Positions 1 through 64,000 of a stretch of DNA of 64,000 nt are shown here, one piece after another (the first letter of the stretch is position 1; every line of letters starts with the position of its first letter). Location of the stretch: the NCBI GenBank assembly GCA_018700525.1, contig JABITN010000127.1:1-64000 (forward strand). The letters run 5' to 3'. The translations under genes were made by a program, and so were the position numbers. The notes below the pieces were generated by a model. The model was not told the DNA's origin. It saw only the letters and a list, made by a program, of their open reading frames with translations, and made no database searches. This DNA comes from Opitutales bacterium. GTDB lineage: Bacteria; Verrucomicrobiota; Verrucomicrobiia; Opitutales; Opitutaceae.

Positions 1-2329
1 CGCGGGCTTTCCGATAGATATAATACCACTACGCTGAATGGTTCTACTATTCCTAGCGCGGATCCGAATCGCAAATCAGTGCAGCTAGATCAGTTTCCGA
101 CTGATTTGCTCGATGTTGTCGAAACGACCAAAACGTTTACGCCAGACAAGTCCGGAGATTTTACGGGCGGGGCGATTGATATTCGGACTAAATCGTTTCC
201 AAATCAATTCTTTTACAATGTGTCGTATGGCATCGGATATAATGAGAACACTACTGGCGATTCGTTTCTTTCGTATCCAGGGGAAGGTGACGATTGGTTG
301 GGAAAGGACCATGGCACGCGGTCAATTCCTGAGCACCTGCTGCAAAACGAGAACCTTTCTACCTTGAGCAATGAAGAGCAATCGGGAATTTTGAATGAGT
401 TTTCGTCCGTGGTGTCGCCTGTCGATTCAGGAGACGCTCCTCTCAATCAACGTTTCTCATTCGCGTTTGGGGATAGCATTCTTCTTTCCGGAGATGGGAA
501 AACGATTGGGATATACAGCGAGTCTGACCCACAGCCGAGATTTTCAAACGCGAATCGGCGCTCCTGAGGCTCGATACCAATTTGATCGAGGGGTCGAAGG
601 CAATGTGATGGTTCCCGAATACGATATGTCGGTAGATGAATCGGAAAACTCCGTGAATTTGGGGGGCTTGTTCAATGTAGCATTGCAGCTTTCTTCGGAC
701 AATGAAATCGGGTTGAAGAATTTCTATAATCAATCCGGAAACGATCGGTCCTTTTTTCAGCAAGGTATTGTTGAAGGTAGCGAGAGTAAGTATTTGCGGG
801 AAAGTCGAATTCACTTTACCGAGCGGAATATCCGTTCGAGTCAACTTTATGGTAAGCACGTTCTCAATGCGCTTGGCGGAGGGAAGGTCGAATGGGACTA
901 TTCCAATTCCAAGAGCTCTCAAAATGAACCTGACTATATAATATTCTTCGAAGCGGTAGATCTGGAATCCTTTAGAGATGTCGATGAGGATCTTTCGCGT
1001 GTCGAGCCGGAAGACTGGAAGTTTCCGACCGGATTCACTAATCGAAGAATGTACCGCTCGCTTGAGGAAAACGCCGACGAATTCGGTTTCGACTTCGAGC
1101 TTCCCATTTCATTTGGAGATCGAGGCGGATCGATTCTCAAGACAGGCTTCCGAAGGATCGAAGCGAATCGCGCGTACAGTCAGTTCTCTTTTAGTTGGGG
1201 GAATGGGGATCGTTATATCCCGTATACCGGAAACCGTGATGATTATCTAGCTGGTGACGCTACTCGCCTCGACGAAAATGGTGAAACGGGCGTCGTCATG
1301 AGAAATTTGACGGATGCGTATCCTGAGTACTTCGGGTCCAAGAAAATCGATGCGGCGTATGTGATGGCGGACATTCCGTTTTTCGAAAAATTCCGCTTTG
1401 TCGGAGGACTGCGACACGAAGACACTGCAATCGAAGTGGTGTCGAAATCGGGGCGCCCGCAGTTTATCCCAGATGCGGAATCCGGTATTTCAGAAAGTCA
1501 CCTCCTTCCCGCTGCGAACCTGGTGTATAGCATAGGCGAGCGTCAGAATCTGCGTTTCGCCGTTACTAAGACGATCGCCCGTCCGAGTTTTCGCGAGCTT
1601 ACATCGGTCGCTGAATTCGATGCGATTGGTTCTTTTCAGATAATCGGCAATCCGGAATTGAAAATGTCTGAGGTTACCAACTACGATATTCGTTGGGAAA
1701 TGTTCCCAGAAAGTGGTGACGAGCTTTTCGCCGTAAGCATTTTCTTCAAGGAACTGGAGAATCCAATCGAGCAGGTTATCGATCGTTTTGGCTTCATATC
1801 CTGGGATAATGTAGAAACGGGAGAGGTCCGTGGACTTGAGCTCGAGGCTAACAAAAAACTCGGGTTTCTCTCCTCTCAATTAACCGCCTTTTCGGTGGGC
1901 GGCAATCTGTCGGTAATCGATTCGGAAGTGAATCGATCGCAGTTGGAGATCGATCGCAAGATAGCGGAGTTTCCCGATCTGTCGCCGACGCGCGAGCTTC
2001 AGGGGCAATCTTCGTTGATATACAATCTCGATGCCTCTTGGGAGCATTTCAAAAAGGGAATGGGAGTTACATTGTCATATAACAATACGGGCGAACGACT
2101 GTATGCAGTAACGAATTCCTCGCTCCCTCTTGTGGACGAGCAACCTGCAGAGGATCTGGACTTGATCGTCAGCCAGCGCCTTGGGTCAAATTGGAAGCTT
2201 AAGTTTAAAGTAGGCAACCTTCTCGATTCGGAATCGACGCGCTTTCATACCTATCAAGGAGTCATCTTTCCCTATTCGGCTAAAGAATCCGGACGTACGG
2301 TTTCAATGAGCGTAAGTTTCGGAAAGTAA
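1..2329 (+). pseudogene. TonB-dependent receptor, 5' end outside window, one frameshift
   Basis: Outer-membrane active transporter. The frame is open from base 1 and shows a plug domain with RGLSDRYNTTTLNG and a SGDFTGGAIDIRTKSFP motif, typical of the TonB-dependent receptor family. The beta-barrel part ends at 2329 with a GNLLDS-type terminal strand. The frame changes within the run gggaaaa (A at 499-502): removing one A joins GDGK to RLGYTASLTHSRDF, the expected first barrel strand, so the lesion is a one-base insertion. It may be a sequencing error or true inactivation. The next gene encodes a secreted beta-helix protein, so the pair may handle one substrate, which cannot be named from sequence. 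The family call is firm. Intactness is unresolved. Confidence 0.88.
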
Positions 2330-2392
2330 CTAAAAAAAGGATACGAAATTTCATATCATCGTTAATCTGTATTAGAACCTGATATCAAATAA

Positions 2393-4230
2393 ATGAAACA
2401 AGTATTAAATATGATTGCCGCTTCGGCTCTCCTTACAGCGGCGGTTTACGCAGCCGATGTGGATGTTACATCGAATATTACGACGGATACGACCTGGACG
2501 TCGGACAATGTATACCATCTCAGTGGATTCATTACTGTGAATGGCGCTGCCTTGACCATTGAACCGGGCACCGTTATCAAGGCGGCTGCAGGCACTGGCA
2601 CTGACGCTACGGCGCTCATTGTCTCGCAAACCGCGACGATCAACGCAGTTGGTTTTGCGTCCGCTCCGATTATCTTCACAGCGGAAGGAGATCCGATGGA
2701 TGGTTCTTGGGGGCCTGACGAAGGTAGCACCTGGGGTGGTTTGATCATCCTTGGTAATGCTCCTTTGAATTCGGATCGTAACAAGGAGAGTTGGGCGGAA
2801 GGCGCGACCATTACCGATACGGTCGAAGGTATCCCCACGTTTTACCGGAATCTTCGAGAGTCTTTGGAGGCACGGATTCCGAAGACAACTCGGGTTCGCT
2901 GAGCTACGTTTCGATTCGTTTCGGCGGTTCTGCTCTCGCGGAAGACGCGGAGATCAACGGATTGACTTTGGGCGGGGTCGGGCGTGGCACTCAGATCGAT
3001 CATATCGAAGTGTTCGCGAATTCGGACGATAGCATCGAGTTCTTTGGCGGCACGGTTGATGTCAAATATGCCGTTGCGGCGTATGGCGGCGATGATGGGT
3101 TCGATTATGACCAAGGCTGGGAAGGCCGAGGTCAATTTTGGGCGTACATTGGCGGTCCTGTCGCGTCTAACGACTTCGAGCCAGACAACGGAGGCGAGCA
3201 CGATGGCGAAACGTCGTCCAATCCCGGCCGAAACATCGGTGGCGGTAAGGTTTACAATGCTACCTACGTCGGGAACGGAGAAAAGGGCTTTGCTCTTCGT
3301 ATTCGCGACAATGCCTATGCCGTTTACAAGAATTCGATCTTCACTGGCTGGCCCAATGGTATTCGTATCGAAGCGGACTCGGGAATTCGCATTCCTAGCA
3401 ATGGTCAATCTGAGTCTTTGATCGACATCACGAACAATATTTGGGACTTCGCTGGAGGGGACCTCTTCCATGGCGACGAAGATGACACTCTAGGCGCCGG
3501 CTCAACCAATCTCGATGATGACGAGTCTTTCTTGGCGGATGTGGCGTACAAGAACACAGTGGAAAACGCAATGCTCGGCGGTATTTCCCGTATGGCAGAC
3601 GGGGGCTTCGATCCCCGCCCTCAATCGGGCAGCCCGGCTTTGAGCAACGAGTTAGCGGATCTTCCAGAAGGGGACGACTTCTTTGACGATGTTTCCTATC
3701 AGGGTGCTTTCTCGAAAGACACCAATTGGATGCAAGGTTGGACTTACCTTTCGGAAGCCGGGTATCTAGCCCCAGCTCAAGCTTCGAGCAGCGAGATTGT
3801 AAATGTTTCGGCGCGCGCAAATCTCGACGCGGGTGAGTCTCTGATTCCTGGATTCACAGTGATTGGCGCTAAAACCGTTCTCATTCGAGCTGTAGGGGCA
3901 AAGCTTGCCGACTTAGGCGTATCAAATCCAATGGAGGATCCGACGATGACGCTTTTCCAGATAAATTTCGACGGCAGTCCTCCTACTGAGATTGCGACCG
4001 TTGATGATTGGATTGAAGGAAATGTGGCTGCGATATCCGCAGCAGCTCAACACTCAGGGCTTTTCCCATTCACCCCAGTCGAAGATTTCCAAGGCAGCGT
4101 ATTACCGACTGATGATGTAAAAAGCGCTGCTGCGCTCGTTACCTTAGGAACCGGCGTTTACACGGTTGTGGTTGGCTCGGCTGACGGTGGATCGGGCGAT
4201 GTGCTCGTTGATGTGACAGAAGTTGAATAG
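2393..4230 (+). pseudogene. Secreted beta-helix-like protein, frameshifted
   Basis: The N-terminus is a signal peptide (MKQVLNMIAASALLTAAVYA, cleavage likely before ADVD). The body carries GSTWGGLIILGNAPLNS, FGGTDSEDNSGSLSYVSIRF and FANSDDSIEFFGGTVDVKY, the repeats of a large family of secreted right-handed beta-helix-like proteins often found beside TonB-dependent receptors. The last 150 residues (IPGFTVIGAKTVLIRAVG onward) match a C-terminal domain common in Opitutae surface proteins. The frame breaks near 2840-2843: adding one T to the T4 run joins EGIPTF to LPESSRVFGGTD. It lies 63 bases after the receptor and is followed by a strong terminator, so the two are probably cotranscribed. Substrate unknown. 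Confidence 0.75.
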
Positions 4231-4274
4231 GGCATGAATTTCTCAGAACCGCATGGTTTTGTGATTACGGGGAT

Positions 4275-4309
4275 CGGCTCTTCCTTCGGGAAGAGCCGGT
4301 TTTGTTTTT
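4275..4309 (+). terminator. Rho-independent terminator after the beta-helix gene
   Basis: A perfect 10-base-pair stem (cggctcttcc / ggaagagccg, 4275-4298) closed by a ttcg tetraloop is followed by the T-rich stretch gttttgttttt. It lies 45 bases after the stop of the secreted protein. Confidence 0.93.
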
Positions 4310-4385
4310 GCTATGCCGGAATGAATTGGCTAAGTTTTGTTGTAACGTACGGAATGTATGATGCCGTTACGTATAGAGAAAGGGT

Positions 4386-5003
4386 ATGAAGGTAAGTTGG
4401 AGGATAACGAATTGGGAAAAACGGGCTTTATTAAGTTGGGTTGTTCTTGTTTTTGCCTGTCTTTCGTTAGCTGCTGAGCATAAATCGGTATTCGGGACCT
4501 TGGATAAGAAGCCGGCGGTTGAAACTTCCGTTGTGAAGAAACTTCCAACACGCCTGGATGGATTGGAATTCACGGGTCTGCTTGCGGTGGGAAGTGAAGT
4601 GACTTTCAGTCTCTACGATCCGCAAACCAAGCAAAGTGTTTGGGTACCTTTGGACGGTTCGGAAGAGGGAGTTTCCGTGGGAGATTTCGATGAAGAGGGA
4701 GGCACTATAAAGGTTACTCTAGATGGTCGGTCTCGGAGTATTGTAATCAACGAAAACGAAATAGTGACCCTCAAGCGAGCAGTTCCTATGCAAGTGAAAG
4801 CTCAAAGACCGGCGGTCGCTTCGAATGTGGCCAAGGCGAAGCCTAAGAAACCCGTAAGAGTGAAAGACCCTGAAACCTTGAAGAAAGAAGAGGAGGCTCG
4901 GTTTTTCGTTAGCGATTTATTGGCCAACAGTATGAGGCAGCGAGAACGTTACCGGAAAGAACGTGAAGAGCGTTTGGCTAAGGCAAAAAAGGGCTCGTAC
5001 TAG
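4386..5003 (+). CDS. Hypothetical exported or membrane-anchored protein
   Basis: 205 residues. Residues 15-30 (ALLSWVVLVFACLSLAA) form a signal peptide or anchor. The middle (LDGLEFTGLLAVGSEVTFSLYDP and GVSVGDFDEEGGTIKV) reads like a small all-beta domain, of a kind seen in periplasmic linker proteins of pilus and secretion systems, but I cannot assign a family. The C-terminal 60 residues are lysine/arginine/glutamate rich (KKEEEARF, RQRERYRKEREERLAKAKKG) and probably helical. AGAAAGGG just upstream of the ATG could act as a ribosome binding site. It stands alone between the terminator and the metK leader. Function unknown. Confidence 0.7.
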   Translation: MKVSWRITNWEKRALLSWVVLVFACLSLAAEHKSVFGTLDKKPAVETSVVKKLPTRLDGLEFTGLLAVGSEVTFSLYDPQTKQSVWVPLDGSEEGVSVGDFDEEGGTIKVTLDGRSRSIVINENEIVTLKRAVPMQVKAQRPAVASNVAKAKPKKPVRVKDPETLKKEEEARFFVSDLLANSMRQRERYRKEREERLAKAKKGSY

Positions 5004-5062
5004 GCTGGTAGACGAATTTTGGCAATCTACATCAAGATTGTTGCCAATCATTGGAGGTAATT

Positions 5063-5393
5063 TTGCCCTTGCTTTGCGGCGACCTAGGTTGGTCGCAGAT
5101 GGAGATTGGCGAATACACTTCATCCTTAAACGTTTTGAATACGGGCGCGTTATTTGGGCAATGAGGGTCACCGCGAACGTTTGGCATTTTGGAATGGCGA
5201 GAAGTAGAACGATCGAGAGGGTGCTTACGCTGAAAATTACCTTTATCGCGATGAAACAGGTTACATGGATTTAATCAGTTTGGACCTGAAAGATCAGACG
5301 AACGTCTGTATTTCCAGCGACGTAGACCCGTCAACCGAGTGTGATCCTTGGAGGAGTTTCCAAGATTACGAGAGCGGAATCAGCTTAAGATAG
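5063..5393 (+). pseudogene. Remnant of a small unrecognised gene (frameshift plus stop)
   Basis: The 545 bases between 5003 and metK hold no intact gene but show protein-like reading frames. A TTG at 5063, six bases after GGAGG (5053-5057), opens MPLLCGDLGWSQMEIGEY and continues through TSSLNVLNTGALFG. Dropping one G from the ggg at 5156-5158 moves into NEGHRERLAFWNGEK. An in-frame TAG at 5205 follows, and the same frame then gives DREGAYAENYLYRDETGYM and continues to a TAG at 5391. I do not recognise the protein. One indel plus one nonsense codon suggests decay. Chance open frame is the alternative. Confidence 0.35.
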
Positions 5394-5410
5394 AGCGATT
5401 TAGAGCGATT
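5391..5410 (+). repeat. Tandem 10-bp duplication
   Basis: tagagcgatt occurs twice in direct succession (5391-5400 and 5401-5410), followed by ag. The first copy supplies the stop codon of the decayed gene. It looks like a small slippage duplication at the start of the metK leader. Confidence 0.8.
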
Positions 5411-5470
5411 AGTTAAGGAATTGAGGATAGTTTTCAATACTTCGACTATTATGAGCTTGAATTTCCATAT

Positions 5471-5496
5471 AACATATCAATAGATCTGGATATGTT
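5471..5496 (+). promoter_or_regulatory. metK: Hairpin in the metK-ahcY leader
   Basis: aacatatc (5471-5478) pairs perfectly with gatatgtt (5489-5496) around the loop aatagatctg, about 50 bases before the metK start. It could be part of a leader RNA or a protein-binding palindrome. I do not recognise a SAM-I, SAM-II or SAH riboswitch core in 5394-5548. Confidence 0.4.
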
Positions 5497-5548
5497 GATG
5501 TTTTGCTCAATCATTGCAAATACACGACGACTAACACAAGAGAGACAT

Positions 5549-6730
5549 ATGGCTAAGAAATACGTTTTTTCCTCCGAGTCCGTTGCCGAGGGGCATCCTG
5601 ATAAGGTTTCCGACTATATTTCCGACAGCGTTTTGGATGCATGCCTCGAGCAGGATCCGAACAGTCGCGTTGCTTGCGAGACGCTCGTAAAGAGCAATCA
5701 GGTCGTTTTAGCGGGCGAAATCTCAACGAAAGCCAAGCTCAACTACGAGGAAATCGTCCGTCAGGCGATTCGCGAGATCGGCTACATCAACGATGATGAC
5801 ATTTTTCATGCGGATAAAGTTTTTATCACCAATAACCTGACTAGCCAGTCGGCGGACATCGCTCAAGGCGTTGACGCGAAGAAAGCCAAGGACAAGGACA
5901 CGGCTGAGCAGGGAGCGGGTGACCAAGGAATCATGTTCGGCTACGCGTCGAATGAAACCAAGGAGCTTATGCCAGCGGCGGTTATGTTTGCTCATCGTAT
6001 CGGTCGTGAAATCGCGAAAGTACGTCACGCAGGGCGTCAGGCCAAGTGGTTGCGCCCAGACTGCAAATCGCAGGTCTCGATACGTTACGAAGGCGACAAG
6101 GCTATCGAGATTACCGCAGTGGTCGTTTCGACGCAGCATACAGAGGATGTTAGCCGCAAGGATATCGAGAAGTTCATGGTCGAAAAGATCATCAAGAAAT
6201 GTCTTCCCAAGAAACTGATCACTAAGAATACGCAGTTTTTGATCAATCCAACTGGACGATTTGTCATCGGCGGCCCGCAAGGCGACGCTGGGCTAACTGG
6301 ACGAAAAATTATAGTGGATACCTATGGGGGATCCGGCCGTCACGGCGGCGGCGCTTTCTCAGGAAAGGATCCATCGAAGGTTGATCGCTCTGCAGCCTAC
6401 ATGTGCCGTTGGGTAGCTAAGAATATCGTAGCGGCCGGATTGGCGGATCGCGCGGAGCTTCAAGTCGCGTACGCAATTGGGCATCCTGAACCCGTATCCG
6501 TTTCAGTGGATACGTTCGGAACTGGCAAGGTTGACGAGGAAATTATAGAAGCAGCAGTTTCGGAAGTATTCGATTTCAAGCCTGCAGGCATCGTTCGCCA
6601 ATTGAAGTTGAAGCGACCTATCTACCGTTCGACGACGAACTACGGACACTTTGGCAAAGACGATCTTTCTTGGGAGCAGACGAATAAGGCAGCGGCTTTG
6701 ACTAAGGCAGTTAAGAAACTTTCAAAATAG
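5549..6730 (+). CDS. metK: S-adenosylmethionine synthetase
   Basis: Makes S-adenosylmethionine from methionine and ATP in the cytoplasm. 393 residues, near the family norm. The ATP-binding histidine motif GHPDK is at residues 15-19, GAGDQG at 122-127, and the phosphate-binding [19 protein letters not shown] from residue 266. An upstream in-frame start (5492) would add 19 unconserved residues. ATG 5549 is preferred because [12 protein letters not shown] is the usual N-terminus and AGAGAG lies just upstream. ahcY follows after nine bases, so synthesis of SAM and recycling of its by-product are coupled in one operon, as in several bacterial groups. The 5' leader contains a hairpin that may be regulatory. 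Confidence 0.98.
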
Positions 6731-6739
6731 GGTACTGAT

Positions 6740-8170
6740 ATGAGCGATACACAAACATTTGATTATAAAGTAGCGGACATTTCGCTTGCGGATTTCGGAC
6801 GTAAGGAAATCGACATTGCCGAGCACGAGATGCCTGGTTTGATGTCGATTCGGGCGAAGTATTCCGCGGAAAAGCCATTGCAAAGTGTCCGTATTATGGG
6901 TTCTTTGCACATGACAATCCAGACTGCGGTTCTCATCGAAACGCTTGTCGATCTCGGCGCGGATGTTCGATGGGTGAGCTGCAATATCTACTCGACTCAA
7001 GACCACGCAGCTGCGGCGATTGCCAAGGCAGGCGTCCCTGTTTTCGCTTGGAAGGGCGAGACCCTTGAAGAGTATTGGTGGTGCACGGATCAGGCTTTGG
7101 CCTTTCCTGGCGGTCTAGGACCTCAGTTAATCGTCGACGATGGTGGCGATGCCACGCTCTTAATCCACAAGGGCCTCGAGCTGGAGAACGGTAGCGATTG
7201 GGTCAATACCGAGTCCGGTTCGGAGGAAGAGCAAGTCATTAAGACCCTGCTCAAGAAAATTCACGTCGAAGATAGCAGCCGTTGGGCTGCAGTGGCCAAG
7301 GAGTGGAAGGGCGTTTCGGAAGAAACGACTACGGGAGTTCACCGCCTTTATCAGATGATGGAGGAAGGCAAATTGCTAATTCCTGCAATCAACGTTAATG
7401 ATTCGGTCACCAAGTCTAAATTCGACAACCTGTACGGTTGCCGCGAATCCTTGGTTGACGGCATCAAGCGTGCGACGGACGTTATGACTGGCGGGAAAGT
7501 AGCTGTAATTTGTGGGTACGGTGACGTCGGCAAAGGTTGCGCTCAAGCATTGGTTGGCATGGGGTCTCGCGTTATCGTGACCGAAATCGATCCGATTTGC
7601 GCTCTTCAAGCATCGATGGAAGGATTCGAAGTTTGCCCATTGGAAGATACTTTGGGCCGGGCTGATATTTATGTGACGACGACTGGCAACAAGGATATCA
7701 TTCGTGTCGAGCACATGGAAAAGATGAAGGATCAGGCGATCGTATGTAATATCGGCCATTTCGATAATGAAATCCAAATCGATAAGCTTAACGATTACGA
7801 GGGGATCGAAACGTTGGTCATCAAAGATGAGTCTCAAGGAGCCGTGGATAAGTACACATTCCCGGCCGGTAATAGCATTTACATGTTGGCTAAGGGGCGT
7901 CTTGTGAATCTCGGTTGCGCAACGGGTCACCCGTCCTTTGTCATGTCGAACTCGTTTGCGAATCAGACTTTGGCTCAAATCGACCTTTGGAGAAACAAGG
8001 AAACGTACAAGCCAGGCGTTTACTTGTTATCGAAGGTGCTCGACGAAGAAGTCGCTCGACTTCACTTAGAGAAGATCGGCGTCAAGTTGACCCAGCTCAC
8101 GCCAGATCAAGCTGACTATATTGGAGTTAAAGTGGAAGGCCCTTACAAACCGAGCCACTACCGTTACTAG
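6740..8170 (+). CDS. ahcY: S-adenosylhomocysteine hydrolase
   Basis: Reversibly cleaves S-adenosylhomocysteine to adenosine and homocysteine, relieving inhibition of methyltransferases. 476 residues, including the longer catalytic-domain insert seen in many bacterial enzymes. [11 protein letters not shown] contributes the substrate lysine, [10 protein letters not shown] is the NAD-binding loop, and the C-terminus KPSHYRY contains the conserved lysine and tyrosine that reach the neighbouring subunit's NAD. Second gene of the metK operon, closed by a clear terminator. Confidence 0.98.
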
Positions 8171-8194
8171 GAACGATACAAGTTATTTTTTGGA

Positions 8195-8220
8195 GGGCCC
8201 GCATGATGCGGGCCCTTTTT
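8195..8220 (+). terminator. Terminator after metK-ahcY
   Basis: gggcccgca and tgcgggccc form a perfect nine-base-pair stem around the loop tga (8195-8215), followed by five T. A T-run also precedes the stem on the other side, but no leftward gene ends here. Confidence 0.92.
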
Positions 8221-8409
8221 GTTGGCGCGATACCGAGTTCGGATGAGAATTCTGAATCGGGCTATTAGCCCCGGTGATAAAGCCTTGTTTATGTCAATGT
8301 TTCCCGCCCCTTTCTCCTTGCTCTTGGATTTGCTCGGCCCATTTTGATGGGCTTTACAGCAAACGCATCGTGTTTGGATGAGTGTGCTTGTATTCAATCG
8401 ATTTCCGAA

Positions 8410-9336
8410 ATGGCAATTTATAACAATTTAAGTGAGATGATCGGTAACACCTCGCTTGTCCGATTGGACAAGTTTGGCGTGGGGCTGCCGGGCAATATCA
8501 TTGGGAAGCTCGAGGGCTACAATCCGGGCTGGAGCGTGAAAGACCGCATAGGCAAAGCGATGATCGAGGCGGCGGAGCGCGATGGGCTGCTTAAGGAAGG
8601 CGGAACCATTGTCGAGCCAACGTCCGGAAACACCGGGATTGGGCTAGCGATAACTGCAGCCGTGAAGGGCTATAAGATTATCCTCACTATGCCGTCCTCT
8701 ATGAGCGTGGAGCGCCGCAAACTTCTCATCAATCTCGGCGCGGAGCTCGTGCTCACCGATGGCCACCTCGGGATACCGGGAGCGATTGAGGAAGCGGAAA
8801 TGCTCCACGGCAAGATCAAGGGCTCCTTCATGCCGCAGCAATTTAGCAACCCGGCTAATCCGCAGGTTCACTACGATACGACTGGACCTGAGATCTGGAA
8901 TGATCTCGAAGGCAAGGTAGACATCTTTATCGCTGGCGTCGGAACGGGCGGAACGGTTTCCGGAACGGGTAAGTATTTGAAGGAAAAAAACCCGAACATA
9001 CAGATCATCGCGATCGAGCCGGAGGAATCGCCAGTATTGAGTGGAGGCGAAATGGGGCCTCACATGATTCAAGGTATTGGGGCGGGCTTCATTCCCGGTG
9101 CATATGATGCGAGTGTAGTTGATGAGGTCATTCAGATCGAGAGCCAAGCGGCTATTCGAGCGAGCAAGGAACTCGGCAAGACTGAAGGATTGATCGTGGG
9201 CATATCGTCGGGTGCAGCGGCTTTAGCTGCTAAGCAAGTAGCGGCTCGGGTTGAAAACGAGGACAAGAACATCGTAGTAGTGCAGCCCGATACGGGCGAA
9301 CGCTACGTTTCAACACTTCTCTTTTACCAAGACTAA
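8410..9336 (+). CDS. cysK: Cysteine synthase (O-acetylserine sulfhydrylase)
   Basis: Forms cysteine from O-acetylserine and sulfide, using pyridoxal phosphate. 309 residues from ATG 8410. The PLP lysine is K44 in NPGWSVKDRIG, PTSGNTGIG (70-77) binds the substrate carboxylate, GVGTGGTVSGTG binds the cofactor phosphate, and SSGAAA lies near the C-terminus. An in-frame ATG at 8344 would add 22 unconserved, cysteine-containing residues, so I chose MAIYNNLSEMIGNTSLV. No clear ribosome binding site is visible. It precedes the sulfite reductase pair, which would supply its sulfide. Confidence 0.95.
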   Translation: MAIYNNLSEMIGNTSLVRLDKFGVGLPGNIIGKLEGYNPGWSVKDRIGKAMIEAAERDGLLKEGGTIVEPTSGNTGIGLAITAAVKGYKIILTMPSSMSVERRKLLINLGAELVLTDGHLGIPGAIEEAEMLHGKIKGSFMPQQFSNPANPQVHYDTTGPEIWNDLEGKVDIFIAGVGTGGTVSGTGKYLKEKNPNIQIIAIEPEESPVLSGGEMGPHMIQGIGAGFIPGAYDASVVDEVIQIESQAAIRASKELGKTEGLIVGISSGAAALAAKQVAARVENEDKNIVVVQPDTGERYVSTLLFYQD

Positions 9337-9405
9337 TCGAGATCGAAATTATTAGGCAGTGCGATTGGTAAGCCGATCGTTGAGCCAAACGAAGGAATTT
9401 AAGTT

Positions 9406-10971
9406 ATGCAGTGGAGACTCGACAAGAGACACGTTAGCGAAGAAGAGCAGGTCAAGGACAACGGCCTCACTCTCGACTTCGATGAGGTCGCGCGGAAAGG
9501 CGCTCTCGGAGGGGGAGAGAAATTACTCTCGAAATGGTATGGGATCTATGGGTCGCGTCACCCCGGCGCTCATATGGCGCGTGTCGTCATCCCGGGAGGC
9601 GTCGTTACCTCGAGCCAAGCTCGCCGCATCGTGCAGGTGGCTGAAGATTACGGCCAAGGTAAAATTTCGATCACGACCCGACAGTGCGTTCAGTTCCATT
9701 GGCTTAAAGCTCCGGCCTTGGCCGATATGCTTCGCGATTTGGCGAAAGACAATTTGAGCTGCTTCCACGGCTGCGGCGATGTAGCCAGAAACGTAGTGGC
9801 CTGCCCATTGGCGGAAACCTGTCAATACAAGCGGGTGAACGTACTTCCGTATGCCAAGGAAACGGCGAAAGAGCTTACTGCGATGCGGGATCTCGATAAC
9901 CTGCCGCGCAAGTTCAAAATCAATTTCTCCGGTTGCGGCGCTGGCTGCGGTCAGCCGTTCATTAATTGCATTGGAGCGATCGCAGTGACTCGCAAGAACG
10001 AAGCGGGCGACGACGAGGTCGGTTTCAGAGTCGTAATCGGCGGCGGTATGGGCTGGGAAGCGTTTATCGGCAAGGAGCTTTTCTCGTTCGTTCCGGCGAA
10101 TCGCATCTCTAGAGTGAATCGTGCAGTTGCGTTGCTTTTCCGCGACAACGGAGATCGTCGCGACCGTACACAGTCTCGCCTTAAGTTTGTGGTCGAGAAG
10201 AAGGGTATCGAATATTGCCGCAAGGTGGTTGTCGATTTTCTTGAAGAAGAAGGGGTCAGTATCGATGGTATCGTTCTGACGGATACGATTCAGGATTTAG
10301 GAGTGCCTTACCCGGATCGTCCGATGCTTGAACCGAACCCAGTTGGAACCGATGGTTTGGTAACCGTCCGCGTAATGGTTCCGAAAGGAGAGCTAACGCA
10401 TCCGCAAATGAAGCGCATGGCTCAGCTCACCGAAGAATTCGGCGATAAGCGTTTGTTTTTCACTCAGCGTCAGAACGTTGAGATCCATGGCGTTAAGCCT
10501 GAGAAAGTCGAAGCGCTTTCCGCTGAGATCAAAAAAGCTGGTTTCGCAACTGAAGGTTTTTTCGGGTTGCAGGATATCGTGGCATGCGTTGGTTCGACTT
10601 ATTGCCCGAAGGCCGTTACGGAAACACGTGCGTTGTATGACGTTTTGCAGCCGGTCGTGAAGCAAGCAAAGTATTCGGAAATTTGGGACAAGGCGTATAT
10701 CAATATTACGGGCTGTCCGAATAGCTGTTCGCCGTATCGGATTGCGGATATTGGATTTCGCGGAATGCGAATTCGCGAGCAGGTCGGCTCGGTCGAGGCT
10801 TATGAAGTCCGGATCGGTGGCGAGCATGATAAGTTTGGAAGGATTTTAGGAGAATATAAAACACAGGACTGCCCTCGTGTTGTAGAGGCGGTTCTGGATA
10901 CATTTTTAAAAGAGCGGCAAGGCGACGAATCACTCGCCCAATGCGTTAATCGTTTGGGGGTAGCGAAATGA
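9406..10971 (+). CDS. Siroheme sulfite/nitrite reductase
   Basis: Six-electron reductase with a siroheme coupled to a [4Fe-4S] cluster. 521 residues with the family's two-fold repeat: an N-terminal ferrodoxin-like half around SITTRQCVQFHWLK (88-101) and a second around FFTQRQNVEIHG (351-362). The cluster ligands fit C394-x5-C400 and C437-x3-C441 (TGCPNSC), the last bridging siroheme. AAGGA lies upstream of the ATG. The neighbouring cysK favours sulfite as substrate (assimilatory sulfide production), but sequence alone does not exclude nitrite. The next gene overlaps by four bases and is probably its electron-input partner. Confidence 0.9.
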   Translation: MQWRLDKRHVSEEEQVKDNGLTLDFDEVARKGALGGGEKLLSKWYGIYGSRHPGAHMARVVIPGGVVTSSQARRIVQVAEDYGQGKISITTRQCVQFHWLKAPALADMLRDLAKDNLSCFHGCGDVARNVVACPLAETCQYKRVNVLPYAKETAKELTAMRDLDNLPRKFKINFSGCGAGCGQPFINCIGAIAVTRKNEAGDDEVGFRVVIGGGMGWEAFIGKELFSFVPANRISRVNRAVALLFRDNGDRRDRTQSRLKFVVEKKGIEYCRKVVVDFLEEEGVSIDGIVLTDTIQDLGVPYPDRPMLEPNPVGTDGLVTVRVMVPKGELTHPQMKRMAQLTEEFGDKRLFFTQRQNVEIHGVKPEKVEALSAEIKKAGFATEGFFGLQDIVACVGSTYCPKAVTETRALYDVLQPVVKQAKYSEIWDKAYINITGCPNSCSPYRIADIGFRGMRIREQVGSVEAYEVRIGGEHDKFGRILGEYKTQDCPRVVEAVLDTFLKERQGDESLAQCVNRLGVAK

Positions 10972-12860
10972 ACGAAGACAATTCACTCGGACCATTCTTG
11001 GATGCGGTCAAAGGCCTTGATATCGAATACGATATGGCTCCGATCGATCAGGAGTATTCTACATTCACTGGAGTGGGAGCTGAGCCTCTCGATTTCAAAA
11101 GTTACGCGAAAGATATTCCTTGCCAGGCAGCCTGCCCGGCGAAGACTCGCGTGCCGCATTATATTCAGGCGCTTGCGGAGGGAAACCCTGACAAGGCGTA
11201 TTTGATCAACCAAGAGGATAATGTGTTTTCAGGCGTTCTCGGTCGTGTGTGCTCCCGGCCTTGCGAAGATGGATGTCGTCACAACTGGACCGATATCAAT
11301 GGGCCGGTTCATATTTGCCACTTAAAGCGTGGAGCGTCTGATTACAAGACGAGTGCGCCTTCTCCGCTTCCGGCATGGTTCGAGGAAACGGGCAAAAAAG
11401 TCGCGGTTATCGGTGGAGGACCATCTGGGTTAACTGCGGCTCGCGAGTTGCGTCGGTACGGTCACAGCGTTACGATTTTCGAACGCGATAGCGTGCTTGG
11501 CGGAATGATGGTTCAGGGCATTCCTGTTTTTCGTCTGCCTCGAGAAACCGTAGCCGAAGAAGTGAAGGCGATCATTGATAGCGGTATCGATGTGAAGCTA
11601 AACACTCCAGTCGATGCAGAAATGATGCAGGGAATCATCGATGAATACGATTCTGTTCTTGTATCCGTAGGAACGGTACACGCTTCGAATTTGAAATTGC
11701 CAGGTCTGCCGGAAGATGGCCATGCGGTATCTGGGTTGAGTTTTATGCATGACTACAACATGGGAGACATCGAAGAAGGTTCCATGAAGGGGCAAAACGT
11801 GATCATCGTAGGTGGTGGTTTTACCGCTGTCGATTGTGCTCGTTCTTGTGCCCGGGCTGCTCTGCGTTTGGTTGGGGCTGAAGGAAATGTAACTATTATG
11901 TATCGTCGTACTGCGGGCCAAATGGCGGCTAAGTACGATGAGATCGAGGAAATGGGTGTGGAGAATATTCACATCGAAACGCTGATGAATCCGCATTCCG
12001 CTCGGGTTGAGGATGGCAAGCTCGCCGGAGTGACTTTCCAGCGTAATTCGTTGGAGGATTCCTTGAGCGAAGGTGGTAAGCCACGCGTTCATGCTATTGA
12101 AGGCACCGAAGAGGAATTCCCATGCGATCTGTTGATTGTTGCGATTGGACAGACGCGTACTTTGAGCATTCTTCCTGAAGGCGTTCACCAGAATGAAGAC
12201 GATGGGCATGTCACGTCTCATGAAAAGGTGTTCATGTCAGGCGATTTCAATTACGGAAGCTTGGATGTTATTACGGCTGTTCAAGATGGTAAGGATGCGG
12301 CTGAGAAGATTGATACGTGTTTGATGGGCGGGAAGCGCCGTCAGAAGCACATAGGAATTGAAATGACGAATGTGAACGGCGAGACGGGTCGGGTTCGTGA
12401 TCATGACCTACAGTTGCCTCCAGTAATGCCGACTTTGCCTCTTGCTCAACGCGATGGCATTGCGGAAGTTGAGTTGGGTCATGATCTCGATGCTTTGCAA
12501 GTGCATGCGACTCGTTGCTACTGGTGTCAACACAAGATGGAAATCGACCATGACAAGTGCATCCATTGCAATTGGTGTATCGAAGTCACTCCGCGCGATT
12601 GTATCAACAAGGTCTCTCGTCTTTTCTACGATGAAGATGATTATGTTGAGTCCAGTTTGGAGACGGACCTGAATCACGAAGCGACCTTCATTTGGATTGA
12701 TAGCAAGGATTGTATTCGTTGCGGCAAGTGCGTTCGTATTTGCCCGACTTCTGCGATCACTATGCGCAAGACTGAGCTCTGCGGCTGCTCGACTGAGGAA
12801 TTCGAATACAAGAAAGCTTCGAATCTGCCTTACGGGGCGGTTCCGCATAAGAAATACTAG
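10968..12860 (+). CDS. GltD-like FAD oxidoreductase with C-terminal ferredoxin domain
   Basis: 630 residues. An N-terminal cysteine-rich domain (CQAACPAKTRVP, GRVCSRPCEDGC) resembles the Fe-S domain of glutamate synthase small subunit and dihydropyrimidine dehydrogenase. Next comes an FAD domain (VIGGGPSGLTAARELRRYG, about 143-160) and a nucleotide-binding domain (IIVGGGFTAVDCARS). The C-terminus is a ferredoxin: CIRCGKCVRICP is complete, while DKCIHCNWCIEVTP has T where the fourth cysteine is usual. ATGA overlap with the reductase gene indicates translational coupling, so it most likely passes NAD(P)H electrons to that enzyme (inference). Glutamate synthase function is unlikely without a large subunit nearby. 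Confidence 0.88.
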   Translation: MNEDNSLGPFLDAVKGLDIEYDMAPIDQEYSTFTGVGAEPLDFKSYAKDIPCQAACPAKTRVPHYIQALAEGNPDKAYLINQEDNVFSGVLGRVCSRPCEDGCRHNWTDINGPVHICHLKRGASDYKTSAPSPLPAWFEETGKKVAVIGGGPSGLTAARELRRYGHSVTIFERDSVLGGMMVQGIPVFRLPRETVAEEVKAIIDSGIDVKLNTPVDAEMMQGIIDEYDSVLVSVGTVHASNLKLPGLPEDGHAVSGLSFMHDYNMGDIEEGSMKGQNVIIVGGGFTAVDCARSCARAALRLVGAEGNVTIMYRRTAGQMAAKYDEIEEMGVENIHIETLMNPHSARVEDGKLAGVTFQRNSLEDSLSEGGKPRVHAIEGTEEEFPCDLLIVAIGQTRTLSILPEGVHQNEDDGHVTSHEKVFMSGDFNYGSLDVITAVQDGKDAAEKIDTCLMGGKRRQKHIGIEMTNVNGETGRVRDHDLQLPPVMPTLPLAQRDGIAEVELGHDLDALQVHATRCYWCQHKMEIDHDKCIHCNWCIEVTPRDCINKVSRLFYDEDDYVESSLETDLNHEATFIWIDSKDCIRCGKCVRICPTSAITMRKTELCGCSTEEFEYKKASNLPYGAVPHKKY

Positions 12861-13035
12861 GATTTCTTAGATCGATTTCTGTTGAGCGAGACGAATTATG
12901 CGTTCTCGGTCGGTACTGATTGGTGTTCGCGTGTCAGGAAGATGGTGTATTGGGATTGAGAATCCGTGAGTTTTGGAGGATTCGGTTCCCATTTTCATTG
13001 ATTCGTCGATCGAGCAAGCCAAGTGTCGCTGAGTT

Positions 13036-13761
13036 ATGACATCTCTCGAAACGGCATCTGAAACTTTAGATCGGCACATTGGCTCGAATCCCTATCCTGG
13101 ACGTGGTTTGGTGGTTGGGAAATCAGCGAGCGGAGAAGCTTGGCAGCAGGTCTATTTTATTATGGGTCGCAGTCCGAATAGTCGTAATCGGCAATTTGCG
13201 ATCGAAGGATCGAATTTGGAGACGCAACCGTTTGATCCGTCGAAAGTAGAGGATCCGTCGCTCATTATTTACGAGGCGATGCTGGAAACCGGGAAGCGGT
13301 TTTTGGTGAGCAATGGAGACCAAACAAGAACACTCCATGATGGATTAGAAGCAGGCGGATCGATGGGAAGTGCTCTTAGTCAGCGGGAACGCGAACCGGA
13401 TGCTCCTAATTACACGCCACGTATCACGGGCCTTTTGGATTTACACGGCGTAGAGGCTTCAATCGGCTTGAGCATTTTGAAGGCGAATAAAATCAATCCC
13501 GATCTCACGGATCGTCACTATTTCTATCCGGATGTTCCGGGCGATGGAATTGGCTACGGTATGACGACTTATATGGGCGATGGGAACCCTCTCCCGACGT
13601 TTGTTGGCGATCCGATTTTATTGCCGCTTAAGGAAACTGCAGAAGAAACTTTGGAGACTTATTGGGGTGCTTTAGATAAAGATAATCGAATCTCTTTGGC
13701 AGTTAAGGAAGTTGCTCTGGATGGGTCGTCTTCCCGGATTGTATTCAAAAATAAATACTAG
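13036..13761 (+). CDS. IMP cyclohydrolase-like protein (PurO type)
   Basis: 241 residues. NPYPGRGLVVGKS near the N-terminus, YFIMGRSPNSRNRQF and LVSNGDQTRTLHDGL match the IMP cyclohydrolase family first described as archaeal PurO, which closes FAICAR to IMP in the last step of purine synthesis. Bacteria usually use PurH for this, so the gene may back up purH or act on a related compound. Further family-like segments are EPDAPNYTPRITGLLD and IGYGMTTYMGDGNPLP. It stands alone, with 175 bases upstream and a methyltransferase downstream. Family call good, physiological role uncertain. Confidence 0.8.
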   Translation: MTSLETASETLDRHIGSNPYPGRGLVVGKSASGEAWQQVYFIMGRSPNSRNRQFAIEGSNLETQPFDPSKVEDPSLIIYEAMLETGKRFLVSNGDQTRTLHDGLEAGGSMGSALSQREREPDAPNYTPRITGLLDLHGVEASIGLSILKANKINPDLTDRHYFYPDVPGDGIGYGMTTYMGDGNPLPTFVGDPILLPLKETAEETLETYWGALDKDNRISLAVKEVALDGSSSRIVFKNKY

Positions 13762-13817
13762 AAATTGCTTTCGATTGAATTCGATGGAGTGGTGCGTGTC
13801 GATCGTCTAATCATAAT

Positions 13818-14566
13818 ATGAGAGTTCCAGATTATATCGCATCCTACAAATCCCATTTAGCTAATCTCATCGAGAAGCATGGTCGCGAAGAAGCCATGCA
13901 ATTGATCGTGGGTGGGGAATATGATCAAATTGGAAAGTTGGAGCGCAGTGCGCTTATTGATCTTGGTTTAAAACGAAACCATTCTTTAGTTGATATTGGT
14001 TGCGGTAGCGGCCGGCTCCCTTTTGCGCTTCGAGACTACTTGGAAGGGCCCTTTGTTGGAACGGACATACTAGAGGAAGCGCTTGATTATGCGAATGACA
14101 AATGCGGGCGCCCTGATTGGAGCTTTGTTCCAACGTCTGAACCATCCATCCCTCTCAGTGAAGCGACTGTAGATTTCGTTACTTTTTTTCAGTTTTTACT
14201 CATTTACTGGACGAGGACATTTACCGATTTCTATTGGAAGCAAAGCGAGTTCTTAGGCCTGGGGGAAAAATCGTCTTCTCCTTTCTCGATTTTGAGTGCG
14301 ATAGGCATTGGCATATCTTTGAATCGACTGTCGCTAATCGGGATCCGCTCCGGGTGATCAATAAATTTACTTCGCATGGAGCGATTCGTCGATGGGCGCG
14401 TGCTCTCGATTTGCAGGTAGAGATTATCTACGATGGTTCGACTCAATGGATTAATCTGGATGAGCCATTTAGCTATGCGGATGGCAGGCGTGCAGAAGGT
14501 GTGGTTGAGTTTGGGCAGTCAGTTGCTGTTCTAACAAAATGCGGGGAAAACGAATTAGCCCATTGA
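13818..14566 (+). pseudogene. Class I SAM-dependent methyltransferase, frameshifted
   Basis: The first part has the SAM-binding motif I VDIGCGSGRLPFALRDY and an acidic residue after the second strand (FVGTDIL). The second part has LLEAKRVLRPGGKIVFSFLD, the post-motif III region. They lie in different frames. Adding one T to the T7 run at 14183-14189 joins VTFF to SVFTHLLDEDIYRFLLEAKRV, restoring a continuous protein of about 249 residues. A missing base call, true loss, or slippage on the T-run could explain this. Substrate unknown. Confidence 0.8.
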
Positions 14567-14589
14567 AGGAGGATTCGGGGCATTATTGT

Positions 14590-15498
14590 TTAGTTGGTAT
14601 GTTCTAAATTGAAGGCCGCGATCTCAGAGGACACAGCATTTTTCGACGCGTATTTTGCGGCGAGTTCGATTGCGAATTCGAGAGAGTTTTCGGGGTGATT
14701 GTATTGTTGGTCCAATAGTGTGGCGAAGAAGACATCGCCGCAGCCGATTGGCGAAGTGCATTCTACGAGAGGGGGTTGGGTGGCTTGGGGGTAGCTGCCT
14801 GACTTTAGTATCCAGATTTTCGCTTCACCGTCGGTCACGATCCAGAGAGGGCAATTGTAGTTATCGGCTACGCGTTTCATTAAGACATCGGTTGCCGAGG
14901 CTTTGACGTCTTCATCGAAAAGCATTTCTAGTTCTTGTCGGTTTATTTTGATGACGTTTGGCTTTTGGCGAGCGAACCAAGGGAGGCTTGGCCCGTAGGC
15001 GTCGACTGCTAGATGGACGTGTTCTCCGCGGTTCGGTAGCCAGTTGCGGAGGGCAGCCCAATTCGAGTTTTCCCATTTCTGAAAAACGCCACAGATTGCG
15101 AGTACATACGGTTCATGAAGGTTTTTGAGGTATTCTACACAGTCCTGTACCGATTCAGTTGATACATGGCTGTCGATTCCGAGAATTGAGATTTCCTTGC
15201 CATCGGGTGTGCGGATAATCGTTCCGGATCGAGTGATGCATCCGGAAGGAAACGATTTGAAAAATCGTTTTTGGTCGGTTAGCCACCGTTCGCAAATCGA
15301 TCCGAAATCGCCTCCAGGAAAACACAGGGTCGTTGTTTCGGCCTTGAGGCGTTGCAGCATTTTAGAAACGTTGATGCCTTTGCCGCCGACTTGAAAACGC
15401 TCCTCAATTGCTCGACTGGTTTTACCAGGTCCGCATTCGGGAACGTAGTAGGTCGTCTCGGCGACAATATTGGCTGTAAGGGTGATGATTGGAGGCAC
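14590..15498 (-). CDS. PfkB-family sugar kinase (1-phosphofructokinase-like)
   Basis: 302 residues of ribokinase fold. Near the N-terminus QVGGKGINVSKML is the substrate-binding GGKG motif shared by 1-phosphofructokinase and tagatose-6-phosphate kinase. Near the C-terminus TSPIGCGDVFFATLL contains the anion hole and catalytic aspartate. The likely reaction is ATP-dependent phosphorylation of a sugar phosphate, but the substrate cannot be read from sequence. No phosphotransferase system or fructose genes are nearby. It is transcribed away from the 3-methyladenine glycosylase gene, with about 50 bases between the two starts. Confidence 0.88.
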   Translation of the reverse strand: MPPIITLTANIVAETTYYVPECGPGKTSRAIEERFQVGGKGINVSKMLQRLKAETTTLCFPGGDFGSICERWLTDQKRFFKSFPSGCITRSGTIIRTPDGKEISILGIDSHVSTESVQDCVEYLKNLHEPYVLAICGVFQKWENSNWAALRNWLPNRGEHVHLAVDAYGPSLPWFARQKPNVIKINRQELEMLFDEDVKASATDVLMKRVADNYNCPLWIVTDGEAKIWILKSGSYPQATQPPLVECTSPIGCGDVFFATLLDQQYNHPENSLEFAIELAAKYASKNAVSSEIAAFNLEHTN

Positions 15499-15546
15499 GG
15501 TTGCTTTGAGGTTGAGCGTTATTGTGAAATGGGAAGAATGGTTGCG

Positions 15547-16068
15547 ATGAAAAGGCTTGTCGAAGCGGATTTTTGTTCGAGGAATACTGTAGCTCTCGCG
15601 CGTTCATTGATCGGTAAGCATCTCGTCGTGGATACTGACGGCGAGAGAGGTGCGTTTGTGATAACGGAAACGGAGGCATATGATGGACCGGAAGATCTGG
15701 CTTGTCATGCGAGTAAAGGAAGGACGAAAAGGACCGAAACATTATTTGGACCTCCAGGGTGTTGGTATGTGTATCTATGCTATGGAGTGCATGAGATGCT
15801 GAATTTGGTAACGGGGCCGGTCGATTACCCTGCGGCGATTTTAATTCGAGGTTTGGGTGAGGTTTCGGGACCCGGACGATTGACGAAGCATTTGGGAATC
15901 GATCGCCGATTCAATGCTCGAACGGCGTCGGTAGAAACGGGAATGTGGGTGGAAGACCGAGGAAGTCGGCCCAACGAAGCGGATATCGAGACGACGCCGC
16001 GCATCGGAGTGGACTATGCGGGCGATGATTGGGCGAATCGACCGTATCGATTCGTTTTGAAAGCTTAG
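15547..16068 (+). CDS. 3-methyladenine DNA glycosylase (AAG/MPG family)
   Basis: Removes alkylated and deaminated purines at the start of base excision repair. ITETEAYDGPEDLACHAS contains the catalytic glutamate, and GCWYVYLCYGVHEMLNLV carries the intercalating and core residues of the family. VSGPGRLTKHLGI is the conserved late loop. From ATG 15547 it has 173 residues, preceded by GGGAAG ten bases upstream. ATG 15529 and 15538 are also in frame but poorly spaced from that site. Convergent with the DUF3108 gene, with ten bases between the stops. Confidence 0.93.
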   Translation: MKRLVEADFCSRNTVALARSLIGKHLVVDTDGERGAFVITETEAYDGPEDLACHASKGRTKRTETLFGPPGCWYVYLCYGVHEMLNLVTGPVDYPAAILIRGLGEVSGPGRLTKHLGIDRRFNARTASVETGMWVEDRGSRPNEADIETTPRIGVDYAGDDWANRPYRFVLKA

Positions 16069-16079
16069 TGAATGCTCTT

Positions 16080-17003
16080 CTATGGTTGCGACTGAGCGAC
16101 GAGTGCTTTGTCGCTGAGAGTAAAATTCTCGAGTCGTAGAGAGGCTGTACCGATCGAGATTTTAAAATCCATCCGAAGCGGGATACGTCGCTCGTCGGCT
16201 GAAATCCAAATGGACATTTTGCCGCCTTCTCGGAAAAGCTTGCTTTGCGGTAGGGCGAAGGTCGGCTCGATTCGGAAGGCTTCGAGCTTTCCGAATTTCG
16301 TTTGGATTGTCTCGATTTCTTTCGTTTGCATCTCGATAAGATAGAATTTCCCTTTGGAGCTAATGAGAAATGAGTGTCGGCTATCTTGAGCGAGGTCCCA
16401 GCCGCGGACTTGGAGTACCGCGGATGCGTAGTCCAAGGGAACCGGATAGGGCAGGCTCTTGCTCATGTTCCGATCCGGTCGCGTTTTGTCGACGAGGATC
16501 ATTTTGCCGGTTTCGTAGTCGAAAGTGGTTTTGACGTCCGTTTCTTTCGATCGATTAATTTCGGTAACGCGACTATTGAGGATGCGTCCTTCCTCGGTAT
16601 GGAGGAGGGTTTGTCCTTGGAAGAGAATCGGAAAAAGCGTTTTGGCTAAGCCGAGCGTTTGAACGTTCGTTTTCACAAGGAGGAGGGTGTCTTTGGCCTC
16701 GGTGGCCTCGGTGGAGATGGTAAGTAGGGCTGCTTTGCGTAGGATTCCCCATTGACCGCGGAATTGGAATTTCTCTCCGGGTTTGAATCCGTTCGCCGTG
16801 CGAGCGGGGTCTGGGACGTCTCTTTCTGGCCAAACGATTATTTGGGTTTGGCCGGGGCCGTCGTCGCGTATTTCGCCCAAATCGATCTTCGCGGTCAGGG
16901 TTGGCATGGTGAGCACTCCAATGAAAATGAGGAAGCCGTAAACGGACCTAGGTCTGAGCGAGCGGTTATTGCTGGAAGCGTTGTACGAAATAGGAGGCAT
17001 CAT
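16080..17003 (-). CDS. DUF3108-type periplasmic protein
   Basis: 307 residues. A hydrophobic N-terminus (YGFLIFIGVLTMPTLTA) looks like a signal peptide. The body shows the DUF3108 pattern: FKPGEKFQFRGQWGILRKA, TTFDYETGKM, VPLDYASAVLQVRGWDL and WISADERRIPLRMDFKISIG. Proteins of this family are predicted all-beta envelope proteins of unknown function. It is the last gene of a leftward group and follows the nuclease-ligase fusion after 56 bases. A link to DNA repair is not evident. Confidence 0.8.
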   Translation of the reverse strand: MMPPISYNASSNNRSLRPRSVYGFLIFIGVLTMPTLTAKIDLGEIRDDGPGQTQIIVWPERDVPDPARTANGFKPGEKFQFRGQWGILRKAALLTISTEATEAKDTLLLVKTNVQTLGLAKTLFPILFQGQTLLHTEEGRILNSRVTEINRSKETDVKTTFDYETGKMILVDKTRPDRNMSKSLPYPVPLDYASAVLQVRGWDLAQDSRHSFLISSKGKFYLIEMQTKEIETIQTKFGKLEAFRIEPTFALPQSKLFREGGKMSIWISADERRIPLRMDFKISIGTASLRLENFTLSDKALVAQSQP

Positions 17004-17059
17004 TCGTGATATATCGATGAGCTTTGGCGTGAATAGAGCCGGGGATCAAGCTTTGAAGG

Positions 17060-19333
17060 CTATTTGAAGGTGATCCAATCGGATCCGAAGTCGGACAGCG
17101 GATTGTAGGTAGAGGTTTCCTTTTTGAGAATAAGGCCTTGGTTGCCGCGTTTTTGAGAATCTCTCAATTGGCCGTGGATTTGGTCTACGGAATCGAGGTG
17201 AGTTACTGGCGAGATGCGAAGTTTTAGATTTACAGAGAAAGAGTACAGGCGACTTTTACGTTCCGAAAGGGGTTTATCGACCAGCGAATCCCCATTGTTC
17301 CAGAGTAGATCGTGAAGCCAAAGAAGGGTGTCGACTTCGTCGCTCAGCAATAGTTCAGCCCCTGGGCGTTCGAGGCGTTCCGCCAGCTTTGCGTAGGGCA
17401 GGGGGGATTCTTTTTCCCAGGCGACGAGGGTTCCGTCGGCGATGAAGTTTTGAGGAATGAGTGTTGCGGCTTCGGCGACCTCGGGAAATTTATGAGTAAT
17501 TGAGTTTCCTTGGGCATCGTACAATTCTACCCGCTCCTCAAGTTTGTGAATTTGGCAGCGGAATCCGTCGTACAAGTCCTCGGTCCAGAGCGGAGTTTCG
17601 AGGGTCGAGAGGTATTCGAGGTCGATCTGCCCTCGGTTTGAAGCTATGAGCGGTAGTGGGTAGAAAAGCTGGATCGGTATATACTCTATAATGTTATCCA
17701 GGGTTGCGTTCGCAACGCGTTCGAGATCGGAGCAGCGGAAATTTGCCTGGCGGACGCTCTCTAAAGGGCAGTCGAATCGGAGTGCTAGCGCTTCTTCGAT
17801 GATGGCTTCGGTGACCTTAGTTTTGAGGTCGCCTGAGATTAGGCGGGTCAAGTATTGGCCCTCGATGGGAGCGATTTTGCGGTATTCCTCGGATAGGATC
17901 GAGTGCTGGTAAACAGGATTCGGACCCTTTTCCAGCAGACTGAAAAGAGACCTGAAATTGGCTAATGTTTGTCCGCCGGCTTGGATTTCAGAGAGAAATG
18001 AGGCGAGAGCTATCTGAGGGTCAGCGTGTTCTAGCTTGCGGTTTTTGTAGTCGGTTTCGGTTGAATTTGCTGCGAAGAGAATGGCTTGCTTGTTCAGCTT
18101 TGCGTCCACGCGAATTTGGCGGCGGGACGCTTTAGGAAAAATCTGGCCAGCGAGAAAAAGGCAGGCTGTAGCGATTTCGGTTACTGGAAGGCTCGAGAGG
18201 TATTGGGTGATGATGTCTACTTGCTTCTTATGGTTTTCGGTTTTCGAAAGAGTTTCGCAGGTGTTTGCGAAATGGAGAATGGCGTCGGCTCCCGCGGTCT
18301 TCGTTCGTTGCGTTTGAGGTGGAGAGATTTTCGGTTTGGGCCTAGCAGCGACCGGGATTCCGAGGGCCATTTGATTTTGACTTCCTAGGGCCCAAGCGGC
18401 GATTCCGCGTTCTTTGAGCGTTTCGGCGAATTCCTTGGCAAAGCCATGGGTTGTATAGACGATTTCGGGAGATACTTTATCGACGAAATCTAGAAGATCC
18501 AGGAAGTCGGCGTGATCGGAAAGCGGAAACGAACGATCGGCTTGGTTGCGGTATTGGGTAGATGGATCGATGGCCCACCCCGATATCATGGCGGTTTTTC
18601 GATTCGGAATTTTGGAGAGCCAATTGGAACGCTCGCCTAGCGGAGGGCTAATGATGACACAGTCTTGGTGGATTGGGAATTCGAACTCGGAATAGGCTGG
18701 GAAATCGAAGCCGATTTTCTCACAGGCTTGGGTCATTTTAAATACCTGAGGATGCGCCATGATTTTCAGGTCGGTCCCGGAAAGCGCTTTCAATATTTCT
18801 TGAGCCTTGCCGAGACTGTAGCCGAAGAGGATAGGCGTGTCGCCATTTTCAAGGGTGTCCTTGCAGAATCCGATGATATCTTGAATGACTTCGGAGGCTG
18901 GTGGGAATGTGTATCGAGGAATCCCGTACGTCGTTTCGATAACCAGAGTATTGGCTTGAGGAACGATGCAGGATTCGGCGGCGAGGTTTTGGCTAAGCTT
19001 GAAATCGCCTGTGTAGAGAAAGGTTTCCCCGTTTCGCTCCAACCAAAGCATGGCAGAGCCTGGGATATGGCCAGCGGGGTAAAGCTTGGCAAAAGTTCTC
19101 GGCTCGATTTCGAATGGTTCGTCGAAGTCGTAGACCTGCCAATCGCGCTCGCCTGGCATTCGAGCTTGCAGTAGCTGAGCTGTGCCTCGGGAGCACAGAA
19201 TGGATGCGTGCTTGCCGAAATGGTCGAAGTGGGCGTGTGAAATGAAGGCTCTGGAAACGGGTTTTCGGGCATCGAGATTCCAGTCGATGTCCGGGAGGTA
19301 GATCCCGTTACGCTGCTCGACTTTCCAACTCAT
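17060..19333 (-). CDS. MBL-fold nuclease fused to a degenerate ATP-dependent DNA ligase
   Basis: 757 residues, two known proteins in one chain. Residues 1-330 are a metallo-beta-lactamase/beta-CASP nuclease of the ligase-associated exonuclease type, with metal ligands intact: SHAHFDH, PAGHIPGS, YTGDFKL, SDHADF. From about 350 onward it follows ATP-dependent DNA ligase: an N-terminal helical domain (AGQIFPKASRRQIRVDAKLN) and an adenylation domain. The latter reads TEDLYDGFRCQIH where family members have ExKxDGxR, so the lysine that forms ligase-AMP is Leu587 (codon 17573-17575). DGEL is DGTL (Thr635), the late EG motif is QG (Gln732), and the final motif lacks its inner lysine. The ligase half is therefore probably inactive and may serve DNA binding. 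Confidence 0.88.
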   Translation of the reverse strand: MSWKVEQRNGIYLPDIDWNLDARKPVSRAFISHAHFDHFGKHASILCSRGTAQLLQARMPGERDWQVYDFDEPFEIEPRTFAKLYPAGHIPGSAMLWLERNGETFLYTGDFKLSQNLAAESCIVPQANTLVIETTYGIPRYTFPPASEVIQDIIGFCKDTLENGDTPILFGYSLGKAQEILKALSGTDLKIMAHPQVFKMTQACEKIGFDFPAYSEFEFPIHQDCVIISPPLGERSNWLSKIPNRKTAMISGWAIDPSTQYRNQADRSFPLSDHADFLDLLDFVDKVSPEIVYTTHGFAKEFAETLKERGIAAWALGSQNQMALGIPVAARPKPKISPPQTQRTKTAGADAILHFANTCETLSKTENHKKQVDIITQYLSSLPVTEIATACLFLAGQIFPKASRRQIRVDAKLNKQAILFAANSTETDYKNRKLEHADPQIALASFLSEIQAGGQTLANFRSLFSLLEKGPNPVYQHSILSEEYRKIAPIEGQYLTRLISGDLKTKVTEAIIEEALALRFDCPLESVRQANFRCSDLERVANATLDNIIEYIPIQLFYPLPLIASNRGQIDLEYLSTLETPLWTEDLYDGFRCQIHKLEERVELYDAQGNSITHKFPEVAEAATLIPQNFIADGTLVAWEKESPLPYAKLAERLERPGAELLLSDEVDTLLWLHDLLWNNGDSLVDKPLSERKSRLYSFSVNLKLRISPVTHLDSVDQIHGQLRDSQKRGNQGLILKKETSTYNPLSDFGSDWITFK

Positions 19334-19342
19334 CGCGGGGCG

Positions 19343-19762
19343 CTAGATCCCTTTACGATCGAGGCTGATTCGTCCTGGACCGATGAATACAAGGGAGAGC
19401 AATGCCAGGCTGATTTGGAAATGGAAGAGGAGAGAGATGTCAAATCCGTTGGTGTGCTGCATCAGGTTTGCGATCGCGAAACCCGTGATAATCGTCAACA
19501 GGAGGGCAATGCCGCGCGTCAGAATGCCGAGAACCAAAAACACCCCACCGACTGCTTGGATGACTGCGGAAGCGAGACCGAAAAAGAGATGGAAGCCGGT
19601 GATGCCGATTAAGCCAACGGCTCCGCCAATCCGTTCGTAGCTATCGGTTCCGCCAACGAGTAGCGGAAAGCCATGGAAGGCTATGAGCACTCCTGTCCCC
19701 AAACGAAGAAAGAGCACTCCTAGAAAATCGAATTTGCTTAAACCTGCTAGCGATAATTTCAT
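19343..19762 (-). CDS. DoxX family membrane protein
   Basis: 139 residues from ATG 19762, with four hydrophobic segments. FLRLGTGVLIAFHGFPLL, GGVFLVLGILTRGIALLL and the C-terminal ALLSLVFIGPGRISLDRKG are typical of the DoxX family of small inner-membrane proteins, whose biochemical role is poorly defined. An upstream start would add about 70 residues that overlap the HD gene and look non-coding. The next gene in the leftward operon starts nine bases after its stop. Confidence 0.88.
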   Translation of the reverse strand: MKLSLAGLSKFDFLGVLFLRLGTGVLIAFHGFPLLVGGTDSYERIGGAVGLIGITGFHLFFGLASAVIQAVGGVFLVLGILTRGIALLLTIITGFAIANLMQHTNGFDISLLFHFQISLALLSLVFIGPGRISLDRKGI

Positions 19763-19844
19763 ATCCGAGGAAGATCGGTTGCTTGGAAACCTAAGGGAAG
19801 GAATCGGGTAAGCGCAATGGATTATAATGCAAAAGCACAGCAAA

Positions 19845-20456
19845 CTAAGTTGAGCCCGGGAGCCAACCTTTGGCCACGGCATCGCGAATGAGATCGTCGG
19901 TGTATGTCCAAAGCGAGACGCTGCCATCTTCGATCTGTCGATTGACCTTCCGTACTTGTTCGGCGGTAACATCGTGCTCGTTCCAGGTTTTGCCTTCGGC
20001 TAGGTGATTGAGCATCATAGGGTGGAGGCGATCGATAGCCTTGGCGAATTGGGCCTCGTTAGAGGCTTCCGTTTCGAATTCGATCCAAAGATCGTGAAAG
20101 GCTTGTCTTTGGTCGTCGGGCAGAAGGCCGAAGAGTCGGGTGGCTGCTTTGGTTTCGCGCTGCGCTTGGGATTTTTTGGATTCTTCGTCGTAGATGTACG
20201 TGTCGCCGGCATCTATTTCGACGATGTCGTGGATAATGACCATCTTGAGGACTTTCAGCGTATCAAGGTCCTCGAAATTCGAATGCTCGGCGAGCAGGAG
20301 AACCATCAAGCAAAGGTGCCAGGAATGTTCGGCATCGTTTTCGCGTCGCGATTGATCACTGAGATAGGATTGGCGAAAGACGTGCTTTAATTTGTCGGCT
20401 TCGGCGATGAAGTCCATTTGCTGACGGAGGCGTTCGGGGATCGATTCCATGGCCAT
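19845..20456 (-). CDS. HD-domain hydrolase (YfbR-like nucleotidase family)
   Basis: 203 residues. RRENDAEHSWHL, VIIHDIVEIDAGDTY and AKAIDRLHPMMLNH provide the metal-binding H...HD...D set of the HD superfamily. Length and spacing resemble the HD_3 group that includes 5'-deoxynucleotidases such as YfbR, so a nucleotide monophosphate is a reasonable but unproven substrate. The ATG at 20456 directly follows the dtd stop (TAG|ATG), and another in-frame ATG lies two codons in. Middle gene of the dtd operon. Confidence 0.85.
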   Translation of the reverse strand: MAMESIPERLRQQMDFIAEADKLKHVFRQSYLSDQSRRENDAEHSWHLCLMVLLLAEHSNFEDLDTLKVLKMVIIHDIVEIDAGDTYIYDEESKKSQAQRETKAATRLFGLLPDDQRQAFHDLWIEFETEASNEAQFAKAIDRLHPMMLNHLAEGKTWNEHDVTAEQVRKVNRQIEDGSVSLWTYTDDLIRDAVAKGWLPGST

Positions 20457-20909
20457 CTATTCTCGGTGCCGCGTGTCGAGGGTGATGGTAAGTGGGCCGT
20501 CGTTGACGAGGGACACTTGCATGTTTGCGGCGAAAACACCGGTTTTGACTGGACGATCTAATGCTTTCTCTAGGCCTTCTACTGCACGAAGGTAGTAGTC
20601 GTTTCCTTTTTGAGGATCGGCGGCGTCGTTGAAAGAGGGTCGATTACCTTTCTTAGTCGAGGCGATCAAAGTAAACTGGCTGATGACTAAGGCTTCGCCT
20701 TGAATGGTGTCTAGATCCGAATTGATGAGGCCATTCTCATCTTCGAAAATACGCATGTTAGCAATTTTCCGAACCATCCATTCGATATCGGAATCAGTAT
20801 CCTCTTTATGGATTCCAACGAAAACGAGGAGGCCGTGACCGATTGAGGTCCGCACGTTTCCGTCGATGCTGACGGAAGCGCTTTTTGCGCGTTGGACGAC
20901 CGCTTTCAT
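20457..20909 (-). CDS. dtd: D-aminoacyl-tRNA deacylase
   Basis: Removes D-amino acids (and glycine) mischarged on tRNA. 150 residues, the usual length. MKAVVQRAKSASVSIDG, the SQFTL motif (VISQFTLIAST) and the C-terminal NDGPLTITLDTR are all present. The last corresponds to the cis Gly-Pro motif that excludes L-amino acids. It is the first gene after the fabV terminator and probably begins its own operon with the HD hydrolase, DoxX protein, nuclease-ligase fusion and DUF3108 protein. Confidence 0.97.
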   Translation of the reverse strand: MKAVVQRAKSASVSIDGNVRTSIGHGLLVFVGIHKEDTDSDIEWMVRKIANMRIFEDENGLINSDLDTIQGEALVISQFTLIASTKKGNRPSFNDAADPQKGNDYYLRAVEGLEKALDRPVKTGVFAANMQVSLVNDGPLTITLDTRHRE

Positions 20910-20914
20910 TGATA

Positions 20915-20946
20915 TAAATAAAAGGCCGCCACATTGAGGTGGCGGC
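20915..20946 (-). terminator. Terminator after fabV
   Basis: On the minus strand gccgccac pairs with gtggcggc (plus-strand arms 20925-20932 and 20939-20946), then ccttttattt follows. It sits in the 44 bases between the fabV stop and the dtd start, separating the two units. Confidence 0.88.
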
Positions 20947-20953
20947 TAGAGTG

Positions 20954-22132
20954 TTATTCGACTTCCGGCTCGACCTCGGCTTCGTAGTCGACGCCGTCGA
21001 CTCCAAATCCGAAGAGACGGAGAAACTCTTGTTGGTAGCCTACGAAATCGGTCATTTCATCGACTGTATCGGTTTCGATTCTCGGCCAAATATCGCCTAC
21101 CGCGCTTTGGATTGCTTCGCCCATTTCCCAGTCGTCCATACGGATGAGTCCGAGTTCGTCGACCGGTACTTCGCTGCCATTATAAAGCCGGTCTCTGAAG
21201 AGGCGGCTCATTTGCTCGGTGCAACCTTCGTGGCCACCGCGTTCCTTCATGATCTTGAAGAGAATCGTTATGTAAAGATTGACTCCGGGGATTGCCGAAC
21301 TGGCTTGAGTGACGACTGCTTTGTTGACTGCAATGTGGGCAGCACCATCGATGGAATTAAGCGTTTGGTTGATGGCTTTCTTAGCACGTCGCAGATCAAG
21401 CTTGGCGCGACCGATCGTGCCTTCCTTATATATGGGCCAGGTTATTTTCGGTCCGATGTAGTCGTAGGCTACGGTCTTGCATCCGTCGGCAAGCAGGTCG
21501 GCATTCTTGAGAGCTTGTATCCACAGCTCCCAGTCTTCGCCACCCATGACTTTTACGGTGTTACGAATATCTTCGTCGGTCGCTGCTTCGAGTTCCGCCA
21601 TTTGGATGGTTTTCTTGTCCGTATCCAAATATTTGTTGGAGTAGTTCGAGCCGATCGGCTTGAGTGTGGAACGGTAGACTTCTCCGGTTTCCGGGTCGGC
21701 GCGGCGTGGGGCGGCCAGCGAGTAGATTACCAAATCAATCTTGCCCATGTCGGCTTTGATCCGATCGATCGCTTGGACCTTGATGTCGTTAGAGAAGGCG
21801 TCGCCGTTTATGCTGCTCGCATAGAGTCCGGCGGCCTTGGCTTGTTTTTCGAATGCGACCGAGTTGTACCATCCGGGGGATGCGGTGCGTCCTCGTTCTG
21901 AGGGACGCTCGAAAAATACGCCGAGAGTATTGGCTCCGCATCCAAATGCCGCGGCGATTCGGGATGAGAGGCCGTAGCCGGTCGATGCTCCGAGAATGAG
22001 CACGTTTTTAGGGCCGCCTTCGATGGTGGCCTGGGTATTAACGTAGTCGATCTGTTCTTGAACATTCACGGCACAGCCGGTGGGATGTGCAGTAACGCAG
22101 ACGAAACCTCTAACTTTGGGACGGATAATCAT
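20954..22132 (-). CDS. fabV: Trans-2-enoyl-ACP/CoA reductase, FabV type
   Basis: Reduces the enoyl intermediate in the last step of fatty-acid elongation, with NADH. 392 residues, as expected. MIIRPKVRGFVCVTAHPTGC is the diagnostic N-terminus, KNVLILGASTGYGLSSRIA is the nucleotide-binding turn, and the catalytic tyrosine and lysine fit Y-x8-K in WPIYKEGTIGRAK. FabV is known as a triclosan-tolerant alternative to FabI. Single-gene unit with its own terminator. The A/T-rich stretch just upstream of 22132 may hold its promoter. Confidence 0.97.
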   Translation of the reverse strand: MIIRPKVRGFVCVTAHPTGCAVNVQEQIDYVNTQATIEGGPKNVLILGASTGYGLSSRIAAAFGCGANTLGVFFERPSERGRTASPGWYNSVAFEKQAKAAGLYASSINGDAFSNDIKVQAIDRIKADMGKIDLVIYSLAAPRRADPETGEVYRSTLKPIGSNYSNKYLDTDKKTIQMAELEAATDEDIRNTVKVMGGEDWELWIQALKNADLLADGCKTVAYDYIGPKITWPIYKEGTIGRAKLDLRRAKKAINQTLNSIDGAAHIAVNKAVVTQASSAIPGVNLYITILFKIMKERGGHEGCTEQMSRLFRDRLYNGSEVPVDELGLIRMDDWEMGEAIQSAVGDIWPRIETDTVDEMTDFVGYQQEFLRLFGFGVDGVDYEAEVEPEVE

Positions 22133-22290
22133 ACTATTTTAAAAAAATCGGGCTATTTCAATTAGCGTGAATCGCCTTTGGGCACTTGTAGAAGGGATCA
22201 TTTGGGCGATTTTGGGAGATTATTCCAGAATAAACCTCGGGCGTTCGCAATCAGCTGAGTCTAAGTAGCGTTCTGATAAAGGCTGGAGAA

Positions 22291-22383
22291 CTAGAATAAC
22301 GCGAGTCCGATCAGTCCAAGCAGAATGAGAAGGGCTACTACTGCTAGGACCTTTTTTTCCTGTTTCGTGGTGTTAAAGAGCAT
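22291..22383 (-). CDS. Possible 30-residue hydrophobic peptide
   Basis: Within the 300 bases between the divergent fabV and dsbD genes, the minus strand encodes a 30-residue peptide: a charged start (MLFNTTKQEKK) then one membrane-spanning stretch (VLAVVALLILLGLIGLALF) and a TAG. The layout is that of a small single-pass membrane protein, and the start resembles the N-terminal anchor of some helix-hairpin-helix (ComEA-like) proteins, so it could also be a remnant. No good ribosome binding site is visible. I see nothing else in this gap. Confidence 0.4.
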   Translation of the reverse strand: MLFNTTKQEKKVLAVVALLILLGLIGLALF

Positions 22384-22432
22384 CAGTATTGAGTGGATTA
22401 GCGGCGGTTGAGGTGCTAGAGATTGAATTTTT

Positions 22433-24622
22433 ATGGATATGCACGTTTTCAAATCGATGCTCAAGCTTATCGCAGTTTTGTGGATAGTGCTTCCCGCCGC
22501 TGCGTTGGGACAGGTTTTCCAGGAGGGTCCGGTTGATACGGATCAGGCGATCGCCGAATTAGTAGCGGATGTGTCGGCGATTCGGCCGGGGCAGACTTTT
22601 GACGTGGCGCTGAGGATTAAGCTGGATCCGCATTGGCACGCTTATTGGAAGAATCCAGGCGATGCGGGGCTGGCTCCTAAAATCGATTGGGTATTGCCGG
22701 ATGGTTTTGTTGCGGGCGAGTTGGAGTTTCCGGTTCCGGAACGGATCGCGACACCCCCGGATTTTGTTTCTTACGGTTATGAAGGGGAAGTGTTTTTTTT
22801 GACCCAGGTGACGGTGCCTAAGGATTTTGCGGTCGGACAAATTATTGCGCTCAATGCGAAGGCGAGCTGGTTGGTGTGCGAAAATATGTGCATCCCGGGT
22901 ACCGCGGACTTGGCTTTGAAATTGCCGGTCACTGAAACCGGCGAGAGTTTGGCCTTATCGCCTTGGGCTGACGATTTGGCGAATGCTCGGGAGGAATTGC
23001 CGCGTTTGATGGAGGCGGCGACGCTGGATTTCGAAGTTTTGGAGACAACTGTGACTGCGAGCATCGATTGGGATGGTTTTGCGGGAATGGGAACGGATGG
23101 CTTGTATTTCTATGTGGAAGCCGAGGGGTTGGTGAACTCGGCCGCTAAGCAGAGTTTCGTTTTGAGTGATTCGTCGCTTATCGTATCGATGGAGAAATCG
23201 GAGTGGTTCGAGGGAGAAGTCGATCGACTGAAGGGGCTGCTTGTTAGCGTTGCTGGGTTCGAGGCCGCGGGAGGGGTGCATTCGGTTGCGCTGGATTCAG
23301 CGGCGAAGCCGACGGGAGAAGCGTCAACACTTGCGGTTGGCGGAAACGCATCTGTGGAAATGACGTTCTTCTTGTCGCTCATGTTTGCATTTCTAGGAGG
23401 AGTGATTCTGAATTTGATGCCGTGTGTGTTTCCTGTTTTATCGATAAAGATATTGGGATTCGTTCAACTGTCAGGTGAGAATCCACGAAAGACTCAAGCT
23501 CATGGGGTGGCATTTGCGGCTGGAGTATTGCTTTCTTTTTGGGCTTTGGCGGGAGCGTTGATCGTGCTACGGGCAGGTGGAGAGAGTTTAGGTTGGGGCT
23601 TTCAAATGCAGTCGCCGGGTTTCGTCGGAGTTCTATTGCTAATAATGTTTGTGTTTGGCCTTAATCTGGCAGGGGTTTTCGAAATGGGGACTTCGGCTAT
23701 TGGTTTGGCTGGCAAGGTAACGGGCGATGGATACGGGAGCTCTTTTTTTACGGGAGTGTTTGCTACCGCGGTAGCAACTCCGTGCACGGGACCTTTTATG
23801 GGAGCCGCGATTGGATATGCTCTTAATCTTCCGGTGTTGGAAATTATGACTGTGTTCACATTCCTGGCTCTTGGAATGGCGGCTCCTTATCTTATTCTAT
23901 CGTCGTTTCCGAAGCTAATCGATCGTTTGCCTCGGCCGGGCCCGTGGATGGAGACGTTTAAGCAAGTGATGTCCTTTCCTATGTTCGCAACCTGCATCTG
24001 GCTCATTTGGCTGATGGGAGCCCACGTGGGTAACGATGGGTTGATACTCGTTTTGGGCGGTTTGCTTGTGGTTGCGATTGCGGCCTGGGTTTACGGTCGC
24101 TGGGCAACGCCGATCAAGAGCGTCGGAACGCGGCGAATGGCTGCGTTTATCGCGTTGGTTATTGCTAGTTTCGGAGTGTGGATGTTGATACCGAGCGAAG
24201 AAACAACTTCAGCGGTCGCATCCGAAGCGAGTGGCGTTCCCGATAAGTACGGAGTGACTTGGGAGGACTTTTCTCCTGAATTCGTGGCTGCGGCTCGAGC
24301 AGAAGGTAAACCGGTTTTTATCGATTTTACAGCTAAGTGGTGCCTGACTTGTAAGGCCAATAAGGCGGTGGTTTTCGCCTCGGACGAGGTGAAGCGACGG
24401 TTTGAGGAACTCGGGGTCGTGATGGTCCGCGGCGATTGGACTAAGCGCAACCCAATGATCACTGAAGCCCTGGAATCATTCGGGCGCTCGGGTGTACCGC
24501 TCTATATATTGTACGATGGCAATCTAACGTCTTCGCCTCAATTGTTGCCTGAACTCCTCAATCCCGGCATTGTTCTCGAGGCGCTTGATAAGACCGAAAG
24601 CAATTCGGTCGCTTCGCGATAG
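22433..24622 (+). CDS. dsbD: DsbD-type thiol:disulfide interchange protein
   Basis: Carries reducing power from cytoplasmic thioredoxin to periplasmic thiols, supporting disulfide isomerisation or cytochrome c maturation. 729 residues. A signal peptide (LIAVLWIVLPAAALGQ) leads to a periplasmic N-domain (LDPHWHAYWKNPGDAG, with the cysteine pair in WLVCENMCIPG). About eight membrane segments follow from residue 310, beginning LNLMPCVFPVLSIKILGF and including ATPCTGPFMGAAIGYAL. A C-terminal thioredoxin domain has FTAKWCLTCKANK. All three domains keep their redox cysteines. Convergent with rpoN. Confidence 0.95.
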   Translation: MDMHVFKSMLKLIAVLWIVLPAAALGQVFQEGPVDTDQAIAELVADVSAIRPGQTFDVALRIKLDPHWHAYWKNPGDAGLAPKIDWVLPDGFVAGELEFPVPERIATPPDFVSYGYEGEVFFLTQVTVPKDFAVGQIIALNAKASWLVCENMCIPGTADLALKLPVTETGESLALSPWADDLANAREELPRLMEAATLDFEVLETTVTASIDWDGFAGMGTDGLYFYVEAEGLVNSAAKQSFVLSDSSLIVSMEKSEWFEGEVDRLKGLLVSVAGFEAAGGVHSVALDSAAKPTGEASTLAVGGNASVEMTFFLSLMFAFLGGVILNLMPCVFPVLSIKILGFVQLSGENPRKTQAHGVAFAAGVLLSFWALAGALIVLRAGGESLGWGFQMQSPGFVGVLLLIMFVFGLNLAGVFEMGTSAIGLAGKVTGDGYGSSFFTGVFATAVATPCTGPFMGAAIGYALNLPVLEIMTVFTFLALGMAAPYLILSSFPKLIDRLPRPGPWMETFKQVMSFPMFATCIWLIWLMGAHVGNDGLILVLGGLLVVAIAAWVYGRWATPIKSVGTRRMAAFIALVIASFGVWMLIPSEETTSAVASEASGVPDKYGVTWEDFSPEFVAAARAEGKPVFIDFTAKWCLTCKANKAVVFASDEVKRRFEELGVVMVRGDWTKRNPMITEALESFGRSGVPLYILYDGNLTSSPQLLPELLNPGIVLEALDKTESNSVASR

Positions 24623-24631
24623 CGGTTAGTA

Positions 24632-26095
24632 CTAATACTGTCGTCTGAGGTTGCTTGGCAGGATGCCGAGTTCCTCGCGGTATTTAGCGACGGTGCGTCG
24701 GGCGATTTTGATGTCCCGCTCTTTTAGTTGAGCAACGATTCCTTGGTCGCTCAATGGCTTGGCGGTATTTTCGACGGACACGAGTTGTTGGATCATGTCT
24801 TTGACGCTGGTATTGGAAATAGATTCTCCGTCGCCGCCTTGGTAGCCGGGAGTGAAGAAAAACTTCATGTCGAAGATGCCGTGCGGGGTTTGAATGTATT
24901 TGTTCGCGATGGCACGGCTGACTGTCGTTTCGTGCACGCCGACGGTGTCCGCAACTTGAGTCATCGTGCAAGGGCGAAGCTTGGCCACGCCTTCTTCGAG
25001 AAAGTCGGTTTGGAGTTTTACGATCTCGTTTGCGATGCGCTCGATCGTTTGTTGGCGCTGCTCGATGGAGCTGATGAGAAATTTGCCGGAGCGCATTTTC
25101 TCTTGGATGTATTCTTTTTCCTTTCGCGACAGGTGGCCTTTGGAAATCATTTCCTTGTAGGAGGTGCTGATTCGCAGTCTGGGAATGTAATCGCTGTTGA
25201 GCGTGACCTTCCACTTACCCTCGTCGTATTCGACGACGACGTCAGGTAGCACTGAGCGGTTTGTATCTTCTGCGAACCGTCGTCCGGGCGCCGGGTCGAG
25301 TTGGGAGATTTCTTCGATGGCTGCCTGAGCGTCTTCGAGGGAGATACCCATATTCCGAGCTATGTCGGGAATTCTTCGTCGAGCCAGGAGTTTGAAGTGT
25401 TTTTCGATTATCTCGTAGGCGTCGGAATTCTTGAGACCTTGTTGATCAAGTTGCGTCATTAGGCAATCTTGGATGTCGAATGCTCCGATCCCGGTGGGGT
25501 CGAAGGATTTGAGCATTTTGTGCGCGGATTGCATCTCGCCGAGCGAGAGTCCGGAAACCAATGCGAGATCGGAAAGAGGCGTATTGAGGAAGCCGCTATT
25601 GTTCAAGCTACCGACGAGGTATTCTATCGCTGTTCGCTGAGGCTCGGATATATCCGAAAGGGAGGCTTGCGAAAGAAGGTGTTCTTGAAGGGAGGTTTCG
25701 GTGGTGAGAGAATTGAAGAAATGCTCGCGTTTTTCGCCGTCTTCGCTCGTGAAGCTTTGGGTGCCGCCGGCTTCCGAAAAGTGGTCGCGCCAATCTTGGT
25801 CGAGTTTGCTTAGAATCTCGAATGTTTCATCGAAGCGAAGCTCGTCGTTCTCGGAGCCGTTCGATTCGCTAGGAGCTTCGGAATCGGAGTTTTCATTTGC
25901 TGGCTCGTCTAGGCTCATTCCCTCCATTGGCAATTCCTCGAGCGATGGATTGGTCTGGAGCTCTTCCAGTATAGTGGTGTGGAGGTCTTGAGCAGCGACT
26001 TGAAGAATTTTGAGGGAATGGCGTAGCTGTGGAGCAAGGACTTGAGACTGTGTCTGCTTTTGTCTCAGTTCTTGGTTGAATCCTTGTGCTGCCAT
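24632..26095 (-). CDS. rpoN: RNA polymerase sigma-54 factor
   Basis: Alternative sigma factor that recognises -24/-12 promoters and needs an AAA+ activator. 487 residues. The glutamine-rich region I (QELRQKQTQSQVLAPQLRHS) contacts activator and core, an acidic region II follows, and the C-terminal RpoN box reads ARRTVAKYREELGILPS (signature ARRTVAKYR). No enhancer-binding protein is encoded nearby, and I could not find a convincing -24/-12 promoter in the window. Confidence 0.98.
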   Translation of the reverse strand: MAAQGFNQELRQKQTQSQVLAPQLRHSLKILQVAAQDLHTTILEELQTNPSLEELPMEGMSLDEPANENSDSEAPSESNGSENDELRFDETFEILSKLDQDWRDHFSEAGGTQSFTSEDGEKREHFFNSLTTETSLQEHLLSQASLSDISEPQRTAIEYLVGSLNNSGFLNTPLSDLALVSGLSLGEMQSAHKMLKSFDPTGIGAFDIQDCLMTQLDQQGLKNSDAYEIIEKHFKLLARRRIPDIARNMGISLEDAQAAIEEISQLDPAPGRRFAEDTNRSVLPDVVVEYDEGKWKVTLNSDYIPRLRISTSYKEMISKGHLSRKEKEYIQEKMRSGKFLISSIEQRQQTIERIANEIVKLQTDFLEEGVAKLRPCTMTQVADTVGVHETTVSRAIANKYIQTPHGIFDMKFFFTPGYQGGDGESISNTSVKDMIQQLVSVENTAKPLSDQGIVAQLKERDIKIARRTVAKYREELGILPSNLRRQY

Positions 26096-26279
26096 TATGC
26101 GGGAATCTTAATCTTTTCTCGATACAAGTGGTTATCGGTGGTGAGTGAAGGTGGAAAAATTGTGTATTGCAAGTCGCTTGAGGGTAATTAGCGCGATTTA
26201 TGCTGTATCGAATTTAAGGTCCTAGTCTTGAGTGTTCAATCCCTTGACATAGGGCACTGAATATTACATCGACAGTGAG

Positions 26280-26597
26280 ATGATAACGCTTACTGAAAAC
26301 GCGGCATTAAAGGTGAAAAGCCTCCAGGAGGAGAATGGCGAAGACGGCAAATCGCTTCGTATCTTCGTTGAATCCGGAGGATGCTCGGGTTTTCAGTATG
26401 GAATGTCCTTCGATGAAAAAAAGGAGGGTGATAAAGCGTTGGAGAGTGCTGGCGTTTCGTTTTTGATGGACGATGTCAGTATCGCTTACATGGAAGGCAG
26501 CGAGATTGATTTCGACGATGGCCTGCAGGGTAAAGGATTCGAAATCAAGAATCCGAACGCCGAGAGTACTTGTGGCTGCGGAAAATCGTTTAACTAA
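26280..26597 (+). CDS. IscA/ErpA-type iron-sulfur carrier
   Basis: A-type carrier that accepts an Fe-S cluster or iron and passes it to target proteins. 105 residues. The three ligand cysteines are C35 (GGCSGFQYGM), C98 and C100 (STCGCGKSF), with the family spacing. It stands alone between rpoN (divergent) and menG (convergent), so it is not part of an isc or suf operon here. The nearby Fe-S enzymes (sulfite reductase and partner) are plausible clients, but that is inference. Confidence 0.93.
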   Translation: MITLTENAALKVKSLQEENGEDGKSLRIFVESGGCSGFQYGMSFDEKKEGDKALESAGVSFLMDDVSIAYMEGSEIDFDDGLQGKGFEIKNPNAESTCGCGKSFN

Positions 26598-26694
26598 ACT
26601 CGCTTACGCGTGACAGGAATGCAGATCGTGCTTTGGTGCATCGGTCGGTTGCCGAGATGGAAAGACGGCTATTTTCGGTTTAAGCGACAGTCTC

Positions 26695-27390
26695 TTAGGT
26701 TTTGCCGATGTGTAGAGCTACACTGCCGAGGGCCATGGGAATAGCGATAATATCGCGGAAACCGGCGTTCTTGAGCTCTTGAGTGATACCTGCGTGGTCG
26801 GGGAAGGATTCGATCGAGTCGCTCAAGTATTGATAGGCAGCGAAGTCTCCGGTAACGATGTTGGCGAGAACGGGGAGTAGGCGCTTCAAATAGAAGTAGT
26901 AGAAAGGGCGGTAGAGAGGGTGAGGTTGGGAGAATTCGAGTATGAAGAGATGACCGGATCCGGCTTTGAGAACACGCTTCATTTCGAGCAGGCCTTTGTG
27001 GCGATTTTCGAGGTTTCGATAGCCGAATGAAATGGTTATGGCGTCCGCCGTCTCGGTTTTGAGGGGGAGGTCGAGGACGTCGCCAATCCCGAATTGGATA
27101 TCGGAACGATCGAGAGCGTCTTGCTTACGCTTGGCTTCTACGATCATGGGGCCGCAGAAATCGAGCCCTTGGATGGTTGTGCTCTGCGGAAGGCCTTCGC
27201 GAAGGGCGAAAGCGACGTCGCCGCTTCCAGTCGCCAGGTCTATTACGGTTTTCGGTGATCGATAGTAGACTTCGTCAACGAGACGATTGCGCCATATTCG
27301 ATCGATGCCGAAGCTGAGCATGCGGTTGGCTACATCGTATCGCGATGCGATGCGAGCGAACATCGAATTCACTTTTGAAGCGTCGGGCAT
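26695..27390 (-). CDS. ubiE: Demethylmenaquinone/ubiquinone methyltransferase
   Basis: Transfers a methyl group from SAM in the last step of menaquinone (and, in some bacteria, ubiquinone) synthesis. 231 residues. NSMFARIASRYDVANRMLS and LATGSGDVAF are the first family signature and SAM motif I. ITISFGYRNLENRHKGLLEM is the second signature, and LEFSQP follows. It begins 12 bases after the stop of the ClpX-like gene, so the two are probably cotranscribed, without an obvious functional link. Confidence 0.95.
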   Translation of the reverse strand: MPDASKVNSMFARIASRYDVANRMLSFGIDRIWRNRLVDEVYYRSPKTVIDLATGSGDVAFALREGLPQSTTIQGLDFCGPMIVEAKRKQDALDRSDIQFGIGDVLDLPLKTETADAITISFGYRNLENRHKGLLEMKRVLKAGSGHLFILEFSQPHPLYRPFYYFYLKRLLPVLANIVTGDFAAYQYLSDSIESFPDHAGITQELKNAGFRDIIAIPMALGSVALHIGKT

Positions 27391-27402
27391 GAGAAACGTG
27401 GC

Positions 27403-29013
27403 TTAGGATTCTTTATTCTCGTTGGGCCGGTAGCTTTTGACCACCCAGTCGGAGAGTTCCTTTTCCGCGTTCTTTACTGCGGATTCGGTGATTGGAAATA
27501 TCGTTTGGCCTGTGTTGCGGGAAATGAGAGTTAGGCCGTGGTGGAAATCGCGGAATTTTTGTTCGCAGAGAGCACGGATCGTTTTGTCTAGATCGAGGCT
27601 TTCTTTGACCAGGGCAATCGCCGCGTCGTCGTCGAAGTTGAGAGTGAATCCGTATTGAGCTTCGAAGCGCCGAGTGTATGTGGTGACCTCCTTTAGGAGT
27701 ACAGAGCGTTGCTCGGAAATGTTTTCGCGCAGCAATTGTTTGAGATCGCTTGCCGGATCATCGACGGTGCTTTCCTTGAGTTCGAATCGCTTGATGCCGG
27801 TGGAGGGGAGTTCGAATTTGTAGTCTCGTAATACGCGTTCGAGAATAGTCATAAGACCGCGAGCTCCGATCTTTTCTTTGTGAGCTTTTTTTGAAATGCT
27901 CTGTAGGGCTCCTTTGGTTACATCGAATTTGATGTTGTATCCGTCGAAGTCGGCCAGATATTGGGCGAGGATACTGCCTTCCGAGGAAGTAAGGATTTGC
28001 AGTAGATCGTCGGGGAGCAAGTGCTGGCAGGCTACGCGAACGGGTAGGCGGCCGATGAATTCAGGCTCGAATCCGTAGTCGATGAAGTCTCGAGTTTCGA
28101 CTTTGCTGAGGAACTCGTCGCCGTCTTCCTCCTTGTTCGAGCGAGGAGCCCCGAATCCTAGGGGCGAGGTTGTGAGGCGTTTCTTGACGGATTCGCCGAG
28201 TTTGCCGAAGGCGCCGCTGACGATGAAGAGGATGTGGCGGGTGTTTAGCGTTTTTTTGCGAGCTTTACCGGATTGCTGAAAATCCATCATGGCTTGCATT
28301 TGGCCGAGGAGGTCAGTTTGGCTCTGGAGGTTGACGTCGGTTTCCTCCATTAGCTTGAGCAAATTTATCTGTACCCCTCTTCCGGATACGTCTTTCCCGC
28401 CTTCGGTTTTGTTGGCGATTTTGTCGATTTCATCGATGTAGATAATTCCGTATTGAGCGAGTTTTTCGTCGCCATTGGCGTTTTTGACTAGGTCGCGAAC
28501 AAGGTCGTCGACATCGCCGCCAACGTAGCCGGTTTCGGAAAACTTCGTGGCGTCGGCTTTTACGAAAGGGACGCCAATCAGTTTCGCAACGTTTCGCATC
28601 AAATAGGTTTTCCCGACCCCTGTCGGTCCGAGGACTATAATGTTTTGCTTGGCATAGTCGCGGTCTTTGATTTCCGGATTTTCAAGGCAGCGGCGGACAT
28701 GGTTGTAATGATCGCAGATCGCGACGGAAATGACTTTCTTGGCTTCGCGTTGTTGGATGACGAATCGGTCGAGGTAGTCGCGGATTTCTTTTGGTTTGAG
28801 GTTGAATCCTTGTATGCTACGCAAAATTTCCGCTCGTTCGTCGTCGTCTTCGGCAGGATCCTCCGGGTCGGGAGAACCGGTTTTGGCCGTGGCTCCGCTT
28901 TCGGGGTTAACCCCGCCGCCCATAGGGAAAAAGGCATTTCCATGGTTAAAAACCTGATCCAGATTCTTCTTCAGCTCTTCCATAGGGTCTTTCGGCTCCT
29001 TCTCTTGGCTCAT
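27403..29013 (-). CDS. ClpX-like AAA+ ATPase
   Basis: AAA+ unfoldase of the ClpX/HslU group, about 537 residues, longer than ordinary ClpX (about 420). Walker A is LGPTGVGKTYL, Walker B IIYIDEIDKIA, with FSETGYVGGDVDDLV, the arginine-finger region FIGRLPVRV and sensor 2 GARGLM. The N-terminal zinc-finger of ClpX is absent and replaced by an acidic, low-complexity stretch (DPEDPAEDDDERAE). About 120 residues extend beyond the usual C-terminus. No clpP is adjacent, so a role outside ClpXP is possible. The start is uncertain: ATG 29013 (MSQEKEPKD) and 29031 are both in frame without a clear ribosome binding site. Confidence 0.88.
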   Translation of the reverse strand: MSQEKEPKDPMEELKKNLDQVFNHGNAFFPMGGGVNPESGATAKTGSPDPEDPAEDDDERAEILRSIQGFNLKPKEIRDYLDRFVIQQREAKKVISVAICDHYNHVRRCLENPEIKDRDYAKQNIIVLGPTGVGKTYLMRNVAKLIGVPFVKADATKFSETGYVGGDVDDLVRDLVKNANGDEKLAQYGIIYIDEIDKIANKTEGGKDVSGRGVQINLLKLMEETDVNLQSQTDLLGQMQAMMDFQQSGKARKKTLNTRHILFIVSGAFGKLGESVKKRLTTSPLGFGAPRSNKEEDGDEFLSKVETRDFIDYGFEPEFIGRLPVRVACQHLLPDDLLQILTSSEGSILAQYLADFDGYNIKFDVTKGALQSISKKAHKEKIGARGLMTILERVLRDYKFELPSTGIKRFELKESTVDDPASDLKQLLRENISEQRSVLLKEVTTYTRRFEAQYGFTLNFDDDAAIALVKESLDLDKTIRALCEQKFRDFHHGLTLISRNTGQTIFPITESAVKNAEKELSDWVVKSYRPNENKES

Positions 29014-29113
29014 AGGCGTGGGAAATTGCATGGCTTTGAGGTTGACGCAACCTAAAGTGTGAAAGTAAGTTAGCAATGATTCTACACCGATAACATCCTT
29101 ACCAGTTCCCCTC

Positions 29114-29425
29114 ATGTCCAATAATCTCACAAAGCGCGACATCGTCCTAAAGATTTTCGAAAAGACGAAAGATGTTCCCCAGAGCAAAATCCAAGAAACG
29201 GTACAGATGACTCTTGATATCGTATTGGACGCGTTGGCGGAAGGCAGAAACGTAGAATTACGCAATTTTGGCGTATTCGAAGTGCAGAAGCGCAAGGCGC
29301 GTGTCGGCCGCAATCCAAACCGACCGGAGACCGACGTTGTGATTCCGACGCGAGCGGTGGTCAAGTTCAAGGCGGGCAAAGTGCTCAAGGCCAAGATTAA
29401 GGATATCAATTTGGAAATGCTGTAG
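29114..29425 (+). CDS. HU/IHF-family DNA-binding protein
   Basis: Small nucleoid protein that bends DNA. 103 residues. The N-terminal helical dimer domain (LTKRDIVLKIFEKTKD) is followed by VELRNFGVFEVQKRKARVGRNP, which contains the GRNP motif at the start of the DNA-binding arm, and by PTRAVVKFKAGKVLK. Sequence does not separate HU from IHF reliably. It is divergent from the ClpX-like gene and ends at a clear terminator. Confidence 0.95.
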   Translation: MSNNLTKRDIVLKIFEKTKDVPQSKIQETVQMTLDIVLDALAEGRNVELRNFGVFEVQKRKARVGRNPNRPETDVVIPTRAVVKFKAGKVLKAKIKDINLEML

Positions 29426-29479
29426 GCGGATCTCTGAAAGACTTCCTCAAGAGAGCTCGAATCCTTGACACACGGAACA

Positions 29480-29501
29480 GGCGGCATATGCCGCCTTTTT
29501 T
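29480..29501 (+). terminator. Terminator after the HU-like gene
   Basis: A 16-base palindrome (ggcggcatatgccgcc, 29480-29495) followed by six T, 15 bases before the hisS start. Confidence 0.9.
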
Positions 29502-29515
29502 GTTAGCGAAACACG

Positions 29516-30838
29516 ATGTCGAATTTTAAATCACTGCCTGGCTTCCGCGAGTTCTATCCGGAGGCATTTGCGGAGCGCCGCTTTCTTTTTCAAGTATGGC
29601 GTCAAGTTGCCCGCCGTTTTGGCTTTCAGGAGTTCGATGGACCGGTTCTCGAGTCCCTCGAATTGTTCAAGGCCAAGTCGGGCGACGAAATCGAGTCACA
29701 GCTTTTTTGTTTCGAGGACAAGGGCGGTCGCGAGATTTCGCTGCGGCCGGAGCTGACTCCAACGTTGGCCCGCATGGTGGCCGCTAAGGGGAATGCGTTA
29801 AAGCGTCCGATAAAATGGTTCAGCATTGGCGACAATTTTCGCTACGAGCGAATGCAGAAAGGGCGTTTACGCTGTTTTACTCAGCTCAATGCGGATATTT
29901 TGGGCGAAGCAGGTCCGGCGGCGGAATTAGAATTGATATCGCTTTTGATCCAGCTGATCCAGGGATTTGGTCTGGGAAAGGAAGACTTTTTCATTCGGCT
30001 GAGCGACCGGAATTTGTGGATGCTTTATTTGGAGGCTCAAGGTTTTGAATCGGAAACTTCGAAAATCTTGGAGATCGTGGATAAGTGGGAACGCATGCCT
30101 GATGAAGTTGCTTGCGAGAAGCTATCGGCGATTGCTGGAGACCGGGGCGAGGCGTTGCAGGCTTCGATCGGCGGGTTTTTGAAAGTGAGCAATCTGGCGG
30201 AACTTTCGAATGCTTTTAAGACTGTTTCAGGAGGAGCGGACATGGGCGAGGCGTTGCAGGCGCGGATTGACGATTGGTCGACGTTACTGGATGGTTTCGA
30301 CGCTATGGGATTGTCGGGTTTTGTGGAAATGGATCTGAGTATCGTTCGAGGTTTGGCGTATTATACGGGTTTCGTGTTCGAGGCTTTTGATCGGGCTAAG
30401 TCGAACCGGGCAATCGCGGGAGGCGGGCGTTACAATAATCTAATCAAAAAAATGGGCGGTCCGGATATGCCGGCGGTCGGCTTCGGAATGGGGGATGTCG
30501 TTTTGGCTGATGTTTTGAAGGAGCGAGGTATTATGCCGAAGTTTGTCGATACGATAGATGCCTACATGGTTATTGGCGGTGAAGCGGAGAGAGCAGTTGC
30601 TTTGGCTGATGCGAATGCGTTGCGGCAGTCAGGGTTTTCAGTGGACTACCCGTTAAAAACGTCGGGATTTGGGAAGCAGTTCAAGATGGCAAGCGCTTCT
30701 GGGGCACGCGTGGCGTTGATCTATGGTTCGGAAGAATTGGAGAAGGGCGTAGTCAAGCTGCGCGACATGACCGATCGGAGCGAAGAGGAAGTGCCTCGGG
30801 AGCGCTTGATTTTGGCTCTGCGCGATCGACTGAGGTAG
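29516..30838 (+). CDS. hisS: Histidyl-tRNA synthetase
   Basis: Class II synthetase charging tRNA-His. 440 residues. Motif 2 is FRYERMQKGRLRCFTQ and motif 3 is AGGGRYNNL with GFGMGDVVL. The histidine-binding segment reads VRGLAYYTGFVFE, with A where RGLDYYTG is common, a variant seen in a divergent set of bacterial enzymes. A C-terminal anticodon-binding domain (SGFSVDYPLKTSGFGKQFKMA) is present, so this is a synthetase rather than the HisZ regulatory paralogue, which lacks that domain. No tRNA-His gene is nearby to check its discriminator base. Confidence 0.9.
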   Translation: MSNFKSLPGFREFYPEAFAERRFLFQVWRQVARRFGFQEFDGPVLESLELFKAKSGDEIESQLFCFEDKGGREISLRPELTPTLARMVAAKGNALKRPIKWFSIGDNFRYERMQKGRLRCFTQLNADILGEAGPAAELELISLLIQLIQGFGLGKEDFFIRLSDRNLWMLYLEAQGFESETSKILEIVDKWERMPDEVACEKLSAIAGDRGEALQASIGGFLKVSNLAELSNAFKTVSGGADMGEALQARIDDWSTLLDGFDAMGLSGFVEMDLSIVRGLAYYTGFVFEAFDRAKSNRAIAGGGRYNNLIKKMGGPDMPAVGFGMGDVVLADVLKERGIMPKFVDTIDAYMVIGGEAERAVALADANALRQSGFSVDYPLKTSGFGKQFKMASASGARVALIYGSEELEKGVVKLRDMTDRSEEEVPRERLILALRDRLR

Positions 30839-30848
30839 GCTTTTGGGG

Positions 30849-31655
30849 ATGCAAAGGGATCGAACCAAAGTTATAAATCCGTTTAATGGGGTTTTGGCCT
30901 TGGTCGTTGGTTGTGTCATCTTTTTCGTTATATTCGGACGACAGGCAGCTGAGCGGATGTTTTTTCAACCGCCTTCGACGATTTACGAGCTAGACGAGTC
31001 GTTTCTAACCGTCGAGTCGGAGGTTGGCGTGAAGGTGAATGTATTTTGGGCTGAGGGTTCGGGGGATGGGTGGACGGTATTCTATTTTTATGGGAGTGAT
31101 GAGGATATTGGTTTGGCGATGCCTCGTTTGCGTTCCTACCAGCTCAAAGGCTTCAATGTCGTTTGCTTCGATTATCGCGGTTACGGCCATACGGCGGGGA
31201 AGCCGTCCGAGCCGGTCTTGTATAGCGACGCGGAAGCGGTCTACGATTATATCATAGAAGCAAAGGGAGTTCCGGAATCGAAGATTACCCTACACGGTCG
31301 TTCGCTTGGCGCGGCTTTGGCGATCGAGTTGGCAACACGTCGTTCTCCGGCTCGATTGATCGTCGAGTCGACTTTTCGAAGCGCCTACAGGGCGGTTTTG
31401 CCATTGAATTGGGTTCCGGGGGATTCGTTTGAGAATGAGAAAAAAGCGGAAAAGACGAACTGTCCGGTTCTATTGATCCATGGGGATGAGGATGCGATGT
31501 TCGATGTGGGGAATAGTTTGGTTCTTCAGGAGGCGTTCGGAGAGGATCGAGCCATGCTTTATCGGGTAGCCGGGGCGGGGCATCGAAATGTCGCCGAACA
31601 GAGCGGCGTGGCTTATTGGAGAACCGTTGAGCAGTTCATTCGCGGGCCTAAATAG
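30849..31655 (+). CDS. Membrane-anchored alpha/beta hydrolase
   Basis: About 268 residues. An N-terminal membrane segment (GVLALVVGCVIFFVIFG) precedes an alpha/beta hydrolase domain of the serine aminopeptidase/ABHD type. The nucleophile is in LHGRSLGAAL (GxSxG), the acid in LIHGDEDAMF and the histidine in AGAGHRN. AGGTAGG lies nine bases before ATG 30849. Substrate unknown. It follows hisS after ten bases and may be cotranscribed. Confidence 0.85.
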   Translation: MQRDRTKVINPFNGVLALVVGCVIFFVIFGRQAAERMFFQPPSTIYELDESFLTVESEVGVKVNVFWAEGSGDGWTVFYFYGSDEDIGLAMPRLRSYQLKGFNVVCFDYRGYGHTAGKPSEPVLYSDAEAVYDYIIEAKGVPESKITLHGRSLGAALAIELATRRSPARLIVESTFRSAYRAVLPLNWVPGDSFENEKKAEKTNCPVLLIHGDEDAMFDVGNSLVLQEAFGEDRAMLYRVAGAGHRNVAEQSGVAYWRTVEQFIRGPK

Positions 31656-31748
31656 GGGGGGTAGCCTGACTTTTAAGCGGGTGGGCTATGGCACCATTCG
31701 CTATTGCTTTTTATGTGGCATCACCTTTTATGGGGCCTCTTTTTTTAG

Positions 31749-33356
31749 ATGAAGATCCTAGTAGCCGACAAAATCTCTTCCACCGGAGTAGACTTTCTCA
31801 AAAGCCAAGATGGCTTTGAGGTAATCGAAATCTTTGACCTGCCCAAAGACGAGCGGGCGGTAAAGCTCATGGAGCATGCGCCAGAGATGTCAGGGATTAT
31901 CGTTAGAAGCGATTCTCGAATTACCAAGGAAGTGCTCGAAAACGCGCCGAAGCTCAAGGCTGTTGGTCGTGCGGGCGTTGGTGTCGATAATATCGATATT
32001 CCTGCGGCGACGGATCACGGTGTCGTTGTAATGAACACGCCGGGTGGCAATACGATTGCTACGGCTGAATTGACCTTCACGCATATGCTTTGCGGGGCCC
32101 GCCCGGTTCCTCAAGCGGCTGCGTCAATGGCCGCGGGACGGTGGGATCGGAAGGTCCTTGGAGGCAGTGAGTTGCTGAATAAAACTCTCGGCGTATGCGG
32201 CATGGGTCGCATCGGTGCGGAAGTGGCGAAGCGAGCGAAAGTTTTTGGAATGTCGATTGTGGCCTACGATCCTTTCTTGACGGAAGCTCGTGCGGAGGCG
32301 ATGGGTATCGAACAAGTAGAGCTCGAAACGCTTTTCGAACTTTCGGATTATATTACCGTTCACATGCCTTTGACCGATCAGACTAAGTACATGATCGACG
32401 AGGCGGCTTTCGCTAAGATGAAGGCCGGGGTTCGTATCTTCAATTGTGCTCGCGGCGGCATTATAAAGGAGTCGGCTTTGCTGGAGGCCTTGAATAGCGG
32501 TAAAGTGGCGACTGCCGGATTAGATGTTTACGAATCTGAGCCTCCTGCAGAGGATCACCCCCTGCGCAGTCACCCGAAGGTGAATTTGACGCCACATTTG
32601 GGCGCTTCGACCCAGGAAGCGCAAGAAAGCGTGGGTATCGAAATAGCGGAAGCGATAGCGGATGCGGTCCGCGATGGCGAGATTCGCAACGCAATTAATA
32701 TGCCGGCTTTGGATGCAACGACTCTGGGGAAAGTCGGTCCTTACTTGGACCTTTGCTCGAAGCTGGGTACTTTTGTTCAGCAACTGGCGTTGGATAAGAT
32801 CGAGAGCGTGAAGATCACGTATCTCGGAAAAATTGTCGATCTCGATGCGAACTCGCTCACGCGAGGCGTTTTGAAGGGGTTTCTGCAGAATATTTCAGGA
32901 AGCAACGTGAACTTCGTCAATGCGATGGTGTTGATCGAGCGTTTGGGCATTGGAGTAGAAGTTTCGAGTTCGAATGCGGAAACCGATTACACGGAACTGA
33001 TTCGCGTTGAAGCGAAATGCAGCAATGGTGAATCCGTATCGGCGGAAGGCACCTTGATGGGAAAGGGCAATACACCTCGTATTGTAACCATCAATGATCG
33101 CGAAGTGGAAGTGGACCCTTGTGGCTATCTGTTGATCATCGCTAACAGCGACGAGCTGGGAATAGTAGGTCAACTAGGCTCGATTATCGGCAAGGCGGGC
33201 GTGAATATCGCATCGATGTCTTTGAGTCGAAACGAAGTCGGCGGCATTGCTTTGAACGTCGCCGGGCTTGATAGTGCGTTGGACGATGCAGCGATGAAGG
33301 AAATCCTGTCGGTGAACGCTATCACTCAGGCTAAATTGGTGCACCTGGAGTGCTGA
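31749..33356 (+). CDS. serA: D-3-phosphoglycerate dehydrogenase
   Basis: First step of serine synthesis from 3-phosphoglycerate, NAD-dependent. 535 residues, the long type with an extra intervening domain and a C-terminal ACT domain (LLIIANSDELGIVGQLGSII) that usually senses serine. The NAD loop is GVCGMGRIGAEVAKRA. Catalytic residues lie in NCARGGIIKE (Arg), VYESEPP (Glu) and LTPHLGAST (His). It opens a rightward run with plsY, hom, lysC, thrC and cimA. Confidence 0.97.
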   Translation: MKILVADKISSTGVDFLKSQDGFEVIEIFDLPKDERAVKLMEHAPEMSGIIVRSDSRITKEVLENAPKLKAVGRAGVGVDNIDIPAATDHGVVVMNTPGGNTIATAELTFTHMLCGARPVPQAAASMAAGRWDRKVLGGSELLNKTLGVCGMGRIGAEVAKRAKVFGMSIVAYDPFLTEARAEAMGIEQVELETLFELSDYITVHMPLTDQTKYMIDEAAFAKMKAGVRIFNCARGGIIKESALLEALNSGKVATAGLDVYESEPPAEDHPLRSHPKVNLTPHLGASTQEAQESVGIEIAEAIADAVRDGEIRNAINMPALDATTLGKVGPYLDLCSKLGTFVQQLALDKIESVKITYLGKIVDLDANSLTRGVLKGFLQNISGSNVNFVNAMVLIERLGIGVEVSSSNAETDYTELIRVEAKCSNGESVSAEGTLMGKGNTPRIVTINDREVEVDPCGYLLIIANSDELGIVGQLGSIIGKAGVNIASMSLSRNEVGGIALNVAGLDSALDDAAMKEILSVNAITQAKLVHLEC

Positions 33357-33367
33357 TCTGAATACAC

Positions 33368-34003
33368 ATGTCTTTTGACGTCATAGCGGGATCGCTTTCA
33401 GCAGGATTGGGTTACCTTATTGGTTCTTTGTCGTTCGGCTACTGGATCGCGAAGGCCAATGGAGTCGACATTTTCGCAGTAGGTAGCAAGAGCCCTGGAG
33501 CGACTAATGTGAAGCGGTCGGTCGGCAAGGCTGCTGGAAACTGGGTGTTTGCTCTCGATTTCCTGAAAGGCTTGGTCGCAACGGGTTGGCCTATTTTAAT
33601 GTATTCGAATACTGGTTATTCGGATGCGTATGGCTTGATTGGCCTTTTCACTGCCGTGATTGGGCATTCGTTTTCGCTTTTCACTGGGTTTCGCGGCGGC
33701 AAGGGAGTGGCCGCTATGCTCGGGGGTGTCGTGGCTTTGATGCCGATAGCGGCGTTTCTCGGAATGGGTGTTTGGCTAGTCGTGTTTTACTCGACGCGTT
33801 ACGTGTCGGTGGCTTCGATCATTATGGCGATCAGCTTACCGGTATCGAATTATTTTTTGGATACGAGTAGCGCTCGGCAATGGGTGCCTGTTGCGTTGGC
33901 TCTCGTTGTGGTGTTAAGGCATAAGTCGAATATTAGCCGCCTGTTAAGGGGCGAAGAAAATCGTTTCGAAAAGAAGCAGGACGATTTGAGGGATTCAGAA
34001 TGA
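33368..34003 (+). CDS. plsY: Glycerol-3-phosphate acyltransferase (acyl-phosphate type)
   Basis: Inner-membrane enzyme that acylates glycerol-3-phosphate from acyl-phosphate, starting phospholipid synthesis. 211 residues, multi-spanning. The three cytoplasmic motifs are visible: GSLSFGYWIAK, GSKSPGATNVKRSVGK and HSFSLFTGFRGGKGVA. The stop overlaps the hom start (ATGA), so the membrane gene is embedded in an amino-acid operon. Confidence 0.95.
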   Translation: MSFDVIAGSLSAGLGYLIGSLSFGYWIAKANGVDIFAVGSKSPGATNVKRSVGKAAGNWVFALDFLKGLVATGWPILMYSNTGYSDAYGLIGLFTAVIGHSFSLFTGFRGGKGVAAMLGGVVALMPIAAFLGMGVWLVVFYSTRYVSVASIIMAISLPVSNYFLDTSSARQWVPVALALVVVLRHKSNISRLLRGEENRFEKKQDDLRDSE

Positions 34004-35325
34004 GCGAACGAATCATAAAGGTCGGTCTTTGCGGATTTGGAGTTGTTGGACAGGGCGTTTTCGATCACCTGGAGAGGAAACGATCGGTTTTGAGCGAACA
34101 ACTCGGAGCTGATATAATTGTATCCAGAATCGCGGTACGAACCCCAGGAAAAGCGCGGGATGTCGAAGTGGATGCTTCAATTGTGACGGATGATCCTCTC
34201 GCTGTAGCGATGGATCCGGAAGTTGATGTAGTTTGCGAATTGATGGGCGGAACGGGCCGTGCTCGCGAGGTGGTTCTCGCTGGATTGAAGGCAAGTAAGA
34301 TCGTTATAACTGCCAATAAAGCACTGCTGTGCGATTTTGGCGAAGAATTGCTTTCGGTTGCGCGTGAGCACGGGGGGCACTTGCTTTTCGAAGCGAGCGT
34401 TGCCGGCGGAATTCCGGTTATTAAGGCGATTCGGGAGGGCCTGGTTATCAACGATTTTTCAAGTATTTACGGGATTCTAAACGGGACCTGCAATTACATT
34501 TTGACTCGGATGACGAACGAAGGATTGAGCTATCCTGAGATTCTTGTGGAAGCGAAGGCTCTGGGGTACGCGGAAGCCGATGAAGCCTTGGATGTTGACG
34601 GAATTGACGCGGCCCATAAAGCGGTTGTACTAGCCTATCTTGCTCATGGGAAGTGGGTGGATTTCAAAGAAGTCCGTTTGCAGGGAATTACAGAGGTTTC
34701 GCAGGAAGATATTCAGTTCGCGAAGAACAATGGCTACGCGATTAAGCTAATCGCAGTGATTGATCGTGCGGCCAAAGGAAGTATCTTACGCGTATCCGTA
34801 TTGCCGACACTTGTATCGACTCAATGCTCCTTGGGACGAGTGGATGGTGTTTTCAATGCTATTTCGGTACATGGCGATGTGGTTGGGGAAACGGTTTACA
34901 TCGGTCCGGGAGCGGGTCGAGATGCGACGGCAAGTGCGGTGATTTCCGATGTTGTCGATGCGGTTAAACTTTTGATATTCGGCGGGCCAGAAGGGCGTTT
35001 TCCGTTTTTAGATCCGGCACCGCGAAATGGTTCTTCAATCACTATTGCGAGGGCTGAGGATATCGAATCGCGCTATTATCTGCGATTGGTCGTTCTGGAT
35101 CAACCAGGAGTTATGGCGCAGATTTCGTCGATTCTCGCCTCGCACGAAGTGAGCTTAGCGAGCGTATCGCAAAAAGAGGTTGGAGAGAACGCGGAGCGGG
35201 TTTCGTTAATAATCACGACGCATGTGACCACGGAAAATGCTATTGTAAATGCAGTTGCGAGTTTGACGGAATTGGAGAGCGTGGAAGAGAAGCCGTTTTA
35301 CATGCCGATCGGCAACTTTGCTTGA
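34000..35325 (+). CDS. hom: Homoserine dehydrogenase
   Basis: Reduces aspartate semialdehyde to homoserine at the branch to threonine and methionine. 441 residues. N-terminal NAD(P) loop GLCGFGVVGQGVFDHL, the signature GYAEADEALDVDGIDAAHK with catalytic acid and lysine, and a C-terminal ACT domain (LVVLDQPGVMAQISSILAS) for feedback by threonine. Translationally coupled to plsY and followed by lysC. Confidence 0.97.
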   Translation: MSERIIKVGLCGFGVVGQGVFDHLERKRSVLSEQLGADIIVSRIAVRTPGKARDVEVDASIVTDDPLAVAMDPEVDVVCELMGGTGRAREVVLAGLKASKIVITANKALLCDFGEELLSVAREHGGHLLFEASVAGGIPVIKAIREGLVINDFSSIYGILNGTCNYILTRMTNEGLSYPEILVEAKALGYAEADEALDVDGIDAAHKAVVLAYLAHGKWVDFKEVRLQGITEVSQEDIQFAKNNGYAIKLIAVIDRAAKGSILRVSVLPTLVSTQCSLGRVDGVFNAISVHGDVVGETVYIGPGAGRDATASAVISDVVDAVKLLIFGGPEGRFPFLDPAPRNGSSITIARAEDIESRYYLRLVVLDQPGVMAQISSILASHEVSLASVSQKEVGENAERVSLIITTHVTTENAIVNAVASLTELESVEEKPFYMPIGNFA

Positions 35326-35344
35326 TAAGGAGATTTCGACTGAG

Positions 35345-36565
35345 ATGGCGCGTATCGTAAAAAAGTTTGGTGGTACATCCGTAGGCGATGTAGATCGTAT
35401 CCAGAATGTGGCTCGGGTTATTAAGGCTGAGTACGATAACGGTAATGAGGTTGTGGTTGTCGTTTCGGCTCGCTCGGGTGTGACTAACCAATTGATTGCG
35501 CGGGCGAAGGCAATCAACCCGAACCCGGCTGATCGCGAAATGGATATGCTGCTTGTCGCGGGGGAGCAGGAGACAATCGCATTGACGGCGATGGCTTTGC
35601 ATGCCTTGGGCGTTGACGCGGTATCGATGACTGGCGCGATGGCGGGTATCAAAACGGATCCCTATCATACGCGGGCTCGTATCGTGAGGATGGAGTGTCA
35701 GCAATTGATTGAGTATCTTGAGAAAAAGCGCGTGGTTATCGTGGCGGGTTTTCAAGGAGCTAACGAACTGGGTCAAATCACAACACTTGGAAGGGGTGGT
35801 TCGGATTTGTCGGCTATCGCTCTGGCCAAGGGAGTAGACGCGGATCTTTGTCAGATCTACACGGATGTCGATGGTGTCTACACGGCAGATCCGCGTATCG
35901 TTCCGAAGGCTCGCAAGATTCAGGAAATCAGTTACGAAGAAATGCTCGAGCTCGCGAGTTTGGGAACGAAGGTTATGCAGGCGCGTTCGGTAGAGTTTTC
36001 AAACAAGTACAATGTCCCATTTGAAGTCAGATCCAGTTTTAACAACAACCCAGGCACAATCGTGAAAGAGGAAGTCAGTTCAATGGAAGATGTCGTGGTT
36101 CGCGGTATCGCTCTCGATAAGAACCAGGCAAAGGTGATCATCACTAACATTCCTGATAAGCCAGGCTCGGCGGCGAAGGTGTTTCAGGGGATTTCCGATG
36201 CGAATGTGGTCGTGGATATGATCGTCCAGAATATCGGACGCAATGGCGTTGCGAATATGACGTTTACAGTGCCGCAAGACGACATGGATCGCGCTTCTAA
36301 AGCGGTTGAAGAGATTCTCGCAGAATTGGGCGGTGGCGAAGTGACCCTTGTTGGCGATGTTGCTAAATTGTCTGTAGTGGGCGTTGGAATGCGTAGCCAC
36401 TCGGGAGTTGCCGGTCAGCTTTTCGCTGCTTTGAGCGAAGCGAAAACGAACATCCAATTGATCAGCACATCCGAGATTAAGATCTCAGTTGTCATCGCTG
36501 AAGGTGATGCCGAAGAAGCCACACGCGTTGTGCACACGGCATTCGGTTTGGATAGGGTCGATTAA
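35345..36565 (+). CDS. lysC: Aspartokinase
   Basis: Phosphorylates aspartate, entry to lysine, threonine and methionine. 406 residues from ATG 35345. The N-terminal kinase domain begins VKKFGGTSVG and includes TTLGRGGSDLSAIALA. Two ACT domains follow (IPDKPGSAAKVFQGI, MRSHSGVAGQLFAAL). AAGGAG lies 12 bases before the ATG. An internal ATG at 36083 (residue 247, after AGAGGAAG) could start a separate regulatory subunit, as known for Bacillus and Corynebacterium aspartokinase. Between hom and thrC. Confidence 0.97.
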   Translation: MARIVKKFGGTSVGDVDRIQNVARVIKAEYDNGNEVVVVVSARSGVTNQLIARAKAINPNPADREMDMLLVAGEQETIALTAMALHALGVDAVSMTGAMAGIKTDPYHTRARIVRMECQQLIEYLEKKRVVIVAGFQGANELGQITTLGRGGSDLSAIALAKGVDADLCQIYTDVDGVYTADPRIVPKARKIQEISYEEMLELASLGTKVMQARSVEFSNKYNVPFEVRSSFNNNPGTIVKEEVSSMEDVVVRGIALDKNQAKVIITNIPDKPGSAAKVFQGISDANVVVDMIVQNIGRNGVANMTFTVPQDDMDRASKAVEEILAELGGGEVTLVGDVAKLSVVGVGMRSHSGVAGQLFAALSEAKTNIQLISTSEIKISVVIAEGDAEEATRVVHTAFGLDRVD

Positions 36566-36576
36566 TTTTACGTTCC

Positions 36577-37935
36577 ATGAATTTCGTAAGTACTCGTGGC
36601 CAGACGAACCCGCACTCGTTTTCGGAAGCGGTGAAAGTTGGATTGGCTCCGGATGGAGGGCTCTTCGTTCCCGAATCGCTACCCGATTTATCGGGTGAGC
36701 TGGATTCGTGGAAGGGTAAAAACTACCCGGATTTATGCACTGCATTTTTCCGCCATTTCGCGACGGATATTCCGACGGATGAATTGAAGACTCTTATCGT
36801 CGACGCGTATTTGCGTTTCGATCACGCTCAGCATGCCCCGCTGGTGAAACTAGACGAGAAGATTGACATCTTGGAATTGTTTCACGGGCCAACCCTCGCG
36901 TTCAAAGATTTCGCTTTGCAATTGCTTGGAAAATTCTACGAGCGACAAGTGATTCTTTCTGGCGAGTCGATTAACGTGCTAGGCGCGACTTCGGGCGATA
37001 CGGGTGCCGCTGCGATAAGCGGACTTCTTGGAAAACCGGGAGTTAATATTTTCATTCTGTATCCGGATGGTCGTGTTTCGCCGCTTCAAGAACGGCAAAT
37101 GACCTGTACGGAAGCGTCGAATGTTTATCCGCTTTGCGTGACTGGGAGTTTCGATGATGCTCAAGCCGCGTTGAAAGAGGTGTTTGGCGATAAGGCGTTT
37201 AGCCAGTCAGTTAGTCTCTCTGCGGTTAATTCCATTAACCTCGCCCGAGTTCTCGCTCAGTGCGTGTATTATATTTATGCTTGGTTGCAGTTGCCGGATA
37301 CGAGGCGAGCGAAGACGACTTTCGTGGTCCCGACGGGTAATTTCGGAAATGTGTTGGCCGGTTGGATGGCTTCGCAAATGGGAATGAAAGTGGCGGGTTT
37401 CCGCGTGGCGACGAATCAGAATGATATTCTCGACCGTTTCTTTTCGTCAGGCGACTATTCTGTAGGAGATGTCGAACCGAGCCTTGCTCCGTCGATGGAT
37501 ATTCAGATCGCTTCGAACTTCGAGCGTTTCCTTTACTACACGTTGGGCGAGGATCCGTCAAAAACCCGCTCGACAATGCAAGAGATAAAGGAGCGGAAAG
37601 CCTTTTCTTGCGCGGATCCTAAGGTATTACGCTCGATGAGTAGTTCGCGTATGGGTGATACTGAGATTCGCGAAACGGTTTCAAGTGTGTATGAACGATA
37701 CGGCTACATCGCTGATCCGCACACGGCATGCGGTTTCAAGGACTTGGATTCGTTGGAGCATTGCGTTATTCTTTCGACAGCGCATCCTGCGAAATTTCCG
37801 GAAGTTGTTGAGGAGGCTCTGGGTCAAGTATCGACGCATCCTATATTGGACGCATTGAAAAAGCTCGATATCGTTAAGTCCCCCCTTTTTCCTGACGCGG
37901 AATCCATCAAGGCATTCATCGTTTCGAAGCAGTAG
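36577..37935 (+). CDS. thrC: Threonine synthase
   Basis: PLP enzyme converting O-phosphohomoserine to threonine. 452 residues. LFHGPTLAFKDFALQLLG contains the PLP lysine, LGATSGDTGAAAISG binds the cofactor ring, and VPTGNFGNVLAGW binds the phosphate. The size and the YLRFDHAQHAPLVKLDE segment fit the longer ThrC subfamily found in enterobacteria and yeast. Starts 12 bases after lysC. Homoserine kinase is not present in this window. Confidence 0.96.
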   Translation: MNFVSTRGQTNPHSFSEAVKVGLAPDGGLFVPESLPDLSGELDSWKGKNYPDLCTAFFRHFATDIPTDELKTLIVDAYLRFDHAQHAPLVKLDEKIDILELFHGPTLAFKDFALQLLGKFYERQVILSGESINVLGATSGDTGAAAISGLLGKPGVNIFILYPDGRVSPLQERQMTCTEASNVYPLCVTGSFDDAQAALKEVFGDKAFSQSVSLSAVNSINLARVLAQCVYYIYAWLQLPDTRRAKTTFVVPTGNFGNVLAGWMASQMGMKVAGFRVATNQNDILDRFFSSGDYSVGDVEPSLAPSMDIQIASNFERFLYYTLGEDPSKTRSTMQEIKERKAFSCADPKVLRSMSSSRMGDTEIRETVSSVYERYGYIADPHTACGFKDLDSLEHCVILSTAHPAKFPEVVEEALGQVSTHPILDALKKLDIVKSPLFPDAESIKAFIVSKQ

Positions 37936-37957
37936 ATCAATTTAAAGTGATATAGTT

Positions 37958-39535
37958 ATGAGTAAGGCAAAAATTTCCGTTTACGACACAACTTTGAGAG
38001 ATGGCACGCAAGGCGAGGGCGTTTCGTTCTCCGTTACGGATAAGTTGCGGATTGCCGAGAAATTCGACCAATTCGGAATCGACTATATCGAAGGCGGCTG
38101 GCCTGGCTCGAATCCGCGCGATATGGCGTTTTTCGAGGAAGCGAAATCGTTGAAGCTGAAGCACGCGAAGATAGCGGCATTCGGCTCTACGCGCCGTGCA
38201 AATTTGAGTGCGAGCGAGGACCCCCAGCTGCAAACGCTTTTGGATGCGGAAACGCCGGTTGTCACGATTTTTGGAAAAACCTGGCTTTTGCATGTGACGG
38301 AAGTTCTGCGCGTGGAGCCTGAGGAGAATCTTCGCATGATCGAAGATTCCGTCCGCTTTTTGAAGGAAAACGGTCGGGAAGTTGTATACGATGCTGAGCA
38401 TTTCTACGATGGGTATGCGGACAGTCCGGAATACGCATTGAAGACTCTCGAAGCCGCGGTTGCCGGTGGAGCCGATTGTTTGGCGCTTTGCGATACAAAT
38501 GGTGGCATGATGGTCGGTCAACTAACGGAGATTACGAAGTCTATCGTGGAGCGTTTTCCAGATACTCAGGTAGGCGTGCATTGTCACAACGATTCGGGGG
38601 TTGGCGTTGCATTATCGCTTTCCGGTATCGAAGCTGGTGCTGTGCATGTCCAGGGAACGTTCAACGGATACGGGGAACGTGTTGGTAATGCTAATTTGAC
38701 TACAATTATTCCGAATCTTTCATTGAAACTCGGGTATGAAATGAATTGTGGAAATCGTTTGGAGCATTTGCGCGGTATCTCGATGTTTCTGGCGGATCTG
38801 GCGAATTTGTCGCACGACAATAAGGCGCCGTATGTTGGCTTGTCGGCTTTCACGCATAAGGGTGGAGCCCATGCGGATGCGACTAAGAAGGTTAGTTACA
38901 GTTACGAGCACGTAGATCCAACTAAGGTTGGCAATAAACAGAGAGTGCTTGTCTCCGATATGGCGGGGCGGAGTAGTTTGTTGATGAAGGCTCAGGAGCT
39001 TGGAGTGAATATCGATCGAAATTCTCCGGAGACGAAAGCGATCATCGAAAAACTCAAAGAGCTGGAGTTCAATGGTTACGAATACGAGTCGGCGGATGCT
39101 TCGCTTCGACTGTTGCTCGATAGGTTCATGGGGAAATTCAAGCCCCATTTCGAGTTCGAGAGCTATCGAGTGATCGTTGAAAAACGGACGCCCGATGAGC
39201 CGACAACGTCAGAGGCGACTATTAAGGTAAATATAAATGGCGAGCCGCATTATACGGTTGCGGAATCTAGCGGTCCGGTTGGGGCTCTGGATAAGGCTCT
39301 GCGTATTGCTCTTTCCAAGACGTATCCGAATTTAAATGACCTTCAGTTAAAGGATTACAAGGTTCGTATTCTCGCTTCGCAATCGGGTACCGATGCCAAA
39401 ACGCGAGTTTTGATAGAATCGGCTGATGGTAAAGAGCTTTGGGGTACAGTTGGAGCCAGCGACAATATTATCGAAGCGAGCTGGCAAGCGATTCGCGACT
39501 CGGTGGAGTACAAGCTTTTGCTCGATGGTCAGTGA
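37958..39535 (+). CDS. cimA: Citramalate synthase
   Basis: Condenses pyruvate and acetyl-CoA to citramalate, a threonine-independent entry to isoleucine. 525 residues. VYDTTLRDGTQGEGVSFSV carries the active-site arginine and aspartate of the DRE-TIM family, and HCHNDSGVGVALSLSGIEAG the metal histidines. ESSGPVGALDKALRIAL lies in the C-terminal regulatory domain. The signature fits CimA rather than 2-isopropylmalate synthase. Its position after thrC places both isoleucine routes side by side. Confidence 0.92.
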   Translation: MSKAKISVYDTTLRDGTQGEGVSFSVTDKLRIAEKFDQFGIDYIEGGWPGSNPRDMAFFEEAKSLKLKHAKIAAFGSTRRANLSASEDPQLQTLLDAETPVVTIFGKTWLLHVTEVLRVEPEENLRMIEDSVRFLKENGREVVYDAEHFYDGYADSPEYALKTLEAAVAGGADCLALCDTNGGMMVGQLTEITKSIVERFPDTQVGVHCHNDSGVGVALSLSGIEAGAVHVQGTFNGYGERVGNANLTTIIPNLSLKLGYEMNCGNRLEHLRGISMFLADLANLSHDNKAPYVGLSAFTHKGGAHADATKKVSYSYEHVDPTKVGNKQRVLVSDMAGRSSLLMKAQELGVNIDRNSPETKAIIEKLKELEFNGYEYESADASLRLLLDRFMGKFKPHFEFESYRVIVEKRTPDEPTTSEATIKVNINGEPHYTVAESSGPVGALDKALRIALSKTYPNLNDLQLKDYKVRILASQSGTDAKTRVLIESADGKELWGTVGASDNIIEASWQAIRDSVEYKLLLDGQ

Positions 39536-39539
39536 TTGA

Positions 39540-40928
39540 TTAAAGAAGAGGCGTGACGAGTCGGCTGAGGTCCTCGGCTGTCGATCGGAGAAAGCTTCGC
39601 TTTTCGGATTCGTGGAATGGTTCTGCGTCTGTGGAGAGTTCCTGTATCCAATTTGAGATAGCCTGGATGTCGCCGTTGTCGTAGAAAAATGCGCCTAGCT
39701 CGTAGTTTACGAATAGGCTTCTCAGATCGATGTTAGCAGAACCGGTCATGGCGATGGTATTGTCTACGAGGATAGCTTTGCCGTGCAGCATTCCGGAAGT
39801 GTACAGAAGAACTTCGACTCCAGCTTCGGAGAGTTCGCGCAGGAAGGAGGCACGGGCGAGATCAGTGACAGGGTGATTCGATTTTTTAGGGATGAGAAGT
39901 TTGACGGATTTTCCGGTGCGAGCTTTGACGATGAGGGATCGCTGGATGACTTCGTCGGGAATGTAGTAGGGGGTTACGATAGCGACGTTTGTATCCGCTT
40001 CTTGGATAATGGAGAGAATCTTTTCGTAAAGCGGATCGCCTAGAGTGTCAGGCCCGCTGGCCATGATCTCGATCGTGCTGAGCTCGGGGCCTCGGTACTC
40101 TTCGACGGGTTTGATCTCTCTAGGTTGACAGTTTTTTCCGCGGCAAGCGAATGCCCAGTCGGCCTCGAAAGTGGCGGATAGCTGCATGACGGCAGGGCCT
40201 TCGATGAGGAGGCTAAGGTCTTTCCAGCGTTTGCTGGATGGGGCAGGGCCCATATATTCACTGCCTATGTTGCGGCCGCCGATGATGGCGCGTTTGTTGT
40301 CGAAGATCGCTATTTTGCGGTGATTGCGAAGGTTGGCTTTACCGAGGGAGGCGAAGGGGAGGACGGGCATGAAGCGCTCGATTTTTCCGCCGGCTTTCTC
40401 TAGCTCTAAGATGTAGAGCGTTTTTTTACCAAAGGATCCGACAGCGTCTAGAAGCAGGCGAACCTCGATCCCTTTCTTCGCTTGTAGGGAAAGCTCTCTG
40501 ACTATGTGTCTGCCTATAGCGTCGTGGCTAAGGATGAATGTCGCGATTTCGATGGAAGTCCTGGCTTGTTTGATTTCGCGGACGAGAGATTCGAATGCTA
40601 TGACTCCGGTTTGCTGGAATTCGGTGCGATTGCCTTTGGATATGACACCGAATGGAGAAGATTTTACGGTTCCTGAAGAGGCGTTGGGTGGAGCTATGTT
40701 AATCCGGCTTTTACGGCGAGTGAGCTTGGAGATTTTCCGTCCACCGAAGATTAGGTAAAGGGGCACTCCGATGTATGGAATCCATACGATTACTAGCATC
40801 CAAGCCACAGTTGCGCTCGGTCTTCGCTTTTCGCGCATCAATCTTGAAATGAGAAGGAAGGCGAGGCCGAAGCCTAGGGGTGGACCGAGGTAGGGCCAGA
40901 TGGTATCGACGTAGTATCCGATTTCCAT
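39540..40928 (-). CDS. cls: Cardiolipin synthase
   Basis: Joins two phosphatidylglycerols into cardiolipin at the inner membrane. 462 residues. Two N-terminal membrane segments (PPLGFGLAFLLISRLM, VAWMLVIVWIPYIGVPLYLI) precede a phospholipase D domain with two HKD motifs: NHRKIAIFDNKRAIIGGRN and MLHGKAILVDNTIAMTGSAN. In the first, R follows H, giving HRK rather than HxK with K at the usual place retained. Downstream of ogt by 14 bases on the same strand. Confidence 0.93.
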   Translation of the reverse strand: MEIGYYVDTIWPYLGPPLGFGLAFLLISRLMREKRRPSATVAWMLVIVWIPYIGVPLYLIFGGRKISKLTRRKSRINIAPPNASSGTVKSSPFGVISKGNRTEFQQTGVIAFESLVREIKQARTSIEIATFILSHDAIGRHIVRELSLQAKKGIEVRLLLDAVGSFGKKTLYILELEKAGGKIERFMPVLPFASLGKANLRNHRKIAIFDNKRAIIGGRNIGSEYMGPAPSSKRWKDLSLLIEGPAVMQLSATFEADWAFACRGKNCQPREIKPVEEYRGPELSTIEIMASGPDTLGDPLYEKILSIIQEADTNVAIVTPYYIPDEVIQRSLIVKARTGKSVKLLIPKKSNHPVTDLARASFLRELSEAGVEVLLYTSGMLHGKAILVDNTIAMTGSANIDLRSLFVNYELGAFFYDNGDIQAISNWIQELSTDAEPFHESEKRSFLRSTAEDLSRLVTPLL

Positions 40929-40942
40929 TTATGAGCTTTGAT

Positions 40943-41431
40943 TCACGAGCGGAACACTAGGAGAGCTCCTTCGTGTTTGAGGAGCCATTCTTTGCGCCAG
41001 ATTTCTCCAGCGTAACCAACGAGTTTGCCGCTTTTTCCGATTACACGGTGGCAGGGGAGGAATATTGGTAGTGGATTTCGGTTGTTGGCGAGCCCAACGG
41101 CTCGGGATGCTTTGGGATTCCCGATGCGATCGGCGATTTTTCCGTAGGTCGTCGTGGTTCCGTTGGAGAGTTTTCCGAGTTCGGTCCAAACGCTCTTTTG
41201 GAATTCGGTGCCTTGAGGCGAGAGTGGAGTGCGAAAGGGATTCGAGCAATTTGCGAAATAGGATTCAAGGTCTCGCACGGCACTTTTTAGGTGGGTGTTT
41301 CGAGTGTTGCGTGACCGTGGCCTGGTCGAGCGTGGTGTATCGAGACCGGGGAAACGAACAGCAGTGAGACCTTGTTCGTCTGCTTCGATTCGGAGCAGTC
41401 CGATTGGCGAGTCATATTCCACATCGTCCAT
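40943..41431 (-). CDS. ogt: O6-methylguanine-DNA methyltransferase
   Basis: Suicide repair protein that moves methyl groups from O6-methylguanine to its own cysteine. 162 residues from ATG 41431. The acceptor cysteine is in LPCHRVIGKSG, with the helix-turn-helix TYGKIADRIGNPKASRAVG and the N-terminal half DSPIGLLRIEADEQGLTAVRF. A TTG at 41470 would add 13 residues. The first gene of a small unit with cls. No ada-type activator domain is present. Confidence 0.95.
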   Translation of the reverse strand: MDDVEYDSPIGLLRIEADEQGLTAVRFPGLDTPRSTRPRSRNTRNTHLKSAVRDLESYFANCSNPFRTPLSPQGTEFQKSVWTELGKLSNGTTTTYGKIADRIGNPKASRAVGLANNRNPLPIFLPCHRVIGKSGKLVGYAGEIWRKEWLLKHEGALLVFRS

Positions 41432-41546
41432 TATTTTGCGGATGTTGGACGAACGGTGAATTAAGTTCAATCGCGTAATTTTCGGACCTTGCGCGGTCGG
41501 GCTTGTTGGCCGATTGGTTCGGACGGCTAGAGGGCTTTCGTATATT

Positions 41547-41579
41547 CGAAGTCTAGGGAGTCTTGATGTTTAGACTTCG
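41547..41579. repeat. Inverted repeat at the end of the stub gene
   Basis: cgaagtcta (41547-41555) and tagacttcg (41571-41579) are perfect complements separated by 15 bases. No T-run follows on either strand, so a terminator role is doubtful. It may mark a rearrangement point. Confidence 0.6.
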
Positions 41580-41621
41580 TCGCTGTTGCTCCTTTTTCAG
41601 GGCCTGATTGATTAGGCTCAT
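41553..41621 (-). pseudogene. Stub of a GspB/ExeB-like partner of the ExeA ATPase
   Basis: The 380 bases between ogt and the ExeA-type gene contain no full gene. On the minus strand ATG 41621 opens MSLINQALKKEQQRR and stops after 22 codons (SLNIKTP, TAG at 41553). MSLINxALKKAQ-like starts are typical of a membrane protein family encoded just after ExeA/GspA ATPases. Here the continuation is missing, and the stop lies inside a nine-base inverted repeat. The most likely reading is a truncated remnant. The remaining bases (41622-41811) show nothing I can name. Confidence 0.45.
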
Positions 41622-41811
41622 ATTTGGTTTCGGCTGCGTTACTTGCGATTCGATGGAATCGTAAAGGGAACAACGGCTTTTTTACCTTTGGGTTTAGGTG
41701 TAGCCGCGCAAATAACGGCATCTCGGACGGAATTCCTACTCGAGAAAGCCAAAAGGGGTTATTCGCGTATAGCCTGAAAATGAGCGAATAGGCAGACGCC
41801 AGTCCCAGAGA

Positions 41812-42630
41812 TTAGTTGAAATCGAGAGAGCTGATTTCCTTGAGCGCGGTGCGAACGTCCCTGTACTTGACCACTTCAGAACTCCGAATGTAGGCAGAAA
41901 GAAGAGCTTTGTCGCATATGTTATTGATGATCCGAGGGATACCTCTGGATTTCCAATGTATCCAACGAACGGCCCAGCTAGTGAAAAAGGGAATACCTTG
42001 TCCACCCGCCATGGCGATGCGGTGATGGATGTATTGTTCGACTTGATAGCGATTGAGTGGGCGAAGCTCGGTGTGGACGAGAATTCTTTGGCGGAGCTGT
42101 CGCAAACGGTTTTCGGATAGGATTCGCTTAAATTCCGGCTGACCCATTAGTATAATCTGGAGCAGCTTCTGCTTGTCGGTTTCGAGATTCGAAAGGAGAC
42201 GCAGTTGTTCTAACAGTTCGAAAGTGAGGTTCTGGGCTTCGTCGATGATCAGTAGAATGTCTTTTCCCTTCTGAATCCGGTCGAGGAGAATGTCGTTGAC
42301 CTGCTTGACGAGTCCGCTGCGACTGCGGCTTGAGCCTTCTTCGCCAAGCTCCGTCAGGATGGTCTTGAGTAATTGGGTCTCAGTGATCCGAGGATTGAGG
42401 ATCAGGGCGCAGTCGTATTTTTCGTCGTCGATCTCGTTAATGAAATGACGACAAAGAGTGGTCTTTCCGCATCCTACTTCGCCGGTCAATACGATGAAGC
42501 CCTTTTTTTCCGCTATCCCGTACTTTAGGTGCTGGAGAGCCTCCTGGTGCGTCGGACTGAGGTAAAGGAAGTTGGGATCAGGGGTTATGTTGAACGGCAT
42601 CTCTTTGAGCCCGTAGAAACTTTGATACAT
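41812..42630 (-). CDS. ExeA/GspA-type AAA ATPase
   Basis: 272 residues. MYQSFYGLKEMPFNITPDPNFLYLS is the standard N-terminus of this family (start of the motif FYGLKEMPFNITPDP). Walker A is TGEVGCGKTTLCR and Walker B ILLIIDEAQNL. ExeA works with ExeB to place the type II secretion secretin in Aeromonas. Related ATPases accompany many envelope systems. Here the expected partner downstream is only a stub. The pilus/secretin operon lies 8 kb away, and a functional link is speculative. It is divergent from the FtsB-like gene. Confidence 0.9.
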   Translation of the reverse strand: MYQSFYGLKEMPFNITPDPNFLYLSPTHQEALQHLKYGIAEKKGFIVLTGEVGCGKTTLCRHFINEIDDEKYDCALILNPRITETQLLKTILTELGEEGSSRSRSGLVKQVNDILLDRIQKGKDILLIIDEAQNLTFELLEQLRLLSNLETDKQKLLQIILMGQPEFKRILSENRLRQLRQRILVHTELRPLNRYQVEQYIHHRIAMAGGQGIPFFTSWAVRWIHWKSRGIPRIINNICDKALLSAYIRSSEVVKYRDVRTALKEISSLDFN

Positions 42631-42710
42631 AAGCGTAAATTATTTTTTAAATCGACGGTAAGGTACAATTATATTTTTGCAAAGAGAAGCCTATTATAGG
42701 AAATTAGCGA

Positions 42711-43010
42711 GTGTCTAACATGAGAACGGCTCGACTCCTAAATATTTTGTTCATATCCGGCTTATTAGCCGTTGGTTGTTTTGCGGGTTCGGATGCCTTC
42801 AAGCGCTATGAGAAGCTCCAAGCCGCACGTGGCACGGAAGCGGAAGCCCAGCGAAATTTGGAACTGTTGGACGTGAAAACAGAATCGCGAAAAATCGCTC
42901 TCGAGCGATTGAAACACGATCCTGAATACGTAGAGAAAATCATTCGGCAGAAGTTGAACTACGCGAAGGAAGACGAGGTCGTTTTCAAGTTCGAGTTTGA
43001 TGATCGTTGA
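42711..43010 (+). CDS. FtsB/DivIC-like septum formation initiator
   Basis: 99 residues: one membrane segment (ILFISGLLAVGCFAGSDAF), a coiled coil (YEKLQAARGTEAEAQRNLELL) and the C-terminal DPEYVEKIIRQKLNYAKEDEVVFKF, the pattern of FtsB/DivIC division proteins that bridge FtsL and FtsQ. The GTG at 42711 has AGGA nine bases upstream, while the ATG at 42720 would be 18 bases away, so GTG is preferred. Followed by the UDP-sugar pyrophosphorylase gene. Confidence 0.82.
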   Translation: MSNMRTARLLNILFISGLLAVGCFAGSDAFKRYEKLQAARGTEAEAQRNLELLDVKTESRKIALERLKHDPEYVEKIIRQKLNYAKEDEVVFKFEFDDR

Positions 43011-43069
43011 GCGTAGAATCGCGAGATCAGTCTTAAGAGGGTCGATCGACCGTCGTAGGAATTTGCCAT

Positions 43070-44488
43070 ATGGATATTAGGAATCGATTCGAGCAACACG
43101 GGCAAGGACATGTTTTCCAGTATTGGGACGACCTTGGAAGCGACGAGAAGGCGGGCTTGCTCGAGCAGGCCGAAGAAATCGATTTGGATGAACTCGATCG
43201 ATTGATAGCGACTTTGGTCAAGGCGACCGAGGTGCATTCGGAGATTAACTACGATTCGCTTGAACCCGCTCTGTATGAACGAATCCCAGAGGATCTCGAG
43301 AATGATGTTAGGTGGCAGGCTGCTAAGCAGGCAGGTGAAACGGCTTTGAGGTCGGGGCGCGTGGCGGCCTTTACTGTCGCTGGGGGACAGGGTACCCGTT
43401 TGGGGTATGACGGACCGAAAGGGACTTTCCCGATTTCGCCGATCGAGAATAAGCCATTGTTTCAGGTTTTCGCGGAAAAAATCATGGCTGCTCGTCGTCG
43501 CTTTGAATGCGACCTGCCATGGTACGTTATGACGAGTAATGTGAATCATGAAGCGACCGAAGCGTTTTTCGCTGAAAACGATTTCTTTGGTTTAGGAGGC
43601 GGTACGGTACGTTTCTTCCGCCAAGGCCGTATGCCGGCAGTGGATCTCGAAGGACGCATTTTGATGGAGTCGAAAGGTGCGATCGCTATGAGCCCGGATG
43701 GGCATGGCGGGTCGATGCGAGCATTGGATCGTAGTGGAGCCTTGTCTGAAATGGAGTTGAAGGGGATCGATTTGCTGAGTTATTTCCAAGTCGACAATCC
43801 GCATGTGCAGGTAGTCGACCCGTATTTTATCGGATTTCATGCTTTGTCGGATACTTTGATGTCGAGCAAGATGTTGCCAAAGGCTTACGAGAAAGAGAAG
43901 TTGGGGCATTTTTGTATAAGCGGTGGCCGCCTTGAAGTGGTCGAGTACAGCGATATGCCGGATAGCCTAACGGTTTTGCGGGACGAGTCAGGCGCTTTGA
44001 AGTTTATCGCGGGCAGCATAGCGATTCACATCGTGTCGGTGGATTTTGTTAGGAAGCTGACCAAAGAGGGGAGCACCTTGGCGTTGCCGTTTCATAAGGC
44101 GTTGAAAAAGATCCCGTATTTGAACGCTTCGGGAGAGTTGGTTCGGCCGACGGAGCCCAATGGCGTGAAGTTCGAAACGTTCGTGTTCGATGCGCTCCCG
44201 TTTGCGGGTGAGGCGGTCATCGTCGAGTCTACTCGTTTGGGCGACTTCAGTCCGGTCAAGAATGCGGAAGGGGTGGATTCGGCAAAATCTTGTAGGGCAG
44301 ATCAGCAGCGATTGTTTGCTCAATGGTTGATGGCCGAAGGCGTTGAGCTGGAGCTCGACGAGGAAGGCGTGCCCGTCCACAAGTTGGAAGTGTCGCCTTT
44401 ATTCGGCTATGATGCCGAAAGTTTCAGCGAATCCTGGAAGCGACTAGGCGAATCGGTCGACTTTTCCAAAGACGTTTACCTGAGCTAA
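43070..44488 (+). CDS. UDP-sugar pyrophosphorylase (UDPGP family)
   Basis: 472 residues of the eukaryote-like UTP-sugar-1-phosphate uridylyltransferase family. VAGGQGTRLGYDGPKGTFPI is the nucleotide-binding loop, with MTSNVNHEATEAFF and GHGGSMRALDRSGAL typical of UDP-N-acetylglucosamine pyrophosphorylases (UAP/AGX type) more than of glucose-1-phosphate enzymes. NPHVQVVDPYFIGFH and PNGVKFETFVFDALPF complete the pattern. The product would be UDP-GlcNAc or UDP-glucose for wall or surface polymers. The bacterial GlmU type is unrelated in sequence. Confidence 0.88.
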   Translation: MDIRNRFEQHGQGHVFQYWDDLGSDEKAGLLEQAEEIDLDELDRLIATLVKATEVHSEINYDSLEPALYERIPEDLENDVRWQAAKQAGETALRSGRVAAFTVAGGQGTRLGYDGPKGTFPISPIENKPLFQVFAEKIMAARRRFECDLPWYVMTSNVNHEATEAFFAENDFFGLGGGTVRFFRQGRMPAVDLEGRILMESKGAIAMSPDGHGGSMRALDRSGALSEMELKGIDLLSYFQVDNPHVQVVDPYFIGFHALSDTLMSSKMLPKAYEKEKLGHFCISGGRLEVVEYSDMPDSLTVLRDESGALKFIAGSIAIHIVSVDFVRKLTKEGSTLALPFHKALKKIPYLNASGELVRPTEPNGVKFETFVFDALPFAGEAVIVESTRLGDFSPVKNAEGVDSAKSCRADQQRLFAQWLMAEGVELELDEEGVPVHKLEVSPLFGYDAESFSESWKRLGESVDFSKDVYLS

Positions 44489-44689
44489 CGTTGAGAGCCG
44501 CTGGTCTTTCAGAGGTTTATTACAAGTAGACGGCGATATTCTTTTTGAATTCGAGCGAGAGTTTAAAAGGTATTTGAATCGCTTGTAAATGGGGTTGATC
44601 TGCTTGCGGATTGCGTGGCTTTTGCCGATTTTTGGCGACTCGATAAGCAACTTTCAAACCGATTTAAATCAGCCCTTCCAAAACGCTCA

Positions 44690-45961
44690 ATGACCTCTCC
44701 TCAACTAAATGCTCTTATTGTCGAATCCGACATTCATCGAGCTAGCCGTATTCGTACATTAATAGAGGAAATGTCTGGTTTGGCGATTGGTTGCGAGAAT
44801 GTCTATTGCTGGTCTGACGGAAAAAATCGATTGCTAGAAGCGGACTGGGATTTCGTTGTTGCACGATTAAGTCTTCCCGATGCTAGAGGCCTTGACGTTT
44901 TGGTGGATGCTCAAGCGAGGGAAAACAATCTACCGGTCATTGCGATCCTCGAGGGAGGCGAGCCAGAGGCGGTGGTCGATGCTGCTAGGAGCTTGGCTGA
45001 TGAATGTCTTTTTTGGGAGGAAGTCGAAAAGGGTTTTTTGAGTCAGCAGATTCTCCATGCTTTGGAGCGCGGCGAAATGCTCAAGGAGCTTCGAACTCAG
45101 CAGAGTGTTCTGGCGATGATTGGTGAGGAATCCAAGTATCGGGATTTGATTGATCGAATAGATGAGGCGGTTTTCGTAGTATCGGAGGAGTCGGGTTCTG
45201 TCTTATTTGCGAATGAAACGGCCGAATCATGGTTTGGAGAGAGACTCGGAGAGACTCTTTCAGATTTGCTAGAGTATGATCTTCGCAAAATGGATTCCGT
45301 TGAAATGGAAATTTCTATCGTGAATACGCAAACGTCGAATGTCGCCTTGAAATCGAACCGCTTGGAGTGGGCAGGGCAATCGGCCTGTATGATCGCCTTG
45401 AAAGATATCTCGAAGCAAAAAAAGGCGGAAGAAGCTTTTCAAAACAGTCGGCGGCAATTGGAGGCGATTTGCGAGCTCGTCGAATCCGCTGATAGACCCT
45501 CGGAAGTTGCCGATGAATCTGATTCTCAGGCGGAGGTGAATCGAGTGGATCCCGGGGAATCCTTAGTCCAGTCAGGCAAGGCTCTCGTCGTTGACGACGA
45601 GGAAGTGTTGCGAATGGTTTTAAAATCAATTCTGGGCGCTATGGGTTTCGAAACGATTGTCGCGAGCGACGGTTTGGAAGCGGTCCGATTGTATGAGGAG
45701 CATCGCGATGAGATCTCGCTAGCTATCGTCGATCTTAATATGCCCGGCTTGAATGGAGGTGGAGTATTTCGGGAAATTAGAGAAGATGGGCGGTGTATTC
45801 CAATTCTCGTGACAAGTGGAATGGATGATTTCGATACGCTTCCATTCGATGACTTTGAAAAGGAAAACAGCCGTTTTTTAATGAAACCGTTCGGGGCTGC
45901 GGATGTACGTGAGGCGATTGATTTGCTAATCGGCAGGGAAATGCTGGACGCTAACCGGTAA
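44690..45961 (+). CDS. REC-PAS-REC response regulator
   Basis: 424 residues without a kinase or DNA-binding domain. Residues 1-125 resemble a receiver (LNALIVESDIHRASRIRTLI) but the phosphoacceptor position in DFVVARLSLPDARGL is Arg59, and the usual Thr and Lys are also lost. A PAS-like domain follows (YRDLIDRIDEAVFVVSEESG to ALKDISKQKKAEE). The C-terminal receiver is intact: VVDDEE, acceptor Asp348 in IVDLNMPGLNG, VTSG and LMKPFG. A sensor kinase elsewhere must phosphorylate it. ATG 44690 was chosen because upstream residues lack family likeness. Convergent with the DUF420 gene. Confidence 0.85.
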   Translation: MTSPQLNALIVESDIHRASRIRTLIEEMSGLAIGCENVYCWSDGKNRLLEADWDFVVARLSLPDARGLDVLVDAQARENNLPVIAILEGGEPEAVVDAARSLADECLFWEEVEKGFLSQQILHALERGEMLKELRTQQSVLAMIGEESKYRDLIDRIDEAVFVVSEESGSVLFANETAESWFGERLGETLSDLLEYDLRKMDSVEMEISIVNTQTSNVALKSNRLEWAGQSACMIALKDISKQKKAEEAFQNSRRQLEAICELVESADRPSEVADESDSQAEVNRVDPGESLVQSGKALVVDDEEVLRMVLKSILGAMGFETIVASDGLEAVRLYEEHRDEISLAIVDLNMPGLNGGGVFREIREDGRCIPILVTSGMDDFDTLPFDDFEKENSRFLMKPFGAADVREAIDLLIGREMLDANR

Positions 45962-45973
45962 CGTGGGTATCGG

Positions 45974-46540
45974 TCAGGCGACGTTGAATGTATGCAGAAT
46001 TAGGTATACGAGTATACCGGTTACGGAAACGTACATCCAGATAGGAAAAGTCCATTTCGCAATTCGCTTGTGTTTGTCGTAGCGTTTTGTTTTCGCGAAC
46101 CATAGGGTGAGCAGGATTAGCGGTACCACGACTACGGACAATAGGATGTGCGAGATAAGTATGAAGAAATAGACTGGACGGATTATTCCTTCGCCAAGGA
46201 ATTTCGTATCGCCTTGGTAGTGGTGATAGATGATGTATAATACTAAGAATAAGGCCGAAGAAACTGTGGCCGATATCATCGAGCCTATATGGATCCGCCT
46301 TAAATCACGCTTGATGGCGATGAGGCCGATCGTTAGACAGCAGGCGGAAAGCGCGTTCAAAGATGCGAATATAGTTGGCAAGGTTTTTACCCAGTTGGCA
46401 TCATTATGGGCGGGTGTCTTGAAATAAATCAACCAGAATAGGAAGGCTAGGATTGCAAAGCTTATTCCCATTGCGGGACCGATGGCCTTGCTTGATTCGG
46501 CTTCCTTGCCCGTGGCACTTTGATCTTCGCGGTGTTTCAT
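45974..46540 (-). CDS. DUF420 membrane protein
   Basis: 188 residues, five predicted membrane segments after a polar N-terminus (for example AMGISFAILAFLFWLIYF and VSVTGILVYLILHTF). HIGSMISATVSSALFLVLYIIYHH and YDKHKRIAKWTFPIWMYVSVTGI contain the conserved histidines of DUF420, a family tied to cytochrome c oxidase assembly (CtaM-like) in Bacillus and relatives. No oxidase genes are in this window. It follows pdhC after 13 bases. Confidence 0.85.
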   Translation of the reverse strand: MKHREDQSATGKEAESSKAIGPAMGISFAILAFLFWLIYFKTPAHNDANWVKTLPTIFASLNALSACCLTIGLIAIKRDLRRIHIGSMISATVSSALFLVLYIIYHHYQGDTKFLGEGIIRPVYFFILISHILLSVVVVPLILLTLWFAKTKRYDKHKRIAKWTFPIWMYVSVTGILVYLILHTFNVA

Positions 46541-46553
46541 GTATCGAGATGAT

Positions 46554-47840
46554 TTAGACGAGAATCAAGGCTGGCTTTTCGAGGATGGTTTTCAGTGCCT
46601 GGATGAATTGGGCTCCGACGACTCCATCCACGACTCGGTGATCGCAGCTGAGGCCTACTCTCATTATCTGGCCGATCGCTATTTCACCGTTGGCGTCTAC
46701 GACCGGGCGAGCAATGGTTGCTCCAACGGATAGAATACCCGCGTTTGGCGTATTGATGATTCCGTAGAATCCTGATACTCCGAACATTCCGAGATTGGTA
46801 ACGGTGAAGGTGCTACCCGACATCTCGTTGGGCGTGAGCTTCTTGGAGCGCGATTTGCCGATGAGTTGTTTGGCTTCTAAGGCAATGGCTTTGAGTCCCT
46901 TGGCGTCGGCATCGCGAATTACAGGGGTCAATAGACCGTCGTTTATTGCGACGCCGAAGGACATATTGACGGCGGAGTGCTGACGGATGGTCGTCTGGTT
47001 CCATGAGCGATTCATCTCAGGGACGCGCCTGAGAGCTTCGGCTGAAGCTTTGAGGATGAAATCGTTGACGGAGAATTTTACGCCGCCTTGTTCGGGTGTG
47101 AGCTCGGAGAGTTCGGAGTTGAGCTGTTTTCGCAATTCCAGCAATGCCGCTACGTCGATCTCGGTTTCGAGATAGAAGTGGGGTACTGTCGTTTTACTTT
47201 CGAGCAGACGCTGGGCGATAACCGCTCTCATTTGAGAAACTGGCAGGTCTTGGGCTTCGGCTATTCCGGCCGACGCAATGACGGCAGGAGCTGATGCGGG
47301 CGTTTTTTGGGAAGCTGGTTTAGCTGCTCCAGGGATTGCTCCGAGCACGTCCTTTTTGACGATGCGCCCGTTCGGACCACTGCCGGTTACGGTCGCTAGG
47401 TCGATACCGTTTTGCGTGGCGAGTTTCTTGGCCAGAGGCGAAGCTTTGATGGCTGGCGCGTCGCTTTGCGGCTGGGGTTTGGCCGGAGCTTCGGCGGCTG
47501 ATTCAGCGTCAGCTGTTCCTTTGGGCGTTTCTTCTAGGATTGCTGCCTCCGGTTCCGCTGGAGCAGCAGGTGTCGGTAGGGAACCTACGTCGAAAGTTTC
47601 ACCGGCTTCTCCGACGGCTGCGATAGGCGCTCCGACGGGTACTTGGCCTCCCACAGGTACGATTTGCTTGAGCAATACGCCTTCGTCGAAAACTTCCAAT
47701 TCCATGGTCGCTTTATCTGTTTCGATTTCCGCGATGATGTCTCCAGACTCGATGGAGTCCCCTTCTTTTTTCAGCCAATTAGCGACGGTTCCCACGGTCA
47801 TGGTATCGCTAAGTTTAGGCATGTCGATTGTTGTAGGCAT
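46554..47840 (-). CDS. pdhC: Pyruvate dehydrogenase E2, dihydrolipoamide acetyltransferase
   Basis: Core of the pyruvate dehydrogenase complex, moving acetyl groups from lipoamide to CoA. 428 residues. One lipoyl domain with the modified lysine in ETDKATMELEVFDEG (about residue 43), an Ala/Pro-rich linker, a peripheral-subunit binding domain (ASPLAKKLATQNGIDLATVTG) and the catalytic domain ending SCDHRVVDGVVGAQF, which holds the active-site histidine and aspartate. Third gene of the leftward pdhA-pdhB-pdhC operon. E3 is not in the window. Confidence 0.95.
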   Translation of the reverse strand: MPTTIDMPKLSDTMTVGTVANWLKKEGDSIESGDIIAEIETDKATMELEVFDEGVLLKQIVPVGGQVPVGAPIAAVGEAGETFDVGSLPTPAAPAEPEAAILEETPKGTADAESAAEAPAKPQPQSDAPAIKASPLAKKLATQNGIDLATVTGSGPNGRIVKKDVLGAIPGAAKPASQKTPASAPAVIASAGIAEAQDLPVSQMRAVIAQRLLESKTTVPHFYLETEIDVAALLELRKQLNSELSELTPEQGGVKFSVNDFILKASAEALRRVPEMNRSWNQTTIRQHSAVNMSFGVAINDGLLTPVIRDADAKGLKAIALEAKQLIGKSRSKKLTPNEMSGSTFTVTNLGMFGVSGFYGIINTPNAGILSVGATIARPVVDANGEIAIGQIMRVGLSCDHRVVDGVVGAQFIQALKTILEKPALILV

Positions 47841-47881
47841 ATAAGAAAAGTTTAGGAATTCAGGTTAAAGGGACGCGATGT

Positions 47882-48856
47882 TTAGCAGATTTCGAGAATT
47901 TTTTTGATAACGACGTCTGATTTTGGAAGCTGTATTTTTTCTAACGGTGGGCTGTAGACTGCGGGAGCATCGATTGCCGAAACCCGTTGTACAGGCGCGT
48001 CGAGATAGTCGAATGCTTGGTTCTGGATAAGGTAGGCGATTTGCGCGTCGACGCCGCAGAAAGGTTTGTTCTCTTCGACGAGTACAGCGCGGCTTGTCTT
48101 TTTGACAGAGTCGACGATGGTTTGCTCGTCTAGCGGGCGAATGGAACGGAGATCGACGACTTCGGCGTCGATGCCGTGTTCCGATTTTAGGATTTCAGCG
48201 GCTTCGAGACAGACGAGAACGGAGGGACCATGGGCGATGAGGGAGACATCGGTGCCTTCGCGTTTGACGTCGGCCTTACCCAATGGGATAACGTATTCTT
48301 CCTCTGGCACTTCTCCGACGTTATTATAGAGAATCGTGCTTTCCATGACGTAGACAGGGTCGTTGTCACGGATGGCGGCCTTGAGGAGTCCTTTCGCGTC
48401 GTAGGGAGTTGTTGGGCACACGACCTTAAGGCCTGGCGTATTCGCAATGAAATTTTCAGGCGTGTGGGAGTGGGTCGCTCCGACTCCGGTACCGCCATTG
48501 GCTGGGCCTCGGATGACGATTGGGACGTTGATCTTTCCGCCGGACATGTAGCGTACGCTGGCGGCGTTGTTGATGATCTGGTCCCATGCGACGTAGGCGA
48601 AGCTCCAAAACATGAGCTCCATGACGGGACGTATCCCTAGCATGGATGCTCCGATCCCCATGCCGATAAATCCGGCTTCGCTGATTGGCGCGTCGACGAT
48701 CCGTTTCGGGCCGAACTGGGCTAGTAGACCTTCGGTGACCTTGTAGGCTCCATTGTATTGCGCGACTTCTTCTCCGATGATGACGACGTTCTCGTCTTGC
48801 TCGAGCTCTTCGATCATCGCGTCTTTAAGCGCTTGGCGGTAACTGATTTCAGACAT
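47882..48856 (-). CDS. pdhB: Pyruvate dehydrogenase E1 beta subunit
   Basis: Pairs with PdhA to form the thiamine-diphosphate dependent E1. 324 residues. EELEQDENVVIIGEEVAQYNG contains the thiamine-activating glutamate region, and FIGMGIGASMLGIRPVMELMF and THSHTPENFIANTPGLKVV are typical of the beta chain. The C-terminal transketolase domain includes VDLRSIRPLDEQTIVDSV. 41 bases before pdhC. Confidence 0.96.
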   Translation of the reverse strand: MSEISYRQALKDAMIEELEQDENVVIIGEEVAQYNGAYKVTEGLLAQFGPKRIVDAPISEAGFIGMGIGASMLGIRPVMELMFWSFAYVAWDQIINNAASVRYMSGGKINVPIVIRGPANGGTGVGATHSHTPENFIANTPGLKVVCPTTPYDAKGLLKAAIRDNDPVYVMESTILYNNVGEVPEEEYVIPLGKADVKREGTDVSLIAHGPSVLVCLEAAEILKSEHGIDAEVVDLRSIRPLDEQTIVDSVKKTSRAVLVEENKPFCGVDAQIAYLIQNQAFDYLDAPVQRVSAIDAPAVYSPPLEKIQLPKSDVVIKKILEIC

Positions 48857-48902
48857 TTAAAATTCTTTTGTATGTAAATTGTATTCAAGAGACTTCGACG
48901 AC

Positions 48903-50018
48903 TTAATCGTTGAAGAATATGCGACCTTCCGACAGCTTTTGATCTGGATTGTCTTCTTCCCAATAGACGTCCTTGAGGATGTCGCTTTCAGGGGGAAAGG
49001 GGCTTTCGTCCGCAAATTTAGCGGATTCTTCGGCTTCGGTTTTGGCTGCTTGATCGATCTCTTTTAGACCTTTTTCGGTGAGCAATTCGGCGTCGACCAA
49101 GTAATCGCGATATAGCAATAGAGGGTCGTGGTTCTTTCGGTAGTCGTCGATTTCTTCCTTCGTCCGATACTTCTTGTGGTTGGCGTCCGCGATGGAATGG
49201 CCTTGATAGCGGTAGGTGTGGATCTCCAGAAGCGAAGGTTTGGATTCTTCGCGAGCGAGATCCATGGCGTTTTTAACGCCTTCGCGAACGTCGAAGATGG
49301 ATTCCCCATTGATGTGGCCCCAATTCATCGAATAGCCCTCGGCTCTAGCTGCCAATCCGAGATCGGGATGCATGCTCGAGCGTTCTTGGGATGTCCCCAT
49401 CGAGTACCCGTTGTTTTCGATGATGTAGACGACCGGCAGGTTCCAGAGGGAGGCAATGTTGAGCGATTCGTGGAAGGCGCCTTGATTGATAGCTCCATCA
49501 CCCAGAAAGCAAAGGGCGCAGCCTTTTTTGTTTTGATATTTCAGACCATAGGCAAGCCCGGCTCCGAGAGGGGTCTGTCCGGCTACGATACCGTGTCCGC
49601 CCCAATAATTTTTGCTAGGGTCGAAGTAATGCATCGACCCGCCTTTGCCTTTGGAGCACCCGGTACTTTTTCCGAAAAGTTCGGCCATGCATTCGTTCAT
49701 ACTCATGCCGACGGCTAGCGCGTGCCCGTGGTCGCGGTAGGCCGTAATGACGTGGTCGTTTTCCTCCATCAGGGAAATGCATCCTACGGCGATTGACTCT
49801 TGCCCAATGTAGAGGTGCAAGAAGCCGGCGATCCTACCTTGTTGGTAGGCCCGGAGTGATCGTTCCTCGAAGCGCCGGATGCGTATCATCTCGCTGTAGA
49901 AGTCGATTAGCTCGTCGCTCGACAAGTTGGCGTTCGCCGGAGACTTGGCGTCTTTGGCTAGAATCGCTTTTGCCGGTTTTTGGCGTTTGGTATTTTCGGA
50001 AACGGATGATTTAGTCAC
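48903..50018 (-). CDS. pdhA: Pyruvate dehydrogenase E1 alpha subunit
   Basis: 371 residues from a GTG at 50018. The thiamine-diphosphate motif is LCFLGDGAINQGAFHESLN (GDG...N), preceded by GGHGIVAGQTPLGAGLAYG. The phosphorylation-loop region HTYRYQGHSIADANHKKYR is of the two-subunit E1 type. The first 25 residues are Lys/Ala/Ser rich and poorly conserved, so the start could be later, but no ATG occurs before the conserved SEMIRIRRFEE. First gene of the pdh operon. Confidence 0.95.
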   Translation of the reverse strand: MTKSSVSENTKRQKPAKAILAKDAKSPANANLSSDELIDFYSEMIRIRRFEERSLRAYQQGRIAGFLHLYIGQESIAVGCISLMEENDHVITAYRDHGHALAVGMSMNECMAELFGKSTGCSKGKGGSMHYFDPSKNYWGGHGIVAGQTPLGAGLAYGLKYQNKKGCALCFLGDGAINQGAFHESLNIASLWNLPVVYIIENNGYSMGTSQERSSMHPDLGLAARAEGYSMNWGHINGESIFDVREGVKNAMDLAREESKPSLLEIHTYRYQGHSIADANHKKYRTKEEIDDYRKNHDPLLLYRDYLVDAELLTEKGLKEIDQAAKTEAEESAKFADESPFPPESDILKDVYWEEDNPDQKLSEGRIFFND

Positions 50019-50152
50019 AATTTGCTGTTTTTCAGGCTTTGCGGAGAACTTGTGTTGAAAAAGTCGCGTTGATCAAGGTCATACCGACAATCGGGAGCGA
50101 ACTCCTGTACAGCGGAGGATCTCTTGGGTTTCGCGGCACATGGATTGCGGTT

Positions 50153-50647
50153 TCAGGCGCCGTCGACTGCTTGTTCTATTATGATTTTGAGTGGTTGATC
50201 CGGGGTGCAGTTGGCTCGGGCTGAGACGAAGCCATTACGATGTTTGTCGTAGATTGTCCATAATCCCTCTCGGTCCGTTTCCGGTATCGGTATCGTTTCG
50301 ATGGATTCTCTTGAAAAGAACGAAAAGCGTCCTTCGTCAATGGTTTCGGGTAGTTTGGAGATTGAAGCCCGACAGTCGAAAAGGAACATGAGCCAGTGAT
50401 TGCTCCCTTCGTAGGCTTTTTCTGCGATCATGCAGAAGAGGTGGAGCTGGGAGCTGTCGATTCGCAGCCCGATTTCTTCGAAGGTTTCTCGGACAGCGCA
50501 TTCGTGCGGCGACTCGCCGCTGCCCATTTCGAGTTTTCCGCCGATTGGGCTCCAAAGGCCTTTATTGGGGGCTTTTTCTCGTTGAATCATAAGGAACTCG
50601 CCTACTTCGTTACGGATGAAGACTAGGACGCTGATTTTGTAGTGCAT
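50153..50647 (-). CDS. NUDIX hydrolase
   Basis: 164 residues. The Nudix box is GGKLEMGSGESPHECAVRE followed by TFEEIGL, giving G-x5-E-x7-RExxEE-x-G with its metal-binding glutamates (the fifth position reads S-G-E). IRNEVGEFLMIQREKAPNKGLW resembles MutT/8-oxo-dGTPase-like members acting on small nucleotides. Substrate not determinable. Transcribed toward pdhA, with 134 bases between them. Confidence 0.9.
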   Translation of the reverse strand: MHYKISVLVFIRNEVGEFLMIQREKAPNKGLWSPIGGKLEMGSGESPHECAVRETFEEIGLRIDSSQLHLFCMIAEKAYEGSNHWLMFLFDCRASISKLPETIDEGRFSFFSRESIETIPIPETDREGLWTIYDKHRNGFVSARANCTPDQPLKIIIEQAVDGA

Positions 50648-50767
50648 GTGTGATCGGAAGGTTGGCGGTTTTACTCTTTCTTGCGCTCTTTGGGGGCTAT
50701 TCGAGAAAATTCTGCCATTTTCGTGCTAAGGCTTGCCGATGAATGGACCGGGATCTAGCTTATCCGG

Positions 50768-51379
50768 ATGACATGGATCTCTCGAATCACGCTAGCGTTG
50801 CTCTCGGCCTTGGTTGTGGACGCATTCGCGGCGCTCGCTTCGGTGTCGGTCCGTGAAGTCGAATTTAATCGAGTAAATGCTCAGACGAGTTCGAGCGATT
50901 GGCTCGAATGTTCTATTGAGGTTGAGGTGCGGCGCGATCCGCAGGACTCGACGCGTAGGCTTCCGGATTACATTGATGATTTGGTAGTGGAGCTCGTGCT
51001 AGGGATAGAATCGAGCATTAGCGGGCAAAGTAGTTTCGAATTTTTCAAGGTGGAGGCTGCGTTGGTGAGTTTGAAGGAAGGAAAGCATTTTGTCCGCTTC
51101 TATCTCCCACCAGAAATCGTTGAGAGAGATCGTATTAGGAATGAGGTGCATTCCTTTTTGATTCGCCTGAAGTGTTCAGGAAAAGTGGTTGAGGAGCAGG
51201 TTTCGAGGCGATTGGAGCGAATTAATGTGCTCGATAGCTTTTTAAAGCGGGTAGATCTGGACTCTCCTCGTAACGATGGTATCCTGCTTCCTCAATTTAA
51301 GACGCCGTTTAGCGTCGCCTATCCTAATGACACGCCGAGTTTTAGGGACTCTGGGGATCTCGTCGGCGAGCAAGGGTAA
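50768..51379 (+). CDS. Exported protein of the pilus operon (Amuc_1102-like position)
   Basis: 203 residues with a signal peptide (ITLALLSALVVDAFAALA). The mature part is beta-rich with charged strands (SSDWLECSIEVEVRRD, HFVRFYLPPEIVERD) and ends in a Pro/Asp-rich tail. I recognise no domain. It is the first gene before PilM-PilN, PilO-like, and secretin genes, the position held by Amuc_1102 in Akkermansia muciniphila, and has a similar size, so a periplasmic pilus-assembly role is inferred from context only. Confidence 0.7.
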   Translation: MTWISRITLALLSALVVDAFAALASVSVREVEFNRVNAQTSSSDWLECSIEVEVRRDPQDSTRRLPDYIDDLVVELVLGIESSISGQSSFEFFKVEAALVSLKEGKHFVRFYLPPEIVERDRIRNEVHSFLIRLKCSGKVVEEQVSRRLERINVLDSFLKRVDLDSPRNDGILLPQFKTPFSVAYPNDTPSFRDSGDLVGEQG

Positions 51380-51493
51380 TTATGATCGCTGCCTCGGGCA
51401 GTGCTTAGATTAGATTTCTTGTAACGGCTTGAATCTCAAGCGTTTTTTCTTGTGCTGGCTAGGCAAATATCAAAAAATGGTAAATTCCTCTGC

Positions 51494-53188
51494 ATGAGAC
51501 CTCCTCATTACCTAGTCATTAGTTGTGGTTCGAGCCACATCGCCGCTGTTCATCTTTCCATGAATACGAGTGGCCGATGTGAGTTGGAGAACTATTGGAT
51601 AAAGGAAGTGGAACTTTCGATAAACGAACCCCTACTTTGGTTAAAGGCGATGTCGCAGTCATTCGAGGAAATTCGTTTGACGTTTAAGGAAGTTTCTCCG
51701 GTAGGCTACGCGCTACCGGGTAATTTGATTCTGACGAAATATCTGAAGATTCCTCAGACTCCGCGTAAGAAGCGCGATAAGATAATTGCTTTTGAGGCGA
51801 AGCAGAACATTCCGTATCCGATAGGTGAAGTCGCCTGGGATGATTGCCTGATAGAGGAAAGCGACCTGGATCTCGAAACGCTTATTGCGGCTTCGAAGAT
51901 TGAATTGGTCGAATCGCTATCGCGGTACGGCAAAGAGGCAAAAATGGATCCGGACATGATCGAGCCGGCGTTCATGGGGTTGATCAATTGTTTTCGCTTT
52001 AACGAGCCTCAGATAGACGGTTGTACGCTTTTGCTTTCGATTGGTGCCAAGTCGACGGATATTATTTTCTTCAACGGCTCTGAATTCTATTCCCGCAACG
52101 TATCGTTTGGCGGTAATACGGTGACGCAGGAAATGCGCAGCGTCTTAAACTTGCCCTTTGAGGATGTGGAGAGAATTAAGCGTTCCGCGATAGCGGGGGA
52201 ACCGATTCCGACTGTCGAGCATGTTGCGTTCGAGGAAGCTCAGGAGGCATTTCTAAAGCGTTTGAATGTCGAAATTTCCCGAACTCAGGCGATTTATAAA
52301 AATCACGGATACAGCGACGAACCGATTCGGTGTCGCTTGTCGGGCGGTGGCTCGTTACTACCGAATATTGGAGCGAGTTTGAAGAATCGCTTGGCTATTC
52401 CTGTCGAGCAATTTGATCCATTCAAGCAAGTGCGGGTAGGGCAGGGTTGCTCGGAGAGGGCGCTTGAGATCGATAAGGCATTCGTGAGCGAGGCGATGGG
52501 AGTGGCTATCGGTCGTTTCCTTCCAGATTCGCCGGAAATAAATCTTTTGCCGCGCAGCATTGTTTGGCAGCGTAGATTTAAGCGTCAGCAACCCTATTAT
52601 TTGGTAGCTGGTTTGGTCGCCTGCGCCGCGGTTGCGTTACCTTTGGTTAATACAAATCTGTCTCTGCAGCGATATAGCGAAGAAATTCAAAATTTGGATA
52701 CTAATACAGCTCCGCTTCGTGCGTTGAATACGAAGATTGTCGACCGGATACGTGAAATTGAGTCGGTAAAGGGAGTGATTGTCGATGCTAACAAAGTGTC
52801 TCTCGCTCGTTCGAATTGGATGCATTTTTTGAACGACATCCAAATGCGACTATACGAAGTAGAGGATGTTTGGTTGGATCGAATCGAAATCGTTCGATTA
52901 GATACACGTGCGGGCAGTACTTCGAATCGTTTTAATTCCGCTCGGAAGAAAGTGGCGAATCCGGTGCCTGAACTCTTGAAGTTGCGTTTGGAAGGTCGGC
53001 TCTTAGATGTTTCGAATCCACTTTCAACGGTGAGCCAAGAATCAAATAAACGAGTGTCGGCTTTGTTGGATAGTTTTGCTGCATCGGAATTTATCTATCG
53101 CCTGGAAGATGAGCGCTTTGACAATAACTTACCGGGCATTCTGAAATTTAATTTCACTCTAGTCGTCGACTCGACTCGACCTCTATAG
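51494..53188 (+). CDS. PilM-PilN fusion, pilus assembly protein (Amuc_1101-like)
   Basis: 564 residues from ATG 51494. Residues 1-340 are PilM, an actin-like ATPase of the type IV pilus inner-membrane platform: LVISCGSSHIAAVHLSM, IAFEAKQNIPYPIGEVAWD, LLLSIGAKSTDIIFF and RLSGGGSLLPNI are its nucleotide-binding segments. At about 348 the chain reads INLLPRSIVWQRRFKRQQ, the N-terminal signature by which PilN normally binds PilM, then one membrane segment (YYLVAGLVACAAVALPLV), a coiled coil and a periplasmic domain. So the two partners are covalently joined. An upstream GTG at 51452 would add 14 residues. Confidence 0.88.
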   Translation: MRPPHYLVISCGSSHIAAVHLSMNTSGRCELENYWIKEVELSINEPLLWLKAMSQSFEEIRLTFKEVSPVGYALPGNLILTKYLKIPQTPRKKRDKIIAFEAKQNIPYPIGEVAWDDCLIEESDLDLETLIAASKIELVESLSRYGKEAKMDPDMIEPAFMGLINCFRFNEPQIDGCTLLLSIGAKSTDIIFFNGSEFYSRNVSFGGNTVTQEMRSVLNLPFEDVERIKRSAIAGEPIPTVEHVAFEEAQEAFLKRLNVEISRTQAIYKNHGYSDEPIRCRLSGGGSLLPNIGASLKNRLAIPVEQFDPFKQVRVGQGCSERALEIDKAFVSEAMGVAIGRFLPDSPEINLLPRSIVWQRRFKRQQPYYLVAGLVACAAVALPLVNTNLSLQRYSEEIQNLDTNTAPLRALNTKIVDRIREIESVKGVIVDANKVSLARSNWMHFLNDIQMRLYEVEDVWLDRIEIVRLDTRAGSTSNRFNSARKKVANPVPELLKLRLEGRLLDVSNPLSTVSQESNKRVSALLDSFAASEFIYRLEDERFDNNLPGILKFNFTLVVDSTRPL

Positions 53189-53199
53189 CGATAAATATA

Positions 53200-54168
53200 A
53201 TGGGCTGGTTTAAGCGAAATCCTTTTTTCTATACGATCCTCTCTCTCCTGCTAGCAACTACGGTGGGAGGCGTGTGGTATGCGTCCGAGGGAAGAGATGA
53301 GTTGGCGATATTGAAAGATCAATATGAGAAGAAACGCCGTCAAATGGAGATGTACATCGCTCGCTCGCCCGCTCCCACGAAGGCTAATATGGAGGCATTG
53401 GATCGCAATTACGCTCGCCTCATCGAGGAATTCGAATCGGTCCAGTCTTCTTTGAATTTGAATACCTATGATCGAGGACTCTTTTTTGGCCAGGTTCCCG
53501 AGTCGCATAACGAAGCGTTCTTTATGATTGCCAAGTATGTTGAAGATGTCCGGAGTATGGCGATTGGTAGTGGAGTGAAATTTCCTGAAGAATGTCGGTA
53601 TGGTTTTAGTGAATACGAGAACGTTGGTCCTGATTCGGAGATGGTCGAAAGAGTGCATCGTCAGTCCAGAATAATGGAATCCTTGTTGTTGGCTTTGTTT
53701 GACTCGGGAATAAGTGAATTCGTATCCATAAAACGGGAATCCTCGATCGAGGGCAATGCGGTCAATGGAGAAGGCGGAGATTTGTTTAATTTGGAGAATG
53801 ATCGTTCTATTGGCTTGACGGATGCGTTTGAATCCTTGGCGTTTCAATTGGAGTTCAAGGGACAGTCGTTGTCGTTAAGGAATTTTCTGAATAGAGTGAA
53901 TCGTTCTTCGCTTCCGTTTTCGATAAACGAAATTGAAGTGAGGCTCGAAGGCGAGTCAGGTTTGGATGGGAATCGTAGCGCCATTCTGGATAATCCGTTT
54001 GCTCGGCCCAGCGAAACTGAAAGACCGATGTCTGCGGTGCGCGTGCCGATAATCGCTGAGAATGAATCGTTTTTCGTTATCACTTTGGAATTCTGGGATT
54101 TGGTAGGAGGTCCGACTACGGCGGTGGTTGGTAATTCGGGCGAAGGGAGGAGCGGTGTTCAGATTTAG
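53200..54168 (+). CDS. Amuc_1100-like PilO-type periplasmic protein
   Basis: 322 residues: membrane segment (FFYTILSLLLATTVGGVWYA), coiled coil (ELAILKDQYEKKRRQMEMY, ANMEALDRNYARLIEEFESV), then a long periplasmic part with LAFQLEFKGQSLSLRNFLNR, a PilO-like ferredoxin-fold pattern. Length (Amuc_1100 is 317 residues), topology, coiled coil and gene order match Amuc_1100 of Akkermansia muciniphila, the surface-associated protein studied for host effects. Detailed sequence identity looks low, so homology is inferred from architecture and context. Eleven bases after pilM-pilN. Confidence 0.75.
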   Translation: MGWFKRNPFFYTILSLLLATTVGGVWYASEGRDELAILKDQYEKKRRQMEMYIARSPAPTKANMEALDRNYARLIEEFESVQSSLNLNTYDRGLFFGQVPESHNEAFFMIAKYVEDVRSMAIGSGVKFPEECRYGFSEYENVGPDSEMVERVHRQSRIMESLLLALFDSGISEFVSIKRESSIEGNAVNGEGGDLFNLENDRSIGLTDAFESLAFQLEFKGQSLSLRNFLNRVNRSSLPFSINEIEVRLEGESGLDGNRSAILDNPFARPSETERPMSAVRVPIIAENESFFVITLEFWDLVGGPTTAVVGNSGEGRSGVQI

Positions 54169-55099
54169 CCTTTCGGAGTTTTTGGATAAGTTTATCCTAT
54201 TGGTTGCAATGGTGGTCTTTCTTATCGTGGGCGTTTCGAGTATAAAGAGTGTCAAGGTTTTGGATACTATATCCCGTCAGGATACTCCGATGTTGTCGGA
54301 GAGCAAAGTAGACGTGGAGATTTATTCGGTAGACATGAACTTGCCGGAGACGCCCTTATGGGATCGCCCCCAAAGCCAATCGCGAGGAGATGATTGGGTG
54401 TTCGATGTGTTTACGCCTCCAGTTTTATATTATAACTCGGCATCGCGTGAGTTTACGGTGACCCCCCCTGAGTTGATATCGGCGAATAAGCGAGATCCGT
54501 GGAAAGCGTTCGAAATAGAGTTGTTGGAGGTTCGCCAGCGTCCTTATCGTTTGCAGCTTGTTGGTTACGCTGGCGATGACGGAGATTATCTGGCTTCGTT
54601 CCAGTATATTCCCACGGGAGAAGTTTTGCTGGCTCGAGCGGGAAAGCTGCTTTCCGAAGCGGGCGTTAAAATCCTCTCATTCGAGGTGAAGCAGATGGAA
54701 GTCGAGCAAGAGGGCAGTATGCCTGTCTTCGAAAATGTTGGATTGGCTCGTTTGCTTGACTACGAAAGCGGACAAGAAATTTTCCTAACCAATCTCGAGA
54801 CGAAGATATTTTCTGATCTAGAAGCGAAAGTGCGCTCGATTGACAATGGGGATGTGTTTGTCGTGCGAGAAGGAATCCAGGTTGAACTGGACAGCGGATT
54901 TTACATAATCGGCGACCTTTCGGATGATCCGCCGGAAGCTATGGTGACGAAAGTTTCGACGGACGGAGGGAAACGGCTATCTAAGTTGTTGAAACCGTTG
55001 ATAGGAGAAGATTTTCCTAATAAAGGAACACAAAACGCCAACCCTAATAGTCCTTTTGCAATCAGACCTCGTGAGGTCCTACCCAAGCCCAATAGCTAA
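54155..55099 (+). CDS. Amuc_1099-like membrane-anchored periplasmic protein
   Basis: 314 residues from GTG 54155, chosen because AGGGAGG lies just upstream. A TTG at 54128 is also in frame. It overlaps the end of the preceding gene by 14 bases, indicating coupling. One membrane segment (FILLVAMVVFLIVGVSSI) is followed by a periplasmic region with PPELISANKRDPWKAFEIEL and beta-rich QLVGYAGDDGDYLASFQYI, and GIQVELDSGFYIIGDLSDD near the end. The position before the secretin is that of a PilP/GspC-like linker between inner-membrane platform and secretin, but I see no firm motif. Confidence 0.72.
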   Translation: MFRFSLSEFLDKFILLVAMVVFLIVGVSSIKSVKVLDTISRQDTPMLSESKVDVEIYSVDMNLPETPLWDRPQSQSRGDDWVFDVFTPPVLYYNSASREFTVTPPELISANKRDPWKAFEIELLEVRQRPYRLQLVGYAGDDGDYLASFQYIPTGEVLLARAGKLLSEAGVKILSFEVKQMEVEQEGSMPVFENVGLARLLDYESGQEIFLTNLETKIFSDLEAKVRSIDNGDVFVVREGIQVELDSGFYIIGDLSDDPPEAMVTKVSTDGGKRLSKLLKPLIGEDFPNKGTQNANPNSPFAIRPREVLPKPNS

Positions 55100-55120
55100 G
55101 TACCTCTAATTTCAGCTGCG

Positions 55121-57670
55121 ATGCTTATGAATAAATCAAAATATTTTCTGTCGAATTTGACGCTATGCGTTCTCGTCTCGATATTAACCTTCCTCTCGCC
55201 GCAAATTGCGGAAGGGCAAACGGAGATTGATTTGAAGATCCGCTTGATGTCCGAAGCCTTGCAAGCGCGCGATTCTGGTGATCTGACGACTGCTCGTGAT
55301 CGTTTGCAACAATTGTTGGAGATCGCTCCAGCGGACCGTTCGGTTCAAAGTATTTTAGACAGCGTGGATAGTATGATCGATAATAAGACCCGATCAGGCG
55401 TCGCTGGAAACGGGGCGGCTCGGCGTTCGGCTTTGCAGAGCGAAGCGGAGTATTTGGCTCGTTTGGAGGCGGAGCGTATCGAGAAGTCGATGGTGAGCTC
55501 ACGTGAAATTCGGGAGATTGCATTGAGACAGGCAAAACGAGGCGATTTTCCTCTGGCGTTGAGAACGATTCGAAAAGCGGCCGAAATGCTCGAGCCGAAT
55601 CCTCTGACTCAGACTTTGATAGACGAGCTCAAACGCGATGAACGCGATATCCTCAGACAGCAATCTTCTTACGACGCGAAGCGTGTGGCCGCTTCCGAAT
55701 CAGGAAAAGCGAGATTGTCGATAGAGCAAATAAGTCCGGATTTCGTTAATCTTCAGGAAGAGGTCGAGGCTTTGAGCCTTAGAGGACGGAGCCAATTTGT
55801 TGCGGGTGACATCGATGGAGCGGAAGCGACTTTCAAGCGTATCGAAGCCTTGGATCCGAATAACGCGATGGCCAAGAGCTTTCAGGTACGCATTTCGCAG
55901 GAACGTCAATCGATGGCGTATTTGAATAAATTGAAGTCGCGCGAGCAATTGCTCGAAGAAGTTTCGAGCGCTTGGCAGCGTCCTGGGATTTATGAAGAGC
56001 GTCCTGATATCGATCCTACGATATTGGGACCGGCTCCAATGCTCCAGAAACTTAATCAAATTGTAATTTCAAATGTAAATTTCACCGAGCAGCCGCTTAA
56101 CCGGGTAGTGAATACATTGAGCGCCATTTCAGAAGAGTTCGACAATACGGATACAGGGGCTCGTGGGGTGAATCTCGTTTTGCTCGACCCGAATAGAACG
56201 AACCCGATGGTGAACATCACTTTGCGCAATCTATCTCTGAAACGAATTTTAGATTTTATCGTAGATTCGGTTGGTTTTCAGTATGAGATTCAAGATGACG
56301 CAGTTGTTTTACGGCCCGGTGGCGAACGAAGAAATTTGAATACGGAAGTATTTCCGGTGTCGCGTTCAACGGTAATTCGTATGACCGGGATTTCAGGAAG
56401 CACTTCTGAGAGTTCGTTCAATGGGGATCCATTTGCCTCTTCACAAGGAACTTCCTCGCCGGCCAGAGGTATGGCCGGCGATGCGGTCACAATTCGTAAT
56501 TTCTTGCAGCAAGCAGGGGTGGATTTTACTGGATCGGAAGGCAGCACGCTCGCATATGATGGATCGGCTATGATCGTGACGCAGACGACACGCAATCTGG
56601 AGCGTATCAGAAATATACTGAACCGCTACAATGACGTGAAGCAGGTCGAGATCGAAGCGAAGTTCTTAGAAGTTCAGGAAGGGACGCTTGAAGAACTCGG
56701 GTTCGATTGGATCGCAACGGATAGCAATTACAATACGGGAAATGGTCGGGGTGAACAGTATCGAAGCTCGATTCGCAGTCTTTCGGATACCAGTTCTCCA
56801 TCGAATGTCGCCAGTGCGATTTTAATCGATGGCGTTGAAGTCGAGCGTATCTCTCCGCCGGATATTCCTGGTGGAGTGCCTCTGGGATTGGGTAGCGTCC
56901 CTTTCACAAATGTACTCGGTTCTGTGGGATCAATGGATATGGACGTCAGGATTCGGGCTTTGTCTCAGAGCTCCGGTTCGGATTTGTTGAGCGCTCCGAA
57001 AGTGACTGTGCTTTCGGGTAATCAGGCTGAAATCAATGTCAGCCAAGAATTCCGCTACCCGACCCGTTATACCGATGCGGAAAGCAATGTCGGCAATACG
57101 AGCGGCGGTACTTTAGGAGGTGGAGCGGCTGGGGTTACAATCACGCCAGGTACGCCAGAGGATTTCGAGATGCGCAATATCGGCGTCGAGCTGTCGGTTA
57201 CGCCAATTGTGGAAGAAGATGACTACAGTATTACTTTGGAGCTGAATCCGAAAGTGACGGAGTTCGAGGGATTCGTCGAATATGGCGGTCCGAGTGTCGC
57301 ATTGACTTCTGATCGCACCGTAAAGGTCCCATCAGGGTTCTATCAGCCGATTTTCGCTGTGCGCGAGGTCTCTACGAAAGTGACTATATGGGACGGTGCT
57401 ACCGTTGTCATGGGTGGACTCACTCGCGAAGATGTGGTTACCGTCAATGATAAGGTTCCGTTCTTAGGAGATATTCCATTCTTGGGACGGTTTTTCCGCT
57501 CGGAAGGGGAATCTTCATCTAAGCGTAATTTGCTGATTTTCGTGACTGCTAATTTAGTTAGCCCAGGTGGTTCCTTGAAGCGTCAAACGTTACGTGGCGT
57601 ACAGCCCGGAGCGTTGTTCCAAAATCCAACTATCGTGACACCTGGCGGCAGTGAGTCTCGTAGTCAGTAG
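55121..57670 (+). CDS. Secretin of the pilus operon (PilQ/GspD family, Amuc_1098-like)
   Basis: Outer-membrane gate, 849 residues. Signal peptide (LTLCVLVSILTFLSPQIAEG), then tetratricopeptide-like repeats (ALQARDSGDLTTARDRLQQL, RSQFVAGDIDGAEATFKRI) unusual for a secretin, an STN-like N-domain (LSLKRILDFIVDSVGFQYEI), a secretin N repeat (VEIEAKFLEVQEGTLEELGF) and the pore-forming C-domain ending VPFLGDIPFLGRFFRSEG and KRNLLIFVTANLV. The low-complexity GNTSGGTLGGGAAGV lies in the gate region. No AMIN domain is evident. It ends the operon. Pilins and motor ATPases must be encoded elsewhere. Confidence 0.92.
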   Translation: MLMNKSKYFLSNLTLCVLVSILTFLSPQIAEGQTEIDLKIRLMSEALQARDSGDLTTARDRLQQLLEIAPADRSVQSILDSVDSMIDNKTRSGVAGNGAARRSALQSEAEYLARLEAERIEKSMVSSREIREIALRQAKRGDFPLALRTIRKAAEMLEPNPLTQTLIDELKRDERDILRQQSSYDAKRVAASESGKARLSIEQISPDFVNLQEEVEALSLRGRSQFVAGDIDGAEATFKRIEALDPNNAMAKSFQVRISQERQSMAYLNKLKSREQLLEEVSSAWQRPGIYEERPDIDPTILGPAPMLQKLNQIVISNVNFTEQPLNRVVNTLSAISEEFDNTDTGARGVNLVLLDPNRTNPMVNITLRNLSLKRILDFIVDSVGFQYEIQDDAVVLRPGGERRNLNTEVFPVSRSTVIRMTGISGSTSESSFNGDPFASSQGTSSPARGMAGDAVTIRNFLQQAGVDFTGSEGSTLAYDGSAMIVTQTTRNLERIRNILNRYNDVKQVEIEAKFLEVQEGTLEELGFDWIATDSNYNTGNGRGEQYRSSIRSLSDTSSPSNVASAILIDGVEVERISPPDIPGGVPLGLGSVPFTNVLGSVGSMDMDVRIRALSQSSGSDLLSAPKVTVLSGNQAEINVSQEFRYPTRYTDAESNVGNTSGGTLGGGAAGVTITPGTPEDFEMRNIGVELSVTPIVEEDDYSITLELNPKVTEFEGFVEYGGPSVALTSDRTVKVPSGFYQPIFAVREVSTKVTIWDGATVVMGGLTREDVVTVNDKVPFLGDIPFLGRFFRSEGESSSKRNLLIFVTANLVSPGGSLKRQTLRGVQPGALFQNPTIVTPGGSESRSQ

Positions 57671-57727
57671 GACGAGAGTCGATTGACCGGTTACTGAACT
57701 CGAAACCGCGATTTGGTATTTGATATT

Positions 57728-57747
57728 CCTCGCGCATCTGCGCGAGG
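57728..57747 (+). promoter_or_regulatory. Hairpin covering the ribosome binding site of the exonuclease gene
   Basis: cctcgcgc and gcgcgagg pair perfectly around the tetraloop atct. The GAGGA Shine-Dalgarno of the next gene (57744-57748) is almost wholly inside the right arm, seven bases before ATG 57755. No T-run follows, so a terminator is less likely than control of translation. Confidence 0.55.
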
Positions 57748-57754
57748 ATTGCTC

Positions 57755-58645
57755 ATGCCTAAATACATGCTAGTCGACGGTTTCAACATGGCCTTTCGCG
57801 CTTATTACGCGGTTCGCGAATTAACGCGTATGGATGGCTTCCCGACGAATGCGTTGTACGGTTGGGTGCGGTCGATGTGGAAGCTCGTGGACGACCAGAA
57901 GCCGAACGAGACGATTGTTTTTTTCGATCTGGGCGGAGCGCAGGCGAAATTGGCTTTACTCCCTGAATACAAGGCGAACCGAGGCGAAACACCGGAAGAG
58001 TTCGAGAAACAAGTGCCTATTATCAAAGACCTGACGCGGGCGATGGGTTATGGGATCTACGAAAAACATGGAGTTGAGTCGGACGATCTTTTGGCTGCGT
58101 ATGCCAACAAGCTTTGCGGTGATGACCCAGATGCGACGGTGCTAATCGTCAGTGCGGATAAGGACTTTGCTCAGTCGGTGAATGAACGTATTCACATGCT
58201 CTTGCCGCCGCCGACTGCGAATCCCCGTTTGGGGTGGCGTTTGATGGATCCGTCGGGCGTCGAGGAAAAGTTCGGAGTGAAGGCCTCGCAGATTTCAGAT
58301 TATTTATCATTGATTGGCGACTCGTCGGATAATATCCTAGGGATTCCTGGAGTTGGTCCGAAGACGGCTGTGAAGTGGCTGAATGAATACGGAGATATCG
58401 ATAGCATCTTTGAGAATGCCGATAAGTTGAAGCCGGTTCGTTTTCAGGAATTAGTGACCACTATGGTCGATCGCATGGCGATTAATCGAAAGATCATTAC
58501 GTTCGATCCCGATTGCGGTCCTGAATCGATCTCGTTGGGCTCGGTCGATCCTGGGGCTCTGTTTGAAATCCTTGAAGAAATGGAAATGAATACGCATCTT
58601 AAGGAAGCGAAGAAGCGTTATTCCCAAGGAGAGTTGGCTTTTTAA
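57755..58645 (+). CDS. 5'-3' exonuclease (FEN family, stand-alone)
   Basis: 296 residues, equivalent to the N-terminal 5' nuclease of DNA polymerase I without the polymerase. MLVDGFNMAFRAYYA and HGVESDDLLAAYA, VLIVSADKDFAQ supply metal-binding aspartates. The helix-hairpin-helix region is LIGDSSDNILGIPGVGPKTA. Likely acts on flaps and RNA primers. A start at 57713 would add 14 residues through the hairpin sequence, so ATG 57755 with its GAGGA is preferred. It follows the secretin after 84 bases. Confidence 0.94.
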   Translation: MPKYMLVDGFNMAFRAYYAVRELTRMDGFPTNALYGWVRSMWKLVDDQKPNETIVFFDLGGAQAKLALLPEYKANRGETPEEFEKQVPIIKDLTRAMGYGIYEKHGVESDDLLAAYANKLCGDDPDATVLIVSADKDFAQSVNERIHMLLPPPTANPRLGWRLMDPSGVEEKFGVKASQISDYLSLIGDSSDNILGIPGVGPKTAVKWLNEYGDIDSIFENADKLKPVRFQELVTTMVDRMAINRKIITFDPDCGPESISLGSVDPGALFEILEEMEMNTHLKEAKKRYSQGELAF

Positions 58646-58655
58646 AAGGGGCGTT

Positions 58656-59189
58656 TTATCCACTTTGGAATTTCGCTTTGTGCGCTGCGGCTACTTTTAC
58701 GTATTTGAGGGCCCAGTTCTTGATGTTGGCTTTTTCCTCTTCGGAGAGTTGTCGAACGACCTTGGCGGGCGATCCTATTGCTAGTGATCCGGATGGTATT
58801 AGAGTTTTGGGTGTCACCAAGGATCCTGCTCCGATGATGCTGTTTCTTCCGATGATGGCGCCGTCCATTATGGTAGCTCGCATTCCAATTAGGCATTCGG
58901 CTTCGACTTTACAGGCATGGATGATGGCTCCGTGTCCGATTGTTACGTCGTTTCCGATTTCGACTCCGTAGTCATCGGCTAGATGGATGATGGTTCCATC
59001 TTGGACGTTAGTCCTAGCGCCTATAGATATGAAGTTGATGTCGCCTCTGATCACGCAGCCTGGCCATACGCTGGCGAATTCGCCTAGCATTACATCGCCG
59101 ATGAGGACGGCTTCGTTGGCGACGTATGCGGTATCCGGAATATGGGGTTTTTGAGAGAAATGATTTTTGAGGCGTTCTTCGGTTGTCAT
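58656..59189 (-). CDS. Gamma-carbonic anhydrase-like hexapeptide protein
   Basis: 177 residues of left-handed beta-helix: repeats such as VLIGDVMLGEFASVW and ISIGARTNVQDGTIIH. Three metal-binding histidines are likely in GTIIHLADD and VTIGHGAIIHAC, as in YrdA/PaaY-like gamma-carbonic anhydrases. SGSLAIGSPAKVVRQLSEEE is the usual C-terminal helix start. Start ATG 59189 is supported by its N-terminus (TTEERLKNHF). Upstream extension lacks repeats. Activity of such proteins varies. It follows the amidohydrolase on the same strand. Confidence 0.9.
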   Translation of the reverse strand: MTTEERLKNHFSQKPHIPDTAYVANEAVLIGDVMLGEFASVWPGCVIRGDINFISIGARTNVQDGTIIHLADDYGVEIGNDVTIGHGAIIHACKVEAECLIGMRATIMDGAIIGRNSIIGAGSLVTPKTLIPSGSLAIGSPAKVVRQLSEEEKANIKNWALKYVKVAAAHKAKFQSG

Positions 59190-59205
59190 TTTAGAGATGT
59201 TTCGT

Positions 59206-60066
59206 TCAAAGAATTTTGCTGCAGTTCTTGCTGAGTATCTTGCTAAGGTCGTCAGCTTCCAACCCGCAGTTGCGCAGCGCATTTAAGTGTGAAGTGAAAT
59301 CGGGGATCGATTGTCGCTTCGGAAAAGTTCTTAGTGGATAGTCCGTGCCGAAAAGAATTCTACCTGCTCCGATCTGATCGATCGCTTTTTGGTAGATTGA
59401 GTCGCTATACAGAAGGGGCGTTGCTGCTGTATCCAGATAGACATTATCGAGTTGCTTAAGGCGAATTAGATTCATCATACCGGCGAGATGAGCAAATATG
59501 AAGGTGGTTTCCGGATGCCTTTGAGCTGTTGAAAAAAGAGATTCGAATGGCGTTTCAACTTTTCCCGGATAGTCGCGTGTGGTTGGATCGGTGACGTGGA
59601 AGTTGACGGATTTACCGCGATTGGCGGCGAGTTCGAACGCGTTGTCGAGTATTTCGTTTTCATAAGCGTATCCTTGGGCGGGTGGATTGAGCTCGCCTAT
59701 CCCTGATAACCCTGCGTCAAAAGCGCGTTCCAACATGTCGAGCGCTCTGGTTCCTCCGTTGGCATTGAAGGCCGCGTAAGCGATGAGGCGGTCGGGGTGG
59801 GTTTGAATCCATTCGATCTGCCATGCTAGGTTTTCCATACAGGTATCGGGGTTCTCCCAATACCAGCCGAGGATGATCGCTTTTTCGACTCCGGCGTCAT
59901 CCATGTCTTTCAGTAGCTGATCGACGTCGGCCCATCCTTGGAGAGCTGGGCCACTCTCTGGAGCGACGCAATCAAGCCAAGACCGTTCTCCTCTGGCTTC
60001 GGCCCAGATTTTTGGCGTTTTGTAGACGCTTGGTGGATACAGGTGAATATGGGCGTCGATGACCAC
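59206..60066 (-). CDS. Amidohydrolase (metal-dependent, TIM barrel)
   Basis: About 287 residues from a GTG at 60066. Metal-site motifs: IDAHIHLYPP at the start, NFHVTDPTTRDYPG, FIFAHLAGMMNLIRL and LFGTDYPLRTFP. These fit the amidohydrolase-2 family, which includes decarboxylases and hydrolases. The substrate is not evident. An ATG at 60144 would overlap the upstream gene by 66 bases and add 26 residues before the conserved strand. GTG 60066, 11 bases after the upstream stop, is therefore preferred, though no clear ribosome binding site helps. Confidence 0.85.
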   Translation of the reverse strand: MVIDAHIHLYPPSVYKTPKIWAEARGERSWLDCVAPESGPALQGWADVDQLLKDMDDAGVEKAIILGWYWENPDTCMENLAWQIEWIQTHPDRLIAYAAFNANGGTRALDMLERAFDAGLSGIGELNPPAQGYAYENEILDNAFELAANRGKSVNFHVTDPTTRDYPGKVETPFESLFSTAQRHPETTFIFAHLAGMMNLIRLKQLDNVYLDTAATPLLYSDSIYQKAIDQIGAGRILFGTDYPLRTFPKRQSIPDFTSHLNALRNCGLEADDLSKILSKNCSKIL

Positions 60067-60077
60067 GATTGTCCGAA

Positions 60078-61415
60078 CTAGGTTCTTTTGCTTTCGTAGA
60101 TGCGTTGAAGGCTTTGCCTCACGAGTGACCCCATTGAATCGCATTTGAGAAAGGACTTGTCTTGGTAGTGATCAGAAAGCTCTTCCCGAAGTTGAAGCAC
60201 GTTTTCTTTGGGGGAGAGCCGGTCTCGAGACATGGCTTCCAGAAGCGCCTTGATGCGGAGCTTGATCATTTTCATTCTGCGGGCGACTGAGTGATGCACT
60301 TCGCTTTGGTATTGGTGTGCGGTATTGGGATCGATATGGCTGGTGCAAAAAGCGACCAAGGCGTTGTTTTCTTTGAAGAATTGAGGCAGATAGAAATTTT
60401 TTCGGCCGTCGTAGGATTGTTGATCGAAATCCATTGCGCGGATACGAATTTGGGTGCCTTCGAAGTCGGGGGTAATGTCTACGATGAAATTGTAGGGACG
60501 CATGTCGCCGAGCAGGCGGACGAAGCAGCGTTCGTTGAATTTAATGAGTTCTTTTGCGATGCGTATTGCTTTGAGGGGTTTGTATTCCATCCAGTCATCG
60601 ATAAACATATCGCCGGGCAGTCCAACGATGTGCTCCTCTATCAGTGTATTTCCATCGACGATGAAGTGCATGCGATTGGGCGATAGGAGGTGTTCGAGTT
60701 CAAGCCCGTAGATGCGGGATGCGTCGCCCTTTTTTATGTAGAAGTAGTCTTGGTTGTCGTTGCGCGAATTGACGATGCGAATTCGGAATGGTTTCGAATT
60801 TCCGAAAACACAGTAGTCGATCCGGTCGACGTATAGGTGACCGATGGAAGAAAGGTCACCACCGGACTTTATTATGGCGTAGATGTGTTTTAGTCCTTCG
60901 GAGAGTTTGGCGATCATTACTTGATCGTAGATGACGGTTTGCCAGAGAGTGTCCTCATCGTTATCGTCGTAGAGCGGAGCCGATGCTTGGAATTGCTCGA
61001 GCTCTTTATAGGTAACTGGGAGACGCTGCTCGCGGTTGAAGCTTTTCAAATAGTGGCGAAGCGACTCGCTAATCGGATAGGCGGGTTTGCGCGGGACTCC
61101 GGAATGCTGTTTACGCGAATCGCCAGCGAGCGAATTTGTTAGAAAATTGGTTGTCGATTCTTTGGATTCCACAGTCGAGGCGGTTGCGGTGGGATAATAG
61201 CGTTCAATTGAAGGACGACAAGGGGAATGCGTACCGGGGATTTCGGAAAGCCGATATAGGCTGCTCCTAGGCTTCTTCTTGGTGGGACGGGCGAGTAGTG
61301 CTTTTTTTAAGATGTTTCCAGCTATGGCTGCGGCGGGAATGCCGGTAGCTAAAGAGAAATCTGTTGTGAACCCCACTCCACCTTCTTCCTCCGCTTCTTC
61401 GATTGGGGAGGCCAT
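60078..61415 (-). CDS. Uncharacterised protein, possible kinase-like fold
   Basis: About 445 residues. The first 115 are Ser/Thr/Pro/Lys rich and poorly structured. The conserved part begins near FNREQRLPVTYKELEQFQ. FVRLLGDMRPYNFIVD followed by IRAMDFDQQSY resembles the catalytic loop (xxD....N) and DFG-like motif of protein-kinase-fold enzymes, and FYIKKGDASRIYG could be an ATP-lysine strand, but glycine-loop residues are not obvious, so this is tentative. Starts at 61415 and 61463 are both possible, and either overlaps the biotinyl remnant on the other strand. The amidohydrolase gene follows. Confidence 0.6.
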   Translation of the reverse strand: MASPIEEAEEEGGVGFTTDFSLATGIPAAAIAGNILKKALLARPTKKKPRSSLYRLSEIPGTHSPCRPSIERYYPTATASTVESKESTTNFLTNSLAGDSRKQHSGVPRKPAYPISESLRHYLKSFNREQRLPVTYKELEQFQASAPLYDDNDEDTLWQTVIYDQVMIAKLSEGLKHIYAIIKSGGDLSSIGHLYVDRIDYCVFGNSKPFRIRIVNSRNDNQDYFYIKKGDASRIYGLELEHLLSPNRMHFIVDGNTLIEEHIVGLPGDMFIDDWMEYKPLKAIRIAKELIKFNERCFVRLLGDMRPYNFIVDITPDFEGTQIRIRAMDFDQQSYDGRKNFYLPQFFKENNALVAFCTSHIDPNTAHQYQSEVHHSVARRMKMIKLRIKALLEAMSRDRLSPKENVLQLREELSDHYQDKSFLKCDSMGSLVRQSLQRIYESKRT

Positions 61416-61524
61416 GAAAATGAATACGCTTGTTACGGCAACTACTTCGGGTTCGGTCAGCACGATTAATGTTGGAGCGGGCGATATGGTTGAAGAAGGC
61501 CAAGCCTTGCTTTCGGTAGATTAG
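61279..61524 (+). pseudogene. Half biotinyl domain, remnant of a decarboxylase biotin carrier
   Basis: Up to 81 residues. The last 37 (EAMKMNTLVTATTSG, then INVGAGDMVEEGQALLSVD) are the C-terminal half of a biotinyl domain with the AMKM lysine intact. The preceding half that should form the other sheet is missing and replaced by an Ala/Met- then Pro/Ser-rich stretch (PTPPSSSASS). The first 130 bases overlap the opposite-strand gene and may not be coding. An ATG at 61414 inside AMKM could be the only start. The next gene begins like OadB, so the source was probably a sodium-pumping decarboxylase operon. Confidence 0.45.
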
Positions 61525-61540
61525 AGCGAGGAACGGTATT

Positions 61541-61966
61541 ATGGATTTTTCGGGACTGTTCGAGTTGACTGGATTTGGCGCGATTACGTGGCAGGTGATG
61601 GTCATGTGGTGTCTGGTTTTGGGCATGCTTTATCTGGCGGTGTTCAAGCAGTTCGAGCCGCTTCTATTGGTGCCGATCGCATTTGGAGCATTAATAGCTA
61701 ATTTGCCGAGGAAAGGCGTGATCGAGACGCCGCCGGTCGCTCTTAATTCCGAATTGGATGGGGTGGTTACCAAGGTTTGGGTAGAGAGGGGTCAAAAGGT
61801 AATCGAGCAACAAGCTTTGTTCGAAATACGGTCCGAGGATGGCGAAACTCATGGGGTGATATCTAAGTACAATGGGAGCGTCTCTGGAATTCATGTCTTA
61901 GCAGGCCAGAAAGTATATTATGGAGAATCCCTTATCGTTACTGTTCAACGCGAAGTGGGTGGTTAG
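61541..61966 (+). CDS. OadB-like membrane segment fused to a lipoyl-like domain
   Basis: 141 residues. Residues 1-60 (MDFSGLFELTGFGAITWQVM, then LGMLYLAVFKQFEPLLLVPI and AFGALIANLPRKG) match the N-terminus of the beta subunit of oxaloacetate/methylmalonyl-CoA decarboxylase sodium pumps, which is normally about 380 residues. Instead of the remaining membrane helices, a biotinyl/lipoyl-like domain follows (LDGVVTKVWVERGQKVIEQQ to VSGIHVLAGQKVYYGESL). It lacks an MKM or DKA lysine at the turn (EIRSEDGETHG). It begins 16 bases after the half-biotinyl gene. Either a decayed pump operon or a new small membrane carrier. Confidence 0.65.
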   Translation: MDFSGLFELTGFGAITWQVMVMWCLVLGMLYLAVFKQFEPLLLVPIAFGALIANLPRKGVIETPPVALNSELDGVVTKVWVERGQKVIEQQALFEIRSEDGETHGVISKYNGSVSGIHVLAGQKVYYGESLIVTVQREVGG

Positions 61967-62021
61967 CGTACCTACGATGTAGGGGGTGCGAGCGCTGGCT
62001 TTACGAGTTTTGGGTTGTCTA

Positions 62022-62894
62022 TCAGCGGCTCGTTCGTTCGTAGGCGAAGAGGAATTGCTGGGCGTAGCCGGCGTATGAGCCTAAGTGGATACGGCCGAAC
62101 CGCTCGAGCTGCGGATTAGACCATCCTTCTAGCCCGTAACGGGTTTTGAGGACTTTGATGATCCAGGTGTCGACGGGGAAGGCTTCGTATTTTCGAGCAC
62201 CGAAAAGTAAAGTGCAGTCGGCAATTTTGGAGCCGACTCCAGGAAAGGCGACGAGGCGCTCTTTAGCTTCCTCGTAGGGAAGGGATTCGATTGTCTCGAG
62301 GCAGTTGGGTTCTTGAACGATAAGATCAGCGGTTCGTTTGATGTTTTTCGCTCGAAATCCGAGACCAAGCGATCGTAGGAATTCTTCGCTCGATTGGGCG
62401 ATTTGTTTCCAGGTCGGTAGCGCGTTCGGTCCGGAGGGCACTATTTTGTCGCCGAGTTCGTTGGCTAGGTTGGCGCACATGATCTTAATCTGGGGAATCT
62501 GTTTGGTAGCGGAGCACATGAAGCCTAACAGGGTCTCGTTGAATGGTTGATTGAGAAGACGCAATTCAGGAAAGGCTCTAATGGAGGCTTGTAGGTGAGA
62601 GTCGCTTCGCCAAGGCAATTGGTCGATAATCGCATTCCAGTCCGTATCTAGAAGCAGGTAGTCGCGGATTGCCTGCTCGGTGGTGAAGTTATTTTCGATC
62701 GGGCGCCGGACCTGTAGGGATTGGTTTGAGTCGAGTTGGAGTTGAATGAGGTGGGGACCCCAAGTCCCTTGCCAAATATTTTCTGCTTCGATTAGAGACC
62801 AACGAAAGGCCTGCCCGCCATCGAGTGTTTCGCGAAGGCTGTTGGCGGTAAAGGGATTTTCAATCGAGAGTATCTGCCAATCAGTCCATTTCAT
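62022..62894 (-). CDS. 8-oxoguanine DNA glycosylase (OGG1-like)
   Basis: Base-excision enzyme, 290 residues, of the eukaryote-like OGG1 group rather than MutM. The N-terminal domain has SLRETLDGGQAFRWSL. The helix-hairpin-helix GPD motif is FPGVGSKIADCTLLF, with the catalytic lysine in SKIADC and the aspartate in AFPVDTWIIKVL. GLGFRAKNIKRTADLIV is typical of the same fold. It adds a third DNA base-repair gene to the window, with AAG and Ogt. It lies 23 bases downstream of a small exported protein gene. Confidence 0.93.
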   Translation of the reverse strand: MKWTDWQILSIENPFTANSLRETLDGGQAFRWSLIEAENIWQGTWGPHLIQLQLDSNQSLQVRRPIENNFTTEQAIRDYLLLDTDWNAIIDQLPWRSDSHLQASIRAFPELRLLNQPFNETLLGFMCSATKQIPQIKIMCANLANELGDKIVPSGPNALPTWKQIAQSSEEFLRSLGLGFRAKNIKRTADLIVQEPNCLETIESLPYEEAKERLVAFPGVGSKIADCTLLFGARKYEAFPVDTWIIKVLKTRYGLEGWSNPQLERFGRIHLGSYAGYAQQFLFAYERTSR

Positions 62895-62917
62895 AGGCTC
62901 GTTTTGAGACTAGGCCT

Positions 62918-63373
62918 TTACTGGGATTCCGATGACCAAAGGAAACTCTGCGAGCTGAAGAGCGTGTTTCCTTGAGTATCGATAAAGTCGATTTTCCAGG
63001 CGGTTGGGATACGGCTCGATTGAACCCAGTAGCCATCGGTTAATCCGATAAGAACGCGCTTCTTGTTGATTGATCCAGAAGGAAGCGAGCGTGTTTCGAT
63101 TTTCATTGAACCGGGCTTTACGAATTGAATGCGGATGGATACGGCTTTTTCGGCTTGGTCGGTGTCGCCGAGTTTGAGTGCTACGTAGTATCCATTGCGT
63201 TGATTCGGTTCACTGCGGATGATGGTGTATCTACCAGGATTTTCTTTTCCCGTAAGATGTTCGGAGATGCGTTTAAATGAATCTTCGTCTTGATGCTTCG
63301 TATACAAAATATCGGCTGCTTGGGAAAAGCAGGCTGCGACCGAAAAGGCGATTAAGGAGAGTAGGGTTTTCAT
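62918..63373 (-). CDS. Hypothetical exported protein
   Basis: 151 residues with a clear signal peptide (MKTLLSLIAFSVAACFSQA, cleavage before ADILY). The mature part is beta-rich: YTIIRSEPNQRNGYYVALKL, VSIRIQFVKPGSMKIETRSL and TAWKIDFIDTQGNTLFSSQSF. No family recognised. Located between the helicase and OGG1-like genes on the same strand, 23 bases from each, so probably cotranscribed with them. Confidence 0.72.
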   Translation of the reverse strand: MKTLLSLIAFSVAACFSQAADILYTKHQDEDSFKRISEHLTGKENPGRYTIIRSEPNQRNGYYVALKLGDTDQAEKAVSIRIQFVKPGSMKIETRSLPSGSINKKRVLIGLTDGYWVQSSRIPTAWKIDFIDTQGNTLFSSQSFLWSSESQ

Positions 63374-63396
63374 GAAAAGTAAAATTTGATTTGCAA

Positions 63397-64000
63397 CTAC
63401 CAGCCGTAGTTACGGCGAATGCGAACAGGTTCGTAGAGGTCTTGGGAGACTTCTTGAATGAAGCGACTGGGGGTGAGAAACATCGAGCCACCGCCTTTGG
63501 TATTCATTTTTGGATAGAGAAGATAGAGTTCGTCGCGGGCTCTTGTTACGGCGACGTAGAATAGGCGTCGCTCCTCTTCCGTATCGCCAGATTCGACGGC
63601 TCTGCGGATAGGAAATAGTCCCTCGGCGGCTCCAATCACGAATACGATGTCGTATTCCAAGCCTTTTGCTTGGTGCACGGTTGTTAGGCGAATGGATTGA
63701 TCTGAATCTTTCATACTCCGATCGGATACTTCGGAAGTGAGCAATGTGATCTGGGATATGAGGTCTTGCATCTCTTCGAATTGGGCAGCGAATCCGATGA
63801 GTGAAGTGAGGTCGTCCATTCGGGTGAGGTAGTTGTCGTAAGCACCTTGCAAATACAGGCTGTACCAGCCTTCGAGTCCCATTTGAACGACTTCCTCTGG
63901 CAAACCTGAGTCGTTGGCCTGTTTCATGTCTTGCAGGCTTTGGGCGAGCGATTCCCAATCTTGTCTTGAGGCGGCGGGAGCTTTCTTGACCACGGCATCT
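63397..64000 (-). CDS. UvrD/PcrA-type DNA helicase, C-terminal part
   Basis: The frame stays open to the window edge, so the N-terminal part lies outside. The visible 201 residues contain superfamily 1 motif V (VHQAKGLEYDIVFVIGAAEG), with FPIRRAVESGDTEEERRLFY and motif VI VAVTRARDELYLLYP, diagnostic of UvrD/PcrA/Rep helicases. The very C-terminus is PVRIRRNYGW. Walker motifs cannot be checked here. First of a leftward group with the small exported protein and the OGG1-like glycosylase. Confidence 0.92.
   Translation of the reverse strand, partial: DAVVKKAPAASRQDWESLAQSLQDMKQANDSGLPEEVVQMGLEGWYSLYLQGAYDNYLTRMDDLTSLIGFAAQFEEMQDLISQITLLTSEVSDRSMKDSDQSIRLTTVHQAKGLEYDIVFVIGAAEGLFPIRRAVESGDTEEERRLFYVAVTRARDELYLLYPKMNTKGGGSMFLTPSRFIQEVSQDLYEPVRIRRNYGW

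Follow-up and report, generated by a model that had tools for sequence, protein, structure and literature searches.

Amuc_1100 has been studied as a gut-acting outer-membrane protein, and the phylum in question has many environmental members. What, then, does the gene set around an Amuc_1100-like protein encode in an Opitutales bacterium? In the window, a 64,000-nt stretch of DNA from this bacterium, five intact reading frames were found at 50768-57670, all open and all on the + strand. An earlier note had recognized the order and size pattern of Amuc_1102 to Amuc_1098, and this was borne out for the five same-strand genes. Four of the five products matched the NCBIfam Amuc models, with 20 bits against a cut-off of 55 for Amuc_1102, 261 against 650 for Amuc_1101, 69 against 180 for Amuc_1100 and 403 against 750 for Amuc_1098; gene 4 (1099-like) had no match and was assigned here by position only. 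Since none of the four matching products reached its equivalog cut-off, they are distant orthologues. The PDH neighbours mentioned in the same note were seen by eye as PDH E1/E2-like reading frames upstream on the - strand (46554-50018). As set out below, the products of this locus very probably form the alignment complex of a type IV pilus together with its outer-membrane secretin, the genes being ordered PilM.PilN-PilO-PilP-PilQ.

The first gene (50768..51379, +) encodes an Amuc_1102-like secreted protein of 203 aa (NCBIfam Amuc_1102, E 3.8e-4, 20.1 bits, cut-off 55), and the signal peptide claimed for it is seen by eye as a hydrophobic N-terminus. The second gene (51494..53188, +) is open from GTG 51452 and probably starts at ATG 51494, as read from the sequence. 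Its product matched NCBIfam Amuc_1101 (E 3.3e-77) and Pfam PilM_2 (1e-25), and PF11104 was present in 40 of 40 PilM-family members. Numbered from GTG 51452, the actin-like PilM domain covers residues 25-356; an INLLP motif (residues 363-367) comes next, and a hydrophobic segment then leads into a PilN-like part. The family profile of gene 2 matched PilM of 3jc8 (1.3e-70, positions 2-349), PilM 2ych (7.3e-55) and PilN of 3jc8 (3.5e-12, positions 355-564) in the PDB, so the PilM-type protein of the earlier note was found again by both Pfam and PDB searches. With the family profile of the C-terminal part alone, PilN ranked first (5.5e-11) and a second PilN, 4bhq, was found at 0.085; GspL was absent among the matches listed in both of these PDB sequence searches. 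Pfam PilN was detected at E<=0.1 in 10 of 49 C-terminal parts (best 6.4e-6), all drawn from members with a strict INLLP-type motif. This motif was present in 52 of 117 PilM-family proteins, and looser forms were seen by eye at the same columns of the PilM-family alignment. The window protein's own C-terminal part did not match the PilN model on its own, and the PilN assignment comes from the family rather than from this protein alone. On such sequence evidence, gene 2 is read as a PilM-PilN fusion; no description of this fusion was found in the literature searched.

The third gene (53200..54168, +) encodes an Amuc_1100-like / PilO-like protein of 322 aa (NCBIfam Amuc_1100, E 4.7e-19), with a short basic N-terminus, a long helix at 8-54 containing a hydrophobic segment, and an alpha/beta part. 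When its AF2 model (pLDDT 84.7) was compared with the PDB by Foldseek, ranks 1-10 were all Amuc_1100 chains (best E 3.9e-11). The Z scores against the Amuc_1100 crystals were 17.9-18.5 (6laf_A: Z 18.4, rmsd 3.2 over 167), and the structure comparison that the earlier note had proposed for this product thus gave the same fold. Second after Amuc_1100 was PilO 2rjz_B (Z 9.7, rmsd 2.1 over 92 residues); PilO 5uvr gave Z 7.7 and XcpY (GspL) 6.2, with rows of the unrelated DesK at 6.4. In the PDB sequence searches, the window's 1100-like protein on its own found nothing, and the 1100 family profile found Amuc_1100 and did not find PilO. A Pfam scan of the family yielded no informative match apart from weak T2SSM_b ones (4 of 35 members, best 0.04). 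An hhalign match between the PilN part and the 1100 family (82 %, 58 columns) was set aside because only the membrane helix and the start of the coiled coil were aligned. The 1100-like protein would be located in the inner membrane.

The fourth gene (54155..55099, +) encodes an Amuc_1099-like / PilP-like protein of 314 aa. Its start was read from the sequence as GTG 54155 rather than TTG 54128, and it overlaps the end of the 1100-like gene. The protein had no Pfam or NCBIfam match; TSP3_bac was found in 11 of 35 members of its family by Pfam scan. The AF2 model (pLDDT 82.0, pTM 0.56) consists of an N-terminal helix at 6-41 and then an all-beta part. Its best match was chain Pa of 3jc8 (Z 7.9, rmsd 3.1 over 71; next entry 4.7), a partial match with a Z below 8 to a target that is an architectural model. 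We take chains Oa and Pa of 3jc8 to be PilO and PilP from their letters, chains Ma and Na being named in the search results. In Foldseek, chain Pa was only rank 4 (E 0.072), and PilP was not found by the 1099 family profile in the PDB sequences. The predicted model suggests that the 1099-like protein is likely, though not decisively, the PilP equivalent, a likeness for which no description was found in the literature searched.

The fifth gene (55121..57670, +) encodes a secretin of 849 aa in the PilQ position, with the secretin domain at residues 613-813 (PF00263, 3.3e-37) and an E-value of 2.1e-120 against NCBIfam Amuc_1098. The earlier note had described a secretin with TPR-like repeats; the secretin was confirmed, whereas the repeats were weak (best TPR_2 25.3 bits, cut-off 27). 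The STN domain was also weak (18.6 bits, cut-off 28.4). The scores for GspD (4e-43), MshL (5e-36) and PilQ (9e-36) were about equal and did not discriminate. Because of the PilM and PilN profile matches, the PilO fold and the PilP-nearest model, the locus reads PilM.N-PilO-PilP-PilQ.

The locus itself has no gene for a pilin, a prepilin peptidase or a motor, and the motor genes are on contigs other than its own. On C154, PilT scored 453 bits, above the cut-off of 319, and the adjoining gene scored best as PilB (627 bits, below 676). On C169, a platform candidate scored best as GspF (354 bits, cut-off 424) with the PilC models next, and the GspE score of an ATPase exceeded its PilB score. A separate secretin cluster lies on C62, where the secretin and ATPase scored best as GspD and GspE, just under the cut-offs. 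Pilin-like reading frames were seen by eye near that cluster.

Synteny across Verrucomicrobiota, the other check suggested earlier, showed that the gene order recurs. Of 121 loci, 102 had the complete series PilM, 1100, 1099 and, in last place, the secretin on one strand, which is more than chance would give; with four duplicate loci removed, the count was 98 of 117. Among the 19 incomplete loci, 16 were interrupted by contig ends. An Amuc_1102 relative was directly ahead of PilM in about 71 of the 102 complete loci, a count that is approximate because the search model includes three rows that look unrelated. Amuc_1100-family matches at E<=0.001 were present in 106 of 145 Verrucomicrobiota genomes (11 above the cut-off) and this PilM in 124; as 14 control genomes gave 3 matches in the PilM search and 1 in the Amuc_1100 search (Bacillus subtilis), all under cut-off, these counts may include other PilM or chance matches. 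By their titles, the records with the locus include environmental ones from bog, palsa, a pond, groundwater and Lake Baikal. PilT was found in 138 of the 145 genomes: 122 had PilT and PilM, 2 PilM only, 16 PilT only and 5 neither (Fisher p 7e-4, uncorrected for relatedness).

Distribution and homology support the suggestion of the earlier note that this is a phylum-wide envelope machine whose original role is not host signalling, and they support specifying that machine as the PilMNOPQ alignment/secretin complex of a type IV pilus. The idea stood, but its novelty was overstated, because the literature already describes the Akkermansia cluster in terms of type IV pili: a review uses the name type IV pili gene cluster and identifies Amuc_1098 as PilQ, and one paper gives Amuc_1100 the name PilO. 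Literature searches for Verrucomicrobia with PilM/PilQ, or with natural transformation, gave nothing that seemed relevant among the matches listed. The analysis shows to which families the parts belong, how they fold, how they are ordered and how they are distributed, and that the genome carries genes of PilT and PilB type; that the products physically assemble and function in a pilus is what we infer. The cytoplasmic actin-like PilM domain would meet the motor ATPases (PilB/PilT) and the platform protein encoded elsewhere, and the fused PilN part would span the inner membrane and pair with the Amuc_1100-like PilO. The Amuc_1099-like PilP would cross the periplasm to reach the secretin, through which the pilus would be extended and retracted. 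Since this gene order is found again and again across the phylum, the set probably served first to operate pili and not to communicate with a host, and gut host signalling by Amuc_1100 may be a later by-effect.

GspL of the type II secretion system (T2SS) has the same fused PilM/PilN layout as gene 2, which would fit a second T2SS platform (GspL-GspM-GspC-GspD) secreting proteins rather than pili. Pfam T2SSL in 4 of 40 PilM-family members, T2SSM in 3 of 49 C-terminal parts (best 0.0032), the weak T2SSM_b matches of the 1100 family and XcpY as a lower structural match are consistent with this. However, the gene 2 profile matched solved PilM and PilN first, with GspL not among the matches listed, the Z of PilO (9.7) exceeded that of XcpY (6.2), itself no higher than DesK, and the genome carries the separate GspD/GspE-type cluster on C62. 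GspL, GspM, GspC and GspD were not nearer than the pilus proteins, with the secretin itself favouring neither, and we consider a second T2SS quite improbable.

Pilus-like genes have been proposed to serve in mucin uptake, and a pilus-derived machine could have another main job, bulk polymer or DNA uptake, without a lasting pilus. ComEC, found in 140 of 145 genomes, would agree with this but was dropped as a sign of DNA uptake, being too widespread to discriminate roles. According to PMC5332112, the Akkermansia cluster proteins occur in large amounts, and one envelope fraction is enriched in them at least tenfold. Against these points, 122 of the 124 genomes that have this PilM also have PilT, as expected of a dynamic pilus, although the data do not distinguish uptake by a pilus from uptake that lacks one. 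Such an uptake machine is very improbable. PMC5332112 also reports TLR2 induction by recombinant Amuc_1100 in cell tests, as might be expected of a host-interaction locus of gut lineages spread by transfer. The phylum-wide presence, including environmental records, speaks against the strong form of this explanation, as does the finding that no other gene order occurred among the 121 loci, barring cut, broken or secretin-less ones; we give it almost no chance.

The next gene after the secretin (57755..58645, +; open from TTG 57713), which lies beyond the range given in the earlier note, encodes a stand-alone 5'-3' exonuclease of the PolA N-terminal domain type. It is the sole PF02739 match in the genome and matched the NCBIfam DNA polymerase I models over their N-terminal part (9.2e-78) and a PRK14976-type 5'-3' exonuclease (1.3e-51). 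In 21 of the 145 genomes searched, from 13 families, the exonuclease gene followed PilM on the same strand at a distance of no more than 8 kb, often close behind the secretin and in genomes that lack a strong match to DNA polymerase I. Eight loci, each with Limisphaerales or Verrucomicrobia subdivision 3 in its title, show a 4-base overlap between the exonuclease reading frame and the secretin stop. The absence of DNA polymerase I was dropped as a new finding, since PMC12926913 already has it in print. That the exonuclease belongs to the machine's working set, with nuclease processing coupled to pilus-driven DNA uptake in a DNA-import operon retained since the early phylum, is a rather unlikely suggestion.

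If Amuc_1100 is the PilO of a phylum-wide pilus base, it would be expected to be anchored in the inner membrane and to lie mostly in the periplasm. Its contact with host receptors would then be a direct question, whether by lysis, by vesicles or as an activity of the isolated protein only. The one-to-one naming offers a testable pilus gene set for Verrucomicrobiota.

The locus agrees with Amuc_1098-Amuc_1102 of Akkermansia muciniphila in the order and sizes of the genes, in four of the five families and in the 1100 fold, whereas identity is low and the window scores are under the NCBIfam cut-offs. The window 1099-like protein has an FTPP motif (by eye) where an Akkermansia-type member (L057) has a DxDxDG-type loop. 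With the T2SS the locus shares the GspL-like fusion and related folds, but XcpY was not over background at Z 6.2, the sequence is nearer to PilM/PilN, and the genome has its own GspD/GspE-type cluster. The locus departs from T4aP PilMNOPQ in the fusion of PilM with PilN, in the greater size of the PilP-like protein (314 aa, compared with 155 residues in the matched chain), in the secreted-protein gene ahead of PilM and in the weak TPR-like part of the secretin. Equivalents of PilM, PilN, PilO and the secretin, and a likely candidate for PilP, are found here in the same order.

Five ORFs were read from the sequence head to tail on the forward strand at 50768-57670. The end of gene 1 is followed after 72 bases by the GTG at 51452, from which the gene 2 frame is open, the spacing between genes 2 and 3 is 11 bases, genes 3 and 4 overlap by 14 bases provided that gene 4 begins at the GTG at 54155, and 21 bases separate genes 4 and 5. 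The earlier note had recognized here the gene order of Amuc_1102 to Amuc_1098, the Akkermansia muciniphila locus that holds the host-active protein Amuc_1100. This order was confirmed, as four of the five products matched the NCBIfam models of that locus in the correct sequence: gene 1 Amuc_1102 (3.8e-4), gene 2 Amuc_1101 (3.3e-77), gene 3 Amuc_1100 (4.7e-19) and gene 5 Amuc_1098 (2.1e-120). Since all four matches were below the curated cut-offs, the products are distant orthologues outside the strict families. The GspD, MshL and PilQ models scored roughly equally on the gene 5 secretin, and gene 4 had no family match in the Pfam and NCBIfam scans.

The gene 3 product (53200-54168) was modeled on 53 aligned sequences, with a mean pLDDT of 84.7 and a pTM of 0.69. 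In a Foldseek search of the PDB, ranks 1-10 were all Amuc_1100 chains (best E 3.9e-11); the next matches were chain Oa in 3jc8, a model of the type IVa pilus machine (5.5e-4), and PilO from Pseudomonas (4.7e-3). VIA-align gave Z scores of 17.9-18.5 for Amuc_1100, 9.7 for PilO 2rjz (rmsd 2.1 over 92 residues) and 7.7 for PilO 5uvr, with the unrelated DesK (6.4) and the GspL protein XcpY (6.2) in lower rows. The suggested kinship of this product with Amuc_1100 therefore held in both structure comparisons, and the predicted fold points past Amuc_1100 to PilO. The 1100-family profile found Amuc_1100 among the PDB sequences (2.8e-18) and did not find PilO there.

Gene 2 encodes a PilM-PilN fusion. 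A profile of 40 gene 2 relatives matched solved PilM at profile positions 2-349 (1.3e-70) and solved PilN at positions 355-564 (3.5e-12). A profile of the C-terminal part, made from the 49 members carrying an INLLP-type motif, found PilN first (5.5e-11), and the next, unrelated match was at 0.0082. Pfam PilN matched 10 of these 49 C-terminal parts at E<=0.1, and that of the window's own gene 2 had no match at this threshold. The INLLP of the window protein is at residue 363, directly ahead of the membrane segment; this motif would mark the PilM-binding peptide of PilN. In its strict form it was present in 52 of 117 PilM-family members; the 117 include one (from locus L076) whose short length leaves no room for the motif to appear.

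The gene 4 product, modeled on 35 sequences (pLDDT 82.0, pTM 0.56), has a single N-terminal helix and an all-beta part. Its top structural match was 3jc8 chain Pa (Z 7.9 over 71 residues; next entry 4.7). In the PDB search results, 3jc8 chains Ma and Na carry the names PilM and PilN; going by the chain letters, we take Oa to be PilO and Pa to be PilP. The modeled gene 4 product is likely PilP, an identity short of proven because Foldseek alone placed chain Pa at rank 4 (E 0.072) and the 1099-family sequence profile did not find PilP in the PDB.

Two mutually exclusive motifs were seen in the 1099 family (loci L040-L166 and the window): a calcium-loop-like DxDxDG in 30 of 84 rows and FTPP in 49 (29 and 45 of 79 without duplicates). 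Pfam TSP3_bac matched 11 of 35 members.

Amuc_1100-family matches (E<=0.001) were found in 106 of 145 Verrucomicrobiota genomes, 11 of them above the cut-off, and in one of 14 controls (Bacillus subtilis, below the cut-off). Amuc_1101-family matches (E<=1e-20) were found in 124 genomes and in three of the 14 controls, so part of the 124 may be other PilMs. PilT (E<=1e-60) was found in 138 genomes; 122 had both PilM and PilT, two PilM only, 16 PilT only and five neither (Fisher p 7e-4, uncorrected for relatedness).

Gene order was compared at 121 loci, of which 40 were picked by Amuc_1100 match, 80 by PilM match (the best 80 of 587) and one is the window; four pairs share sequence, leaving 117 without duplicates. 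The synteny expected across the phylum was borne out, as the complete order PilM, 1100, 1099, secretin was kept at 102 of the 121 loci (98 of 117 without duplicates), comprising 36 of the 40, 65 of the best 80 of 587, and the window. The order profiles were trained on the Amuc_1100-picked loci, and the PilM-picked set alone is independent of them. Because all loci were selected for one of these genes, the result describes conserved order, not frequency. A 1102-type gene was directly upstream of PilM at 71 of the 102 complete loci. Record titles among the best 80 of 587 include Opitutae, Kiritimatiellae, Lentisphaerae, Limisphaerales and Spartobacteria. Sixteen of the 19 remaining loci are truncated by a contig end. 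At L046 the order is intact, and 1100 and 1099 occupy a single frame. In L047, from a genome (G116) of the same family as the window's, the 1100- and 1099-like parts share one reading frame, no secretin was recognized adjoining it, and the genome had no PilT match at E<=1e-60. In L087 the genes are in order but broken.

L087 (OX638348.1, 8001-16940) is the closest relative among the matches listed, with a PilM 69% identical. Its PilM, 1100-like and 1099-like genes and secretin are all in pieces; the secretin has two gaps, each filled by >1 kb, one containing an IS3-type transposase-like ORF by eye. Its PDH-like, NUDIX and 1102-like genes and the visible part of the exonuclease each align unbroken.

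The window's genome has three secretins. The one on contig C62 and its adjoining ATPase scored best as GspD and GspE, both slightly below cut-off, and ORFs that resemble pilin genes by eye lie close to them. The one on contig C206 (L080, 9351-13611) is preceded by four small ORFs of 344, 225, 198 and 156 residues, which are of PilM-N-O-P-like sizes and had no Pfam match, and has an N_methyl protein and pilin-like genes nearby; its position suggests a possible second pilus set. This secretin had strong matches (E<1e-40) in 12 of 15 searched genomes of the family. Among the four sampled family genomes without Amuc-type genes, G010, G088 and G143 had strong matches and G080 a weak one only, suggesting that one set may replace the other. 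Contig C154 carries a PilT above cut-off with an adjoining ATPase scoring best as PilB, and on contig C169 the best models were GspE for an ATPase and GspF for a platform protein, with PilB and PilC next.

The next gene after the secretin (57755-58645) encodes a stand-alone 5'-3' exonuclease like the N-terminal domain of DNA polymerase I; it is the sole PF02739 match in the window's genome, where no DNA_pol_A match was found at 96.5 % completeness. With the PilM-picked set being the best 80 of 587, the exonuclease was present on the secretin's strand at 42 of 121 loci, absent despite room at 37, without room at 25 and with the secretin not recognized at 17 (without duplicates, window included: present 41, absent despite room 34). 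At 41 of the 42 its distance from the end of the secretin is about 200 bases or less, the exception being L045 (896 bases). The two ORFs overlap by 4 bases at eight loci, each of which has Limisphaerales or Verrucomicrobia subdivision 3 in its title. In whole-genome tables, read by eye, 21 genomes from 13 families had it on the PilM strand and <=8 kb downstream of that gene (measured from the Amuc_1100 match in G121), and four more had it 8-16 kb downstream; 12 of 37 same-contig pairs were farther apart or on opposite strands. These 25 genomes include none of the 50 whose DNA_pol_A match is strong (E<=1e-140), and five (G056, G115, G118, G124 and G139) had a weaker one. As passages of PMC12926913 describe many Verrucomicrobia without Pol I bearing a solo nuclease, a housekeeping role is favored for the exonuclease.

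The Akkermansia cluster is called pili-like by Ottman et al. 2017, with Amuc_1098 a predicted type II/III secretion protein and Amuc_1101 FtsA (PMC5332112); a 2023 review describes a type IV pili gene cluster with Amuc_1098 as PilQ (PMC10688800), a name also used in PMC9415379; Amuc_1100 is named PilO in PMC11573778, and a 2026 review cites its structural likeness to proteins of type IV pili and of type II secretion (PMC13119276). In the portions of the open-licence literature covered, no statement was found on Amuc_1101 as a PilM-PilN fusion or Amuc_1099 as PilP-like.

These comparisons show the parts and their gene order, with PilP as a likely identity. In the most probable working, the PilM part would be in the cytoplasm, fused to a PilN part in the inner membrane and periplasm; the PilN part would pair with PilO, the 1100-like protein, and PilP would connect PilM-PilN/PilO to the secretin, and a pilus powered by PilB and PilT would pass through this secretin. 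We infer this assembly, location and pilus function by analogy with known type IV pili.
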